Source of the DNA: Chthonomonadales bacterium
GTDB lineage: Bacteria; Armatimonadota; Chthonomonadetes; Chthonomonadales; CAJBBX01
DNA: 64,000 nucleotides
Direction of reading: 5' to 3'
NCBI GenBank assembly: GCA_013360745.1
Contig: JABWBA010000003.1
Span: forward strand, 1-64,000
Under the pieces are notes generated by a model. The model was not told the DNA's origin and made no database searches. It was given only the letters and a program-made list of their open reading frames with translations. Position numbers and translations under genes: made by a program. This document shows, piece by piece, positions 1 through 64,000 of this stretch. Numbering within the stretch: position 1 is the first letter of the stretch; every line of letters starts with the position of its first letter.

Positions 1-55
1 CCGCAACCACGGCGATCACCAGAATCTGTTGCAGTTCGGGATTCAGAGCGTCCAT
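1..55 (-). CDS. N-terminus of a protein truncated by the window edge; probably the ABC-2 type permease partner of the next ATPase
   Basis: ATG on the minus strand at 55..53 overlaps the TAA stop of the ABC ATPase (TAATG); translation begins MDALNPELQQILVIAVVA. Permease role inferred from position only. Confidence 0.4.
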   Translation of the reverse strand, partial: MDALNPELQQILVIAVVA

Positions 56-825
56 TAATCCGTGCTGTCGCCCAGGGGCTGACTGATGCCAGGGCCCACT
101 TCGGTAAGCTGCAGGAAGATATCCTCCAGGTTCGCCGCCCCGGATGAGGTCAATATGCGAAGATCCGCCATCGTACCGGTCGTAATGAGTTTGCCCATGT
201 TGACGATACCGAATCGGTCGCACATCCGTTCCGCAACATCGAGTATATGCGTCGACACGAACACCGCAGCGCCATCGGAGCACATCTCGCGCAGCACATC
301 CTTCATCATTCTGGCCGATTTTGGGTCAAGCCCTACCGTCGGTTCATCGAGGAAGACCACCGAAGGCTGATGGAGCATGGCCGCCGCAAGGGCGATCTTC
401 TGCCGCATGCCGCGGGAATAGGATTGGATCAGCTCATCACGCTTTTCCTCTAGCCCGAGCCGCTCCAAAATGCCGTCAATCCGTGCAGCGCGTCCTCCCA
501 GAGGCAGCGAGTAGAGGTCGCCGACAAAGCTAAGGAACTCTCTGCCGGTTAACTTCTCATACAGATATGGATTGTCCGGAACATATCCGATGGATCGAAG
601 AGCCTCTTTCGATCGTAACGCGATCGGATAACCGCAGACAGTTGCCGTCCCGGAGCTAGGCCGGAGAAGGCCTGTCAGGAGCTTGATGGTTGTAGTCTTT
701 CCCGCGCCGTTTGGACCTAGAAAACCGAACAGCTCACCATAGGCGATCGTCAGATCAAGTCCGTTGAGAGCCGAGACCGCCCCGAAGCGTTTCGTCAACC
801 CATCGCAGACGATGGCATGGGTCAC
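55..825 (-). CDS. ABC transporter ATP-binding protein (ABC-2/CcmA-like)
   Basis: Walker A GPNGAGKTTT, signature YSRGMRQKIA, Walker B VVFLDEPTVGLDP. Confidence 0.95.
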   Translation of the reverse strand: MTHAIVCDGLTKRFGAVSALNGLDLTIAYGELFGFLGPNGAGKTTTIKLLTGLLRPSSGTATVCGYPIALRSKEALRSIGYVPDNPYLYEKLTGREFLSFVGDLYSLPLGGRAARIDGILERLGLEEKRDELIQSYSRGMRQKIALAAAMLHQPSVVFLDEPTVGLDPKSARMMKDVLREMCSDGAAVFVSTHILDVAERMCDRFGIVNMGKLITTGTMADLRILTSSGAANLEDIFLQLTEVGPGISQPLGDSTD

Positions 826-1694
826 GGTCGGATACCCATCACGACACGCTCATGCCCGGCCAGATCCGCCCTGCTTCGAATCGCTGTGAAGCCAGTATCG
901 CGGAGCGCCCGGGCGGCATCCGCGGCTTGCCCCGCCGCGACTTCAAGCGCGAACAACCCGCCCGATCTGAGAACCATATACGCCTGGGGCAATAGACGGC
1001 GGTGAATCAGCATACCGTCAGGACCGCCGTCGACAGCGATCCGCGGCTCCCAATCTCGCACCTCGGTCTGCAGGTTCGGTATCTCGCTCGACCTGATGTA
1101 CGGCGGGTTGGCGATGACGATATCGACGGAACACGCGGCTACAGGCGTCAGAAGGTCGGCACAGATCACGCATACCCGATCTTCGACACCATGCGCAGCC
1201 CCGTTATGTCGCGCAACCTCTGTGGCCTCCGGGCTGATGTCCATCGAAAGAACGCGGAGCGAGGGAGCGTTGTACGCGACGGCTATCGCGGCACATCCGC
1301 TGCCAGAGCAGACATCGATGAGCAGCGGCTCGTCCATTCCGTTCAGTCGTTCCAGAGCGACATCGACGAGGAGTTCGGTCTCGGGTCGAGGAACCAGGGT
1401 GGCTGGCGTTACCGTAAAACGCAAACCGTAGAAATCCTGATAGCCCAGAACATAGGCGAACGGCGTTCCGGACGCGCGCCTCAGAACGAACCGGCAATAG
1501 CCCCGTGCTTGCTCGTCCGTTACGTCCGTGATCATGCCCGCAAGCACATGATCTCTGGATACCTCAAGGGTATGCGCCAGTAAGATCTGGGCTTCGAGCC
1601 GCGGTCGATCGGAGCTGGCTTCGGACAGCCGCTTCTCTCCCCAGCGGATAAGATCCGCAGCAGAGCGCTGGCATGGTATGTCCTCGGGGAACAT
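822..1694 (-). CDS. prmC: Release factor glutamine methyltransferase
   Basis: NPPY motif (VIANPPYIRSSEI), SAM-binding DVCSGSGCAAIAVA; directly follows prfA; likely start at MFPEDIP, not at the longer ORF start 1778. Confidence 0.93.
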   Translation of the reverse strand: MFPEDIPCQRSAADLIRWGEKRLSEASSDRPRLEAQILLAHTLEVSRDHVLAGMITDVTDEQARGYCRFVLRRASGTPFAYVLGYQDFYGLRFTVTPATLVPRPETELLVDVALERLNGMDEPLLIDVCSGSGCAAIAVAYNAPSLRVLSMDISPEATEVARHNGAAHGVEDRVCVICADLLTPVAACSVDIVIANPPYIRSSEIPNLQTEVRDWEPRIAVDGGPDGMLIHRRLLPQAYMVLRSGGLFALEVAAGQAADAARALRDTGFTAIRSRADLAGHERVVMGIRP

Positions 1695-1698
1695 CGTA

Positions 1699-2778
1699 TT
1701 ACTCGGCCAGATCGGCTCGGAGCTTTTCCGCTTGATCCGCTGCGACCAGCGCATCGACGAACGGCTGGATGCCCCCATCCAGGATCCCAGCTACATTGTG
1801 GATTGTTAGACCAATCCGATGATCCGTCACCCTGCCATCCGGGAAGTTGTAGGTACGGATTTTCTCGCTCCGATCGCCCGTACCCACCTGCGAGCGGCGC
1901 GCTTCCGTCCGCGCAGCCCGCTGCATCTCCAGCTCCCGCTCGTAGAGCCGCACGCGGAGCATTCGCATGGCCTTTTCGCGGTTCTGAAGCTGACTCCGCT
2001 CATCTTCACAGGTGACAAGGAGACCCGTAGGCTTATGAAGGATGCGGATCGCCGTCGCCACTTTCTGGACGTTTTGCCCTCCAGCGCTGGACGAATGATA
2101 GACGTCGACCTCAAGATCCTTCGGGCTGATGGCGATCTCGACCTCTTCCATCTCTGGAAGAACCGCTACCGTCGCGGTCGATGTATGGATACGGCCGCTC
2201 GATTCGGTTGCCGGAACTCGCTGCACCCTGTGAACGCCGCTTTCGAACTTCAGCTGGCTATAGGCGCCCTGCCCCGCGATGCTCAGCACGATGTCCGTAT
2301 ATCCGCCGATGCCGGTCTCCTGCGCGCTCAGCACCTCCATCTTCCAGGCGCGGCGCTCGGCATACCGAGCGTACAGCCGCATCAGCTCGCCGGCAAAAAG
2401 CGCAGCCTCCTCACCGCCGGCTGCCGGCCGGATCTCGACGATCACATCCCGCTCATCGTTGGGGTCACGGGGTAGTAGGAGGATACGAAGCCGATCCTCC
2501 AGCGCATCCAGGCGTGGCGTCAGCTCGGCGATCTCAGCCTCGGCGAGCGATCTCATATCCGTGTCGCCGATCAGATCGCGAGCCTCAGCCAGAGCCTTCT
2601 CCACCTCGCGGTATTCGCGATACGCTTGGACCACTTCACTGAGGGCGCTCCATGCGCGGGTCGTCTGCCGATAGAGATCCCGATCTGCGACGACTTCCGG
2701 ATCCGCCATGCGGCGTTCGAGGTCGATGTATTCGGCATCGAGCCGCTCCAAACGTTGTCGGGCTAGTTCAAGGGACAC
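1699..2778 (-). CDS. prfA: Peptide chain release factor 1
   Basis: HRVQRVPATESSGRIHTSTATV (PAT motif of RF1) and SSSAGGQNVQKV GGQ motif. Confidence 0.97.
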   Translation of the reverse strand: MSLELARQRLERLDAEYIDLERRMADPEVVADRDLYRQTTRAWSALSEVVQAYREYREVEKALAEARDLIGDTDMRSLAEAEIAELTPRLDALEDRLRILLLPRDPNDERDVIVEIRPAAGGEEAALFAGELMRLYARYAERRAWKMEVLSAQETGIGGYTDIVLSIAGQGAYSQLKFESGVHRVQRVPATESSGRIHTSTATVAVLPEMEEVEIAISPKDLEVDVYHSSSAGGQNVQKVATAIRILHKPTGLLVTCEDERSQLQNREKAMRMLRVRLYERELEMQRAARTEARRSQVGTGDRSEKIRTYNFPDGRVTDHRIGLTIHNVAGILDGGIQPFVDALVAADQAEKLRADLAE

Positions 2779-2891
2779 CTAACGCTCCGCGGTTCCAGCC
2801 GCTTCCGAAGGGGCTCATTGGCGCTGGCGCCCGCTCCGGGGCGGCGGAACCTTATGCAGGGTTTCACCGACCGGCAAATCCGACGGTGTGT

Positions 2892-3842
2892 CTATCTCGT
2901 GGCAGGCGGTTCGGACCGTTCGCGATCGATGACATTCGTGAGCGCGGCGAGAGCGACCTGCACTTGCTGAGCATCGGGCTCTCTCGTGGTCAACCGCTGG
3001 CTCCAGAGGCCGGGCGCCAGCAGAATCGTGAGGAGCCGCTGGCTTCGCGCGCGACCCGCCAGGCGGATCAGCTCATAGGCTGTGCCGGCCACCAGCGGCA
3101 GAAGAGCGAGATGGAGCGCAATCCGCACCAGCGCATGCTCAGGCCGCGGAAACAGTGTATGGACCAGAATCGTGGCCAGCAATACTATGACGACGAAGCT
3201 GGTCCCACATCGGGGATGGATCCGGCTCTCAGCCATCGCATTATCGAGCGTCAGTTCCCGGCCGTTCTCCAGGGCGTTGATCGCCTTGTGTTCGGCTCCG
3301 TGGTACTGAAAGACGCGTCGGATATTGGCGATGAACGAGATCAGCGTTACGTACCCGAGGAAAATGCCGATCCGCATCACGCCATCAAGTAGATTACGCG
3401 CGATGGCCGAATCAACACCCAGACGATACTGGACCAGCTGGGTGAGCAGCGTTGGCAGTATGACGAACAGCCCGACGCCGGCCGCAAGCGAGATGGCTAA
3501 TGTCACGCCGATGGCCATATCCGCCGCCTGGGCCTTTTTCGACGGACGCCCGGCAGCGCGACGCGCCGCCTCGTTGGCTTCGGCCTCGGCAGTAGCCTGA
3601 ACGTTGGCCGCATAGGCCAGGGCTTTCAGCCCGAGGGCAAGCGCATCAATAATCGCCAGAGTGCCGCGCAGGAACGGTCGGTTCAGCCAGTCGAGCTTGC
3701 CCAGCAGGGTAGCGCCGACCGGCTCTTGATGTAGAACCACCTCGCCGTCCGGCGTTCGACACGCGACCGCGTAATAACGCGGGCTGCGCATCATTACACC
3801 CTCGATCACCGCCTGGCCGCCGAACATCATCTCCTCTGCCAT
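2892..3842 (-). CDS. DUF1385 family membrane protein
   Basis: FGGQAVIEGVMMRSP N-terminus and FQYHGAEHKAINALE motif typical of DUF1385; sits next to prfA/rpmE. Confidence 0.9.
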   Translation of the reverse strand: MAEEMMFGGQAVIEGVMMRSPRYYAVACRTPDGEVVLHQEPVGATLLGKLDWLNRPFLRGTLAIIDALALGLKALAYAANVQATAEAEANEAARRAAGRPSKKAQAADMAIGVTLAISLAAGVGLFVILPTLLTQLVQYRLGVDSAIARNLLDGVMRIGIFLGYVTLISFIANIRRVFQYHGAEHKAINALENGRELTLDNAMAESRIHPRCGTSFVVIVLLATILVHTLFPRPEHALVRIALHLALLPLVAGTAYELIRLAGRARSQRLLTILLAPGLWSQRLTTREPDAQQVQVALAALTNVIDRERSEPPATR

Positions 3843-3872
3843 CGATGCCGCCCTATGGAGCCCTGCGTGGGT

Positions 3873-4082
3873 TTACTGCTTACCTCGCCGATACTTCTGC
3901 TGGAACTTTTCTACACGACCTTCGGTATCCACGATCTTTTGCTTACCGGTAAAGAACGGATGACAGCTTGAACATATCTCCACACGGATCTGATCGCCCT
4001 TGGTCGAGCGTGTTTCGAATGTATTGCCGCAAGCGCAGGTGACCGTGGTTGCGACGTACTTGGGATGTATGCCTTCCTTCAT
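3873..4082 (-). CDS. rpmE: 50S ribosomal protein L31 (Cys-containing type)
   Basis: [27 protein letters not shown]...[26 protein letters not shown]. Confidence 0.97.
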
Positions 4083-4255
4083 CGCTTACTGATTCTCCTC
4101 GTGGCCGCCCGGGCCCCGCTTAGTATACCTACCCGTTCGCCGCCATCGGACGGTCCAATCGAAAGGGGCCTACTCTCCATACGCAGAGCGCCGCCTTCCT
4201 GTCGCCGTGGCCCGCGCTCTATCCCGCCGGACGAGGCTGCGGGTATAACCGACTT

Positions 4256-5242
4256 ATGGTACTGACGCTTGTTCCGTTCAGCGACCCGGTAGGAGAGGCT
4301 CGGCGCTATGCCGAGACGCTTGCGGAGGCCATGACGCCCCACCTTGCGGATCGGATCTCCGCCATCCAGATCGCCGACGCCCCAACGGATCGGACGGACG
4401 AACAGGAACTGGTCCATTGGATCATTCCATCCTCGCCCGAAGCGCCGTTCGCGCCCCATCCTTCGGGTTCACCGATCTTCGCCGTCAGCCTCCTCCCGCT
4501 AGCCTATGAGGTCATCGACAACGAGCGGCGGCAGGTTCTACCCGACTGTGTTCAGTGGATCCGCCCGCAACTGATCTTCTGCACATCGGAGGATGACGCC
4601 AACTGCCTCTACTATGCGATCGACAACGGGGCTGAAGTCCACATCGTGTCTCCCTGGGCGCCCGAGCCTCCGGCCGACCTCAGCCCTATCGGACCAGCGC
4701 CCTTTGTGCTCTGTATGATCACTCGGGATACCCCGCCGGACCTGGCGGAAGAGATGGTTCGCGCTGCCGACGAACTGCCCCCCTCGGTTCGGCTGGTGGC
4801 CGCCTGCGAAGGTGGAGAAGACGGAGAGCCCGCTACGCTGGCCCGCAGGTACTCCGCCGAGCGCCATGTGGAACACCGGGTCGAGATCGTGACTCCTGAT
4901 CGCGCCGACGAGATAGCCGGACTCGCACTTGGGGCCGAGGCGAGCGTTGTCGGTTCGCCGCGAGTCGCGGGACCATGGCATGGGTTTCTGCCTCTTGGGT
5001 GTGGGAGGCCGCTGCTGGCGCCGGCTCTGCCGATCTTTCGGGATGTGATGCTCGATGGTCACTGCATTCGGCTTGTACGCGCAGAGGAGCGTGGTCACGT
5101 CGGAGCTTGTCTGAGGGCTCTCCTGTCCAACCCGATTGGCGTAGCGGAGCTCCGCGAACGGTCGGCGGCCTACGCCCGGTCACGAACCGCTTCCGCTGCG
5201 GCTCAGGCCATCCTCCAGGCGTACCGATCAACGTTGACATGA
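4256..5242 (+). CDS. Glycosyltransferase-like protein, divergent (GT-B C-terminal-like features only)
   Basis: 328 aa ORF overlapping a glycosyltransferase gene by ATGA; C-terminal half resembles the nucleotide-sugar-binding half of GT-B enzymes. Confidence 0.5.
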   Translation: MVLTLVPFSDPVGEARRYAETLAEAMTPHLADRISAIQIADAPTDRTDEQELVHWIIPSSPEAPFAPHPSGSPIFAVSLLPLAYEVIDNERRQVLPDCVQWIRPQLIFCTSEDDANCLYYAIDNGAEVHIVSPWAPEPPADLSPIGPAPFVLCMITRDTPPDLAEEMVRAADELPPSVRLVAACEGGEDGEPATLARRYSAERHVEHRVEIVTPDRADEIAGLALGAEASVVGSPRVAGPWHGFLPLGCGRPLLAPALPIFRDVMLDGHCIRLVRAEERGHVGACLRALLSNPIGVAELRERSAAYARSRTASAAAQAILQAYRSTLT

Positions 5243-6321
5243 ACCAGATTGGCTGTTCCGAACGAAGGCTGCGGATCGCGATGATCACCTCCCTTCGAAG
5301 CCGCTGCGGGATTGCCGACTACAGCCGAACGCTCGTCCATGCCCTCCGCCATAGGGTCGAGATCCCCGTCTATTGCGAGCCGGCCGCGTTTGATCCGGCG
5401 CAGAACGGGCTCGATGCCATCCATCTACAGCATCAGTACTTCCTCTACGGCGGCGTTGCGCCCTGGAAGAACACCTTCCGGCGTTTCGCCGATCGGCTAT
5501 CGGCGCCGACGGTGATGACCGTGCACGAATACGTCGAACCAACGGGAGATCCGCTGCGCCGGTTGGCGATAGCATGGACCAACCGCACCCAGTTTCGTAA
5601 TCGCCATATCGATGGGTTGATCACCCATACCAACCTTGATAGGGAACGACTCATTCGCCTGGGAGTTGGGGCGGAGCGTATCCATGTGGTACCGCATTTC
5701 GTCCCGCCTGCGCCCGCGCTGCCATCGAGAGAGGAGGCACGCTCGGCCCTCGGTATCGGCGGCTCCTTCGTCATCACCATTCCCGGTTTCCTTTCGCGAC
5801 GGAAAGGTCATCCTGCGGCGATCCGCGCCATGGCGCAGATGCCGAGCTGCGCCCGTCTATTTCTGGCCGGCGGAGCGCATCCCGACGATCGCAGCCAGTA
5901 TGCCGACAGCCTGGTTCAGCTTGCCATCCAACACGGTGTGGCCGAACGGGTCACCGTTACAGGGTATCTTGAGGATGCTGATATGGCAACGATAATGGCG
6001 GCGACCGATGTGATATTGGCACCATTTACCTCGGGTAGCGGGTCCGGCTCACTGGCCCTGGCATTCGCTTGCGGTAAACCGATTGTCGCGTCGGCGATAG
6101 CTCCGAATATCGAGATCGACAGCCGGACGCCGGGCGCCCTTTATCTGGTACCGCCGGAGGATCCCAACAGCATTGCCCGCGCGATCGACAGCCTGATGCA
6201 GGATGGAGAAGCGCTCGCTCGTCTGTCGGCTCGAGCCTCGGAATACGCAGCACAGATGACGGTGGTGTCCGTCGCTCAGGAGACCGCGGACGTGCTCCGG
6301 CGCATCGCGATAGTCCGATGA
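5239..6321 (+). CDS. Glycosyltransferase, GT4-like
   Basis: Start MNQIGCSERRLRIAMITSLRSRCGIADYSRTL at 5239 (ATGA overlap); GT-B layout with VVPHFVPP, GFLSRRKGH, AACGK-type C-terminal region. The longer ORF start (4975) overlaps the upstream gene and is rejected. Confidence 0.85.
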   Translation: MNQIGCSERRLRIAMITSLRSRCGIADYSRTLVHALRHRVEIPVYCEPAAFDPAQNGLDAIHLQHQYFLYGGVAPWKNTFRRFADRLSAPTVMTVHEYVEPTGDPLRRLAIAWTNRTQFRNRHIDGLITHTNLDRERLIRLGVGAERIHVVPHFVPPAPALPSREEARSALGIGGSFVITIPGFLSRRKGHPAAIRAMAQMPSCARLFLAGGAHPDDRSQYADSLVQLAIQHGVAERVTVTGYLEDADMATIMAATDVILAPFTSGSGSGSLALAFACGKPIVASAIAPNIEIDSRTPGALYLVPPEDPNSIARAIDSLMQDGEALARLSARASEYAAQMTVVSVAQETADVLRRIAIVR

Positions 6322-7466
6322 TCATCGGTATCGACGGCAGGGCGCTCACCGGCCGATTTACCGGCGATCGGACCTACTGGCTCAACCTGATCCGCGCCCA
6401 TGCGGGAGCCGAGGAACCAGACTATCAGTACATCGTCTATACACGCCTTCCGATGCTCGAAGACCCCGGCATCCTATCACCCCGCATCACGTTCCGGACC
6501 ATACCGGCCACGAACGATCGAATCTGGACGCTGGCCACGTTCCCGCGAGCCCTCCGCCAGGATGGGGTGGATCTGGCCCATACGCAGTACACCACACCGC
6601 TCCGCACACCGTGCCCGATCATCACCACCGTTCACGACATCTCGTTCCGGCTCTACCCGGAATGGTTTCCGAAGCGCCATCGCATGCTCCTGAACTGGTC
6701 CGTGCCCGGCGCGATGCGCAGGGCGGCACGGGTCATCACGGACTCCATGTCATCACGCCGGGATATCCTCCGGATTTATCGACTCTCCGAGCGACATGTC
6801 ACCGCCATCCCGCTCGCTGCGCCGCCGGACATGGGGCCAGTCGATCCCAACCTCGCTCGGCGACGCGTCGCCGAGAGTTACGGGCTCGATGGCCCCTACA
6901 TCATCTCCGTCGGCGTGCTCCAACCCCGCAAAAACCTGCCGATGCTCATCGAAGCCTATGCAAGAGCGCGTCATGGCGCCGGTCTTTCGCATAAACTGGT
7001 GCTCGCGGGCAAACGGGGATGGGCCTATGATGAAATCGCTGTGCAAATCGCGCGGCTCCGCGTCAGTGCGGATGTGCTGATTACCGACTACGTCGCGGAC
7101 GGCGATCTTCCGGCGCTCTATTCGGCGGCGGACATGATGGCCTTTCCGTCGTTATATGAGGGCTTCGGGCTGCCACCGCTCGAGGCCATGGCCTGCGGAG
7201 CTCCGACGATCGTCAGCGACGCGCCAGCCATGCCGGAGGTCGTTGCCGACGGCGCACTGGTCCTACCGGTGATGGACTCTGCGGCATGGGCCGATGGCCT
7301 GTCGCTTCTAGCCTCTTCGGAGTCCGCGCGTCGCGACTTCGCGGAGGCTGGGCGAGCTCGGGCCAACCAGTTTAGCTGGGCAACCACGGCCCGAGAAACC
7401 CGACGGATCTATTCCGAGGTGCTATCAGGCCAGATGTCGCGCGCCGAGGCGGTCTCCCCTCCCTAG
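6318..7466 (+). CDS. Glycosyltransferase family 4 (group 1)
   Basis: IISVGVLQPRKNLPMLIEAY and FPSLYEGFGLPPLEAMACGAPTIVSDAPAMPEV (EX7E motif). Confidence 0.95.
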   Translation: MIIGIDGRALTGRFTGDRTYWLNLIRAHAGAEEPDYQYIVYTRLPMLEDPGILSPRITFRTIPATNDRIWTLATFPRALRQDGVDLAHTQYTTPLRTPCPIITTVHDISFRLYPEWFPKRHRMLLNWSVPGAMRRAARVITDSMSSRRDILRIYRLSERHVTAIPLAAPPDMGPVDPNLARRRVAESYGLDGPYIISVGVLQPRKNLPMLIEAYARARHGAGLSHKLVLAGKRGWAYDEIAVQIARLRVSADVLITDYVADGDLPALYSAADMMAFPSLYEGFGLPPLEAMACGAPTIVSDAPAMPEVVADGALVLPVMDSAAWADGLSLLASSESARRDFAEAGRARANQFSWATTARETRRIYSEVLSGQMSRAEAVSPP

Positions 7467-8614
7467 CCGTCTCTCCGGAGGAAGGGGGGCATGTCCAGGT
7501 CATCGGATTTCGGGGCGGGTTGCCTGGGCTCGGGTCGCGGCGCCGCATCCGGTTCGCTCGCGGGAGGTCGCTCACGGGTGATCGGCGAGATGTCCAGCTC
7601 ATTCCTGGTCGGAAGCCGGCCCGGTTGTTCTTGTTCTCTGGGCGGTTCGGTATTGAATCCGGCGGCCAACACGGTCACTCGCAGACGGCCCACCATGGTC
7701 TCATCCAGCACCCATCCCACGATGATATTCGCTTCGTGTCGATCGCACGCCCTGGTGATCGTTTCGGCCGCGATGTTCGCCTCGGCGAGAGTAAGGTCGG
7801 GTCCGGAAGTCAGGTTGACCAGGACGCGTGTTGCGCCATCGATGGATGTCTCGAGCAGCGGACTTGATACGGCCTCCCTGGCCGCGTCCTCGGCGCGGTT
7901 ATCCCCGGTCCCCACACCGATGCCCATCAGGGCGGGTCCGGCTTTACGCATGATAGCCTTCACATCGGCGAAGTCGACGTTGATCAGGCCCGGGATGGTG
8001 ACAATATCGCTGATGCCCTGGACGCCTTGCCGCAGAACCTCATCGGCCATTCGGAACGCATCGACCAGGGTGATATCTCTCTGGCCGATGGTGAGCAGCC
8101 GGTCGTTGGGGACGACGATCACCGTATCGACATGATTCCGAAGCTGGGCGATGCCCTCTTCGGCCGTCTGCATCCGACGGGGACCCTCGAATCCGAAGGG
8201 CTTTGTTACCACAGCAACCGTGAGTGCGTTGATCGATTGGGCGATCTCGGCGATCACGGGTGCAGCGCCGGTGCCCGTTCCGCCCCCCATTCCTGCGGTG
8301 ACGAACACCATGTGCGCACCTTCGAGCGATGCACGGATCTCCGTTTTGCTCTCCTCCGCTGCCCGCCGACCGACATCCGGATCCCCTCCGGCGCCCAGAC
8401 CTCGTGTCGATGTCTCGCCGAGGCGGAGCTTTCTCGTGGCCAGGGCGACATCCAGGACCTGGGTGTCGGTGTTCATGGCGATAAAGACCACGCCCCCCAG
8501 CCCCGCTTCGATCATCCGGTTGACGGCATTGGTACCGCCGCCTCCGCAGCCAACGACGCGGATGTCTGCGCCGACGCTACGCGGTTCGACTCCCCATTGT
8601 GGGGTCGTTGTCAT
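7463..8614 (-). CDS. ftsZ: Cell division protein FtsZ, canonical-tail copy (second gene in transcription order)
   Basis: GGGTGTGAAPVIAEIA tubulin signature, INVDFADVK T7 loop, C-terminal LDMPPFLRRDG. Start set at MTTTPQWGVEPRS (8614); the ORF-track extension to 8974 overlaps the upstream ftsZ. Confidence 0.96.
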   Translation of the reverse strand: MTTTPQWGVEPRSVGADIRVVGCGGGGTNAVNRMIEAGLGGVVFIAMNTDTQVLDVALATRKLRLGETSTRGLGAGGDPDVGRRAAEESKTEIRASLEGAHMVFVTAGMGGGTGTGAAPVIAEIAQSINALTVAVVTKPFGFEGPRRMQTAEEGIAQLRNHVDTVIVVPNDRLLTIGQRDITLVDAFRMADEVLRQGVQGISDIVTIPGLINVDFADVKAIMRKAGPALMGIGVGTGDNRAEDAAREAVSSPLLETSIDGATRVLVNLTSGPDLTLAEANIAAETITRACDRHEANIIVGWVLDETMVGRLRVTVLAAGFNTEPPREQEQPGRLPTRNELDISPITRERPPASEPDAAPRPEPRQPAPKSDDLDMPPFLRRDG

Positions 8615-8658
8615 GGTATCCAGGGCTCCTATTGGCGACGTTGCAGCCGAATCGGTAT

Positions 8659-9876
8659 CTAGCGGCGGCGATAAAGCGCCGGTGTATCGAGATCGTGTTC
8701 GTCGATGATGTAGTCCGGCTCGCCCGCTTCGCTGCCTGCGGTAAGCAGACTCTGGACCGTAACCGGCACTTGTTCCCTGCCATCCGATGTGTCTGCCGGC
8801 TCTGAGATGGGCGATGATTCGGCCATAGCGACCGGACGAACGGGTACCTGCTGTGGCTGAGGGCGCAGCTCCTGGCTCGCGATCGGAGTGACAGGCCTCT
8901 GATCGGGCTGGGCGAAACCCGTGGCAAGGACGGTAACTCGAACCTTCCCCTCCATGGCAGGATCGAGAACCCAACCAAAGATAAAACGAGATTCTTTCGG
9001 GTCGCAGAGGTCCTGAATCATCGACGCAGCCTCATTGAACTCTGCGAGTTTGAGATCGGGCCCCGAGGTCATATTGATCAGCACCCGCAACGCTCCGTTG
9101 ATGGAGGTATCCAGCAGCGGGCTGTGAGCGGCGCGACGAGCTGCGGTGATGGCCCGGCCTTCTCCTTCGGCTTCTCCGATCCCCATCATCGCCGTCCCCG
9201 CTTGCGACAACGTCGCCTTGACATCGGCAAAGTCGACGTTGACCGATCCTGGCACCGTTATGATATCCGAGATGCCCTGGACACCCTGGCGCAACACATC
9301 GTCGGCGATACGAAAGGCGTCGATCAGCGGCATACTCCCTGCGCCGCAGCCATCGAGCAGTCGATCGTTGGCGACGACAATAACCGTATCGGCCCTTCCC
9401 TTGAGTTCATCAATCCCCGCTTCGGCGTTACGCTTGCGGCGCGGCCCCTCGAACGTAAACGGCTTGGTCACGACAGCCACGGTCAGAATGCCGAGGGAGG
9501 CAGCGATATCAGCGACGACGGGCATCGCGCCCGTCCCCGTGCCGCCGCCCATGCCTGCGGCAAGAAATACCATCTGAGCGCCCTGAAGCGAGCGGCGTAT
9601 CTCGTTCCGCGACTCCTCGGCCGCTCGACAACCGACCTTCGGATCGCCTCCCGCGCCAAGCCCTTCGGTCGTCTCCGGCCCGAGCGGCAGCCGCAAAGGG
9701 GATTGGCAGAGGCTGAGGGCGTCTCGATCCGTGTTCATCGCGATCATATCGACCCCACTGAGGCCCGCATCGATCATCCGGTTCACGGCGTTGCAGCCAG
9801 CCCCGCCTATACCAGCGACGACCAGTCGAGGCCGGGTGTCTTGCCGCCGTTCATCTGCGCTATGTGCGTCTGCCAT
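8659..9876 (-). CDS. ftsZ: Cell division protein FtsZ, divergent-tail paralogue (first gene in transcription order)
   Basis: GGGTGTGAMPVVADIA, VNVDFADVK T7 loop, C-terminus EHDLDTPALYRRR; start MADAHSADERRQ (ORF-track start 9906 also possible). Confidence 0.95.
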   Translation of the reverse strand: MADAHSADERRQDTRPRLVVAGIGGAGCNAVNRMIDAGLSGVDMIAMNTDRDALSLCQSPLRLPLGPETTEGLGAGGDPKVGCRAAEESRNEIRRSLQGAQMVFLAAGMGGGTGTGAMPVVADIAASLGILTVAVVTKPFTFEGPRRKRNAEAGIDELKGRADTVIVVANDRLLDGCGAGSMPLIDAFRIADDVLRQGVQGISDIITVPGSVNVDFADVKATLSQAGTAMMGIGEAEGEGRAITAARRAAHSPLLDTSINGALRVLINMTSGPDLKLAEFNEAASMIQDLCDPKESRFIFGWVLDPAMEGKVRVTVLATGFAQPDQRPVTPIASQELRPQPQQVPVRPVAMAESSPISEPADTSDGREQVPVTVQSLLTAGSEAGEPDYIIDEHDLDTPALYRRR

Positions 9877-9936
9877 TGGATGCGTCACCTTTCGCCTGTA
9901 CCTCAAATGGAGTTCGGTCAGGGGTTCCTGAACCCA

Positions 9937-11217
9937 TCACCGACGTGATCCGAAGCCTTTAATCCAGTCCCATAGGGCGATTGCAGGATTCGGATTCACC
10001 TTCTCGTTTTCGCTGTATTCCTGCAGCACGCCCCAGCGCATCAATCCCACTGCAGTCGCATAGATCGGACTGTCGTCTTCGATCGGCGGGCCTGACTGTC
10101 TTCCGTCGGCCGATAACACCTGGCGGGATGCAGACAGAGACCCAATCCCGCTGGGACGCGCGACACGCGCGGGCAAACCGAGAACCTGACTCGCACACTC
10201 CGCCGTTCCCGCCAGCAGCGATCCGCCGCCGGTGAGCACAATGCCTCTCGTGAGTGCGTTGTACACCCCTGCCTTGTCGAGATCCTTCTTCACCAGGAGG
10301 AACAACTCCTCCATCCGTGCGTGGATTATCTCACAAAGTGCGGTTCTTCGAAACGGCCTTGGCTCCGTCCCGCCGATCCTGGACACGGCCACGGCGTCTT
10401 TCACGTCGACGGCGGCCGGCACCGCGTGTCCGTGGTCCACTTTCAGGGACTCCGCATCTTGAATGGCGACGCGCAGAACCTGAGCGATATCGTTGGTTAC
10501 GTTGGTGCCACCGACCGGCAATACGGAGGCGTGGAGGATCTCCTCTTCGGAAAAGGCGGCAATATCCGTCGTTCCGCCGCCGATATCGAGAAGGCAGACG
10601 CCCTGCTCCCGTTCCTCCTGACTCAATACAGCCACGCCTGAAGCCAGGGAGGCGAGCACCTGCTGGGCGCAATCCAGCTTCGCCGTCCTTACGGCTTTGT
10701 CGAGGTTCAAGAGGCTGTTGCGAGAGCCGGTTATGATCAGCGTCTCCACTTCGAGCCGACTGCCGCACATACCAACCGGTTTGCGGATACCCCGCTGGCC
10801 ATCGACACTGAAGACCCGCGGAATCGCATGCAGGATCCGTCGCTCATTCGGGATGATGATGACCTGGGACTGTTCCAGCACTCGTGCTCGATCTTCCGGC
10901 GTAATCTCCTGATCCGCATGCGTAATCGCCGCGACGCCGCGCGAGTTCATCGATTGCACTTGCTCACCCGAGACACCAACATATACGGATGAGATCGACA
11001 CATCGGCATGCTTCGACGCAGCGCTTACGACATCGGCAATCGCGGCTGCCGCAGCGTCGAGATCGGTGACGAGACCTCTCCGCACACCCATCGACGGGCA
11101 CAGCGCCACGCCGGCCATGGTTGCCTCGCCGTCAGGATCGACCTTAGCGACGACGCAGCAGGACTTCGTCGTGCCCAGATCGAGACCGGCAATAAACTCA
11201 CTACCCGCCGACATCAT
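9937..11217 (-). CDS. ftsA: Cell division protein FtsA
   Basis: Actin fold IAGLDLGTTKSCCVV, LLDIGGGTTDIA, GIVLTGGGSLLAG; C-terminal amphipathic WDWIKGFGSRR; directly upstream of ftsZ. Confidence 0.96.
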   Translation of the reverse strand: MMSAGSEFIAGLDLGTTKSCCVVAKVDPDGEATMAGVALCPSMGVRRGLVTDLDAAAAAIADVVSAASKHADVSISSVYVGVSGEQVQSMNSRGVAAITHADQEITPEDRARVLEQSQVIIIPNERRILHAIPRVFSVDGQRGIRKPVGMCGSRLEVETLIITGSRNSLLNLDKAVRTAKLDCAQQVLASLASGVAVLSQEEREQGVCLLDIGGGTTDIAAFSEEEILHASVLPVGGTNVTNDIAQVLRVAIQDAESLKVDHGHAVPAAVDVKDAVAVSRIGGTEPRPFRRTALCEIIHARMEELFLLVKKDLDKAGVYNALTRGIVLTGGGSLLAGTAECASQVLGLPARVARPSGIGSLSASRQVLSADGRQSGPPIEDDSPIYATAVGLMRWGVLQEYSENEKVNPNPAIALWDWIKGFGSRR

Positions 11218-11290
11218 TCATACTCGCACATGGTGTTGAAGCAGGAGATCCCAGAGACAATCCTTGATGGTAAGCCACGGAGTTCCGTCG

Positions 11291-11674
11291 TCACACCCCT
11301 TCCTTCTTGCGGGCGATTGCGATCTTGGTCAGGTAATAGCGACGGATCAAGGAAAGATTCAAGAAAACCCGGCCCCCAAGCGCTACGACCGCTGCCAGGA
11401 ACAGGTCCACACCGATCCTGTCTCCGAGATAGGCTAAAGCGGCCGCAAGCAGGGTATTCAGGACGAAGCCGCTGATAAAGATATCGTCTTGAAATCGGCC
11501 TTCGATGCCAGCCCTGATACCGCCCAGCAGGGAGTCGAGGCCGGCCAGTGTCGCCAGCGATAGATACGGGGCGTACAGGCCGGCGAGCTCGCCGGGAACC
11601 GACAATCGGCCGAATACCACCCAACCGAGCACGATGCCCAGCGCCAGCGCCAGGACCGGAAGCGTCCCTGTCAT
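11291..11674 (-). CDS. sbp: Small basic protein family (Sbp/DUF1290)
   Basis: Polytopic 127 aa protein with VPGELAGLYAPYLSLATLAGLDSLLGGIRAGIEGRF and GDRIGVDLFLAAVVALGGRVFLNLSLIRR. Confidence 0.88.
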   Translation of the reverse strand: MTGTLPVLALALGIVLGWVVFGRLSVPGELAGLYAPYLSLATLAGLDSLLGGIRAGIEGRFQDDIFISGFVLNTLLAAALAYLGDRIGVDLFLAAVVALGGRVFLNLSLIRRYYLTKIAIARKKEGV

Positions 11675-12447
11675 CGATCTCCCGATCGCCCTTTGGACGG
11701 TGCGGACGCGGCCACAGGCTTGGCCCAGCGAACCTCAGTGCTGCCGGCAAACGCCGACACGAGCACGTCCTTTCGCTTCTCGAGACGAAACATGCTAGGG
11801 TCGATGCTCCGAAGCTCATCGAGATATCCCGCAGGCAGATTCAGGCCTCCCGCCAGAGTACCGGGGTCCCCGATCGCCAGAATCTCGAAGGGGGGCACCA
11901 CGGGAATATTGTTGACCATAATAGTCGGACCAACGCACCGAATCGGAGTTCGAGAGGTCAGCCGCTGGCCGTTGATCGATATCGCCTCGGCGCCGGAAGC
12001 GGTGAGTTCGTTCGCGACGAGCTGCAGATCGTAGTCGTGTATCGTCAGACGTTCGGCCTCGAACGCCCGATTCGACCGAGGTTTGCCATCCTGCAGCATC
12101 AGCATGATCCCCGGGCCATGCACCTCGGTTAGACCGCTCAGCAGCTTGACCTTCTGAAGCTCGGTATTGAGGGTTTCCAGCTTTCCGCTCCCCTCGGCCA
12201 GCACGGTCTCCAGGGTCGTTTGTTTCTCCCGTAAATCGGAAATCTCCCGCTCTCGCTGACGCAGCGTCATGGTCAGGTGAGGACTCGGAGCCACACCAAA
12301 CCCCACACGGCCGGACGACATACCCGATCGCCGGATAGTCGTTACCGTCTGAAGTGAACCCGCAACCAGAAGGCCCAGAATAAAGCAAAGCGCCGACACC
12401 TGCCATACCCATGGTTGGTGCCGGTGGCCGGAGGCGAACACTCGCAA
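11671..12447 (-). CDS. DUF881 family protein (N-terminal TM plus coiled coil)
   Basis: GPGIMLMLQDGK, LVANELTASGAEAISINGQRL, GPTIMVNNIPVVPPFEILAIGDP. Confidence 0.9.
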   Translation of the reverse strand: MRVFASGHRHQPWVWQVSALCFILGLLVAGSLQTVTTIRRSGMSSGRVGFGVAPSPHLTMTLRQREREISDLREKQTTLETVLAEGSGKLETLNTELQKVKLLSGLTEVHGPGIMLMLQDGKPRSNRAFEAERLTIHDYDLQLVANELTASGAEAISINGQRLTSRTPIRCVGPTIMVNNIPVVPPFEILAIGDPGTLAGGLNLPAGYLDELRSIDPSMFRLEKRKDVLVSAFAGSTEVRWAKPVAASAPSKGRSGDR

Positions 12448-12522
12448 CCCTCTCCGACGCGCTGCGCGCGTCCTTATTCACGACGTGACCGAGCGGCATA
12501 GGAGCGTTTCGGGCGACTTCCA

Positions 12523-13320
12523 CTATACGCCTCGCCGATCCGCAGGCCGATCGCCCGACTGCTGCCGAGGTCGTCCTGCTGGCATCCTGGGATGCGCTAC
12601 ATTGATCTCCGAGACCGTTACGCCGATATCGCTTCTCGCAGCGTAGATCGCACGCACTACCGCAAGCTTCCGCGGCAGATCCTCAACATCACCGATGACG
12701 ACGGTCACTCTGTCCCAGTTATTAAAGCATATGCCGGCGTTCCGGTCAACGGAGACTGTCGCACCCCGAAGGCACTCGACTCGCTCGGCCAGCATCGCTG
12801 CAGTCATGCCTCCTAGAAGCCGTTTATCGCGAATACGATCACCAACCGACAGGCGCACCCGTCCGTCGACCGCAACCTCCGGCAAGCGGATACCGACACG
12901 CTTCGGCCGGATCACGTATCCGTCATCGTCTACCTCGAACTGACCAGAGGAGCACCGGAGTGTATAGGCCGATCTTCGCGGGATCACACTGGCCATGACA
13001 CTCCGGCCGGTGAGCGTAACGGCAGCGCGCCGCACCCACGGCAGCGCCTCGAGCGTTCGCTCGATACCCTTCCGATCGAGGCGCACCAGCGGCTGGCCGG
13101 GGTTCATGTGCAGGGCGTTCTCCACACCCCGGCGTTCGTGCGCGAGCGATAAGAGAGGCCGGCGCAGGCGTATCTGTTGGACTGTCGCAGCCGGAGAGAT
13201 GCAGAGGGCAAGTACGAGGACGATCGCGAGGACCATGGCGCTGTACCGAACGGCTCTGATATCCGCGCGCGGCCCGGGCTTTCGTCGGACATTCCGTCGA
13301 TTGGCGGCTTTTCGGATCAT
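12523..13320 (-). CDS. ftsQ: FtsQ/DivIB-type POTRA-domain division protein
   Basis: N-terminal TM followed by POTRA-like LVRLDRKGIERTLEALPWVRRAAVTLTGRSVMASVIPRRSAY; between murC and ftsA. Start MIRKAANRR at 13320. Confidence 0.88.
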   Translation of the reverse strand: MIRKAANRRNVRRKPGPRADIRAVRYSAMVLAIVLVLALCISPAATVQQIRLRRPLLSLAHERRGVENALHMNPGQPLVRLDRKGIERTLEALPWVRRAAVTLTGRSVMASVIPRRSAYTLRCSSGQFEVDDDGYVIRPKRVGIRLPEVAVDGRVRLSVGDRIRDKRLLGGMTAAMLAERVECLRGATVSVDRNAGICFNNWDRVTVVIGDVEDLPRKLAVVRAIYAARSDIGVTVSEINVAHPRMPAGRPRQQSGDRPADRRGV

Positions 13321-14729
13321 GCCTGCACCTCCTTTGGCTGGCCGGAGATGTACCTCACGCCGGCCTCTCGGATATTCCCGGCGCCCATGATCAGCACGAC
13401 ATCGCCGGGGCGTGTGATCCACCCCATGGCATCGGGCACTGCATGTCGATCACGTACAACATGCAGCCCGCCCAGCGGGGCCGCGCGGGCCACCGCCGCC
13501 GCCAGGGCTATGATGTCGACGCCTTCGATCGGTGATTCCCGCGCAGGGTAGATGTCCGACAGGATCACAATATCTGCGGCTGCGAGTTCCCGAGCGAAGT
13601 CCTCAAGGAAGTCCCTCGTGCGGCTATAGAGGTGCGGTTGAAATACGGCCAGGATCCTACGATCCGGATATCGCGCTCGGGCGCCGGCGATTGTTGCCGC
13701 GATCTCAGTCGGGTGATGGGCGTAATCATCGACGACTACCACTCCGTTACGCTCGCCAAGGATCTCGAAACGGCGTCCGACACCGGAGAAATCCGCCAGT
13801 TCCTGGGCTGAGGTTGCCAGATCGACCCCGATCCGGTGCGCCGCAGCGATGGCGGCAATCGCGTTGCGCACGTTGTGCAATCCTGGAACGCGGATCTGGC
13901 ATGGCACGCGCGATGGGATCCCGGATGCCGCGATCTCGAAATACATGCCGAACTCCGACGCCTCGATTCCCCCGGCTACGATATCGGCATCAGCCTCCGG
14001 CCCCATACCGACTCTCACTACCGCTCCATCGGCCAGACCTCCGATTGCTGCAGCGCGGCGGCTGTTGGCATCGTCGGAGAACAGCACCAGCGAACCACCG
14101 GAGCGGATGCCTCGGATGAACTGCGCGAAACCGTCGATCACCCCGGACTCATCGATATAGCAGTCCAGATGATCCGATTCGATATTGGTAATGATGGCTA
14201 TATCGGGTGCAAGGGCGTGGAACGATCGGAAGGCTTCGCAAGCTTCCGTCAAGAACACGCCGCTGGATCCGAGCCGGACATTGCCGCCGAACGGCCCGTA
14301 TTCGCCGCCGATGAGAGCCGTCGGGTCTCTGCCTGCCGCCGTCAGGATATGAGCCAGCATCGCCGTGGTCGTCGTCTTGCCGTGCGTACCTGCGACGGCG
14401 ATTCTGGGCCCATTGCAGCCCGCCATCAGCTGCCCGAGATACTCCGATCGACGTTGAAGCGGTATGCCAAGCTCCATCGCCGCTGCCAACTCGGGATTGT
14501 CGGGCGCGAGCGCATCCGTGTAGACCACGAGGTCGGGCATCATCCGACGGATCGTCTCGGCCGAATGCTCACAGGCAATGACGGCTCCGAGCTCCTCCAA
14601 TGCGGCGGTCAACGCATTCGGCGATGGATCGGAGCCCGATACCCCGAAGCCGCGGTGCAGGGCGATCCGGGCGAGAGCGCTGACGCCGACTCCGGCTATT
14701 CCGATGAAATGGACCTTGTACGGTGTCAT
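13317..14729 (-). CDS. murC: UDP-N-acetylmuramate--L-alanine ligase
   Basis: VHFIGIAGVGVSALA, AGTHGKTTTTAMLAHIL, VDDYAHHPTEI. Confidence 0.97.
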   Translation of the reverse strand: MTPYKVHFIGIAGVGVSALARIALHRGFGVSGSDPSPNALTAALEELGAVIACEHSAETIRRMMPDLVVYTDALAPDNPELAAAMELGIPLQRRSEYLGQLMAGCNGPRIAVAGTHGKTTTTAMLAHILTAAGRDPTALIGGEYGPFGGNVRLGSSGVFLTEACEAFRSFHALAPDIAIITNIESDHLDCYIDESGVIDGFAQFIRGIRSGGSLVLFSDDANSRRAAAIGGLADGAVVRVGMGPEADADIVAGGIEASEFGMYFEIAASGIPSRVPCQIRVPGLHNVRNAIAAIAAAHRIGVDLATSAQELADFSGVGRRFEILGERNGVVVVDDYAHHPTEIAATIAGARARYPDRRILAVFQPHLYSRTRDFLEDFARELAAADIVILSDIYPARESPIEGVDIIALAAAVARAAPLGGLHVVRDRHAVPDAMGWITRPGDVVLIMGAGNIREAGVRYISGQPKEVQA

Positions 14730-15808
14730 CGTCCGGCGGCTTTCATTACTTCGTCAGCAACGGCCTCGGCGGCGCCGCGTGCGGCCAGCCCCGCTGCCGC
14801 CCGGGCCATCGCGACGAGTCCCGAACGATCCGACATCGAGCGGTGAAATTCCGAAATCAGGCGATCGGCGGAAAGATCAGATTGTGGTATGAGGGCTGCG
14901 GCGCCAGCCTCAACGAACGCGCCTGCGTTCACAGTCTGATGGTCCGCGTAGGCGTACGGATAGGGCACCAGAATCGAGGGAAGCTCGTTCGCCGCGATCT
15001 CTGCGAGACTCGACGCTCCGGCGCGGCTCAGCACGAGATCCGCACTCCGATAGGCCAGCGGCAGGTCCGTTCGGTCGAAGTACCCTCGCGGCAGGTACCG
15101 ACTGTCCGCGGAAGGGGACTCGGGGTTATCGCCGTCGCCCGTTTGATGCAGTACATATGCGTCTTCGGGCAGCTGCGAAACGGCTTTCCGGACGGTTGCG
15201 TTGATCGCAGCTGATCCCTGACTGCCTCCGAGAACCAGGATCACAAACGCCCCGCAGGGGATACCGAAGTGCGTCCGGGCTTCGGCCTTCGCGGATGTAG
15301 AAACGATATCGCTGCGGATGGGCACGCCGGTCCAGATAGCCATCCCCGCAGGGAAGGCCGCCTCCGTTCCGCGAAAGGAGACGCAGATCCTTCGGGCTTT
15401 TCGCGCCAGCCACAGGTTGGTCCGCCCGGGCACGGCGTTCTGCTCGTGGAGGATTACGGGGATCTGCAGATGGGCCGCAGCAAGGCAAGCAGCGGCGGCA
15501 ACATAGCCGCCAGTACCCAGAATGGCATCGGGTTGGATCCGCTGCAGCGCGCGCCGTGCCTGCAGATATCCGCGAAACAGCACCGCGAGCGTCCAGAGCG
15601 TATCAGGCGACATCAGGCGTTGGATCTTGCGGGCAGAAAGGCCGATAAAGGTAAGTCCATAAGCCTGTGCAAGCGATTCCTCGCGTCCGCCGCGCGCGCC
15701 CAGATAGATCGTCCGAGGAGGCGCTGCTATTGCCCGAAGATGCTCCAAGACGGCCAGTGCGGGATAGATGTGGCCGCCGGTACCTCCGCCAGTAAGTCCG
15801 ATCGTCAA
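14726..15808 (-). CDS. murG: UDP-GlcNAc--undecaprenyl-PP-MurNAc-pentapeptide GlcNAc transferase
   Basis: LTGGGTGGHIYPALAV, HEQNAVPGRTN, GGSQGSAAIN. Probable TTG start at 15808 sharing TTGA with the ftsW stop. Confidence 0.96.
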   Translation of the reverse strand: MTIGLTGGGTGGHIYPALAVLEHLRAIAAPPRTIYLGARGGREESLAQAYGLTFIGLSARKIQRLMSPDTLWTLAVLFRGYLQARRALQRIQPDAILGTGGYVAAAACLAAAHLQIPVILHEQNAVPGRTNLWLARKARRICVSFRGTEAAFPAGMAIWTGVPIRSDIVSTSAKAEARTHFGIPCGAFVILVLGGSQGSAAINATVRKAVSQLPEDAYVLHQTGDGDNPESPSADSRYLPRGYFDRTDLPLAYRSADLVLSRAGASSLAEIAANELPSILVPYPYAYADHQTVNAGAFVEAGAAALIPQSDLSADRLISEFHRSMSDRSGLVAMARAAAGLAARGAAEAVADEVMKAAGR

Positions 15809-16959
15809 CCGATCGCCTCCGAAGGGCGGGGCAGGGCGTTGCGCCTGGGCGACGGCGTTGCGGGCCGAAGGATGATACCGACGGCGATCAAGGTCACGAC
15901 GAGCGACGACGTACCGAAGGAGATGAAGGGCATCGGCACGCCCGTACACGGGATCGAACTCGTTATGACCCCGAGGTTGATCAAGGATTGCCAGAGAAGC
16001 ATCGCCCCAACGCCAGCCGCGACGAGCCTCGCGAAACGATCCGTACTATGCTGTACCACCAGGTAGGCGTGGCGGACGATGAGGCCGATGAGCGCCGCCA
16101 CTACTAGCAGCGTCAGCAGTCCGCCCTGTTCAATCATATTGGCCAGAACGTAATCGGTGTTCGGCGCCGGCAGATAATCCCGTCCGTCGCCGTTCCCGTA
16201 TCCCCTGCCGAATAAACCGCCGATCGATACAGAGATCAGCCCCTGGACGATCTGAAACCCCGTACCGTCGATATCGGCTTCGGGATTGAGGAACGCGGTG
16301 ATCCGATGTATCCGGTAGCTGTGGCCGAACAAAGCGCCGAAGCCGGTGATCAACAGAACTGCGAACGTGACCGATATGCTGTAGATTGCCATCGTCCGGA
16401 TCGGCGCGCCGGCGGTATAGAGCATGCTCAGCCCGATGGCCAGGATGACGAGTGCGGTCCCGAGATCCGGTTCACGTTCGATCAAGACGGCCAACAGGGT
16501 GATCATCCCCAGACACCATCCCACCGTATGCGTCGTGATCTCCCTCCCCTTGGCGCCTTTCGTGCAGAGAACGGCAAGCATCAGGATCAACGCCAGCTTC
16601 GCGAACTCACCGGGTTGTATGGTCACCGGCCCGATGCCTATCCGACGGTGAAATCCTTCGATCGGCGCCTTGACGCCAGGTACCCAGACGAGAATCAAGG
16701 CAATGAGGATCAGCGCCATGAACGGGAGGGCCAGGGAAAAGAGCCGATCGAATGTGGTCCTTGAGAGCGCGACCATACAGGCAAGGCCGACGCACACAGC
16801 AAGCGCCTGCTTCGTCACCGCAAGGTCATACCAGGTGCCGGCAGCGAGTTGCCCGGGACGATCCGCCGCCATTGTCGCGACAAGACCGGCGCCCGTGAGC
16901 AGCGCCGCGGCAAAGAAGGCGTAGCGAGACGAACGCGCGAGGATCTGATCAGTCTTCAT
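15805..16959 (-). CDS. ftsW: SEDS peptidoglycan glycosyltransferase FtsW
   Basis: Polytopic SEDS protein; VTIQPGEFAKLALILMLA, ALVILAIGLSMLYTAGAPIRTM, GVPMPFISFGTSSLVV. Confidence 0.96.
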   Translation of the reverse strand: MKTDQILARSSRYAFFAAALLTGAGLVATMAADRPGQLAAGTWYDLAVTKQALAVCVGLACMVALSRTTFDRLFSLALPFMALILIALILVWVPGVKAPIEGFHRRIGIGPVTIQPGEFAKLALILMLAVLCTKGAKGREITTHTVGWCLGMITLLAVLIEREPDLGTALVILAIGLSMLYTAGAPIRTMAIYSISVTFAVLLITGFGALFGHSYRIHRITAFLNPEADIDGTGFQIVQGLISVSIGGLFGRGYGNGDGRDYLPAPNTDYVLANMIEQGGLLTLLVVAALIGLIVRHAYLVVQHSTDRFARLVAAGVGAMLLWQSLINLGVITSSIPCTGVPMPFISFGTSSLVVTLIAVGIILRPATPSPRRNALPRPSEAIG

Positions 16960-18439
16960 CCAGAGCTGCCGTGGGCGAGATATCGACCGCGCTCACCCGT
17001 TGAACTGCGGCCCGGAATGCCTCGCCTCGTTCCTCGAAGTTGCGGAACATATCGTGGCTGGCGCAGGCGGGTGCGAGGAGGACTGCATCGCCCGGTCGCG
17101 CATGGACCAGCGCCTCCTGCACCGCCTCGTCCATGCTGCCCGCGAACGATATCCGGGTAAAACCGGCCTCGTATGCGGCTTCGGCAATCTCCCGTGCGGC
17201 CCGGCCGATCAGCACTGCGTGCTCAACATACCGCGCCATCGCGCATCCAAGACGCTCAAAGGACTCCCCTTTTGGCGAGCCTCCGGCGATGAGGACGATC
17301 GGTCGGTCCACGGCCTCGAGGGTTCGTATCGCTGCATGCACATTGGTCGTCATTGAACCGTTGATGAAGGCCACCCCGTGCGCCTCAGCAACGATCTCCA
17401 TCCTGTTGTCCAGCCCGGTGAACTCGAGCAGGGCCTCACGCACTGCCTCGGGCGGCGCGCCCATCGCCAGGGCCGCAGCGGAAGCGGCAAGGGCGTTCTC
17501 GATGTTATGGGTCCCGGGCAGGCGGAGCTCATCGGCTCGGACCAGCGCGTATTCCACACCATGCAGCCGTACTGTTAGGATCCCGTCCCGTACGCAGGCG
17601 CCGTCAGCGTCAAAGCAATAGCCGCGGTCAAACCATAGCACTCGGGACGGCGCCCGATAGCCGATCAGACGCGCCGGAGCGTTGATCCCGTTGATGACCG
17701 CCGTATCGTCGGGCCGCTGAGCGGCGAACAGGCGAGCCTTACACGCCGCGTATTCGGCGAAGGAGCCATGACGGTCGAGATGATCGAGCGTGACGTTCGT
17801 CAATACTCCCACCTTGGGTCGGAATGTCTGAACCCATTCCAGCTGGAACGAGCTGATCTCGGCAACGATCACGTCCGTCGGATCGGCGCGTCGTGCCGCT
17901 TCGATCAACGGCAGTTTGATGGCCCCCGTTGATATATTGCCGCCGACGATCGTCCCTATGCCCGCTTCTTCGAGCATGCGTCCGATCCAGACGACGGTCG
18001 TACTCTTACCGTTGGTACCGGTGACCGCAACGATCGGCGCCCTGGCGATTCGATAGGCGACCTCGATCTCGGACAGGATCGGGATGCCGGCCGCTCGGGC
18101 CATCTGCAGCACGGGAGCCGATCGGGGCACGCCCGGCGACGGCACCACCAGCGAACAGCCTTCGATCGCCGTATGCGGCGAAGTCCCGGGCAGAAGCTGA
18201 ACGCCAAGCCGTTCGGCGGCCCGGTAGGACGGACCCAGTGCGTCCTTATCTTTCCTATCGCTCAGCACGACGTCCGCGCCCAGGCCCTGCAGGACCTCCG
18301 CCGCGGCCAGGCCCGTCCGCTCCATGCCGATTACGGCAATCCTGCGACCCTGGAACTCGCTGTCCTCGACAATCGCGCTCAACGACCTTGCGTCCTTCTC
18401 TGTATGATGTTCCCGGCAGATGGTCCGGGCCCCGCCCAT
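16949..18439 (-). CDS. murD: UDP-N-acetylmuramoylalanine--D-glutamate ligase
   Basis: VAVTGTNGKSTTVVWIGRML, ISSFQLEWVQTFRP; 5' end uncertain (18439 or 18448). Confidence 0.95.
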   Translation of the reverse strand: MGGARTICREHHTEKDARSLSAIVEDSEFQGRRIAVIGMERTGLAAAEVLQGLGADVVLSDRKDKDALGPSYRAAERLGVQLLPGTSPHTAIEGCSLVVPSPGVPRSAPVLQMARAAGIPILSEIEVAYRIARAPIVAVTGTNGKSTTVVWIGRMLEEAGIGTIVGGNISTGAIKLPLIEAARRADPTDVIVAEISSFQLEWVQTFRPKVGVLTNVTLDHLDRHGSFAEYAACKARLFAAQRPDDTAVINGINAPARLIGYRAPSRVLWFDRGYCFDADGACVRDGILTVRLHGVEYALVRADELRLPGTHNIENALAASAAALAMGAPPEAVREALLEFTGLDNRMEIVAEAHGVAFINGSMTTNVHAAIRTLEAVDRPIVLIAGGSPKGESFERLGCAMARYVEHAVLIGRAAREIAEAAYEAGFTRISFAGSMDEAVQEALVHARPGDAVLLAPACASHDMFRNFEERGEAFRAAVQRVSAVDISPTAALDED

Positions 18440-19449
18440 CAGGTCCATCCCAGGCCCGCCAGTATGATCGCAGACCCTGAGCACAGCAGGGTGATGAGGC
18501 AGAAACGGCCCACGACCCGCGTCTCGGGCCAACCGATCTCTTCGAAGTGGTGGTGCAGCGGAGCCCGTCGCAAGAGCCGATGGCCTCGGGCATACTCAAC
18601 GCCATGCCGGCGCCGCCGATGTTTGAAGACGAGGACCTGCGCGATCACCGACAGGGTTTCGACCCAGAACATCGCGGTCGCAACAAGGACGGTGCCGATT
18701 GCGCCCGCAAGAACGCCCTGAACTGCGAGAAACGCTCCCAGCGCCAGCGCGCCCGTATTGCCAAGAAACACCTGCGCCGGATGGACGTTGTACCATAGAA
18801 AGCCTGCGCACGCGCCTGCAAGGGCCAGCGTCGTCGCCCCGAGGGCGTGGTCTCCGCCCGATGCGTACACGGAGACACCGGTCCCGAACAGGGCTATCGA
18901 CGCCATGCCAGGCGTCAAACCATCCAGACCATCCGCCAGGTTGGTCGCGTTGCTCAGGCCGACGATCCAGATGACGGCCAGCGGGGCGAACGGCCAGGTA
19001 ATGGATACGCCGAGGACCGTTTCCAACACCGGTCGCGGCGCCCGGAGGTATGCCGCAGTGATGACTCCGATTGCAGCAACGAACTGGAGAAGGAGCTTGG
19101 AACGCGATCCGAGGCCCAGATTGCGCCCTCGACGGATGATCAGGACATCATCCAGAAGGCCGATCAGACCGAATACGGCAACGGTGCAGCAGAGGATCCA
19201 GCCTGATGCGGTCATTCCGCCGAGCGCCGCCCATAGGAGGACGCCGGCGACGAACCCCGTTGAGACCATGAGGCCACCCATGGTCGGCGTACCCTGCTTG
19301 GCCGCGTGCCGCTCCGGAGCGTCGACCGATACGTTTTGTCGCACGCCGTTCCTGCGGAGCCAACCCAGAATGGGCACACCGCTAAGGATCGTTACGGCGC
19401 ACGCGCCGAGCCCGATCCCGAGCCCATCGATCACACCGTACTGCATCAC
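18439..19449 (-). CDS. mraY: Phospho-N-acetylmuramoyl-pentapeptide transferase
   Basis: GTPTMGGLMV, NATNLADGLDGL, FLGNTGALALG, HHHFE. Confidence 0.96.
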   Translation of the reverse strand: MMQYGVIDGLGIGLGACAVTILSGVPILGWLRRNGVRQNVSVDAPERHAAKQGTPTMGGLMVSTGFVAGVLLWAALGGMTASGWILCCTVAVFGLIGLLDDVLIIRRGRNLGLGSRSKLLLQFVAAIGVITAAYLRAPRPVLETVLGVSITWPFAPLAVIWIVGLSNATNLADGLDGLTPGMASIALFGTGVSVYASGGDHALGATTLALAGACAGFLWYNVHPAQVFLGNTGALALGAFLAVQGVLAGAIGTVLVATAMFWVETLSVIAQVLVFKHRRRRHGVEYARGHRLLRRAPLHHHFEEIGWPETRVVGRFCLITLLCSGSAIILAGLGWT

Positions 19450-20948
19450 TGCATCGCTTCCAGGATCTCGCGCACCACGAGGCGATCGTCATACGGTATA
19501 CGCTCATCACCGACAATCGTAACGGTCTCACCTCCCTTGCCCGCGATCAACAGCAGGTCGCCCGGCCTCGCCGCCTCCATCGCGAGCCGGATCGCTTCGC
19601 GCCGGTCCGGTTCCACTATAACGGCCGCCGTGGCGTCACCCATGCCCGCGAGGATCTCCTTTATGATGGCCTCGGGATCTTCATGGCGTGGGTTGTCACT
19701 GGTCACGACGACGATGTCCGCCCCGGTTCCGGCGAGCTTGCCGATGATCGGCCGCTTCCCCCGGTCACGATCCCCGCCGCAGCCCACAACCAGAATGATG
19801 CGGTCGGGATTCAGGGCTCGCGCGGAATGGAGCAGCGATTCGATCCCGGCGGGCGTGTGAGCGAAGTCAACGATCACATCCCAGCCCCGCCCGGTCTGCA
19901 CGGACTCGAATCGGCCAGGCACCGGCGGCATCGTCGACAGCCCCTCTACGATCGCGTTAGAATCCATACCGAGGCTGATCGAGGCCCCGATCGCTCCCAG
20001 TGCGTTGGCGACCTGGAAAACGCCTCCGATCGGCAAGGTGATCGGTAACCTCCCGCAGGTCCCATCGACGACGAACTCGGTCCCCCTCGGATGGGCGATC
20101 ACACCGGACGCCTGCAGGTCGGCAGGCCGAGCGGTGGCGAAGGTGATCACTCGACCATCCGTCGCCTCCACGACCGCATCCCCTCTGGGATCGTCCATAT
20201 TCACGATCCCAGTGAACTCCCCGTTGGACCAGCGCGGGTACTCCGCGAACAGCCGGAGCTTCGCCTGGAAGTAGTCATCGAGATCATGATGGTAGTCCAG
20301 ATGATCCTGGGTCAGATTCGTAAACACGCCAGCGCTCACGGCGATGCCGTCCGTTCGGTTCAGGGCAAGACCGTGGCTGCTGGCTTCCATGGCGAGGACC
20401 TCCACGCCCATCGCCCGCATCTCGCTCATGATGCGCTGAAGATCGTCGGCTTCCGGCGTCGTATGCGCACAGGGCAGTTCCCGGCCGAGCGCTTCGGCGC
20501 CGAGGGTTCCGATTCTCCCGGGCTTCAGTCCCGCAGCTCGGGCAATCGCGGCTACCATGGCCGCGGTCGTCGTCTTACCGTTGGTGCCGGTGACGGCGAC
20601 CACGCGCATGGCATGGGACGGGCGTCCGTACACCTCGGCGGCACACAGCGCGAGCGCCCGTCGGGTATCGGTCACAATCAGGGCGGGAGCCCCGGACGCC
20701 AGACGGGATCTCTCCGCATGATCGACAACATAGCCGACTGCGCCCCGATCCTTTGCGTCCGCAATGAAACGATGCCCGTCCGTTTGTCCCCCACGGATAC
20801 AGACAAATAGGTCGCCGAGACTCACCTCGCGGGAATCATGGCGCACCCCTGTGACGACCGCATCGCCGACGCGATCAACGCAGAGCTCGCCAAGGCTCGC
20901 GGCCAGGCCGGACAACGTACCCCGGGGATCGTGATTACCGGCGTTCAT
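19446..20948 (-). CDS. murE: UDP-N-acetylmuramoyl-tripeptide synthetase, meso-DAP type by motif
   Basis: VTGTNGKTTTAAMVAAIA, EASSHGLALNR, VTSDNPRHEDPEAI (DNPR motif). Confidence 0.96.
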   Translation of the reverse strand: MNAGNHDPRGTLSGLAASLGELCVDRVGDAVVTGVRHDSREVSLGDLFVCIRGGQTDGHRFIADAKDRGAVGYVVDHAERSRLASGAPALIVTDTRRALALCAAEVYGRPSHAMRVVAVTGTNGKTTTAAMVAAIARAAGLKPGRIGTLGAEALGRELPCAHTTPEADDLQRIMSEMRAMGVEVLAMEASSHGLALNRTDGIAVSAGVFTNLTQDHLDYHHDLDDYFQAKLRLFAEYPRWSNGEFTGIVNMDDPRGDAVVEATDGRVITFATARPADLQASGVIAHPRGTEFVVDGTCGRLPITLPIGGVFQVANALGAIGASISLGMDSNAIVEGLSTMPPVPGRFESVQTGRGWDVIVDFAHTPAGIESLLHSARALNPDRIILVVGCGGDRDRGKRPIIGKLAGTGADIVVVTSDNPRHEDPEAIIKEILAGMGDATAAVIVEPDRREAIRLAMEAARPGDLLLIAGKGGETVTIVGDERIPYDDRLVVREILEAMQ

Positions 20949-22821
20949 GGGAAGCCTCATCGCGCGTGGCGGTCGTTGTCGGCATATCGGAGGCCACGTG
21001 CAAGTGGGTCATGAGATCCTCCGCGATCCGCTTCCAGTACGGAGCAGCGGCCTGAGATCCATGGTATCCGTTCTGGGAGGGTTCATCCACCACAACGGTA
21101 ATCACGGCCCTTGGCTTCGTCGCCGGAACGAAGCCGACGAAGGTTGCGATATGACCACGGTAGGCCCCATTGTCTACCTTCTGCGCCGTACCCGTTTTGC
21201 CCGCCGTCGTGTAGCCGGGCACCTCGGCCACCTTGCGGCCGGTCCCCCTGACTACCACAGCGCGGAGGTAACCGCGAACCTCCTCGGCCACCTCTTTGGA
21301 AAAGATCCTATCGATCCTGTGGACGGGATAACGGCGCTGGGCCGGGCTTCCTGGCGCGCCAAAGTAGGAGATGATGCGTGGTTGGATCAACCTGCCCCCA
21401 TTCGCGAGCGCTCCGTAGACGGCAGTGAGTGCGAGGGGACTGATAGAAATCGATTGTCCGAATCCGATCCTGGCGATATCGTCTCGGCTCGGCACGTCCT
21501 CGGGACGTCGGACCACGGTATATCCCGGTTGATCGTTGTACAGTTGTATGCCGGTTTGGGCAAAGAAGCCGCAGTTTCGGAGCCCTTCGTTCAATCGTGC
21601 CCACCCGAGCCGCAGAGATATCCGCGCAACTCCGACATTGCACGACTTGGCAACGATCATCTCCGGTGTATTCGTGCCGGGAGCGGGCGTGTTGCTCTTG
21701 TGGGCTTCACACCGCAGCATCCTGTTGCCGGGGGTAAAGGCGCCGCTGCAGGGGATCGATTCGTCGTCCCGCAGCTCCCCATCCTCAAGAGCGATCGCGA
21801 CCGTTATCGGCTTCAACGCCGACCCCGGTTCGTATAACATCAACGCACGGTTTCGATCATACTCCGGGTGTTTGGCGAGGATCGCCCCGAGGTCCGGGGA
21901 TTGCAGATCGACGCTCGGTCGGCTGACCATGCCGAGTATGTCGCCAGTATGCGGATCCATCACGATCGCCGTGGCGCCGATCGGACGATGGGTTGCCATA
22001 CAGGCGTCCAGGGCGCGTGCGCAGATCCGCTGCACCTCCGCGTCCAGTGTCAGACCAACCTCCATCCCGGGGGTCGCGGACGCGCGTCGATAGGGCATCA
22101 GCGGATTCAGGCGGCGAGAGCGATCCACCGAACCGGATCGCCAGCCGATGCTGCCGGCAAGGGCGGCATCCGCCCATTGCTCGATTCCGCCAAGCCCGCG
22201 TAAGATACCCATTGGCCCCACTACGGTTCGCCCGAGGATCGCCGCGCTGACATCGCCATCCGTAACGCTCCGCTCGCTCAGCTTCCGTACGACGATTCCG
22301 TCGAGCAGATGGGGCTCTGATCGGTCACGATCGTTCGGTCGGTGAGCCAGGAAATATTCGATGGCTTGGACTTCAGCCAGAGTGGCCTCGTTCTTGATGA
22401 TTCGCTGGCGTTTCGTCTCGCCCTGTCCAGGCGCCTCGTGAAAACGACTCAGCACGTCGTTGCGATCGATACCGAGGAGGCCCGACAGGAGACGCGCCAG
22501 GCGCTCACGCCCCCGTTCCTCGGCATCCGCCCCCAGCCGGGACCACAGGGTCGTAAACCGCACTGGATCGAGTTCAATCCTGTAGATGTATCGTGTGCGC
22601 GCAAGGGGCGCTCGATTACGATCCAGGATCTCACCTCGGATCGGCATCTCGAAGACCGTCCCCGTTCGATACTTCTCGAGCAGGCTCACATAATGGGGAG
22701 CGCGCACCGTTTGCAGATAGACGACACGCACGATCAGCGCCAGCGCCGCGAGCCCACCGGCAGCGGCGGTCACCCGATGCCGAGTGAGGAGCGGATCGTT
22801 CCTACGGGAAGCAACCGCCAT
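20935..22821 (-). CDS. ftsI: Penicillin-binding protein/division transpeptidase
   Basis: SXXK in EPGSALKPIT, SXN in AKSCNVGVA, KTG in AGKTGTAQK; no PASTA repeats seen. Confidence 0.95.
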   Translation of the reverse strand: MAVASRRNDPLLTRHRVTAAAGGLAALALIVRVVYLQTVRAPHYVSLLEKYRTGTVFEMPIRGEILDRNRAPLARTRYIYRIELDPVRFTTLWSRLGADAEERGRERLARLLSGLLGIDRNDVLSRFHEAPGQGETKRQRIIKNEATLAEVQAIEYFLAHRPNDRDRSEPHLLDGIVVRKLSERSVTDGDVSAAILGRTVVGPMGILRGLGGIEQWADAALAGSIGWRSGSVDRSRRLNPLMPYRRASATPGMEVGLTLDAEVQRICARALDACMATHRPIGATAIVMDPHTGDILGMVSRPSVDLQSPDLGAILAKHPEYDRNRALMLYEPGSALKPITVAIALEDGELRDDESIPCSGAFTPGNRMLRCEAHKSNTPAPGTNTPEMIVAKSCNVGVARISLRLGWARLNEGLRNCGFFAQTGIQLYNDQPGYTVVRRPEDVPSRDDIARIGFGQSISISPLALTAVYGALANGGRLIQPRIISYFGAPGSPAQRRYPVHRIDRIFSKEVAEEVRGYLRAVVVRGTGRKVAEVPGYTTAGKTGTAQKVDNGAYRGHIATFVGFVPATKPRAVITVVVDEPSQNGYHGSQAAAPYWKRIAEDLMTHLHVASDMPTTTATRDEASHERR

Positions 22822-22827
22822 CGGTGA

Positions 22828-23205
22828 TTAGCGTCCGATATCCTGAGCCGGTCCGGCCCTCTCCATACCGAGTTCTACCGCCCATGCGTCGAGCGTAGTA
22901 CTGTTCAACGTCGCCTCGTTGATATCGTTGGCGAACGTCCCCTCCACCTGCGTATCAACGGATAGCCGGTCCAGGCTATGAGCCCGGGCATCCGCGCGTC
23001 GCACGGCGGCTTGTCCGGCGGAATGTATGATCAGTGGCGCTGAGACTATCCCCAGCACCCCGGTGACCCAGAGCGCCGGGGCGATATTGACCAGCAGGCT
23101 GCCAGCGATCTGGCCCGGCGTGGATGGAAGGGCAGGGCGGCTCCTTCGACGCCCACGTACGGCGCCTTTATCGAGCAATGGATGTCGATGTACTTCAATA
23201 GCCAT
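22828..23205 (-). CDS. Small single-TM protein in the ftsL position
   Basis: Between rsmH and ftsI; one hydrophobic segment (IAPALWVTGVLGIVSAPLIIH) followed by a hydrophilic C-terminus; start MAIEVHRH at 23205. Called by synteny and topology, not sequence identity. Confidence 0.6.
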   Translation of the reverse strand: MAIEVHRHPLLDKGAVRGRRRSRPALPSTPGQIAGSLLVNIAPALWVTGVLGIVSAPLIIHSAGQAAVRRADARAHSLDRLSVDTQVEGTFANDINEATLNSTTLDAWAVELGMERAGPAQDIGR

Positions 23206-23215
23206 GATCGCTACC

Positions 23216-24190
23216 TCACGTACTCGCCAGGGGCGGATTCGTTGGTGTGTTGAGCCGTTCGACGACACGAAGCAATGCGCTTCGCGAGCGAGGATTATCG
23301 GCAACTTCGGAGGGGGTTGGACGGAGAGCCGATTTCATCAGCGAGCGCACCTGCGGAACCCTCCCGCACCCGCAATCCGGCATGCCTTTAGGACAAATGC
23401 AGGGCCGCTCGAGCGATCGAAAGACCTGCTTGACTACCCGATCTTCGGTGGAACAGAAGCTAAGGCAGGCGATTCGACCCCCGGGGCGCAGCCGGGACGT
23501 TACGGCCGTAATCGATTCGCGGATCGAGCCGAGATCATCGGTCACGGCGTATCGGAGCGCCATCATGGCGCGCGTCGCCACATGCCGATCCGCAGGCCAC
23601 GCCTTCCTCGGGATCGATCGTTCGACCAGCTTGACGAACTGGAGGGTCGTTCGGAACGGCTCTCGACGACGCTGCTCAACGATGGACTCCGCAATCCGGG
23701 GCGCCCATGTCTCGTCTCCGAAATCGCGAAAGAGGCGCGTAAGCTGTCGTTGATCAAGCGTCATCAACAGATCCGCCGCAGATGGCCCCGACGGCGGATG
23801 CCGTCGCATATCGAGAGGCGCGTCGTGCCGAAATGAGTATCCAAGCTGCCCCTCATAATCCGCCGAGCTAAGGCCCTGATCGTACAGCACCCCGTCCACG
23901 TCTCCCATCCCTTCCTCATCGAGGATATCGGCGATCTCCCGGTGATTCCGCTGCACAGCAACGACTCGTATCGGCACGTCGGACAGGCGTCGCGCGGCTA
24001 TCTCCAGAGAGTCCGCGTTTGTATCCAGGATCAACAGCCTCGAGCCCGGCGCCATCCGAAGCGCTAACAGCAGGGCATGTCCTCCATGACCTGCTGTTGC
24101 ATCCACCAGCACACGACAAACTTCGGGCCGCAGCCACTCGACGCACTCCGCCGCCATCACCGATGAGTGCAGCCCGTGCTCCAACATCAC
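23216..24190 (-). CDS. rsmH: 16S rRNA (cytosine1402-N4)-methyltransferase, slightly atypical motifs
   Basis: VDATAGHGGHALLLAL, DGVLYDQGLSSADYEGQLGYSFRHDAPLDMR, LSFCSTEDRVVK, CICPKGMPDCGCGR; follows mraZ. Confidence 0.94.
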   Translation of the reverse strand: MMLEHGLHSSVMAAECVEWLRPEVCRVLVDATAGHGGHALLLALRMAPGSRLLILDTNADSLEIAARRLSDVPIRVVAVQRNHREIADILDEEGMGDVDGVLYDQGLSSADYEGQLGYSFRHDAPLDMRRHPPSGPSAADLLMTLDQRQLTRLFRDFGDETWAPRIAESIVEQRRREPFRTTLQFVKLVERSIPRKAWPADRHVATRAMMALRYAVTDDLGSIRESITAVTSRLRPGGRIACLSFCSTEDRVVKQVFRSLERPCICPKGMPDCGCGRVPQVRSLMKSALRPTPSEVADNPRSRSALLRVVERLNTPTNPPLAST

Positions 24191-24621
24191 ACGATCTCAG
24201 GGACTCCTGCCGCCTCGGCTGCCGGACCAACGATCTCCTGTTTAAACGTCTGCTGGGCGTATTTGTAGTACTCGACATGGCTCCATACCTCGAAGTGCGA
24301 GCCGGTGCCGAGCAGCACCACCCGGGACGGAGTCGCGATCAGTGCATACGACCGATGAACGTCGGGTATCATAAACCGGTGCGTTGCGTCGATATTCACG
24401 TGCGCTATGGAGCCCCATATGCGCCTCAACCGCGGATCCGAGGTTTCGTGGATCTTTTGCTGGACGCGGCTGGCCATCGCACGGAACCCTTCTTCGGTAT
24501 AGACGCGGATGGCGAGATCGACATTCAACATGACAACAAATGACTTTACATCAGGCGAACGAAACGGAATCGGCAGGACGACCCTGCCCTTATCGTCCAT
24601 CGAGTTTTCATGTGTCCCCAT
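24187..24621 (-). CDS. mraZ: Transcriptional regulator MraZ
   Basis: MGTHENSMDDKGRVVLPIPFR (DxKGR motif), second repeat NIDATHRFMIPD; first gene of the dcw cluster. Confidence 0.93.
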   Translation of the reverse strand: MGTHENSMDDKGRVVLPIPFRSPDVKSFVVMLNVDLAIRVYTEEGFRAMASRVQQKIHETSDPRLRRIWGSIAHVNIDATHRFMIPDVHRSYALIATPSRVVLLGTGSHFEVWSHVEYYKYAQQTFKQEIVGPAAEAAGVPEIV

Positions 24622-24638
24622 GTACACCACGATCAGTT

Positions 24639-24653
24639 CCCACAAAAACCCAC
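24639..24653 (-). promoter_or_regulatory. Candidate MraZ binding boxes: two GTGGG direct repeats at 10 bp period
   Basis: Minus strand reads GTGGGTTTTTGTGGG (plus: CCCAC at 24639-24643 and 24649-24653) just upstream of mraZ. Confidence 0.6.
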
Positions 24654-24720
24654 GGATTACACCCCGCTGCACGCTTATGTAACGATCAATATGGGACTAG
24701 TTACCACAAAAGTCTCCTGA

Positions 24721-24749
24721 AGTATAAATCAGCGACTTGCGAATGTCAA
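24721..24749 (-). promoter_or_regulatory. Sigma70-type promoter of the dcw cluster
   Basis: Minus strand TTGACA-N17-TATACT (plus: TGTCAA at 24744-24749, AGTATA at 24721-24726). Confidence 0.8.
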
Positions 24750-24898
24750 GCCCTTCTATCGCGATTGGCAAGGAATCGCAGAACGATTTCGACCGGCGTC
24801 CAAAGGCAACAAGAAGGGATGACGCGGCAGGGCGCAGACATGCAGCTCCCTACCCGCATCGGGTGGGGCTCGGGGACGAACGATGGGATGCGGCGGGT

Positions 24899-26332
24899 TT
24901 AGTTGGAGGTTGACGTTGGCCCGGTGCTCAGCGGGACCGGAGATCCAGATCCGACGCCAGCCGACGCTGGCGGTTTTGGCGCTTGACGCTGTCCGGTCCC
25001 AACTGAGACGATCCGGGGAAAGCTGCTGTAGACATCCCGTGATAGTTGTGTCCGCGACACCAGCTTACCGTTCTGCCGAACAACGCGCCAGACTGTGACC
25101 CGATGTCCGGAACGCCCGGCATCGACCACGACCGTTTTACCCGCCGGAAGGTCCGGGCTCTTGACGGTCTTTCGCGGAGCGCCCCACGACGACACGCCGG
25201 TCCGTTCGATGGTGATCGTGCGTCCGGGTATTCGCTTCCCGAACACCCGCACCGACACCCAACCGTTGGAGCCATCCGCGATCAAACCTACCGCGGTGTC
25301 ACCGCTATTGCGCAGTTTCAAGTCAATGGCGCCATAGACGACGGTAGCATCCCTGCCCGGCGGCACATAGTGGACCGGAAAGGCGTGATGCTGTCTTCGC
25401 ACCACGTCGAGGCCGGCAAGCAGCCCGGCGTTATAGACGGTGGTCGAGACCTGGCAGACGCCGCCGCCCATCCCCGGCTCCATGCGTCCGCGGACGATGA
25501 CCGGAGCCATCTTGAAGCCGTTTTCGGCATCCCGCGGCCCCACGATATCATTGTAGGAGAACACGTCGCCCGGCTTCAAAATCGTCCCGTTAATCCGCCG
25601 GCAAGCGATCTCCAGATTCCGCTTCCGGTTGCCACGTTCGTTGTAGTGCGTCTTGAAGGAGGCGATCTCGTCAACGATTCCCGCGGCGTCCGCGCTGGTG
25701 ACCGGCGGCGGGACCTCGGACAGATGAACGATCGCGCTTGTCGCTTCATGATCTCGAAGGGCATCCCGAACCGTTGCGAGCGATGTCTTAGGATCGATCC
25801 CTCGACCGGCTAATCCGTCAATGATCTTCGGCGCGCCGCTCTGGAGTACGAGCCGAGCGGGCCTGGGCGGCCGCGCAAGAATGGGCGCGACGTTGTATTT
25901 CAGATACCGCTCGAGGCGCGGAGTATCTACGGTCCAGACGGGTTTCACGTCCTCGATCTCACCGCGACCGAACAACCGGCCGACGCGAGCCAGCCATCCT
26001 TCGCTCCGAGCGATTCGTGCGGCCTCGTTGAGCATTCCTTCGATATCAAGAGCCGCGCCAAGCGATGAACGGCGGGTATTCCACATCCGTCTCCGCTCGC
26101 CGTCCGGCGCTGCGATGAGAATGAACCCTCGTCCATGCTGCCCATCAGCCCAGGTGCGGAGGTCCTTCCGCATTTGCGCGATGTTCTTTCCTGCACACTC
26201 GATCCCGGCGATTCGGAGCCAGTCCGGCAGGTTCTGAGAGTCGATGGAGCCGGAGTCGGCGGCCGACGCGGCGACCACCACGCATAGAACCGCTACGGCG
26301 CCGCCCGTACCGCAGATAGTACGAAGGGTCAT
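24899..26332 (-). CDS. VanW family protein with N-terminal signal peptide
   Basis: [34 protein letters not shown] and [45 protein letters not shown]. Confidence 0.92.
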
Positions 26333-27066
26333 TCCTTTATCTCTCTTAGCGCATCCATATCCGACATCCTTCGACTTCCTTCATACGCATCATGTTCCGC
26401 TAGATGCTGCCCCAGCTTTTCAATATGCTGTTCGAGAAGCTCGACTCGCTGACGCAGTCCCCGTATCACCTCGTCCTGAGGGTCGACGCGGTTGATCACG
26501 TTATCCATCACCGCGAGATCCGGATCGACGCGATACCCGTCCCGCATGATGATGCGACCCGGCACGCCTACTGCCGTGCAGTTCGCCGGCACATCCCGAT
26601 TGATCACCGCGTTCGCGCCGATTTTGGAGTTATCCCCGATGGTAATATCGCCGATCAGGCGGGCGCCCATGCCAATCAATACGTTGTTTCCGATCGTAGG
26701 ATGCCGCTTGGCTTGATCGAATCGCGTACCGCCCAGAGTGACTTGATGGTACATCAGGACATCATCCCCGATGACCGCCGTCTCGCCGATCACGACTCCC
26801 ATCCCATGATCGATGAAGAACCTTCTACCGATAACGGCTCCCGGATGGATCTCTATTCCCGTTAGAAAGCGTGAGACATGGGACAACGTCCTCGCTGCGA
26901 GCTTCCAAAACTCCTGTGGCCACACCTTTGCGGACCACAGGCGATGGGCCACACGATGGGCCAGCACCGCGTGCAAGCCCGGATAGGTGAGGACGGTCCA
27001 GATGTTGCGCGCAGCAGGGTCCCGGCGAATCGCCGTTCCGATATCCTCTCGCAATCGCCCTAACAC
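26329..27066 (-). CDS. cysE: Serine O-acetyltransferase
   Basis: Hexapeptide repeats; [45 protein letters not shown]. Confidence 0.95.
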
Positions 27067-27124
27067 GTATTTCGGTCCCGGTACCTGGAATATGCGAGGC
27101 GCAGTTTAGCATATGGCGCATTCT

Positions 27125-27145
27125 GTCGTCCGACTAGTGGACGAC
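27125..27145. repeat. Inverted repeat GTCGTCC-N7-GGACGAC in the cysE/DUF6785 divergent intergenic region
   Basis: Read directly: GTCGTCCGACTAGTGGACGAC. Confidence 0.7.
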
Positions 27146-27286
27146 AACGTGTCGCTTGCTTCGCGCAGAGGCCAGTGAACGGGTATTGTAAGCCGTTCGA
27201 TACTGACCTCGAGGCGACGAGCATTGCATTCAACACCACCGCCGGAGGATTCGGCATGTAGGCCACCAGACTCACGCCGAGTCCGT

Positions 27287-29206
27287 ATGGTAACCCCGCG
27301 CGCACTGATCCTCGCCATAATCCTGCTGCCCGTCAATGCGTATTGGGTCACCCGGATGGAGGTCGTACGGTACGCCGGCCATCCCACGACGATCTCGCTT
27401 TTCTATAACGTTGTCTTTCTCCTCGCCGTCCTTCTGGGGTTGAATGCCTGCGTCCGCAGGATCCACTCCCGCCTGGCCCTTACTCCTCCGGAGCTCCTGA
27501 CGGTCTACGTCATGCTCGCTCTCGGCTCCGCAGTCGCGGGGCATGATATGATCGAGGTCCTGACGCCGATACTATCGCATCTACACTTTTACGCGCGTCC
27601 GGAGAACGGATGGTCCACCGAGATCATTCCCCACGTACCGCGCTGGTTGATTGTCACAGATCAGCAGGCTCTCAAAGAGTTCTACGAAGGAACAGGCTCA
27701 CTTTACACCACGCGAAACTGGAACGCATGGCTCTACCCGGTCTTATACTGGTCGGCGTTTCTGACTGTGCTCGCGGCCATGATGCTCTGCATCAACACGC
27801 TTCTTCGACGCCAGTGGACGGAAAGCGAACGGCTCTCCTATCCGCTGGTCGCTCTGCCGCTGGAGATGGTCAACGAACGAACCGAATTGTTCCGCAATCG
27901 CCTGTTCTGGGCAGGCGTCACGCTCGCGGCCACACTCGAGATATGGAACGGGCTGGCCTACCTCTATCCGTCGTTGCCGATTTTGCCGATCAAACGGTTT
28001 GGCGCCATGCAGGACCTGAATCAGTTCGTTACGTCGCCGCCCTGGAACGCGATGGGCTGGACCCCCATCGCCATCTATCCGTTTGGCGTAGCCCTCGGTA
28101 TGCTGCTCCCCGTGGATCTGCTGTTCTCGGTCTGGTTCTTCGCATGGGTATGGCGCGCCGAGCGTATTGCTACGGCGGCGTTCGGCTACGGCGATATACC
28201 GGGGTTCCCCTATGTCGAGGCGCAATCATTCGGCGCCTACATTGGCCTGGCGGTCTTTGCGTTGTACATAAGCCGGGCGCACTTCATCCGCATCTGGCAG
28301 AACCTGTTCCGCCGGACAGACCTCGATGATAAGGACGAGCCGTTACCGTACCGGCTTGCGGTAGCCGGTCTGGTTGTCGGCACGGTCGGCGTATACGCGT
28401 TCTGCCGAGCATGCGGGATGAGCCCTGCGATCATCCTTGCGTTCTTTCTGATCTACTTCACCCTTGCCATCGCCATCACCCGAATGCGGGCCGAACTTGG
28501 ACCGCCAGCCCACGACCTGCACATGGCCGGACCCGACAGCATCATTCCGGCCGTGCGCCAATCCAACCAGATCGGACGCGCCGACCTGGCCATGTTCTCC
28601 CTCTTCTATGGATTCAACCGTGCTTATCGGTCGCATCCCATGCCCATCCAACTCGAGGGGATGAAGATGGCGGAACGGGTCGGCGGCCGCTTTCGACCGC
28701 TCTTCTGGGCGATGCTTCTCGCCGTTGCCGTCGGTGCGCTGAGCGCGTTCTGGGCGATGCTCGATCAGAACTATCGGGCGGGCGCCGCCGAGAAGATCGC
28801 GCCGCCGAATGTCAACCTGATCTTCGGCAGCGAGCCCTGGAACCGGATGAGCGGCTGGATCCGGTCGCCGTCGCCTCCCCAGCAGCAGTTCAACACCCAG
28901 GTGGCGATCGGCGTCGGCTTCCTGTTCACGTTCGCACTCAACATCCTCAGGCTCCGAATGAGCTGGTTTCCGTTCCACCCCGTGGGCTACGCGGTGTCGA
29001 GCTCGTGGTCGCTCTCGCTCCTCTGGCTGCCGCTCATGTGCGCCTGGGTTCTTAAACTGCTGATCCTTCGCTACGGGGGGCTTCAGGCCTACCGACACTG
29101 GCTGCCCCTCTTTCTGGGAATCATCCTCGGGGAGTGCATCATCGGGAGCTGCTGGACGCTGATCGGCATCGGCCTGAACATGCCGACCTACGCCTTCTGG
29201 CCATAA
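27287..29206 (+). CDS. Large polytopic membrane protein, DUF6785/DUF6784-like
   Basis: Many hydrophobic segments; TPRALILAIILLPVNAYWVTRMEVVRYAGHPTTISLFYNVVF. Likely start MVTPRALIL at 27287 (ORF-track start 27224). Confidence 0.7.
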   Translation: MVTPRALILAIILLPVNAYWVTRMEVVRYAGHPTTISLFYNVVFLLAVLLGLNACVRRIHSRLALTPPELLTVYVMLALGSAVAGHDMIEVLTPILSHLHFYARPENGWSTEIIPHVPRWLIVTDQQALKEFYEGTGSLYTTRNWNAWLYPVLYWSAFLTVLAAMMLCINTLLRRQWTESERLSYPLVALPLEMVNERTELFRNRLFWAGVTLAATLEIWNGLAYLYPSLPILPIKRFGAMQDLNQFVTSPPWNAMGWTPIAIYPFGVALGMLLPVDLLFSVWFFAWVWRAERIATAAFGYGDIPGFPYVEAQSFGAYIGLAVFALYISRAHFIRIWQNLFRRTDLDDKDEPLPYRLAVAGLVVGTVGVYAFCRACGMSPAIILAFFLIYFTLAIAITRMRAELGPPAHDLHMAGPDSIIPAVRQSNQIGRADLAMFSLFYGFNRAYRSHPMPIQLEGMKMAERVGGRFRPLFWAMLLAVAVGALSAFWAMLDQNYRAGAAEKIAPPNVNLIFGSEPWNRMSGWIRSPSPPQQQFNTQVAIGVGFLFTFALNILRLRMSWFPFHPVGYAVSSSWSLSLLWLPLMCAWVLKLLILRYGGLQAYRHWLPLFLGIILGECIIGSCWTLIGIGLNMPTYAFWP

Positions 29207-29240
29207 ACCTGAGGCACACCGATGAAGCGGAAACGGTAGG

Positions 29241-30911
29241 ATGCTCCGGACACTGGCGATCCGAGATCTCGCGATTATCGACAGGCTCGAAGTGGAGTTC
29301 GAGAACGGACTCAACGCGCTTACCGGCGAGACCGGCGCCGGCAAATCGATCATCATCGGCGCTCTGGGCCTTGCCCTTGGCGATCGGACCACTCCGGACA
29401 TAGTCCGCGCCGGGGCCAGCGCCGCCTCGGTATCCGCGTTGTTCGATGTTCGGACGTGGCCACGGATTATCGAGAGCCTGGCTGCTTCAGGCTATACGGC
29501 GCCGCATGGTGAACTCCTGATCACCCGAGAAGTCCAGAACAACGGGAAGTCGTCCGCTCGCGTAGGAGATCGGCCGGCCCCCCTTTCCCATCTCCGGGAC
29601 ATCGCGGAATCGCTCGTCGATATGCACAGCCAGCACGATCATCAGACGCTGCTCTCAGTGAAACGGCACATCGATCTCCTCGACACCTGGGGCGGCGAGG
29701 AGCTTCTCGACCTGCGAGGCCGTACGAAGGAAGCGTGGAAGGAGGCGCTGGATACGCGGAATCGCCTGCAGCGTCTTGTGGGAACCGAACAGGAGCGGCT
29801 TCGCCAACTGGACCTGCTCCGGTTTCAGATACAAGATATTGCGAGCGCGGATCTCCGCGACGGCGAGGAAGAGGATCTCAACGCCGAAGCGATCCGTCTC
29901 CGCAATATCACTAAGCTGAGGGACTCGGTAACCGGGGCGCTCTCCTATCTTCAAGACCGGCAAGACTCGGCTCTGGATTCCCTGCACTTCGCTTCCCGCA
30001 GCCTGGAGCACGCGGCCAACCTCGATCCTGCCCTTGCGGCGTCTCTCGATCTTCTTCAGAGCGCGCGCTATGACGCTGAGGAGGCGACAAGGGCTCTCGC
30101 CGACTACGTGCATACGCTCGACGCAGATCCGATGCGCCTCGAATCGATCCAGCAGCGGCTTGGTCGGATCAGTGATCTGAAGCGCAAGTACGGTCCCACG
30201 GTCAGCGATGTGCTCCTTTATGCCGCGCGGGCCCAGGACGAGCTCGACGGGCTTGAAGGGAGCGATGAAGATCAAGTCACCCTCGAGCAGAGATACACCA
30301 CACTTCGCGAGATCCACGAGAGCCTCTGCGCCGAGCTATCCTTCGGCCGGATCACGGCTGCCGAGCGGCTGGAGCAGCGTATCGGAGTGGAACTGAAGGA
30401 TGTGGCGCTGGAACATGCCGTCTTCCGGGTCGCGTTCGAATCGACGGACCCCGGACCGAACGGATCCGATTCGGTCGAGTTTTTAATCGCCCCAAACCGC
30501 GGAGAGCCTCCTCGTCCACTGGCGCGGATCGCCTCCGGAGGCGAGATATCGCGAGTTATGCTGGCGATCAAGAGCGCGGTCGCGGCCGCGGGCTCTGTCC
30601 CAACCCTCGTCTTTGACGAAGCCGATGCCGGTATCGGCGGCAGGACTGCCGAGGCGATCGGTCAGAAGATGCGACGTCTATCCGCGGGCGCGCAGGTGCT
30701 ATGCATCACCCATCTGCCCCAGATCGCGGTCGCTGCCCACCACCAATACGCCATCGAGAAGAACGAAGCGAATGGTCGATCTGTGGTTCGCATACGAAGG
30801 ATTGAGGACGAAGAACGTGTCGACGAACTGGCCCGCATGATCGCAGGCAGCGTGGTTACCGACGCCGTCCGCAAGCATGTTCGTGAGCTTCTAGCCTCGG
30901 GCGGCGCCTGA
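29241..30911 (+). CDS. recN: DNA repair protein RecN
   Basis: LRTLAIRDLAIIDRLEVEFENGLNALTGETGAGKSIIIGALGL; ASGGEISRVMLAIKS; LVFDEADAGIGGRTAEAIGQ. Confidence 0.96.
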   Translation: MLRTLAIRDLAIIDRLEVEFENGLNALTGETGAGKSIIIGALGLALGDRTTPDIVRAGASAASVSALFDVRTWPRIIESLAASGYTAPHGELLITREVQNNGKSSARVGDRPAPLSHLRDIAESLVDMHSQHDHQTLLSVKRHIDLLDTWGGEELLDLRGRTKEAWKEALDTRNRLQRLVGTEQERLRQLDLLRFQIQDIASADLRDGEEEDLNAEAIRLRNITKLRDSVTGALSYLQDRQDSALDSLHFASRSLEHAANLDPALAASLDLLQSARYDAEEATRALADYVHTLDADPMRLESIQQRLGRISDLKRKYGPTVSDVLLYAARAQDELDGLEGSDEDQVTLEQRYTTLREIHESLCAELSFGRITAAERLEQRIGVELKDVALEHAVFRVAFESTDPGPNGSDSVEFLIAPNRGEPPRPLARIASGGEISRVMLAIKSAVAAAGSVPTLVFDEADAGIGGRTAEAIGQKMRRLSAGAQVLCITHLPQIAVAAHHQYAIEKNEANGRSVVRIRRIEDEERVDELARMIAGSVVTDAVRKHVRELLASGGA

Positions 30912-30914
30912 CGA

Positions 30915-33023
30915 ATGTCGAGGTTCTATGCCAGCATCGCATCTCGACGATTCTGCCTGCGGTCGATCCTTCTCGCATGGACTGCACTGGTCCTGTCCAC
31001 CGCTTCGGACGCACAGCGAGAGGACTTCTCTCTCGTACACGGGGCGCGCGTTGTCCTGTTGTGCGATGGCCTCACGTCGCGCGCGCTCAAAGACCCGATA
31101 TGCCCGTCGCTCGCCCGGCTGGCGCGCCGTGGAGCCCTGGGGCTAGTCGCCCTTCCGGTCGCAGGCCAATCCAGTCGGACCAGCGCCGCGCTCAGCCTCG
31201 CTGCAGGGATCCCCAGCCAGGGCCGAGCTCTGGATCGAGCCGCGTACCGCGCCGAAGAGCAGGTCGAGGGGGCCCGAGCATGGCAGGTCTTGCTCCGAAG
31301 AACGGGAATCGTCCCACCTGTTCGAGATGCTGTAGTGCATCTCGGCATCGCATCTCTGGACCGACGGGGTGTCGCAGCGAATCTGCCCATGGCGAACGCC
31401 TTCGGCGCGCGAGGCGCGATCATCGCACCGCTAGAACTGGGAGCTAGCGAAACCGAGCGTCTGGCCGCGCTCTTTTCGATCGATGCGCGAGGTATTGCGC
31501 CTGCCGCCCCGAAATCGTCCGTCGACATTATTATCTATCACGTCGGCGGGGATCGCGCTCTTTTGGAAGCGCGCCTTTCCCGCGCCCTGCGATCTGCCGG
31601 CGCCATCTGGGTCATCGGTACGCGGATCCTGCGCGACCGTAATGCGTATGCTGCTCGCCCGGCGCTTACGGTGATGGCTGGCCCCGGCGTACGACGCGGC
31701 CTCCTCACATCCCGGACCACGCGCACACCCGGCCTCATCAGCTTCGCGGACGTTCGGCCGACACTGCTTGGATGGCTCGGTCTGAAACCCCAACCGGGTT
31801 GGCAGGGAAGTCCGGTTACGGCTCTCCGCAACGATCAGCCGCTCGATGCAATCGTCAAACTCGATACGATGGCTGCCACGAACGTACGCGCGATGGTCCC
31901 GGGGTTGTCCATCCTCGGGCTGCTCGTCGGCATCGGGGGCGCCATTGCTTTCTCGGCTGCCGCGGGCTATCGAGCGGCCATCACCCCGGCCCGCCTCGCG
32001 CTCGCCTGGGCGATGAGCCTCCCGAGCGCCTTGCTGCTGACGGGCTGGCTTACCGAGTTTGTACTCATGCGGGCGGTCCACGGCCGACCCGTACCCGCAG
32101 CGATGATGGTCATGGCCGTGATGGCGGCAGCAGGGCTTATCGCGACCGCCGTCCTCAGCGGTGTGTCCTTGAGCTTCCACCCTACCGACATCCGACGACG
32201 GACCCTGTACGAAATCAGCGCGTTCCTCGCGATCATATGCTCGCTCGTATTGATCGATTCGGTAACCGGCCAGCGCCTGCTCCGGACATCCCTGCTCGCG
32301 GCTTGCGGTATGAGCGGAATACGATTCTACGGTATCGGCAATGAATACATGGGGCTTACTGTGGCGGCAGGGCTCGGCCTGGGCCATCTCGGATTACGAA
32401 GTAGCTGGTCTCGAGTCGCGGCGACTGCCCTGGCGGCGCTTGTCTTCGGGCTCGGCAGCATAGGCGCGAACGCTGGCGGAGTCATCACCGCGGTATCAGC
32501 GTTCGGAATGGCCGCGGCGATTCGAGGCGATCGGCCGTTACGCTGGCAAGCCGCGTTGGGTCTACCGCTCCTCGGTATCGTGGCCGTGTTTGCCTTCGCG
32601 ATCGCCGATCGGCAGCTAAGCGGGGCGAGTTCCTCCCACCTCGGCCGCGCCATCGGCGATGCGTCGACCTCCGGACCGGGCGTGCTGCTATCGATCGCCA
32701 GCCGTAAACTGATGATGAACGCGGGCATCCTGACGCAGTGGCCTGCGATCGTCTCTGCAGGAGCCCTTATGGCTGCGGTCTTCCTTGCCAGGGCGCGCAT
32801 GCAGGATCGACTCCAGGCGCTTGATCACGCCATCCCTCCCTGGAGGGAATGGCGAACGACCACCTACATGGCTGCGATTACGGCTTTCCTTTTCAACGAC
32901 ACCGGCGTCGTATCGGCGCTTCTCATCGTCGCTGTTTTCGTCATCTGCGGTCTGTACCTTGCGATACCGGCGGTCGGCGGTGATGAGGCAATCCGTTCGG
33001 CTGATGCCGGTCTGGTAGAATAG
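30915..33023 (+). CDS. Predicted membrane protein with N-terminal alkaline-phosphatase-superfamily-like region and polytopic C-terminus
   Basis: Signal peptide, VVLLCDGLTSRAL...SLARLARRGALG...RTSAALSLAAG, DVRPTLLGWLGL, then about 10 TM segments including GIRFYGIGNEYMG. Confidence 0.65.
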   Translation: MSRFYASIASRRFCLRSILLAWTALVLSTASDAQREDFSLVHGARVVLLCDGLTSRALKDPICPSLARLARRGALGLVALPVAGQSSRTSAALSLAAGIPSQGRALDRAAYRAEEQVEGARAWQVLLRRTGIVPPVRDAVVHLGIASLDRRGVAANLPMANAFGARGAIIAPLELGASETERLAALFSIDARGIAPAAPKSSVDIIIYHVGGDRALLEARLSRALRSAGAIWVIGTRILRDRNAYAARPALTVMAGPGVRRGLLTSRTTRTPGLISFADVRPTLLGWLGLKPQPGWQGSPVTALRNDQPLDAIVKLDTMAATNVRAMVPGLSILGLLVGIGGAIAFSAAAGYRAAITPARLALAWAMSLPSALLLTGWLTEFVLMRAVHGRPVPAAMMVMAVMAAAGLIATAVLSGVSLSFHPTDIRRRTLYEISAFLAIICSLVLIDSVTGQRLLRTSLLAACGMSGIRFYGIGNEYMGLTVAAGLGLGHLGLRSSWSRVAATALAALVFGLGSIGANAGGVITAVSAFGMAAAIRGDRPLRWQAALGLPLLGIVAVFAFAIADRQLSGASSSHLGRAIGDASTSGPGVLLSIASRKLMMNAGILTQWPAIVSAGALMAAVFLARARMQDRLQALDHAIPPWREWRTTTYMAAITAFLFNDTGVVSALLIVAVFVICGLYLAIPAVGGDEAIRSADAGLVE

Positions 33024-33055
33024 ACGCGCATAACGATCACGCAGGAGAGACCACG

Positions 33056-33715
33056 TTGTTCACGGGTATAGTCGAGGAGATCGGAAAGATCACCGAAGTC
33101 CGCAAGACGGGGTCCGTGACACGGTTAGCGATCTCGAGTCAACGCCTGGCCGCCGATGCGGTGGTTAATGACAGCATCTCCGTCGCGGGGGTGTGTCTAA
33201 CGGTAACGGTGAAGTACCCGATGCGGGTCGCGTTCGATGTCCTCAATGAAACTCTGTCCCGGTCCACTCTCCGGCATGCGCGGCCCGGCGAGAATGTGAA
33301 CCTTGAGGGAGCTGTTCGAGCCGGCGGCCGGATCGGAGGGCACTTTGTGCTTGGCCATGTGGACGCTACAGGTACGATCACGTCGATTCAGGACCGCGGC
33401 GCCGATCGGACGATCACGGTCCAGGCGGAACCCGAAGTCATGCGAATGGTTGTCTCCAAAGGTTCCATCGCCCTCGATGGAGTCAGCCTCACCATCGCGG
33501 ATATAACCGAAACCGCCTTCAGCGTCTGCATCATTCCCCAGACGCTGAAGATGACGACCTTCCGGGAGAGGCGTGAAGGCGACCGCATCAACATCGAGGT
33601 CGATGTCCTGGGCAAATACGTGGACCGTCTCCTCTCCCTTCATATGCGTGAAACCGGATTGACCACGGAGATGCTGCACGCAGCCGGCTTCAACGTGGGC
33701 GATCTCGCGTCATGA
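33056..33715 (+). CDS. ribE: Riboflavin synthase, alpha chain
   Basis: MFTGIVEEIGKI (TTG start), duplicated lumazine-binding domain, GHFVLGHVDATG, SKGSIALDGVSLTI. Confidence 0.96.
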   Translation: MFTGIVEEIGKITEVRKTGSVTRLAISSQRLAADAVVNDSISVAGVCLTVTVKYPMRVAFDVLNETLSRSTLRHARPGENVNLEGAVRAGGRIGGHFVLGHVDATGTITSIQDRGADRTITVQAEPEVMRMVVSKGSIALDGVSLTIADITETAFSVCIIPQTLKMTTFRERREGDRINIEVDVLGKYVDRLLSLHMRETGLTTEMLHAAGFNVGDLAS

Positions 33716-34935
33716 ATCCCGCAGATATCAAGGATGCCCTTGATGACCTCCGCAAGGGCCGCCCCGTAATCGTCGTTGACGATCAAGATCGCGAGAACGA
33801 GGGCGATTTCATCGTCGCCGCCGAAAAGTGCACCACGGAGACCATGAACCTGATGATCCGGTATGGCAGCGGATTCGTCTGCGCGCCGATGACGGCTTCG
33901 CGCCTTGCGGACTTAAACATCCCCATGATGGTCGAGCACAATACCGCGCGCATGGGCACCGCCATGACGGTCACGGTCGATGCGCGGCTCGGCACGACTA
34001 CCGGTGTCTCCGCTGCCGATCGAGCTCACACCGTCCGAGCGCTCGCGGATCTCCGTACGCGCCCGTCTGACCTCACTCGGCCTGGCCATATCGTTCCCCT
34101 CAAAGCCGCCGATGGAGGTGTTCTAAAGCGGTCGGGTCATACCGAAGCCGCAGTCGACCTGGCTCGGCTGGCGGGCCTGGAACCTGTGGCAGTCCTTGCC
34201 GAGATCATGAATGACGACGGCAGTATGGCTCGGATGCCTGAGCTGATCGAAGTGGCCAAACAGTTTGGTTTACGGATCATCACGATCGCAGATCTCATCA
34301 AGTACCGTCGCCGTACCGAACGCCTGATCGAGCGCGTCGCCTCGACCGTACTGCCAACCCGAAGCTTCGGCGAACTCGAGGTGCATGCCTACGAGAGTTC
34401 GGTTGACCCCTTCCCAGCGGTGGCGCTTACCAAGGGAGACCTGGCCACCGATGAACCGGTACTCGTCCGCGTCCACTCGTCTTGCTTGACGGGTGATCTG
34501 CTCGAATCGCTCCGGTGCGACTGCGGAGATCAGCTGCACCTCGCGTTGAGCCGTATCCACAACGAAGGCAGAGGGGTCCTTGTCTATCTGCAACAGGAAG
34601 GCCGCGGCATCGGAATGGTGAATAAGATCCGGGCCTATGCGCTGCAGGACCAGGGCGCTGATACCGTTGAAGCGAACACCCAGCTCGGCTTCAAACCGGA
34701 CCTCAGGGAATACGGCATCGGCGCCCAGATACTCGCGGACCTCGGTATCAAGCGCATACGATTTATGACGAACAACCCGGCTAAAGTGGCGGCCCTGGAA
34801 GGCTATGGCCTGGAGATCGTCGAGTGGGTTCCCCTGACCGTCACCCCGAACCAGCACAACCGCCGATATCTCCGGACCAAACGAGACAAGCTCGGTCATC
34901 GGCTATCTATCCGAAACCCGGGGGCGGAGCTGTGA
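33712..34935 (+). CDS. ribBA: Bifunctional DHBP synthase/GTP cyclohydrolase II
   Basis: DDQDRENEGDFIVAAE; HSSCLTGDLLESLRCDCGDQL; LQQEGRGIGMVNKIRAYALQD. Confidence 0.97.
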   Translation: MNPADIKDALDDLRKGRPVIVVDDQDRENEGDFIVAAEKCTTETMNLMIRYGSGFVCAPMTASRLADLNIPMMVEHNTARMGTAMTVTVDARLGTTTGVSAADRAHTVRALADLRTRPSDLTRPGHIVPLKAADGGVLKRSGHTEAAVDLARLAGLEPVAVLAEIMNDDGSMARMPELIEVAKQFGLRIITIADLIKYRRRTERLIERVASTVLPTRSFGELEVHAYESSVDPFPAVALTKGDLATDEPVLVRVHSSCLTGDLLESLRCDCGDQLHLALSRIHNEGRGVLVYLQQEGRGIGMVNKIRAYALQDQGADTVEANTQLGFKPDLREYGIGAQILADLGIKRIRFMTNNPAKVAALEGYGLEIVEWVPLTVTPNQHNRRYLRTKRDKLGHRLSIRNPGAEL

Positions 34936-34990
34936 CCGACAGCTCGTCTGACTCGATCCCCACGCGATCTACCCAGAGGAACACACACCC

Positions 34991-35458
34991 ATGAGCGTAA
35001 CCTTCGAAGGCAAACTCCTCGCCGCAGGGCTCCGTTTCGGCATCGTCGTTAGCCGATGGAACTCGTTCATTACCGAGCGGATGCTATCGGGTGCGATGGA
35101 TACGCTGATCCGCCATGGCGCAGTCGAAGACGACATCGAAATCGCACGAACACCGGGCACCTGGGAGATACCCATCGCCGCCCAGCGATTTGCCCGCTCC
35201 GGCCGAGTGCACGCGGTGGTCTCAGTCGGATGTCTGATCCGCGGTTCTACGCCTCATTTCGAGTACCTCGCTGCGGAGGTGACCAAAGGACTCGCGCAGG
35301 TATCCCTGGCAACGGATGTGCCCGTTACCTACGGCATCATCACCGTTGAGAACCTTGAGCAGGCCATCGAAAGGGCAGGCAGTAAGGCCGGCAACAAGGG
35401 CGCCGAAGCGGCTGCTGCTGCGATCGAGATGGCGAACCTGCTCCGCGATCTGGCCTGA
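34991..35458 (+). CDS. ribH: 6,7-dimethyl-8-ribityllumazine synthase
   Basis: [56 protein letters not shown]. Confidence 0.97.
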
Positions 35459-35498
35459 GGCGAATCGCCCTACTGGCGCCCGCCTCAGGATCACTCCC

Positions 35499-36659
35499 AT
35501 GCGACGCCATTACTCCTATGCCGCAGTGTTCCTTCTCGGCGCCCTCACCGTGCTGGCCGTGATGCGTATATATGACGCGACCGTCGCGTCTCGATATTCC
35601 TCTGAGGAACGCCGTCTTCTCGATCGGCTGGCGGAGCCCCCTCGTATGGTTCCGACCGACCCGACACCGCTGGTTCGGGCCGCGCGACGCATACGCCCCG
35701 CGGTAGTCAATGTCGATACATTGGAGGAACTGGGTGATGAAGCCGCGGTTGAGGCGCCCAATACCCGTGCGCACTCGTTCCCTCCTGCCCGCCCCCGTTC
35801 GCGAGAGGGTAAGGCGTCTGGCGTCATCGTTAACCCCGACGGATATATCGTCACGAACAACCATGTGGTACAGGGCGCCCGAATCATCCGTGTGACCATG
35901 GCGAACGGCGCTCGATTCGACGGCCAGGTCGTCGGCGCGGATGTCACCAATGATATCGCCCTGTTGAAGGTGGCAGCCCAGGGCCTGCCGGCAGCTGAGT
36001 TCGGTGATTCCGACGCGCTTGAGGTGGGAGAACACGTGATCGCAATCGGCAACCCGTTCGGCATCGGCACGACGGTAACCCACGGCATCGTCTCCGCGAC
36101 CGATCGACGGGACCTGAGCGTCGGCGACGGTGTCTTCCTGCGCAGAGCGCTTCAGACGGATGCCGCCATCAGCCGTGGGAACTCCGGCGGAGCCCTGGCG
36201 AATACATCGGGTCAGCTGATCGGCATCAATACCGCCATACTGAGCGAACGGGGCGCCAACGTTGGGATCGGATTTGCCATACCGAGCAATGCCGTTCGCT
36301 CCATCCTTGCGGGCATCCTCACCAAGCGAAAACCTGCCGCGCATCTCCCATCCGAACCGTTCATCGGACTCGTCTACGCGGCGCTAACGCCCGAGATGTC
36401 GGCGGAACTGGACCTGCCTCCCGGCCAGGGCGTGATCGTCCTCGAGGTCAAACCGCTCAGTCCGGCATCCGACGCGGGCCTGCGGCGGAGCGATGTCATC
36501 CTCCAGGTGGATGGCCGCACAGTCCGAAAAGTCGAGGATGTCCGAGCCCTCCTTGCCCGACGCAAGGTGGGTCAGACCGTACGTCTCACGCTCCTTCGGG
36601 GCATCGGTACGGAGACAGTTCATGTGCGAATCGCCGACGCTCCGGTCACCGCTCCATGA
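35499..36659 (+). CDS. Trypsin-like serine protease with one PDZ domain (HtrA/DegP family)
   Basis: Start MRRHYSYAAVF at 35499; VTNNHVVQGA (His), NDIALLKV (Asp), ISRGNSGGAL (Ser), C-terminal PDZ. Confidence 0.94.
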   Translation: MRRHYSYAAVFLLGALTVLAVMRIYDATVASRYSSEERRLLDRLAEPPRMVPTDPTPLVRAARRIRPAVVNVDTLEELGDEAAVEAPNTRAHSFPPARPRSREGKASGVIVNPDGYIVTNNHVVQGARIIRVTMANGARFDGQVVGADVTNDIALLKVAAQGLPAAEFGDSDALEVGEHVIAIGNPFGIGTTVTHGIVSATDRRDLSVGDGVFLRRALQTDAAISRGNSGGALANTSGQLIGINTAILSERGANVGIGFAIPSNAVRSILAGILTKRKPAAHLPSEPFIGLVYAALTPEMSAELDLPPGQGVIVLEVKPLSPASDAGLRRSDVILQVDGRTVRKVEDVRALLARRKVGQTVRLTLLRGIGTETVHVRIADAPVTAP

Positions 36660-36790
36660 ATCCGATATCGAATCGCAATCTCCCAGAGATCGATACCGCG
36701 CCTATCGCAGCCGAATGTCCGTTCGGACTATACTATCGTAGGAGTCGATACTCACGCCCAGCGATGGGCTACTCGTCATAAGGAGCCGTC

Positions 36791-38233
36791 GTGACCTCCG
36801 CGCAATCCTCAGGCCGGACCGATCTGCCCGACGCCGCCGCAGTCATCCTGGCCGCTGGCAAGTCGACGCGCATGAAATCCAGTTTGCCCAAACCGCTCCA
36901 TCCTCTTGCGGGAGCCCCGATGACGCGGCACGTCATTGACGCCTGCCGCGCTGCTGGTATAGCACGGATCGTCGTCGTGATTGGCCACGAAGCGGAACAG
37001 GTCCGTTCAGGATTGGGCGAAGACGTCGAGTACGCCCATCAGCCCACGCAGCGAGGGACTGGCCACGCGGCTCTGTGCGCTCAGCCCACTCTGGGCAGCT
37101 TCCGCGGCCCGATCGTCTTCATTGCCGGCGATGTTCCCCTGATCGAAGCCGATACGATCCGCGATCTCATTGCCGCTGCGACACAGGCCGATGGCTCCTC
37201 GTCAACGGTCTGCGGTGCGATGCTCGTCGCAACATCCGATGATCCGACGGGTTACGGGCGCGTCATCCTTACCGATGACGGTTCTGTCGAACGGATCGTG
37301 GAACAGAAGGACGCTAATGAGGCCGAGGCCGCAATCCGTCTATGGAATCCCTCCGTCTACTGCTTCCAATCGGACGCGCTATGGCAGAGGCTGTCCCGGA
37401 TCGGTTCCACCAACGCCCAGGGAGAGCAGTACCTGACCGATGTGGTCGCCCTGACCCGCGACGACGGCGAGCGGATACTGCCTCTGCACGTTGCCGAGGA
37501 TGAGGTCATGGGCGTCAACACCCGGGTCGATCTGGCTGAGGCAGAACGGTTGATGCGACGACGAATACTGATCGGCCTGATGCTGAGTGGGGTCACGATC
37601 GTCGATCCGTCGTCGACCTACGTTGATGCTCAGGTGACCATCGAACCGGACACCGTGATTCATCCCAACTCGTATCTGTACGGCCGAACGCGAATAGGCG
37701 CCAACTGCATCGTCGGCCCGATGGCCCTGCTGCGAGATGCGCTCATCGGCGACGACTGCAGGATTCTGGCTTCACAGATCAGCGAATCGACGCTTGGCTC
37801 CGGCGTCCGTGTGGGTCCATACGCGAATCTGCGCCCTGGATGCGTGATCGGTGACAGAGCGAAGATCGGCGACTTTGTCGAGATGAAGAACGCCACCATC
37901 GGCTCTGGAGTGGCGGCCTCCCATCTCAGTTATGTCGGCGACGCGATCGTTGGTGATCGTACGAATATCGGCGCCGGTACGGTTACCTGCAACTACGACG
38001 GTGTGGACAAACACCGAACGGTGATCGGCAACGACGCCTTTATCGGATCGAACACGGTCATCGTAGCCCCCCTTGCGATCGGCGACGGCGCTCTTACGGC
38101 GGCTGGAAGTGTGCTGACGCGGGATGTCCCGGCAGACGCTCTGGCCGTCGCGAGAAGCCGTCAGGAGAACAAAGAAGGTTGGGCTCGACGGAAGCGCAGC
38201 AGCAGAACCGCGAAGGAGGTCGACGGTGGATGA
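36791..38233 (+). CDS. glmU: Bifunctional GlcNAc-1-P uridyltransferase/GlcN-1-P acetyltransferase
   Basis: VILAAGKSTRMKSSLPKPLHPLAG; left-handed beta-helix C-terminus GAGTVTCNYDGVDKHRTVIG; GTG start with upstream AAGGAG. Confidence 0.96.
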   Translation: MTSAQSSGRTDLPDAAAVILAAGKSTRMKSSLPKPLHPLAGAPMTRHVIDACRAAGIARIVVVIGHEAEQVRSGLGEDVEYAHQPTQRGTGHAALCAQPTLGSFRGPIVFIAGDVPLIEADTIRDLIAAATQADGSSSTVCGAMLVATSDDPTGYGRVILTDDGSVERIVEQKDANEAEAAIRLWNPSVYCFQSDALWQRLSRIGSTNAQGEQYLTDVVALTRDDGERILPLHVAEDEVMGVNTRVDLAEAERLMRRRILIGLMLSGVTIVDPSSTYVDAQVTIEPDTVIHPNSYLYGRTRIGANCIVGPMALLRDALIGDDCRILASQISESTLGSGVRVGPYANLRPGCVIGDRAKIGDFVEMKNATIGSGVAASHLSYVGDAIVGDRTNIGAGTVTCNYDGVDKHRTVIGNDAFIGSNTVIVAPLAIGDGALTAAGSVLTRDVPADALAVARSRQENKEGWARRKRSSRTAKEVDGG

Positions 38234-39185
38234 TTTAGGGCTCTTCTGCGGCAATGCCAACGAACCTCTTGCCCGCGCGATCGCTTTGGAGATGGGCGTC
38301 CGGCTGGGCGATATGCATGTCCGGAGTTTTGAGGACGGCGAGATCGGCGTAAAGATCAATGTGAGCGCCAGAGGTCTTGATGTGTTCATCGTTCAACCAA
38401 CCTGTCGGCCGGTGAACCAGAACCTCATGGAGCTGCTCATCATGATCGATGCCTTCCGCCGCGCCTCGGCGCGAAGGATCACCGCCGTATTGCCCTACTA
38501 TGGTTATGCTCGACAGGACAAGAAGGTCAAACCCCGCGAACCCATCACTGCGCGTCTGATCGCGAACCTGATCACGATCGCTGGCGCGAACAGGGCGCTC
38601 TGTCTCGATCTCCATGCTGGACAGATCCAGGGTTTTTTCGATATACCGGTCGATCATCTTGCTGCCGGACCGTTGATGGGCAACGCCCTCCAGAAGAGAG
38701 GGCTGGCGGGGGATGCCATCACGGTCGTTTCACCCGATGTTGGCGGCGTCGCTCGAGCTCGTTCGCTCGCAGAGCAGCTCCAATCGCCGCTCGCGATCAT
38801 CACCAAACGTCGTCCGGAAGCGAATCGGGTCGAGGTGCTGGAAGTCGTAGGCAACGTCGCGGGCCGTGTCTGCGTCCTGGCCGATGATATCATCGACACC
38901 GGCGGATCGATCACCGAAGGCGCGGCCAAACTTCTCGAACTTGGCGCCCGAGAGGTGCATGCCTGCTGTACCCATGGCGTACTGTCCGGGGACGCACTGG
39001 AGAAAATCGAACGTTCGCCGCTGGTCTCGATGATCGTCACGGACACCATCCCGCTGCCGCCAGATCGGCCGAAGGGGAAAGTTCAGGTGATCAGCGTCGC
39101 GAAGCTCCTGGCCGCCGCTATCGAGTGTATCAACCGGGACGCTTCGGTGAGCAGTCTGTTTGAGGAATCAGCCCGCTTTGCCTAG
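38226..39185 (+). CDS. prs: Ribose-phosphate pyrophosphokinase
   Basis: GTG start overlapping the glmU stop; RSFEDGEIGVKI, PYYGYARQDKK, LADDIIDTGGSITEGA. Confidence 0.96.
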   Translation: MDDLGLFCGNANEPLARAIALEMGVRLGDMHVRSFEDGEIGVKINVSARGLDVFIVQPTCRPVNQNLMELLIMIDAFRRASARRITAVLPYYGYARQDKKVKPREPITARLIANLITIAGANRALCLDLHAGQIQGFFDIPVDHLAAGPLMGNALQKRGLAGDAITVVSPDVGGVARARSLAEQLQSPLAIITKRRPEANRVEVLEVVGNVAGRVCVLADDIIDTGGSITEGAAKLLELGAREVHACCTHGVLSGDALEKIERSPLVSMIVTDTIPLPPDRPKGKVQVISVAKLLAAAIECINRDASVSSLFEESARFA

Positions 39186-39218
39186 CATCCTGTAGCCGGG
39201 ATGAAGACCTTCCCATCC

Positions 39219-39410
39219 AAACCGCCCCGCGACGCCGTGTGTTCCCGAGCCCAAGAACCCGCATAACACGGGCGGATGTGAGCCGGTCGCCTTCGCGATT
39301 GCCTTACGGCCTGCCACTCAGGTTGTCCGAGAACCCACTCCATTGGTAAGGCGTTGGGTATGGGCTCGCAGGTACATCACCAACGTCTGCAGGGCGGCGG
39401 ACGTTCGTCA
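39219..39410 (-). ncRNA. ssrS: Candidate 6S RNA
   Basis: About 190 nt intergenic RNA with long closing stem CCGCCC-UGC-(A)-GACG/CGUC-GCG-GGGCGG (39384-39397 with 39222-39234), 8-bp stem CGAGCCCA/UGGGCUCG (39361-39368 with 39246-39253), side hairpins in a central bubble; TATAAT immediately upstream on minus. Boundaries approximate. Confidence 0.55.
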
Positions 39411-39416
39411 CCATCT

Positions 39417-39422
39417 ATTATA
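39417..39422 (-). promoter_or_regulatory. -10 element (TATAAT) for the candidate 6S RNA
   Basis: Plus ATTATA at 39417-39422 = TATAAT on minus; no good -35 found. Confidence 0.5.
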
Positions 39423-39467
39423 CTACGCCTCTGGCTTACAAATCCGTTACGGAACCCATCGATCCTA

Positions 39468-40460
39468 TCATCCGACATCGACGGGCCTAGCGGGCCCGCG
39501 AAGCCAGCGCTCTACGATCTGGGTCTCTCGTAATGTCGGTAACCTCAGATCCTCTACGGGATGTCCTCCGAGTGCGGCTTCAGGTATGAGACCGACGATC
39601 TCACCATCGCCCTCGGTCACGGTCCTACCCGATTCCAGCACTGCCGCATTTCGACGATGGATCATCCCCGCAATCTGTTCACGGACAACGGCGATCGGCG
39701 TCCGATCCGGACGGGTAAGGTTCAGAGAGACTTGCGCCGCACCCGCCGTTGGAAGCCAGAGCCCCAGCGCACGGACCCCATGGAGGCTCATCGTTGTTGT
39801 CCTCTCAGCTCGTACTGCTGCCGCTATCCATCGCGCATCCGACTCATTGCCCGAGGCGAGACCGATATTATAAGCGACCAACGGCCTGCGAGCCCCGACA
39901 ACGACGGCCCCGAGCGCTGGAGATGGCTCGCCCAGATCGGGCAGCATCCGGTGAAAGTCCGGTATCCCAGCCCCTCGAGATGTAGCCCCGACAGCCCGAC
40001 GGATCTCCGGCAAGGCGCTCGGCCTGTCTGCACTCGCGGCCGCTCCATAGAAATAGACACCCAGACCGATCTCGAACGCCAGAGACGCGGCTACCCGGCG
40101 GGCGAGTACGGCACATTCGCGTAGGGTGATCAGAGATATGGGCGTAAACGGCACGACATCGACGACCCCCATTCGTGGGTGCGCTCCCTGGTGCTGCCGC
40201 AGATCGAGAAGACATGCGGCGCGGCGGGCTGCCGCAAGAAGGGAATGGCCAACGGGCTCCGGCGAGCCCAGCAGGGTGAGCACCAACCGGTTGTGATCGC
40301 GATCCGAGGAGTAATCCGCGACGACCGAACCGGCATGTCCCATGGCTGCCGACACGATCTCCTCGACCAGATTCACCCGGCGCCCTTCGCTGATGTTGAC
40401 CGCGCATTGAACGATCGGGCCTCGCGCATCCAGGAGGGGTTGTCCAGACAGTGGAATCAT
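39468..40460 (-). CDS. ftcD: Glutamate formiminotransferase (single domain)
   Basis: VQCAVNISEGRR, DRDHNRLVLTLLG, GAHPRMGVVDVVPFTP; no cyclodeaminase domain. Confidence 0.9.
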   Translation of the reverse strand: MIPLSGQPLLDARGPIVQCAVNISEGRRVNLVEEIVSAAMGHAGSVVADYSSDRDHNRLVLTLLGSPEPVGHSLLAAARRAACLLDLRQHQGAHPRMGVVDVVPFTPISLITLRECAVLARRVAASLAFEIGLGVYFYGAAASADRPSALPEIRRAVGATSRGAGIPDFHRMLPDLGEPSPALGAVVVGARRPLVAYNIGLASGNESDARWIAAAVRAERTTTMSLHGVRALGLWLPTAGAAQVSLNLTRPDRTPIAVVREQIAGMIHRRNAAVLESGRTVTEGDGEIVGLIPEAALGGHPVEDLRLPTLRETQIVERWLRGPARPVDVG

Positions 40461-41026
40461 GGATCTACGGAATCCATAGCCGACCGCACCTCGTCGGGCG
40501 AAGCCGCATCCTCCAGCGGCGGCAGATCAGCCAGATCCTCCAGAGCAAAGTAATGCAGGAAGTTTTGTGTTGTTCTATATAAGATCGGTCGGCCCGGTGC
40601 GGCCCTGCGTCCCGCCTCCTCGATCAGCTCGCGCTCGATCAAGGTCGTGAGAACCGACGCACATCCAACACCGCGAACGGCTTCAATCTCCGGCTGAGTT
40701 ATCGGCTGCCGATAGGCGATGATCGACAATGTCTCCAACGCTGGCCGGGAGAGTTTGCCACGCTGACGAGCCAGGAGTCGACCGATGATCACAGAATACG
40801 CCGGCCTTGTGGCCAACTGATAACCGCCCGCGATGCTCAGAATCTGAAGGCTCGACCCTGACGAATCGAGGCGTGTTTGGAGATCCCCAACGGCCGCGAT
40901 GAGTTCCTCCTCCGAGCAGAGAAGAGCCCTGCTGAGAGCCTCGATCGATAGAGGCTCCGATCCTACGAACAGCAGGGCCTCCAGAGACGCAGCACGATCC
41001 AGCGGGTTATCGCTTTCGAGGCTCAA
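40457..41026 (-). CDS. scpB: Segregation and condensation protein B
   Basis: ALLFVGSEPLSIEALSRAL; LSRPALETLSIIAYRQPITQPEIEAVRGV. Confidence 0.96.
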   Translation of the reverse strand: MSLESDNPLDRAASLEALLFVGSEPLSIEALSRALLCSEEELIAAVGDLQTRLDSSGSSLQILSIAGGYQLATRPAYSVIIGRLLARQRGKLSRPALETLSIIAYRQPITQPEIEAVRGVGCASVLTTLIERELIEEAGRRAAPGRPILYRTTQNFLHYFALEDLADLPPLEDAASPDEVRSAMDSVDP

Positions 41027-41856
41027 GCGCCAACACCGGATGCTTTAGAGACCGTCGACCGGAGAGGAGGATCGGAGATCGATTCCGCGGCAGCGGCCGG
41101 ATCGCCTCCTCCATCCGTTCGCGCAACGAGCTGTATATCGCCGAAGGGACCCCGCTGAACCGCGTTGATCCGTCCGATACGGATGAGTTCCAGCATCGCA
41201 AGGAACGCAAGCACACAGTCGGCACGCGAGGTCTCGATGGAGAGAATAGACTCAAACGGCAGCCCCTCCGCGGCCCCGTGAACCGCCCGAAGAATCTCCG
41301 CCATCTTGACCCGAAGGCTCACGCGCCGCCTGGGCACGACAGCGGACACCGGCGCCTCCGGCACGCCAGCCGCGCTCAGGACGCTGAGAAACGCCCGATG
41401 TAGATCCCGACCGGTCAGCGAGCTTTGCTCCATGGGGAGGATGTAATCTCCGGCGATCTCAGTGGCGTTTCGAAAGTAGAGGGATGCGCGGAAGGCCTCC
41501 CAGTCGCGCAGAGTCTCTGCGGCCCCTGTGTACCGCTGATATTCGAGGAGTTGCGCCACAAGCGCTTCACGAGGGTCTACTTCGATCTCATCCTGGCGAG
41601 GCGGCGCGGGCAACAGCATCCGCGACTTGATCTCGACGAGAGTAGCGGCCATCACCAGATAGTCACCCGCGAGGACGAGATCCAGCGCCTGCCATTCGGC
41701 GAGCCGATCGAGATACTGACGGGTAATCTGTGCAATCGGTATATCGTAGATATCGACCTCGTTCTCCCTGATCAACTGCAGCAGCAGATCCAGAGGCCCT
41801 TCATAGACGGGCAGCCGAAACCGGGGCATATCGGTATGGGGCGTCGAAACCGTCAT
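41023..41856 (-). CDS. scpA: Segregation and condensation protein A
   Basis: YEGPLDLLLQLIRENEVDIYDIPIAQITRQYL; FLAMLELIRIGRINAVQ. Confidence 0.96.
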   Translation of the reverse strand: MTVSTPHTDMPRFRLPVYEGPLDLLLQLIRENEVDIYDIPIAQITRQYLDRLAEWQALDLVLAGDYLVMAATLVEIKSRMLLPAPPRQDEIEVDPREALVAQLLEYQRYTGAAETLRDWEAFRASLYFRNATEIAGDYILPMEQSSLTGRDLHRAFLSVLSAAGVPEAPVSAVVPRRRVSLRVKMAEILRAVHGAAEGLPFESILSIETSRADCVLAFLAMLELIRIGRINAVQRGPFGDIQLVARTDGGGDPAAAAESISDPPLRSTVSKASGVGA

Positions 41857-42557
41857 CGGCGCAGTCGTCCGGTCTTACCGTCCGTCGCCGGCTCTGCCCC
41901 GTGGCAGGGCTCCGGTACATGCGAGACATCGTTGACGAGGGCTAACGAAGCCCGCTGCGGACCATATTCCACCACGCTGAGCGAAGCGTTGTGCAATCGA
42001 AATCCGAGCATGGCCCGGGCTGGCACACCGAGCGCCTGACAGAAGAGAGCCCTGAGGCTTCCTCCATGCCCGACGACCAGGATCGTCTGTCCGGCGTGGC
42101 TCTTGACGATTTCGTCCATCGCTGAGGTCATCCGCTCCGCCACCTGTTCGAGCCGTTCGCCATTAGGCGGGCGCACCCGCCATGAATCCGACCGATAGGC
42201 TTCGTAAAGTTCACCTTCGCCCCGCGCTGCGATATCTTCGACAGTCAGGCCTTCCCAGTCGCCCAGCATCGTCTCGCGCAGCGCACGGAGCTGCCGCAGT
42301 GACGGTCGGTATGCGCCGGCAACGATCCGTGCGGTTTCTACAGCTCTGGAGAGATCGCTGGAATAGACGGCGTCGATCCGTTCCCCTTCGAGTCGATGGG
42401 CTAGCGCGGTCGCCTGCCGTATTCCCGCGGATGAGAGCGGGATATCGGAGGCGCCCTGCATCCGCCCGATCGCGTTCCATTCGGTCTCGCCGTGGCGCAC
42501 GATCAGCGCTCGGACACGCCGCTCGGGTCGCGGGCACGAAAGATCACACATCGCCAT
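41853..42557 (-). CDS. Histidine phosphatase family protein (phosphoglycerate-mutase-like)
   Basis: LIVRHGETEWNAIGRMQGASDIPLS; LVVGHGGSLRAL. Confidence 0.93.
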   Translation of the reverse strand: MAMCDLSCPRPERRVRALIVRHGETEWNAIGRMQGASDIPLSSAGIRQATALAHRLEGERIDAVYSSDLSRAVETARIVAGAYRPSLRQLRALRETMLGDWEGLTVEDIAARGEGELYEAYRSDSWRVRPPNGERLEQVAERMTSAMDEIVKSHAGQTILVVGHGGSLRALFCQALGVPARAMLGFRLHNASLSVVEYGPQRASLALVNDVSHVPEPCHGAEPATDGKTGRLRR

Positions 42558-43719
42558 CGCGGATAAATCCGATGGGATCCCCGTTTGGAGCGAGCCGCAC
42601 CTGTCCGAACCGGATCGTAGAGGTCATCGCATAAGAGTGTATCGCGGTCCTCAGGGTAATCTGCCGACGAGCCGAGTCCAGCCGTTCGAGGATTCCGAGC
42701 CCGAGCATTCGATCATCACCGTCATATAGACCGACCAGGAGCCCGTCGAGATTCGCGGCCAACGTTAGCGCGGTCTGGGAGATGCCGTAGAGCTGCATCG
42801 CCGCTGAGGCTAGATCATCACGATCGACGGCCCTGTCAGCGACGACACATAACCGATTCCGGACTGTTTCCGCATACCCAATGCCGCAGCCCAGCCTTCC
42901 GGACAGCTGGCGGAGCCCGGGAACCGGTACTGATCGACCAGAACCGATCCAGGTACCCCGCAGGGCCACATCATCCAGATGCCAGGTGCGCGGTTCTGCG
43001 CCCTCCAGAGCCTTGCCGAACTTCCAAGCACGGCGCTGCGCACGCATCGCCTGCGAACGGATGCGAACCGCCGGATCCGTCTGTACTATGTGCAGGCTCG
43101 GACGCCGGGCTGTCCGGAGCGTTCGCGCAAGCCATCCATAGGCGGCGTCAGCGGCCTGATCGGGTGTCTCCCCCCTTCGCGGCCGGATCATCAATACGAC
43201 TCGATCGGGATCAAGAGCGCTCAGCTTCGCCTCCTTCAATCGGACAGACCAGCGCGTATCGGCCATGCCGGTCGTATCGCACACGATCATTCGAGCGTCT
43301 CGGACTCTTGCTTCGTGGACGATGCGACACACCGCAGCAAGGTGCTCGACCTGCGCAAACTGCGGTGTCACGCTTCCTACGAATGCCGACGCCACAGCAC
43401 GAAGATCGCTAAGCCGCTGAAACGGATGCTCCGGCATCGCCAGAGAGACGCAGCCGGGCGGGCCGATTTCCGACTGCCCGACATCCGCATCAACCACGCC
43501 AACACGCATCCGCTCAGCCACGCCAACCTTAACTAACTCGGTGCAAAACGTTGTCTTCCCGGTATCGGATGCGCCGAGGATCAGAATCAGACCATGCCAT
43601 TCGCGTGACTCTCGCAAAACCGAGTTCCACTCTGGCTCCGGCCCTGTCGCCTCATCCAGCGTTGGACCATTGACGGATCGATCGTCGGTCGGTATGATGG
43701 TCGGAGCTTCACTAATCAT
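42544..43719 (-). CDS. Clp1/Grc3/Nol9-like P-loop polynucleotide kinase homologue
   Basis: Walker A GASDTGKTTFCTELV, VVDADVGQSEIGPPGCVSLA (Clp1_P-type motif), MIVCDTTGMADTR; start MISEAPTI at 43719. Confidence 0.75.
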   Translation of the reverse strand: MISEAPTIIPTDDRSVNGPTLDEATGPEPEWNSVLRESREWHGLILILGASDTGKTTFCTELVKVGVAERMRVGVVDADVGQSEIGPPGCVSLAMPEHPFQRLSDLRAVASAFVGSVTPQFAQVEHLAAVCRIVHEARVRDARMIVCDTTGMADTRWSVRLKEAKLSALDPDRVVLMIRPRRGETPDQAADAAYGWLARTLRTARRPSLHIVQTDPAVRIRSQAMRAQRRAWKFGKALEGAEPRTWHLDDVALRGTWIGSGRSVPVPGLRQLSGRLGCGIGYAETVRNRLCVVADRAVDRDDLASAAMQLYGISQTALTLAANLDGLLVGLYDGDDRMLGLGILERLDSARRQITLRTAIHSYAMTSTIRFGQVRLAPNGDPIGFIRDGDV

Positions 43720-43778
43720 GGGACTCCCACCCGGGAAGATCCGGCAGCGAGCGCCATGGACCAATGGAGACCGACGGT

Positions 43779-44288
43779 ATGACGCCTTCGTCGTGCAAAG
43801 CCCTGGCGGCCGCGTCCGGCTTGCTGGCGCTGAGCGCGCTACTGTATGTCACCGCAAAGGATACCCCGGCGCCGCCCCTGTCGCACGAGGTAACAACGGA
43901 GCTTCTCACCTCCGTCGCACGGTCTATACACGCTCGTGACGTGCCGTCGTTACTGTCAGTTACGACGAACAGCTCAGAGCTATTCGGCATGCGTCGGGAG
44001 CGAGCGGAGTTCGCGATTCGGCGAGCGATGCGCGAGGCGGCCGGCGCTCGGCTGGATCTGACCTGGCGCAACCTCGAGGTGCGCCCTTCGCCTTCGGGGG
44101 CTGGGATTGCGGAGTTCGATGCCGTCCTGAGCGAGATGATCGGACATACCCGGGCCGTATACCTCGAAACCCATGTCGTCTTGCGGTTGGTGAAGACGCC
44201 GATAACCCGCTGGTTTGGCCTCTGGACCGAGGAAGAATGGCGAATTGATAGTGCAAGCTCCGCGATGGACCTGTTGACTGGTGATTGA
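43779..44288 (+). CDS. Hypothetical secreted/membrane-anchored protein
   Basis: 170 aa ORF with N-terminal hydrophobic segment, overlapping the next gene (start 43764 also possible). Confidence 0.6.
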   Translation: MTPSSCKALAAASGLLALSALLYVTAKDTPAPPLSHEVTTELLTSVARSIHARDVPSLLSVTTNSSELFGMRRERAEFAIRRAMREAAGARLDLTWRNLEVRPSPSGAGIAEFDAVLSEMIGHTRAVYLETHVVLRLVKTPITRWFGLWTEEEWRIDSASSAMDLLTGD

Positions 44289-45120
44289 TCCGGTTCCTAT
44301 ACCTGTCTCGGCTGACCTGCATATCCACACACGACACTCGCATGACGCACAGGGTTCGTTGTCGGAGTGCTGCGAGGCGGCGATCTCGGCCGGGCTCGGC
44401 GTTATCGGCTTCACCGAGCATGTCGACTTCGATCCCGCAGATCCGGGGATCGGCTTCTTCAACTACGATGCTGTTCGATCCGCGATCGATGATGTCCGCA
44501 GGGCATACACAGGTCAGATCCGCATTCTCTTCGGCGTGGAGGTGGACTATCAAGAGTGGTTCACGGATCAAATCGAGGAGTTTCTCGCCCACCATCGGTT
44601 CGACTACGTCATCGGATCCGTCCACGCGATCGGGCAACAAGCGCTGATGACCGATGCGTATCTCGCGGAACGCGACCCGTTTCAAGCGGTGTCCGATTAC
44701 TTCGAGGCGGTAGCTCGGTCGGCCGAAAGCGGCCTATTCGATGTCATCGGCCACCTCGAATACAAACTGAGCCGTGGTGGGCATATCCGAGATCGGCTGG
44801 AGAACCGCGCTTACGAGACCGCGCTGGCGCGATGTGTGCAGCGCATCGTCGGTTCGGGCTCAATCCTTGAGATCAACACCGCAGGAGGCCGTCATACGGA
44901 CGAGTCGATATATCCCGGAGCCATAGCGCTCGGGCTATACCGGCGCTTCGGCGGCATCGCCGTCTGCCTCGGCTCGGACGCCCATTCGCCGGAACGCATT
45001 GGGTGGAGGTTGGTCGATGCCGCAGCAAGTGCGGACCATGCGGGTCTCATCGTCATCTCAGATCCCGAGCGAAGGAGCAGCGCCCTCTCCGCACCAAGGC
45101 GCCGGGCGAGCGCGTCCTGA
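44281..45120 (+). CDS. PHP-domain phosphoesterase (histidinol-phosphatase-like)
   Basis: SADLHIHTRHSHDAQGS, GFTEHVDF, FDVIGHLEY, LGSDAHSPERIG. Confidence 0.88.
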   Translation: MIDPVPIPVSADLHIHTRHSHDAQGSLSECCEAAISAGLGVIGFTEHVDFDPADPGIGFFNYDAVRSAIDDVRRAYTGQIRILFGVEVDYQEWFTDQIEEFLAHHRFDYVIGSVHAIGQQALMTDAYLAERDPFQAVSDYFEAVARSAESGLFDVIGHLEYKLSRGGHIRDRLENRAYETALARCVQRIVGSGSILEINTAGGRHTDESIYPGAIALGLYRRFGGIAVCLGSDAHSPERIGWRLVDAAASADHAGLIVISDPERRSSALSAPRRRASAS

Positions 45121-45140
45121 CGGCCGGATCCCTATCTGCC

Positions 45141-45170
45141 TTGACACACGACTGCGGGCCTGTCTATACT
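45141..45170 (+). promoter_or_regulatory. Sigma70-type promoter upstream of hrcA
   Basis: TTGACA (45141-45146)-N18-TATACT (45165-45170); predicted leader about 17 nt. Confidence 0.7.
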
Positions 45171-45193
45171 GAGCGTGAGACTGGATAGCACAG

Positions 45194-46264
45194 ATGGGTA
45201 TCGATCTAAACGCGCGCAGACGACGGATCCTCCAGGCGGTGGTGGATAGCTACATCGAGACGAGCGAGCCCGTCGGTTCGCAATGGCTGGCCGACCGCTA
45301 CGAGTTCGGCTGTCGAAGCGCCACCCTTCGCAACGACATGGCGGAGATGGCGGACTACGGCTATCTTTCGCAGCCGCATACGTCGGCCGGTCGGATCCCG
45401 ACAAGCGTGGGTTATCGGTTCTACGTCGATCATCTGATGCCCCCGATGATGCTCGAGTCCTCTCCGACATCGAGGACCGAGGCGGCGCTCTCGGATATTC
45501 GCGACGATGTGCACGGAATCGTCAAGGATGCGTGCCGCCTGTTGATGGAGCTAACCTCCTATCCTGCGGTGGCGTCGGCTCCGACAGGACGCCGCACCTC
45601 ATTGCACCATCTGATCCTTGCGCAGGCGGATTCCCGCCACGTCCTTCTGGTCGCGATCTTCAGCACGGGCCATACAGAGAGTCGCATAGTGGAGACCGCC
45701 GATGGCCTTACCCGTGCGACGCTGGTCGATCTGGCGGATCGATTGAATCACCATCTCGCGCAACGTACGCTGACCGAGATCATGTCGCTGGAGCACTTGC
45801 CGGCTTACGCACTGCCCCGCCAGTGGTTGAACCTCGCCGAGAGGCTTCTCGCAGCGGTCCGGCATTCGGCGGCTTCCATCGCAGACGGAGGATACCTCTT
45901 CGAAGGGCCTGAGCTGTTGTTACGCCAGCGGGAGTTTCAGAACACCGAACGAATGGAACAGGTCCTCTCTGTGTTGACGGAGAGCGAAGCGCTTGCCGAG
46001 GTATTCCTCCAGTTCGAGTGCGTCCACGTCGATCCGGTCGGCGCTGCGGATACGGTGCGTGTGGTGATCGGCGACGAACACCGCACCGGCGCCCTCGATC
46101 ACTGCAGTCTCGTTGCCCGACGCTATAATGCCGGACTCTCCAGCTGGGGTTATATCGGTGTTGTGGGTCCGACGCGCATGCAGTACAGCACGGCGATGTC
46201 GGCCGTTGAAATGACGGCGCGCGCGCTTTCGGCGGTACTCGCCCGAACTAGCCTTGCCGGGTAG
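45194..46264 (+). CDS. hrcA: Heat-inducible transcription repressor HrcA
   Basis: RRRILQAVVDSYIETSEPVGSQWLADRYEFGCRSATLRNDMAEM; VVGPTRMQYSTAMSAVE. Confidence 0.95.
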   Translation: MGIDLNARRRRILQAVVDSYIETSEPVGSQWLADRYEFGCRSATLRNDMAEMADYGYLSQPHTSAGRIPTSVGYRFYVDHLMPPMMLESSPTSRTEAALSDIRDDVHGIVKDACRLLMELTSYPAVASAPTGRRTSLHHLILAQADSRHVLLVAIFSTGHTESRIVETADGLTRATLVDLADRLNHHLAQRTLTEIMSLEHLPAYALPRQWLNLAERLLAAVRHSAASIADGGYLFEGPELLLRQREFQNTERMEQVLSVLTESEALAEVFLQFECVHVDPVGAADTVRVVIGDEHRTGALDHCSLVARRYNAGLSSWGYIGVVGPTRMQYSTAMSAVEMTARALSAVLARTSLAG

Positions 46265-46351
46265 CATCCTGTCCGATCCCCGGATTCGACCGAGGATGCG
46301 GCCGGACCGCTCCTCCTCGCCTATTCACGAACGGAGCTTCGGCATTACACT

Positions 46352-46918
46352 ATGAAGCGCAATAAGAACCAGAGCGAACACGACCCCAAGCAACAGGAAA
46401 CCCCCTCGACCGAAGAACCGACCGCGGAAGTCGAAGCGACTTCCGTCCCGGAGGTCTCGGCAACGGACGAGCATATCGCGGAGCTTGAGCGAGACCTGGC
46501 GACGGAACGGGATCAGCGCCTGCGCGTTCTGGCCGATTTCCAGAACTATCGTAGGCGAACCGACGAGCAGCGAGCCGAGATCGGTTCGCTGGCGATACAG
46601 GATTTCGTCGGCGGTCTCTTGCCGGTTATGGATAATCTCGAGCGCGCCATGGTCGCGTCCGCGGACAACGAAACGACGGGAGGCATCGTCGAGGGCGTAT
46701 CCCTGATCCATCGCCAGCTCATGGAACTCCTCCAGCGATACGGAGTCGCTCCGATCGAGGCGGTAGGCTGCGAGTTCGATCCGAACCTGCACGAAGCGGT
46801 TATGCGGGTGGATGCTGAGGATGTGCCCGACAACACGGTCATCGAGGAACTCGTTCGGGGGTACGCCATGGGCCCAAGGGTTATCCGCCCCTCGGTGGTC
46901 AAAGTCGCGAAGAGCTAG
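46352..46918 (+). CDS. grpE: Nucleotide exchange factor GrpE
   Basis: LADFQNYRRRTDEQ; LPVMDNLERAM; FDPNLHEAVMRV; VIRPSVVKVAKS. Confidence 0.95.
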   Translation: MKRNKNQSEHDPKQQETPSTEEPTAEVEATSVPEVSATDEHIAELERDLATERDQRLRVLADFQNYRRRTDEQRAEIGSLAIQDFVGGLLPVMDNLERAMVASADNETTGGIVEGVSLIHRQLMELLQRYGVAPIEAVGCEFDPNLHEAVMRVDAEDVPDNTVIEELVRGYAMGPRVIRPSVVKVAKS

Positions 46919-46919
46919 C

Positions 46920-48356
46920 ATGAGCCTCCGAGATCCTGCGTTCGGTACCGATGGCGTACGGGGGGTCGCCAATGAGACTCTGACGGCGCCTTTCGCCCTG
47001 CGGCTCGGCATCGCGGCAGCACACGTCCTGGCCGCTCATTCCGACTGCCGATCCGTCATCGTTGGACGTGACACCCGAGTATCGGGTGATATGCTGGAGG
47101 CGGCCCTCACGTCGGGCCTTGCCGCGTCTGGGCGCACGGTGATCAATGTCGGTGTGGCGCCGACGCCGGCGGTATCGCATATCGTCGTGCGGCTGGGGGC
47201 TGCCGCCGGTGCGGTGATCTCGGCATCCCACAATCCGTACGAGGACAACGGGATCAAGTTCATCGGCCCCGACGGTCGCAAGCTCCCGGATGCGATCGAA
47301 GCCGAAATCGCCGGAGCCCTCCCTGACGCTCTGGCTCTCGAACAGCCGACCGGCTCGGAGATCGGTCGCATTGTGGATACGGGCAACGGCGGTGCGTCCC
47401 TGCTCGACGGGCCGTCAGGCTCCGTCAGCGATGCCCGTCCGTTCAGCCACGATGTTGGAGGTCGAGCGCCGGTCCTCGGCTACATCGCGCACGTGGCCGC
47501 CACCGCCGGAGGTCCGCTCGACGGATTTCGGCTCGTGCTGGATTGCGCCAACGGCGCAACATCGGCTTACGCTCCTGCGCTGTTTGCGGATCTTGGCGCC
47601 GAGGTCCATGTGCTGCACGCATCGCCCGACGGCCTCAACATCAACAGGAACTGCGGATCCACCTCGCCGAAGGACATGCGACGCGCCGTTGCCGCCCTTG
47701 GCGCCGATGCCGGCCTGGCATTTGACGGTGATGGGGACCGGGTCCTACTCTGCGATGAGACCGGTTCCATGGTCGATGGCGATCAGATGCTCGCGATCTG
47801 CGCGCTCGGCATGCGCAATCGGGGCGAACTCACCGGGGACACGGTCATCGGCACGGTGATGAGCAACGCAGGCCTGGAGAGCTTCCTGCAGGACCACGGC
47901 ATGAGCCTCGTCCGAACCGACGTGGGCGACCGCTATGTGGCGGAGGCAATGGCCGAGACGGGGGCGGCTCTCGGCGGGGAACAATCGGGCCATGTGATCT
48001 TCGCGAACCTTACCCGCACCGGCGACGGGATGGTGACGGGGCTGCAGGTCCTCAGGGAGATGCGGAGCTCTGGCCGCAAGCTGAGCGAGCTGAAGGCGGC
48101 CATGCCGCTGTTCCCCCAGAAACTCCGCAGCGTTCGCCTCGTCGATCGACTCGGCTGGATGACGAACAGCGAGATCCAACGCGCCATCGCGGAAGCGCGT
48201 GCCGCGCTCGAACGCCCCGAATGGCTATCCGTCCGAGCATCCGGCACAGAGCCCGTTGTGCGGGTGATGGCCCAGGGCAGAGATGCGGCTCGCGTTGATG
48301 CGATCGTCGCACAGCTCTGTACGCTGATCGAAGCCCATGGAGGTACAGCAACATGA
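46920..48356 (+). CDS. glmM: Phosphoglucosamine mutase
   Basis: FGTDGVRGVANETLT, ISASHNPYEDNGIKF, AFDGDGDRVLL, VRASGTEPVVRVM; start MSLRDPAF at 46920. Confidence 0.94.
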   Translation: MSLRDPAFGTDGVRGVANETLTAPFALRLGIAAAHVLAAHSDCRSVIVGRDTRVSGDMLEAALTSGLAASGRTVINVGVAPTPAVSHIVVRLGAAAGAVISASHNPYEDNGIKFIGPDGRKLPDAIEAEIAGALPDALALEQPTGSEIGRIVDTGNGGASLLDGPSGSVSDARPFSHDVGGRAPVLGYIAHVAATAGGPLDGFRLVLDCANGATSAYAPALFADLGAEVHVLHASPDGLNINRNCGSTSPKDMRRAVAALGADAGLAFDGDGDRVLLCDETGSMVDGDQMLAICALGMRNRGELTGDTVIGTVMSNAGLESFLQDHGMSLVRTDVGDRYVAEAMAETGAALGGEQSGHVIFANLTRTGDGMVTGLQVLREMRSSGRKLSELKAAMPLFPQKLRSVRLVDRLGWMTNSEIQRAIAEARAALERPEWLSVRASGTEPVVRVMAQGRDAARVDAIVAQLCTLIEAHGGTAT

Positions 48357-49051
48357 GTCCCACTCCACGTCGAGCGGACCTTCGCGCACAGTTTGCGAAG
48401 TGGGGATTGCACCCCAAGACTCAGGGCAAACGCCCGACATGCTCGGTCTTCGCGGTTACAGCAGCCCTTGAGTTTGCGGTTGCGCAACGCCACGAAGCAG
48501 GATGCGTGTTGAGTGAGGAATACCTGAACTGGGCCTCCAACGAGGCCATCGGCGAGTTCGAGGACGGTGGCTTCTTCTCAGATCTCTGGACCGGCTTCCA
48601 GAAACACGGCATCTGTGAGGAGCCTCTTGCCCCATATGCCGAGGCGTTCGATCCTGAATGGCTGCCTAGCCGGGTCGCGCGCGGCGACGGCAAACTCCGC
48701 AGGGACGCCGGCTACGAACTCGCATGGATCAAAGAGTGGAACGTGACCACGGGCCTTACTGACGATGAGCTGGCCGCGATCCTGGATACGCTGGCCTCGG
48801 GGAATCCGGTCTGCGCGGGCCTTCGCTGGCCGATCAAAGCCGAATACGACGGCACAACCCTGCGGATGTGCGGTGCGTCCGAGGTGTTCGACGGCCATAG
48901 CGTGCTTCTGGTCGGCTACAACCTGGAACCGTCCGAAGGATGCGACGGCGTTATCGTCTTCAAAGATTCAGGAAGCGGAGGCCGCTACGCTTCCATGCCC
49001 ATCGAGTACGCCCGGGCGTATACCAACGACGCGGCGGTGATCAGCGACTGA
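48353..49051 (+). CDS. Papain-like (C1 family) cysteine peptidase, divergent
   Basis: KTQGKRPTCSVFAVTAALEF (Gln/Cys region), VFDGHSVLLVGY (His), VFKDSGSGGRYASM in place of the usual Asn motif. Confidence 0.75.
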   Translation: MSPTPRRADLRAQFAKWGLHPKTQGKRPTCSVFAVTAALEFAVAQRHEAGCVLSEEYLNWASNEAIGEFEDGGFFSDLWTGFQKHGICEEPLAPYAEAFDPEWLPSRVARGDGKLRRDAGYELAWIKEWNVTTGLTDDELAAILDTLASGNPVCAGLRWPIKAEYDGTTLRMCGASEVFDGHSVLLVGYNLEPSEGCDGVIVFKDSGSGGRYASMPIEYARAYTNDAAVISD

Positions 49052-50102
49052 GAGTGAGATGAGGGCCGGCCTGGTGGAAATACGGCTCCGGATCGGCCTC
49101 CGCCAGCATCATATGGGAATCGAGGTCGTAGACCGAAAACGCCCCCGTACCCGCAGCGAGCGACAGCGCGAAACCGATCCCGCGGGGGGTTTCCAGCATA
49201 CAGCCCATCATCAACGACAAGCCTGCAGCCCGCGACACGGAGATGATGTCCTGGGCGCCCTGTACGCCGGATTTCATCAGCTTGACGTTGATCCCCGCGA
49301 TACGGCCCAGCCGCACCACGCGCAACGCGTCGGCAGCCGTCAGAACGGCTTCGTCGGCAAACACGGGGACGGGTGATTCCGCGGCGACCTCGGCAAGCCC
49401 CTCCAGATCCTCCCGATGGACCGGCTGTTCGAGCAGTTCAATCGCCAATCCCATCCGTAGCGCTGTCCGCACGAACGCTAGCGCTGTGGCCGGCGTATAC
49501 CCTTGATTGGCATCGAGCCGGAAGACAGCGTCGGGCGCCACTCTGGCGACATCCAGCAGAACCCGAAGATCGTCGTCCGGGTCAGGACGACCGATCTTAA
49601 CCTTGAACCGCCGGAAGCCCTGCTCGGCGAACGCAACGGCCCGAGCGCACGTATCGTCGACCATCGGCAACGTCACATCCGTCTCGATCTGAGGGACGGA
49701 TCCGCCAAAGTAGGACCACCAATCCGCGCCGAAGCGGCGACAGATAAGGTCGTACAGACCCATCTCGAGAGCGGCTCGGGCGGCCGGCTGACCGTAGGGG
49801 AAGCCGTCGGTCGGCGCCAACCGTGATTCCAGCGACTCCAGCAACTGTCGAGGTCTCGCGCAGTCCCCGCCGAGCGCTTCCGCGGCCAGACCCTTCAGCG
49901 TCGTCTCCGCGGTATCGCTGGTCTCACCGGTGACGTACTGCACCGGCACGCATTCCCCTATTCCCTGCAGCCCGTCATCCGTCGTCAGCGTCACCCGAAC
50001 CACTCGGGTGACCTGACGGATCAGATGGTCCCGCGCGGTGGCGAACGAAAGCCGCAGCGGGAGCTCGATCGGTTCAATATGGAACGATCTCAGGATGGAC
50101 AT
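49041..50102 (-). CDS. Dipeptide (L-Ala-D/L-Glu-type) epimerase, enolase superfamily
   Basis: RRFKVKIGRPDPDDDLRVL, FRLDANQGYTP, ELLEQPV, VFADEAV, GINVKLMKSGV. Confidence 0.9.
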   Translation of the reverse strand: MSILRSFHIEPIELPLRLSFATARDHLIRQVTRVVRVTLTTDDGLQGIGECVPVQYVTGETSDTAETTLKGLAAEALGGDCARPRQLLESLESRLAPTDGFPYGQPAARAALEMGLYDLICRRFGADWWSYFGGSVPQIETDVTLPMVDDTCARAVAFAEQGFRRFKVKIGRPDPDDDLRVLLDVARVAPDAVFRLDANQGYTPATALAFVRTALRMGLAIELLEQPVHREDLEGLAEVAAESPVPVFADEAVLTAADALRVVRLGRIAGINVKLMKSGVQGAQDIISVSRAAGLSLMMGCMLETPRGIGFALSLAAGTGAFSVYDLDSHMMLAEADPEPYFHQAGPHLTLSR

Positions 50103-50203
50103 CGAGGGATGCTTCGAAGGCTCCGCGACACACCGGCCGGCCCCGCGGCATACGCGGCAGCCGGCCGGCGGCCTAAGCGTGCTCCATAAGCCCGCAAACA
50201 GGC

Positions 50204-50386
50204 TTAGCCGTGAGTCTCCTGACCGTCACTCCCCTTTTCCGCCATCTGGACAATGCCCGAGTCTGGCCTCGCCATCGCGCAGCACCCAGTCGGATCTGTC
50301 CGCTGGAAACCGTGCCCGATTCCGGCCAGCGTGATCAACAACGCAAGTGCAAGAAACGTTCGTGATAGTCTCGGGATAATCCTCAT
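50204..50386 (-). CDS. Small putative secreted protein
   Basis: 60 aa ORF with N-terminal signal-like sequence MRIIPRLSRTFLALALLITLAGIGHG, starting 4 nt after the upstream stop. Confidence 0.45.
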   Translation of the reverse strand: MRIIPRLSRTFLALALLITLAGIGHGFQRTDPTGCCAMARPDSGIVQMAEKGSDGQETHG

Positions 50387-50390
50387 CGTC

Positions 50391-51914
50391 CTATTCCTTT
50401 CCCATCGATCCTTCGAGCCATGTCCACCACGCGACCAGATCCCGATCGCGAATCTGAAAGAGCGTCTGCAGCGCTTTCTCCGCCCTGCATTCCGCCATAT
50501 CTTCGCGGATGATCTGCTCCAGCGTCTGTTGCGCCTCGGTATAGCGCCGATCCTTGACCAGGGCCAGGATCAGGTTGGCGACGCGCATCGGCGAGGGCCG
50601 CTGCATCGCCATCAGAGCGTAGTGTAGCGCAAGCTCCAGATTCCGCTCTCGGTTTCGTCCGGCGTCGTGCCAGGTCAGATGGATGTCGGCCGCGTTGGTC
50701 GCCGCGATGAATCGGTGCGGTCCTTCGGCATCACGCTCGATGATCAAGAGATAGACGCGGAGCGCATCGCGCAGGCGCCCGAGGCGGCTGTACATCACGC
50801 CGACCTCGTTGAGCGCCTCGATAAAGGATGGCTCCGCATCGTAGGCTGTCCGATAGCGCGCGAGAGCATCCTCGACTCGCCCTTCCGCGCGAAGCGACCT
50901 CGCCTCATCGTAGAGGGACCGCGCCGGTTCTGTCTTAGGGGAGTTCCGGTCGACTGTATAAAGATCGAGCACCCGTATGGCATCGCGCACCTCAGGGCTC
51001 GGCGGGGCGGCCTGCTGGGCATCGGTAACGTCGTTGACTACGGCCTCACCAACGGTATCCGCCGATCCGGCGTCATGGCGGTTCGCCCAGCCGACTCCCA
51101 GGAGGCGATCGATCATCGCCGCCTGGCGATCGCCAGTCCATTCCGTGGTCGATGTCGGCCTTCTGCGCACCTTCGGCGCCTTCTGTTTGGTCATGATCCA
51201 TACGAATCGGTTCTCTGCCGTACACTCGCTCTGAACCAACGCGGTTACTGCGGCTCGTGCCCGACAGAGTGTCTGGCGCTCGGAAGCGGTGGCGGGCGCA
51301 ACACGGCGGCCCGCCTGACGTTCCTTCTCCCGAGCGATGTCCCGGGTCAGCGCTGCAATATAGTTCGCCGGCACCCGTCGCAATGCCTTCCTCAACGCAG
51401 AGCGAAACTCATTCCGCTCTTCCATTGCGAGAAGGTGCGCTTCCGGTGATCCCTCGGTGGAAGGATCGGAGATCAGATCGGCAAGCGTCGGCCCTGCCTC
51501 ATCCGGCGATGAGGATATTGCGGCATCGAGCGAAAGACACAGAGGTTCCCGCCTCAGAACGCGCGCATCATCGGTCAACACCGAACGAATAGCGCGAGCG
51601 AGATAGGCTGCAGGCTCCGGGAATAGATCCGGGATCGACGCTCGGACGCCAGCCGCGGCCCGGCGAGCGACTACAACGCGCGCCATCTTACGGCAGGCCT
51701 CTGACAGAGCCGAATAACAATCGTTGGCGCTGAGACGGGGACCGACCTCTCGGCCGTCGTCCAGGGTTCGCGGCGAGGTCAGCAGCGAGATGGCTCTTGG
51801 GGCGACCGATGCGAGTAGTTCCTCGGCCGCGCTCGCGATCTCAGCCTGCTCCGGAAGGTACTCCGAAACCGGCGGAACGCTTGCCTGTTGTATGCTATGC
51901 GCAGCCAATCTCAT
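50391..51914 (-). CDS. Sigma-factor-like N-terminus fused to TPR-repeat C-terminus
   Basis: PEPAAYLARAIRSVLTDDARVLRREPLCLSLDAAISSS...TLADLISDPSTEGSPEAHLLAMEERNEFRSALRKAL resembles the sigma region 2-4 linker; C-terminal TPR-like ALARYRTAYDAEPSFIEALNEVGVMYSRLGRLRDALRVY. Confidence 0.6.
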   Translation of the reverse strand: MRLAAHSIQQASVPPVSEYLPEQAEIASAAEELLASVAPRAISLLTSPRTLDDGREVGPRLSANDCYSALSEACRKMARVVVARRAAAGVRASIPDLFPEPAAYLARAIRSVLTDDARVLRREPLCLSLDAAISSSPDEAGPTLADLISDPSTEGSPEAHLLAMEERNEFRSALRKALRRVPANYIAALTRDIAREKERQAGRRVAPATASERQTLCRARAAVTALVQSECTAENRFVWIMTKQKAPKVRRRPTSTTEWTGDRQAAMIDRLLGVGWANRHDAGSADTVGEAVVNDVTDAQQAAPPSPEVRDAIRVLDLYTVDRNSPKTEPARSLYDEARSLRAEGRVEDALARYRTAYDAEPSFIEALNEVGVMYSRLGRLRDALRVYLLIIERDAEGPHRFIAATNAADIHLTWHDAGRNRERNLELALHYALMAMQRPSPMRVANLILALVKDRRYTEAQQTLEQIIREDMAECRAEKALQTLFQIRDRDLVAWWTWLEGSMGKE

Positions 51915-51937
51915 ACTCCCGTGTCTCGCCTGTTCTT

Positions 51938-51948
51938 ACGTATTACGT
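51938..51948. repeat. 11-bp palindrome ACGTA-T-TACGT in the leader of the sigma-like/TPR gene
   Basis: Read directly from the sequence. Confidence 0.65.
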
Positions 51949-51997
51949 CTTACCACCGTTGTTGTGACAATTAATCGAAGTGATCATATGTACACGA

Positions 51998-52468
51998 TTA
52001 GACGCCCTCAGCAGGCTCAGGGTTTCCTCGTTTAAGGCGAATATCCTCGAGCCCCGCCATCATCGCGGCGGTGATCCGAGTCGGCCTGCCCGTTTGCCGG
52101 GAGATCGCCGCCCAGGTGGTTCGCGCGCGGGCGATGACCACGCCGTCAAGAGAGAACTCGACAAGCCGATTCAGGCGAGCCCCACCCCACCGTTCGATAC
52201 GGGTTGAAGCGATCAGGGTATCTCCGACGAAGGCCTCGCGCAGATAGTCGATCTCGTGCCGGACCACGAACCAATCGACATCTACCGGATCCCGACCCGA
52301 TTGCGCCAACCTCCAATGGGCAGCGGCCACCTCTTCCACCCATTGGAGATAGACGATATTGTGGACATGAGCACCGGGCCCGCCAACGTGAGCCTCCGCA
52401 ACGACGATGGGTTTGGTGAACTCCCACACTGTCGAGGGCTGCGGCTGCGCCTCCGGCTCCGGCCTCAT
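51998..52468 (-). CDS. Acyl-CoA thioesterase (4-hydroxybenzoyl-CoA thioesterase-like hot-dog fold)
   Basis: GGPGAHVHNIVYLQWVEEVAAAHW, WFVVRHEIDYLREAFVGDTL; start MRPEPEAQ at 52468 overlaps the upstream gene stop. Confidence 0.85.
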   Translation of the reverse strand: MRPEPEAQPQPSTVWEFTKPIVVAEAHVGGPGAHVHNIVYLQWVEEVAAAHWRLAQSGRDPVDVDWFVVRHEIDYLREAFVGDTLIASTRIERWGGARLNRLVEFSLDGVVIARARTTWAAISRQTGRPTRITAAMMAGLEDIRLKRGNPEPAEGV

Positions 52469-54117
52469 CGGGCGCGATCCACGCGCTTGCCACGCATGAC
52501 GGGAAGAACGATCTGGGATGGATACCTCGCGCCCCAGTAGATCGTGTTGCGGGCGGTACGGACGTTGGACGACGACCGAAACGGTTCGCCCGTATTCGGA
52601 TTGGGATCCCATCCGGGAGCGTTGCTGGACGTCACCTGCACCCGGATTCGGTGCCCTTTCGCAAAGACTATGCTGGTCGACCAGAGGTCGATATCAAACA
52701 GGTACGGTTTGCCCGGCTCCATCAGGATGGATCTCGCGGGACCCTGGCGAAATCGGCCGCGCAGGATCCCCTCGCAAACGTTGTACGACGCGCCGTCCGG
52801 ATATACATCGCACAGCTTTCCGACGAAATCCGTGTCGGGGCCGTCGCTGGAGGCCCAGAGCTTGAGCCGCACCCGCCCCGTCACCTCCACGGGCTGATCC
52901 AGCGGAGGTGTCGAGAACACGAGGACGTCCTTCCGCGCTTCGACGGCTGCCTGATTCCTCGCCCCCGACGGGAGGGTCAACTGCGGCCCGCCGGTGGTCG
53001 GCGCCGGATTCCGCGGATCATAGACGAACGTGGTCTGACCCGGTTGGGACGGCTTGACCGGGCTTAACGCCCCGGTTGCGCCGAGGTAATAAGGAGTGTT
53101 CTTTCCGCCGGGCGGCGGCCACGTCGTCGCGGTCCGCCACTCGTTGCCGGGGGCTGCGGCGTCACGGGCATCGCCCATCGTGTAGTAGGTCACCGCGGGA
53201 TCTCGATCGACGCCCGTGTCCTCTCCCCGCAGCTGACTCCCGAGCCACGCCCATACATCAGCGGATCGGACGGGCGGAGTTTTGCCGTTCCTGAACTTCA
53301 GTTCCCCGGCCTTATCCTGAAAGATGCCGTGGGTCCACGGGCCCATGATCAACCGTTGTTTGCCGCGGGCTCCCTGCCCGCCTCGAAGTTGAAATCCCTG
53401 GAAGGCGTCGATCGTACCCTGAGCAAAGATGTCATACCAGCCGCCGACATGCACCGCCGCAGTATGGACTTGCGAATAGCGGCGGGATAGATCCCTCTCC
53501 TGCCAGAACGGCCCATCGATATCGGTCCGGGTCCAGTGCGCCAGCGCGGTCGGACTGAACGCCGCGATACGGAGCCAGTCCTCGATCATGGCCTTTCGGA
53601 ATACGCCGCCGGAGAACACCATATCCCCGTAAGCCCTCGGCGCTCCGACGTGGATCACCTGGGCCGCGACCTTTTTGGTACCGGTTCCGGCCAATAACAG
53701 CTGGGTTATGCCCAGGGCCGATCCGCCAACGGTTCCGATCTTGCCGCACCATGGCTGTCGCGCCATCCATTCTACGGTGTCCAGCCCGTCCTCTCTGCCG
53801 CCCCACCAGCCGTCGGTCTCAAAGGGGAGGTTCTCGCCCTCAGAGGCAAAGCGCCCTCGCGTATCCTGGACCACCATCACATAGCCGCGCCGTACCGCAT
53901 CGGCGCCTTGCTCCGCATGAAGCGCTTTGTTGTAGGTGGTGCGGATCAGAATCGCAGGATGCTTGCCGCTGCCCTTTGGTCGGTACACATCGGTGGCAAG
54001 TTTCACGCCGTCCCGCATCGGGAGCATGACCGTCTCATGGACGACGTCGCTCTGACGCAGCAACGCGAGCGTGGCGATAACCATTCCGGCCAGCCACCAT
54101 AGTTGTCGACTACGCAT
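52465..54117 (-). CDS. CocE/NonD family hydrolase (X-Pro dipeptidyl-peptidase-like)
   Basis: MRDGVKLATDVYRPKGSGKHPAILIRTTYNK; QDTRGRFASEGE; GTVGGSALGITQ; MGPWTHG; start MRSRQLWW at 54117 with GGGAGGG ribosome-binding site. Confidence 0.93.
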   Translation of the reverse strand: MRSRQLWWLAGMVIATLALLRQSDVVHETVMLPMRDGVKLATDVYRPKGSGKHPAILIRTTYNKALHAEQGADAVRRGYVMVVQDTRGRFASEGENLPFETDGWWGGREDGLDTVEWMARQPWCGKIGTVGGSALGITQLLLAGTGTKKVAAQVIHVGAPRAYGDMVFSGGVFRKAMIEDWLRIAAFSPTALAHWTRTDIDGPFWQERDLSRRYSQVHTAAVHVGGWYDIFAQGTIDAFQGFQLRGGQGARGKQRLIMGPWTHGIFQDKAGELKFRNGKTPPVRSADVWAWLGSQLRGEDTGVDRDPAVTYYTMGDARDAAAPGNEWRTATTWPPPGGKNTPYYLGATGALSPVKPSQPGQTTFVYDPRNPAPTTGGPQLTLPSGARNQAAVEARKDVLVFSTPPLDQPVEVTGRVRLKLWASSDGPDTDFVGKLCDVYPDGASYNVCEGILRGRFRQGPARSILMEPGKPYLFDIDLWSTSIVFAKGHRIRVQVTSSNAPGWDPNPNTGEPFRSSSNVRTARNTIYWGARYPSQIVLPVMRGKRVDRAR

Positions 54118-54151
54118 GTTGCCCTCCCGTACTATTGCTGATCGACCTTCC

Positions 54152-54180
54152 ATCATGACACCCGCGAATGCGAACGTCAA
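54152..54180 (-). promoter_or_regulatory. Candidate promoter for the CocE-type gene
   Basis: Minus strand TTGACG-N17-CATGAT. Confidence 0.5.
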
Positions 54181-54275
54181 CCCAACCCATCTAGAAGGAA
54201 ATGGGCGGGTTCCCGCCGAATGATCCTGAAGCAAGGTGCGCCGAAACGCGCACAAGGGGATTAAGGAGGAGAGCC

Positions 54276-55391
54276 ATGCTCGTTGGCGTTCCTAAAGAGA
54301 TCAAACCGGACGAATACCGGGTCGCCATGGTTCCGGCTGGCGTCGAAGCGCTCGTTGAGGCGGGACATACAGTCCTTGTGGAAAGCGGCGCAGGAGAGGG
54401 GACCGGGATCGACGACAGGGAATACGAGGCTCTCGGAGCAAAAATCGGGTCCACGGCCGCCGACGTCTATGCCGCTGCGGACATGATCGTCAAAGTGAAA
54501 GAACCGATTGGCCCCGAGTACCAGATGGTGCGCCGTGGTCAGACGGTCTTCACCTACTTCCATTTCGCGGCAAGCGCAGAGCTGACACGAGCGATGGTCG
54601 ATTCGGGTGCGGTCTGCATCGCCTATGAAACGATCCAACTGGCCGATGGTTCCCTGCCCCTTCTCACGCCCATGAGCGAAGTGGCGGGACGGCTTGCGCC
54701 CCAGGAAGGAGCGAAGTTCCTCGAGCGCCCGATGAAGGGCCGCGGGATTCTGCTGAGCGGTGTGCCAGGCGTTGCACCGGCACGCGTGGTGGTCCTGGGA
54801 GGCGGAACGGTCGGAGCCAATGCGGCCAAGATCGCCGCTGGCCTCGGCGCCGATGTAACCATTCTGGACGTGAACCTGGAGCGACTGCGGTATCTCGATG
54901 ACATCATGCCGACGAACATCCGAACGCTCTACTCGAATACGCACAACATCCGGCAGGTGGTTCGGGAGGCGGACCTTGTCATAGGGAGCGTCCTCCGGCG
55001 CGGCGCGCGCGCACCGGTGCTGGTCACGCGGGCGATGCTCGCTTCGATGCGTAAGGGTTCTGTGATCGTCGATGTGGCCGTCGATCAGGGCGGTTGTTTC
55101 GAAACAACGCGACCGACTACCCACCATGATCCCGTCTTCGTCGAGGAGGGAGTCGTCCACTACTGTGTCGCGAACATGCCCGGCGCCGTGCCCGGTACGT
55201 CGACATTCGCGCTCACAAACGAGACCCTGCCATGGGTTCGGCGCCTCGCCAACGAGGGCTGGCGCCGCGCCGCCCAGAACAGCGGCCCGTTGAAGAACGG
55301 ACTCAATGTCGTCGAGGGGAAGGTCGTGTTCCAGGCGATCGCGGATCAGTTCGGCATGACCTACACACCGGTGGACGAGGTACTCGCCTGA
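54276..55391 (+). CDS. ald: Alanine dehydrogenase
   Basis: MLVGVPKEIKPDEYRVAMVPAGVEALV; VVVLGGGTVGANAAKIAAGLGADVTILD; SVIVDVAVDQGGCFETT; upstream AAGGAGGAG. Confidence 0.97.
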   Translation: MLVGVPKEIKPDEYRVAMVPAGVEALVEAGHTVLVESGAGEGTGIDDREYEALGAKIGSTAADVYAAADMIVKVKEPIGPEYQMVRRGQTVFTYFHFAASAELTRAMVDSGAVCIAYETIQLADGSLPLLTPMSEVAGRLAPQEGAKFLERPMKGRGILLSGVPGVAPARVVVLGGGTVGANAAKIAAGLGADVTILDVNLERLRYLDDIMPTNIRTLYSNTHNIRQVVREADLVIGSVLRRGARAPVLVTRAMLASMRKGSVIVDVAVDQGGCFETTRPTTHHDPVFVEEGVVHYCVANMPGAVPGTSTFALTNETLPWVRRLANEGWRRAAQNSGPLKNGLNVVEGKVVFQAIADQFGMTYTPVDEVLA

Positions 55392-56410
55392 ATCCCAGCG
55401 TATCCGGTGATCGCTCGGGCCGTCGGGTCCTTGAATGGCTGAACAGCTATCGAGGCCTGGTGGCTCTGCTCGTCGTCTTCGTCCTGGGATGCGTCTATAC
55501 GCCTACAGCCAGGGACACCGGCCTGCCGATTTTCATCTCGCTCAGGACGCAGCTCGACATCCTGTTCGAATATTGCGAGTATGGCCTTCTCGCGACAGGC
55601 ATGACGCTCGTCATCCTCAGCGGTGGCATCGACCTGTCGGTTAGCTCCGTCCTCGGTTTTTCCGCCACGTTCTTCGCGATCTTGACCATCGGTTACGGCT
55701 GGGGTGTGCCGTCGGCCATCGCCGCGGTGATGGCCGCTGGCATCGTCGCCGGTCTGATCAGCGGTGTTCTTGTCGCCCGGTTTCGCATCCAACCCTTTGT
55801 CGCGACTCTGGCCATGATGACCGCTGCCCGTGGCGCAGCGAAGTTGATTTCAGGGGGGATCAAGGTTCAGCCCGCCGCACAGCCCTGGTACGCGTTGACC
55901 GATGATACACCCGGCTTCTTTCGCTGGATGACGACGGCGCTCCCCGGCATCGGCGTCCAGCCTGCCACAGTCCTTTTTCTGGTCTGCATCCTCACCATGG
56001 CGGTCATCGTCAAACGGTCTGGGTATGGTCGCCAGCTTTATGCAATCGGAGGCAACGAAGAAGCCGCGCGTCTGGCGGGCATACCGGTTCGTCGGGTCAA
56101 GCTGCAGACCTATGCGCTTTGTGCCATGTTCGCAGCCCTTGCGGGTGTCGTCAACGCTTGTCGTCAGGATATCGGGGATCCGGAAGCGGGATTCACGTTT
56201 GAACTGGACGCCATCGCCGCGACTGTGATCGGCGGCACGAGCCTGTTGGGCGGTCGCGGCGGTATGATGTTCACCTTGATCGGCGTCCTGATCATGGCCT
56301 ACATCAACAAGATACTCAGCCTGAACGCGGTCGCGATCGACCGGCGTATGATCATTCAAGCGGCGATCATCGTGGTCGCTGTCCTTATTCAACGTCAGGA
56401 GAAGGGGTAG
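55388..56410 (+). CDS. Sugar-type ABC transporter permease (RbsC-like)
   Basis: GMTLVILSGGIDLSVSSVLGF; YAIGGNEEAARLAGIPVRRVKLQTYALCA; ATVIGGTSLLGGRGG. Start codon uncertain (non-ATG near the ald stop). Confidence 0.9.
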   Translation: MNPSVSGDRSGRRVLEWLNSYRGLVALLVVFVLGCVYTPTARDTGLPIFISLRTQLDILFEYCEYGLLATGMTLVILSGGIDLSVSSVLGFSATFFAILTIGYGWGVPSAIAAVMAAGIVAGLISGVLVARFRIQPFVATLAMMTAARGAAKLISGGIKVQPAAQPWYALTDDTPGFFRWMTTALPGIGVQPATVLFLVCILTMAVIVKRSGYGRQLYAIGGNEEAARLAGIPVRRVKLQTYALCAMFAALAGVVNACRQDIGDPEAGFTFELDAIAATVIGGTSLLGGRGGMMFTLIGVLIMAYINKILSLNAVAIDRRMIIQAAIIVVAVLIQRQEKG

Positions 56411-56416
56411 CGTCAA

Positions 56417-57385
56417 ATGAGGTTATGCGCCATTGCGGCAGCCGGCATCGTGATCTCGATAGCAGGCTGTCAGGCGGGCAAGAAAACAGAGGATCGTCTC
56501 GCCCACGAAGGAGACCCATCGAAAACCGGTAAGAAGTACGTTATCGGAATGTCCCAATGCAATCGGGGCGAACCATGGCGTGTGCAGATGGACAAGGACA
56601 TCGAGGAAGCGGCGAAAGCGCACCCCGATCTCGAGGTCCTGTTCAAAGACGCGCAGAATAAGGCTGAAACCCAGCAGAGTCAGGTTCGTGAGTTCGTTCA
56701 ACAAAAGGTTGACCTGATCATCATCAGCCCGAAAGAGGCCCGCCCCCTTACTCGCCCCGTCGAGGAAGCCATGGACGCGGGAATACCGGTGATCGTGCTG
56801 GATCGGAAGGTCGAGGGAGACAAGTACACCTGCTTCATCGGCGCCGACAACGTCAAGATCGGCCGCGAAGCGGGCAAGTTCCTTGTCGAACTGCTGGGAG
56901 GAAAGGGAAACGTGGTCGAGCTCAAAGGCCTCATGACCTCCACACCCGGACAGGAGCGTCACAAGGGCTTCATGGAAGGGATTGCCGGATCGAACCTCAA
57001 GGTGGTCTTCGATGCCGATTGCCAGTGGCTGGAGCCGAACGCGCAGCGGGAGATGAAGTCGGCGCTCTCGAGGTTCCCGACAATCGACGCTGTCTACGGT
57101 CACAATGATCCCAGCGCCCACGGCGCCTACCTTGCTGCACGACAGGAAGGCAAAGGCCGCGAGAAGACGATCAAGTTCGTCGGCATCGACGCTCTTCCGC
57201 ACGAAGGTGTCCGCTACGTTAAGGATGGCATCCTCACGGCAACCTTCCAGTATCCGACCGGCGGCCAGGAAGCCATCGAGAACGCCCTGAAGATCCTCAA
57301 GGGTGAAAAGGTCGAGAAGAACATAACCCTGGGGACTCGCCGATTTACCAAAGATAACGCAGAGACCGGCGGCGAGGCGCTCTGA
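56417..57385 (+). CDS. Sugar-type ABC transporter substrate-binding lipoprotein (RbsB-like)
   Basis: Lipobox IAGCQAG; YVIGMSQCNRGEPWRVQMDKDIEEAAK; VDLIIISPKEARPL. Confidence 0.92.
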   Translation: MRLCAIAAAGIVISIAGCQAGKKTEDRLAHEGDPSKTGKKYVIGMSQCNRGEPWRVQMDKDIEEAAKAHPDLEVLFKDAQNKAETQQSQVREFVQQKVDLIIISPKEARPLTRPVEEAMDAGIPVIVLDRKVEGDKYTCFIGADNVKIGREAGKFLVELLGGKGNVVELKGLMTSTPGQERHKGFMEGIAGSNLKVVFDADCQWLEPNAQREMKSALSRFPTIDAVYGHNDPSAHGAYLAARQEGKGREKTIKFVGIDALPHEGVRYVKDGILTATFQYPTGGQEAIENALKILKGEKVEKNITLGTRRFTKDNAETGGEAL

Positions 57386-57430
57386 TTGGCGGAACCGCTC
57401 CTAACGCGGTGTCACCATGTCAAAGAAAAG

Positions 57431-57466
57431 CGGGCCGAAGTGCGCCGTATGGCGCCCTTCGGCCCG
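57431..57466. repeat. Large inverted repeat/hairpin between the binding-protein gene and alr
   Basis: CGGGCCGAAG-T-GCGCC-GTAT-GGCGC-C-CTTCGGCCCG, 15 paired positions around a tetraloop. Confidence 0.85.
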
Positions 57467-57622
57467 TAACCCTCGCACTGTCTGCCAGATTTCCCGGCCT
57501 CGACAGTCCCAACACATATCGAGGGAAGGCATGAGGGGTTTCCCCCTAACCGAGCTGCTGTTAGTACAGACCGCCATCATCGTTCGACGTAACACCCTGA
57601 GGCGATATTCAAGCGAAAATAT

Positions 57623-58753
57623 GTGAACGATTCCACGATCCGTGCATGGGCGGAGATCGATCTATCCGCTGTACTGGACAATCTGGCCTCCATGCGCGCC
57701 TATGTAAGCCCAGCGTCGGTACTCGCGGTGGTAAAAGGTGATGCGTATGGGCACAGTATTCGGGCGGTAGCTCCGCCCATCGCCGCTCGGTTTCCCGACG
57801 CTGTCTTCGGCGTGGCGAGCGCAGGCGAGGCGGCAGCCGTCCGATCGCTTATTCCACAATCGCCCATACTGATCCTGGGACCGTGCCTGCCCGACGAGGC
57901 AGCGTCCATCATCGAGATGAACGCGAGTACGGTGCTCAGTGACATTCCGTTCGCGCAAGCGTTGAACGCCGCCGCTCTCCGTGCCAACGCCGTGGGCCGG
58001 GTCCATATTGAGATTGACACAGGCATGGGCCGCCACGGCGTTGTTGCGGACGATGCGCTCACGATTGCGGAGTACGTCGCGACGAGCCCGGCTCTCCAAC
58101 TCGACGGGATCATGACCCATTTCTCCGATGCCGAAAGGGATCGCGAATGGACCGGAACGCAACTGCTCCGATTCCGTGCGATCGAGCGAACCCTGCAGGA
58201 CCATGGCATCCATGCTCGGACCCGACACGCCTGCAATACGGCCGCTATGCTCCTCTATCCGGAGATGTGGTTCGAGATGGTTCGCCCCGGGCTAGGCCTC
58301 TACGGCATATTGCCCGAGCTCCCCCCGGGGACCGATGTGCCGCATCTCCGCCCTGCGCTCGCCCTTCGCGCACGCGTGCTTCTGGTACGTACCTTGCAGG
58401 CGGGGGCGTTCATCAGCTATGGCAGAACCGTCCGACTGCGGCGCCGCAGCCGGATCGCCGTCCTTGGGATCGGCTACGCGGACGGTATCCCCCGCGAACT
58501 GGGCAATCGAGGATCGGTCCTCATCCGAGGCAAGCGGGTTCCGATCATCGGGCGCATCTGCATGGATGTCACTCTGGCCGATGTCACCGATCTGGACGAT
58601 GTTGCCCCCGGTGAGATCGCGACCGTTATCGGGAGCGATGGGGCCGAAGTGATCCGCGTCGAGGAGATCGCACGCCTGCTGGGAACGACCGAACACGAGA
58701 TAACCACACGGCTCGGAGCCCGTGCGCCCAGAAGGTCGGTTGGGCTGTGCTAG
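57623..58753 (+). CDS. alr: Alanine racemase
   Basis: AWAEIDLSAVLDNL; AVVKGDAYGHS (PLP Lys); GRICMDVTLADVTD. Confidence 0.96.
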   Translation: MNDSTIRAWAEIDLSAVLDNLASMRAYVSPASVLAVVKGDAYGHSIRAVAPPIAARFPDAVFGVASAGEAAAVRSLIPQSPILILGPCLPDEAASIIEMNASTVLSDIPFAQALNAAALRANAVGRVHIEIDTGMGRHGVVADDALTIAEYVATSPALQLDGIMTHFSDAERDREWTGTQLLRFRAIERTLQDHGIHARTRHACNTAAMLLYPEMWFEMVRPGLGLYGILPELPPGTDVPHLRPALALRARVLLVRTLQAGAFISYGRTVRLRRRSRIAVLGIGYADGIPRELGNRGSVLIRGKRVPIIGRICMDVTLADVTDLDDVAPGEIATVIGSDGAEVIRVEEIARLLGTTEHEITTRLGARAPRRSVGLC

Positions 58754-58861
58754 AATGCATTATCCCGTTTCTGCATACGTCGGAGGACGATGGTCCGACA
58801 CGAGCCGCCAACCGGCGCCATCCGCATATCCCAGTCGATCGATCGAGTTAGGTTAACCTGA

Positions 58862-59104
58862 ATGCCGATATATGAGTTCCGCTGTGCCGATTGCGCGCTC
58901 GTATTCGATACCATCGTGCGCACGGCAACCATCGCTGGCGTTGTATGCCCGAACTGCGGGTCCCGTCAACTCACCAAACTGATCTCGGCCTTCGCAGTAA
59001 GCCGGAATCTCGCTCCCTGCGGCCGGTCCTCAGCGGAACGAGCGGAAGGGTGCGGATCGGAGACCGGGCCCGCGCCATGCGCCGGATGCTGCGAACGGAG
59101 CTGA
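58862..59104 (+). CDS. FmdB-type zinc ribbon protein
   Basis: MPIYEFRCADCALVFDTIV...CPNCGSRQLTKLISAF. Confidence 0.88.
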   Translation: MPIYEFRCADCALVFDTIVRTATIAGVVCPNCGSRQLTKLISAFAVSRNLAPCGRSSAERAEGCGSETGPAPCAGCCERS

Positions 59105-59111
59105 GGGAGCG

Positions 59112-60119
59112 ATGTCGATCGGCGCCTCTCGTTCCAAGGTCGTTCGCTACGCCGTCCTGGACATCGGGTCGAACACCGTCAAGCTGACGATCGTCGAGCA
59201 AGTTCCCACCGGATTCTATAAACCGATCGTCGATGTCAGCGCGACGACCCGCCTCGGAGAGGACATCCAGGCCCGGCGTCTCACGCCGGCAGCGATAGAT
59301 CGGACCATCGACATGCTGCTACAGAGCCTGGCCGTGTGCGCCAGATATGAGGTGACCGCGCTCGCGACGGCGGCGACTTCGGCGGTGCGAGATGCGGTCA
59401 ACGCCGACGAGTTCGTCGGTCGCGCGGCTGAGTATGGCATTTGCGTTACGGTCCTCACCGGCGATGAGGAAGCGCGCCTTTCGACTCTGGCCGTCGTCAC
59501 CGATCCCGATCTCGATCTGGATGGACCGATTACGATGGTGGATATCGGCGGAGGCAGCACCGAGATTGCGATATTCGAGCCAGGCCACGGACAGGACCGA
59601 CGGAGCCTGCAGCTGGGCTGTGTTCGCCTGACCGAAGCGATTCTGAAGAGTGACCCGACCACACTCCAAGAGATGCAGGCTGCCCGACAAGCCGTTTCGG
59701 AATCGATGCAGGGCCGACCGCCGGTGATCGAAGGCGCCCCGCTCATCGGCGTTGGCGGCACAATGACGAACATGGGGCGCGTCTGTCTGGCCCGTACTGG
59801 CCTCTCAGCCAACCTGCACGGTCTGTCTCTCAGCATGGACGAAGTGCGGGCGCAGATCGATCTCTATGCGAGCCGGCCGATCGCCGAACGCAAGCAGATC
59901 GCAGGCCTTGATCCGGAACGAGCCGACATCATCCTCGCTGGCGCATTGATCCTTGAAGGCGCCATGGACTCGGCCAGGATCGGCTCCGCGACGGTTAGCT
60001 GCCGTGGCCTTCGATGGGGCGTGCTCTACGATCGCTTTCAGGTGACGACGGAGCCTTCTACCCCACCCCAGGCCGGCTCAGTTCGGGCGATGCACCTGCC
60101 GGTCGGAGCAAATCGGTGA
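59112..60119 (+). CDS. Ppx/GppA exopolyphosphatase family protein
   Basis: YAVLDIGSNTVKLTIVEQ; ATAATSAVRDAVNADEF; MVDIGGGSTEIAIFE; IGVGGTMTNMG. Confidence 0.93.
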   Translation: MSIGASRSKVVRYAVLDIGSNTVKLTIVEQVPTGFYKPIVDVSATTRLGEDIQARRLTPAAIDRTIDMLLQSLAVCARYEVTALATAATSAVRDAVNADEFVGRAAEYGICVTVLTGDEEARLSTLAVVTDPDLDLDGPITMVDIGGGSTEIAIFEPGHGQDRRSLQLGCVRLTEAILKSDPTTLQEMQAARQAVSESMQGRPPVIEGAPLIGVGGTMTNMGRVCLARTGLSANLHGLSLSMDEVRAQIDLYASRPIAERKQIAGLDPERADIILAGALILEGAMDSARIGSATVSCRGLRWGVLYDRFQVTTEPSTPPQAGSVRAMHLPVGANR

Positions 60120-60772
60120 GGGACTTCGAGTACGAGCGCCGCCTGGCCCGCCAGCCCCGCCGATCGCGGCGTCAGGCGATACGCCGGTGGATGATCGGAT
60201 GCGGTCTGCTGATCCTAGTCGCAGTGATCGCGACGGCCATCGGCGCCCTGTACGCGATCTCCGGCCAGGAACATGCGCCGGTGCTCACCGGTGCGGATCA
60301 TACGCGGGTCGCCACGGAAGTTGACAAGGTAATGAAGACCGTCGAAGCGGTTCGGCGCGACGCCGCGAAGGGAGTCCAGCGCAAGTTCGAACTCACCGTA
60401 TCCGACGAACAGCTGAACCTTCTGCTTGCTGAGGATAAGGAAGTCCGTCGTCGGCTCCGATCGCGGCATATCGAAGAGGCATGGGTGCTGATCGGCGATG
60501 GAGAGGTCCGCGCCAATGCCATCCGCTCCATGAGCGGAATCAATGTCCAGATCCAGGCGGCGCTCAAGCCGGAGATCGCGGGAGGTCAGACCGTCCACGT
60601 CTCGATCGTCCGGCTTAAGGTCGGCCGCATCACCATGCCGCCGGGCGCAGGGCAAGACCTGGCCGATGAGCTCGGCCGTCTGGTGAGCTCCCGGATCACC
60701 GATACGAAAGCGCGGATCACCGAGATCAAGATCGCAGACAACCGCATCGAACTTCGAGGGGTCACCCGCTGA
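60116..60772 (+). CDS. Single-TM extracytoplasmic protein (YpmS/LmeA-like by topology)
   Basis: GTG start overlapping the ppx stop; one TM (GCGLLILVAVIATAIGALYAI) then TVSDEQLNLLLAEDKEVRRRL and a beta-rich C-terminus. Confidence 0.6.
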   Translation: MRDFEYERRLARQPRRSRRQAIRRWMIGCGLLILVAVIATAIGALYAISGQEHAPVLTGADHTRVATEVDKVMKTVEAVRRDAAKGVQRKFELTVSDEQLNLLLAEDKEVRRRLRSRHIEEAWVLIGDGEVRANAIRSMSGINVQIQAALKPEIAGGQTVHVSIVRLKVGRITMPPGAGQDLADELGRLVSSRITDTKARITEIKIADNRIELRGVTR

Positions 60773-60870
60773 GATCCTGCGGACGGACACCTCCCGCCTC
60801 CGTATACCCGTTACGCATGGTCACCCCGGTGATGGGCCGGATCGGAGCGTTGCGCGCCCCGTCGCCAGCG

Positions 60871-62535
60871 TCATCCGGCGGCAGCCGACCACGACAGATA
60901 GGCGCCGGAAAGATTTCGCACCGTATAACCGTGCTGGTGAAGGATCCGGCAGGCATAGTACGACCGCTGGCCCGATCGACAGTATACGATGATCTCTCGG
61001 TCTCGGGGCAGCTCGTCCATTCGCGCCCGTAGCTGGCTCAGAGGGATCGTCATCGCGGACGGGATCACGCCCGACACGCATTCCGCTTCCTCCCGGACAT
61101 CCAGCAGGCAGGTCGTCTCCGTATCACAGGAACCGATGTCGGAACAATGAGCGACGTGGACATCGCCTCGCAGCACGTTCCCGGCCGCCATTCCAGCGAT
61201 GTTCACGGGATCCTTGGCAGAGCCGAATGGGGGAGCATACGCGAGCTCGAGATCCGCGATCTGGTCGACCGTCAGGCCTGATTGGATCGCCGTCGCAAGG
61301 ACATCGATCCTCTTATCCACACCCGACAAACCGACAACCTGAGCGCCCAATAGCCGACCATTGCCCGGATCGTACAGCAGTTTCATGGCGAGGGGCGAGG
61401 CGCCAGGATAGTAACTCGCGTGATCCATCGGATGGACGTGGATCGCCTGATAGCTCAAACCGGCCTGATCCAGCATTCTGGCATTCGCTCCCGTGCCGGC
61501 GGCCGCGAGGTTGAAGATTCGGAGAATGCCCGTTCCGAAGGAACCGCGATAGGCGGACGCCCGGCCCATGATCGCATCGGCAGCAATGCGCCCCTGGCGG
61601 TTCGCCGGGCCCGCCAGAGGCAGAAGCATCGGCCGACCGGTAACACCGTGGATCACCTCGACGGCATCGCCCACGGCCCAGATGTGGGGGTCGCTCGTCT
61701 GCATCTGTTCATCCACCTTGATCCCGCCCGTTATCCCGATGGTCAACCCCGCGCCTTTCGCGAGCGTCGTTTCCGGTCGAACGCCCATGGCCAGCAGCAC
61801 CACATCGCCGGGAATGCGGGAACCGTCCTCAAGGACCGCCACCGATGCCATGGCCCCATCGGAGGCGTCCGGATCATCGAACGATCGAACGGCCTTGCCC
61901 AGATGCAGATCCACGCCATGCTGGCGAAGCTCGGCGTGAACGCGACATGCCATGTCCGCATCAAGAAACCCTGCCACATGGGGCAACGCCTCGATCAGAG
62001 CCACGGGATGGCCGCGGCGGACCAGCTGCTCGGCCATTTCGAGGCCGATGTAGCCCCCGCCGACGATCACCGCCCTGCCTCCACTGCGATCGGCCAGATA
62101 GGCGTCCAGGTCACGGGCGTCCGGGATGTTCCGAAGAACGAAGTGGCCCGGGCGCTCGATCCCGGGTATCGGGGGACGCAGCGGGGTCGATCCGGGTGCA
62201 AGGATCAGTGCATCATAGGCCTCGGTATAGACGCGATCGGTGTCCAGATCCTTCAGGGTTACCGTTCGCCCCTGCCGGTCGATCTCAATCGCCTCCGTAC
62301 GGACGCGAATATCGAGGTTCATGCGGGCCTTGAGGACTTCTGGCGATTGGACGAGCAAGCCGTGCCAGTCGGAGATCTCACCGCCAACGAAATAGGGTAA
62401 ACCGCAGTTCGCGAAGGATGCGTACGGTCCGCGCTCCACTACGATGATTTCGGCCTCCTCAGAGAGCCGACGTGCCCTTGCGGCCGCGCTTGCGCCGCCC
62501 GCTACACCTCCGATTACGATGATCCTGCGATGCAT
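60871..62535 (-). CDS. CoA-disulfide reductase-like FAD-dependent oxidoreductase with C-terminal rhodanese domain
   Basis: IIVIGGVAGGASAAARARRL; ASFANCGLPYFVGGEI (redox Cys); C-terminal DREIIVYCRSGQRSYYACRIL rhodanese loop. Confidence 0.92.
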   Translation of the reverse strand: MHRRIIVIGGVAGGASAAARARRLSEEAEIIVVERGPYASFANCGLPYFVGGEISDWHGLLVQSPEVLKARMNLDIRVRTEAIEIDRQGRTVTLKDLDTDRVYTEAYDALILAPGSTPLRPPIPGIERPGHFVLRNIPDARDLDAYLADRSGGRAVIVGGGYIGLEMAEQLVRRGHPVALIEALPHVAGFLDADMACRVHAELRQHGVDLHLGKAVRSFDDPDASDGAMASVAVLEDGSRIPGDVVLLAMGVRPETTLAKGAGLTIGITGGIKVDEQMQTSDPHIWAVGDAVEVIHGVTGRPMLLPLAGPANRQGRIAADAIMGRASAYRGSFGTGILRIFNLAAAGTGANARMLDQAGLSYQAIHVHPMDHASYYPGASPLAMKLLYDPGNGRLLGAQVVGLSGVDKRIDVLATAIQSGLTVDQIADLELAYAPPFGSAKDPVNIAGMAAGNVLRGDVHVAHCSDIGSCDTETTCLLDVREEAECVSGVIPSAMTIPLSQLRARMDELPRDREIIVYCRSGQRSYYACRILHQHGYTVRNLSGAYLSWSAAAG

Positions 62536-62705
62536 GAATGTTCCCATACGCCTTTCCCGGGCGATCATACCCTCTGCCCGTAATGGGGTTCGCGCCCCTA
62601 TCGGCGCGCCCCGTTACCATTACGCGAAATCGCATCCCCAGGATGCATAGAACCGGTGATGGTACAATCATCCTTGATTCCGTGGAAGGTGTTAGGGCAT
62701 AAGGC

Positions 62706-64000
62706 ATGGGCGATCTTCTCGCCAGGATCCAGCGACCATCCGATCTGAAGGAGCTGAGACCCGAAGAGCTGGTTCGATTAGCCGAGGAACTCCGTTCGGC
62801 GATCGTCGATCATCTCTCAGAGACAGGAGGGCACTTCGCATCGAATCTCGGCGCAGTGGATCTGATCGTAGCCCTGCACGCCGTATACGATCCGCCAAGA
62901 GACCGACTGGTCTTCGATGTTGGGCACCAATGCTACGCCCATAAAATGCTCACCGGTCGACTCGCCGACTTTCCCACGTTGCGACAGTACGGCGGTATCA
63001 GCGGCTTCCTCCGAATGGATGAGAGCGTTTATGACGCCTTCGGCGCCGGCCATGCGAGCACATCGATCTCGGCAGCCTATGGATTCGCGATGGCGCGCGA
63101 TCTCTCCGGCGGCGACGAATCCGTCGTTGCCATCATCGGCGATGCAGGCATGACGGGAGGCCTCGCGTTCGAAGGCCTCAATAACGCCGGCCACAGCGGG
63201 CGCAAGTTCACCGTGGTCCTCAATGACAACGCGATGTCCATCGCTCCAAACGTCGGCGCCCTGGCCCGTTATCTCGCGCTGCTGCGGACCACCGATTGGT
63301 ATCAGCACCTGGAGCGCCGTACCCAGGGAGTGCTCAGGCGATTGCCGGCTGGCGATGTGGCAGCCCGTGCGGCCGACGGACTCTTCAAACATTCCATCAC
63401 CAACCTCATCGCTCCTGAGCGGACCGGTGTCATGTTCGAACAGATGGGTTTTCAATACATCGGGCCGCTGGATGGTCATGATCTGCCGCTTCTGCTTGAC
63501 GTCTTTCAACAGGTCCGGCGGATGGACGGGCCGGTTCTCGTGCACCTGATCACCGTCAAAGGCAAGGGCTACGATCTGGCGGAGGAGAACGCGCGCAAAT
63601 ACCATGCCGTCACGCCCTTTGAACCGGCAACCGGCCAGGTGCATTCGCCTGCCGGCGGCGCCACCTTCACCTCAGTATTCGCGGACACTCTGGTATCACT
63701 CGCGGAAGCGGACCCGGACCTGGTCGGCATCACGGCCGCCATGCCCGACGGAACCGGCATCGCGAAACTCCACAGCCGTTTCCCGGATCGCGCTGTCGAT
63801 ACCGGCATCGCAGAAGGCCATGCGGTATGCTTCGCTGCCGGTCTGGCTGCCGCGGGCAAGCGACCGGTCGTGGCAATCTACTCCACTTTTCTGCAGCGCG
63901 CGTACGATATGATCCTGCACGATGTCGCGCTGCAACGGCTTCCCGTCCTGTTCGCGATTGATCGGGCTGGCCTGGTCGGAGAGGACGGCGGCACGCATCA
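62706..64000 (+). CDS. dxs: 1-deoxy-D-xylulose-5-phosphate synthase (3' truncated by the window end)
   Basis: Translation from ATG 62706: DRLVFDVGHQCYAHKMLTGR, GHASTSISAAYGFA, VAIIGDAGMTGGLAFEGLNNAG, FAIDRAGLVGEDGGTH; open to the window edge, so not in the ORF track. Confidence 0.95.
   Translation, partial: MGDLLARIQRPSDLKELRPEELVRLAEELRSAIVDHLSETGGHFASNLGAVDLIVALHAVYDPPRDRLVFDVGHQCYAHKMLTGRLADFPTLRQYGGISGFLRMDESVYDAFGAGHASTSISAAYGFAMARDLSGGDESVVAIIGDAGMTGGLAFEGLNNAGHSGRKFTVVLNDNAMSIAPNVGALARYLALLRTTDWYQHLERRTQGVLRRLPAGDVAARAADGLFKHSITNLIAPERTGVMFEQMGFQYIGPLDGHDLPLLLDVFQQVRRMDGPVLVHLITVKGKGYDLAEENARKYHAVTPFEPATGQVHSPAGGATFTSVFADTLVSLAEADPDLVGITAAMPDGTGIAKLHSRFPDRAVDTGIAEGHAVCFAAGLAAAGKRPVVAIYSTFLQRAYDMILHDVALQRLPVLFAIDRAGLVGEDGGTH

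Follow-up and report, generated by a model that had tools for sequence, protein, structure and literature searches.

A 6S RNA gene just under the Rfam cut-off in a Chthonomonadales bacterium

Identity of the locus

Nucleotides 39220-39398 on the minus strand of the window (the whole 64,000-nucleotide stretch of DNA analysed, from a Chthonomonadales bacterium) almost certainly constitute the single 6S RNA (ssrS) gene of the host. The assignment was based on homology to the Rfam 6S model (RF00013), on a fold and strand derived from covariation, and on the conserved position of the locus next to prs in some members of the family. The locus is a real 6S RNA of the well-known kind, and on present evidence its mechanism holds nothing new. 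As the 6S RNA of a poorly studied lineage, lying under the default Rfam cut-off, it would stay unannotated, though it is single-copy and conserved throughout the family. Alignments of its homologues could be used to improve the Rfam seed. Coordinates are collected in Table 1; nucleotide n of the RNA corresponds to window position 39399-n.

The locus is like the 6S / SsrS RNAs of RF00013 in aligning with the full length of the model (1-187 of 187; 42.4 bits, E 2.3e-7), in its size of ~180 nt, in the parts of its rod and in its single copy. It differs in scoring 4 bits under the gathering score of 46.4 bits, which is a database inclusion cut-off and not a biological feature. The conserved core comprises 179 nt, within the 160-200 nt expected of 6S RNA. 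An Rfam scan of the window at the gathering threshold gave no match, the default scan being blind to the locus because its score is just under that value. A permissive scan of 39100-39550 (E up to 10) listed 6S RNA as the sole family, and a scan of the host genome gave an RF00013 match at this locus only. A first-pass annotation had read the locus as ssrS in a diverged lineage, naming RF00013 and covariation among homologues as checks. Both bore it out: the model matched over its full length, below the gathering score, and strong covariation was obtained among homologues, which RF00013 found in every member of the family.

It is very unlikely that the locus encodes a 6S-like RNA of the sort represented by actinobacterial Ms1, whose partner is core RNA polymerase and not the sigma holoenzyme. 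Ms1 has a shape resembling that of 6S RNA (PMC9130861), and the score of the locus lies under the 6S cut-off. Against this, it is the 6S model that the locus matches, the close homologues in G001, G007 and G010 score above its gathering score, and the permissive scan gave no other Rfam family, the presence of an Ms1 model in the library being unconfirmed.

Table 1. Features of the 6S RNA locus and its neighbours, in window coordinates
Feature	Position	Strand	Remarks
prs (ribose-phosphate diphosphokinase), convergent neighbour	38124..39185	+	Pfam, NCBIfam; conserved with glmU
6S RNA (ssrS) gene	39220..39398	-	RF00013 full-length match and lineage model R1
Closing stem, 3' strand (nt 154-179)	39220..39245	-	consensus helix 1
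Downstream duplex / P2, 3' strand	39246..39253	-	perfect 8-bp match with 39361-39368
Central bubble, 3' strand, with G+C-rich hairpin GCCCGUG-loop-CGGGUU	39254..39273	-	family alignment
Terminal (internal) stem and loop (nt 58-125)	39274..39341	-	place where a -35-like region would lie
Central bubble, 5' strand, with conserved AxCCAAC block	39342..39360	-	mostly unpaired in family consensus
Predicted pRNA start (nt C46)	39353	-	predicted pRNA 5'-GUUGGGUAUGGGCUCGCAGG; by analogy with B. subtilis 6S-1 start
Downstream duplex / P2, 5' strand	39361..39368	-	CGAGCCCA on plus, or TGGGCTCG-complement on RNA strand
Closing stem, 5' strand (nt 1-30)	39369..39398	-	pairs with 39220-39245
TATAAT, likely -10 element	39417..39422	-	18 bp upstream of core
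ftcD-like glutamate formimidoyltransferase, upstream neighbour	39468..40460	-	Pfam FTCD_N, E 2.6e-49

Conserved fold and strand

Homologues were gathered with RF00013 and aligned with MAFFT without structural information; the set leans towards the 6S structure because RF00013 itself was used for collecting it. RNAalifold recovered the 6S rod from the alignments. Across 19 aligned homologues 92.5% of cells were paired (81.0% in shuffles, 37-47% with slid structures), both sides had changed in 29 of 49 pairs (15.9 in shuffles, 11-18 with slid structures) and the covariation score was 0.393 vs 0.182; none of 500 shuffles reached any observed value. The same picture emerged when the 12 members of the family were taken by themselves. 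The architecture that had been proposed from the single sequence, a closing and a terminal stem with the central bubble between them, is thereby kept by covariation, and the conserved sequence blocks were found intact at the window copy.

In the alignment of 19 sequences the closing stem was paired in 93.7% of cells, with changes on both sides in 11 of its 22 pairs. The 5-bp core of P2 (consensus helix 2) was paired in 97.9%, and 4 of its 5 pairs show compensatory changes. P2 adjoins the bubble and is the CGAGCCCA/TGGGCTCG helix of the first-pass annotation, which, like the CCGCCC/GGGCGG and GACG/CGTC complementarities listed with it, was located exactly where it had been placed. On the 5' strand of the bubble A40, C42 and C43 are invariant. 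A 3-bp AAC/GUU helix crossed the bubble in the RNAalifold structure of alignment A1 and was absent from that of A2. From the 12-member family alignment, the terminal stem (helix 2 of that alignment) has 19 pairs, 93.9% of cells paired and both-side changes in 7, and the apical helix 3 has 4 pairs with 97.8% of cells paired. The hairpin on the 3' strand of the bubble has 7 bp, paired in 95.2% of cells over the 12 family members with 5 pairs invariant, and its motif is also visible in several more distant homologues. Of two small hairpins noted earlier, CCCG-N7-CGGG belongs to this conserved hairpin; TCGC-N4-GCGA falls in the terminal stem and loop and is no hairpin of the consensus.

The minus strand of 39214-39410 folded with z = -3.2, and none of 200 shuffles folded as well. 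Folding alone leaves the strand undecided, because the plus strand also folds strongly (z = -2.85), again better than every shuffle. Over the 19 homologues, 857 of 926 cells could pair on the minus strand vs 726 on the plus strand, with 144 G-U cells vs 13 A-C cells. Judged from these sequences, the G-U pairs identify minus as the strand of the RNA, and an RNA on the plus strand was ruled out by the G-U and A-C counts. The strand had previously been argued from a single U-G wobble in the closing stem (39391 with 39228); U-G was found there in 19 of 19 homologues.

Relatives and gene neighbourhood

Each of the other 11 family genomes has one full-length RF00013 match, several members reaching only 21-36 bits. 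Across 41 genomes a match was obtained in 27, above the gathering score in 15; across the phylum full-length matches were obtained in 98 of 201 genomes, above the cut-off in 81. Two lineage models were built, R1 from 19 sequences, the window included, and R2 from 24. R1 detected 6S RNA in 22 of the 31 genomes of the order, among them loci in G020, G026 and G029 that were outside its training set and were missed by RF00013 at the settings used. R2 detected 6S RNA in 107 of the 201 phylum genomes, mostly at the places found by RF00013, and recovered most of the RF00013 loci of the phylum; both models found loci beyond their own training sets.

No recognisable 6S RNA was obtained with RF00013, R1 or R2 in G013, G015, G016, G018, G019 and others of the order. 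Several of the negative genomes are nearly complete, one being a single 3.44-Mb contig, and sister genera have 6S RNA. This apparent absence from several genomes of the order would reflect loss or extreme divergence. Weak partial R2 matches in G021, G024 and G028, which lack 6S RNA, were rejected as chance because no sequence is common to them. Two full-length 6S-like loci per genome were observed in G031 (L007, L028) and in G045 of the phylum, as in Bacillus subtilis with its two 6S RNAs (6S-1, 6S-2). Among the papers searched, none connects 6S RNA with Chthonomonas, and the single one bringing in Armatimonadetes mentions 6S RNA once. The host assembly (G000) is rated 97% complete and a 16S rRNA gene was not found in it, probably reflecting an assembly gap.

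The arrangement of the window, in which the 6S RNA is tail-to-tail with prs and glmU comes after prs, recurs in 7 relatives. ftcD, scpB and scpA were absent near the 6S RNA in the relatives examined, and FtcD was rejected as a conserved neighbour, prs-glmU alone being common to the relatives. The neighbour of Escherichia coli ssrS, ygfA, is a folate metabolism gene, as is ftcD here; this link looks coincidental because the position of ftcD is not conserved in relatives. On the minus strand at 42544-43764, an ORF with a CLP1_P (CLP1-type polynucleotide kinase) domain (E 1.5e-25) overlaps the start of a same-strand run of phosphoglycerate-mutase-like, scpA, scpB and ftcD genes.

The placement between two convergent genes, with prs often adjoining, would also suit a structured region, either 3' UTR or terminator, that is common to prs and ftcD and resembles 6S RNA by chance. 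This reading is extremely improbable: the RF00013 match spans the full model, homologues exist in relatives with neither prs nor ftcD nearby, -10-like elements lie upstream, and the rod that covaries has the shape of 6S RNA.

Putative promoter and proposed mechanism of the 6S RNA

The TATAAT of the first-pass annotation was confirmed on the minus strand. An extended -10-like 9-mer (TGNTATAAT) was enriched upstream of 28 homologues, with a mean of 6.57 matches vs 5.11 in mononucleotide shuffles, at a distance that varies. If transcription began near 39410, the core would be preceded by a 5' leader of ~12 nt, and the spacing of TATAAT from the core suggests a primary transcript of ~190 nt. A sigma-70 consensus scan gave no good -35 match at the window copy, and a terminator consensus scan gave no intrinsic terminator there; in several relatives a hairpin followed by T was seen by eye downstream of the 6S RNA.

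The absence of a clear -35 and the score slightly below the gathering score are the features that speak for a decayed or non-functional gene. Compensatory changes keep the pairing, the conserved blocks are intact, and the locus scored 168 bits with R1, second best in the order (the window being in the R1 training set); decay is accordingly given a negligible probability.

The RNA folds as a long rod in which the central bubble separates the closing stem from the terminal stem, and this rod resembles an open promoter. 6S RNA acts as a mimic of an open promoter, occupies polymerase carrying the primary sigma factor and is freed by pRNA synthesis (PMC8876501). By homology, the window RNA would sequester primary-sigma RNA polymerase when nutrients are low, blocking ordinary promoters. 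On outgrowth the polymerase would use the 5' side of the bubble as template for a short pRNA, the adjacent helix would open and the RNA would be released.

The rod architecture of E. coli ssrS is that of the window RNA. The large 3'-bubble hairpin of the E. coli RNA arises on release only (PMC8876501), unlike that of the window RNA, which forms in the predicted structure of the free RNA. The latter hairpin looks preformed in the prediction, which is the situation in B. subtilis 6S-1, and not confined to release. It is unlikely, though less remote than the readings weighed above, that the RNA is a diverged 6S subtype in which a stable preformed 3'-bubble hairpin alters pRNA-driven release and that, in addition, 6S RNA has been lost or replaced by something unrecognised in parts of the order.

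For a 6S RNA of the known kind, analogy with B. subtilis predicts a pRNA that starts at nt 46 with GUUGGGUAU; the 5'-bubble block of the window RNA would suit a pRNA starting with GUU, a probable further likeness to 6S-1. When a pRNA template of at least 13 nt was blocked in silico, the adjacent helix opened and the 3' side rearranged.
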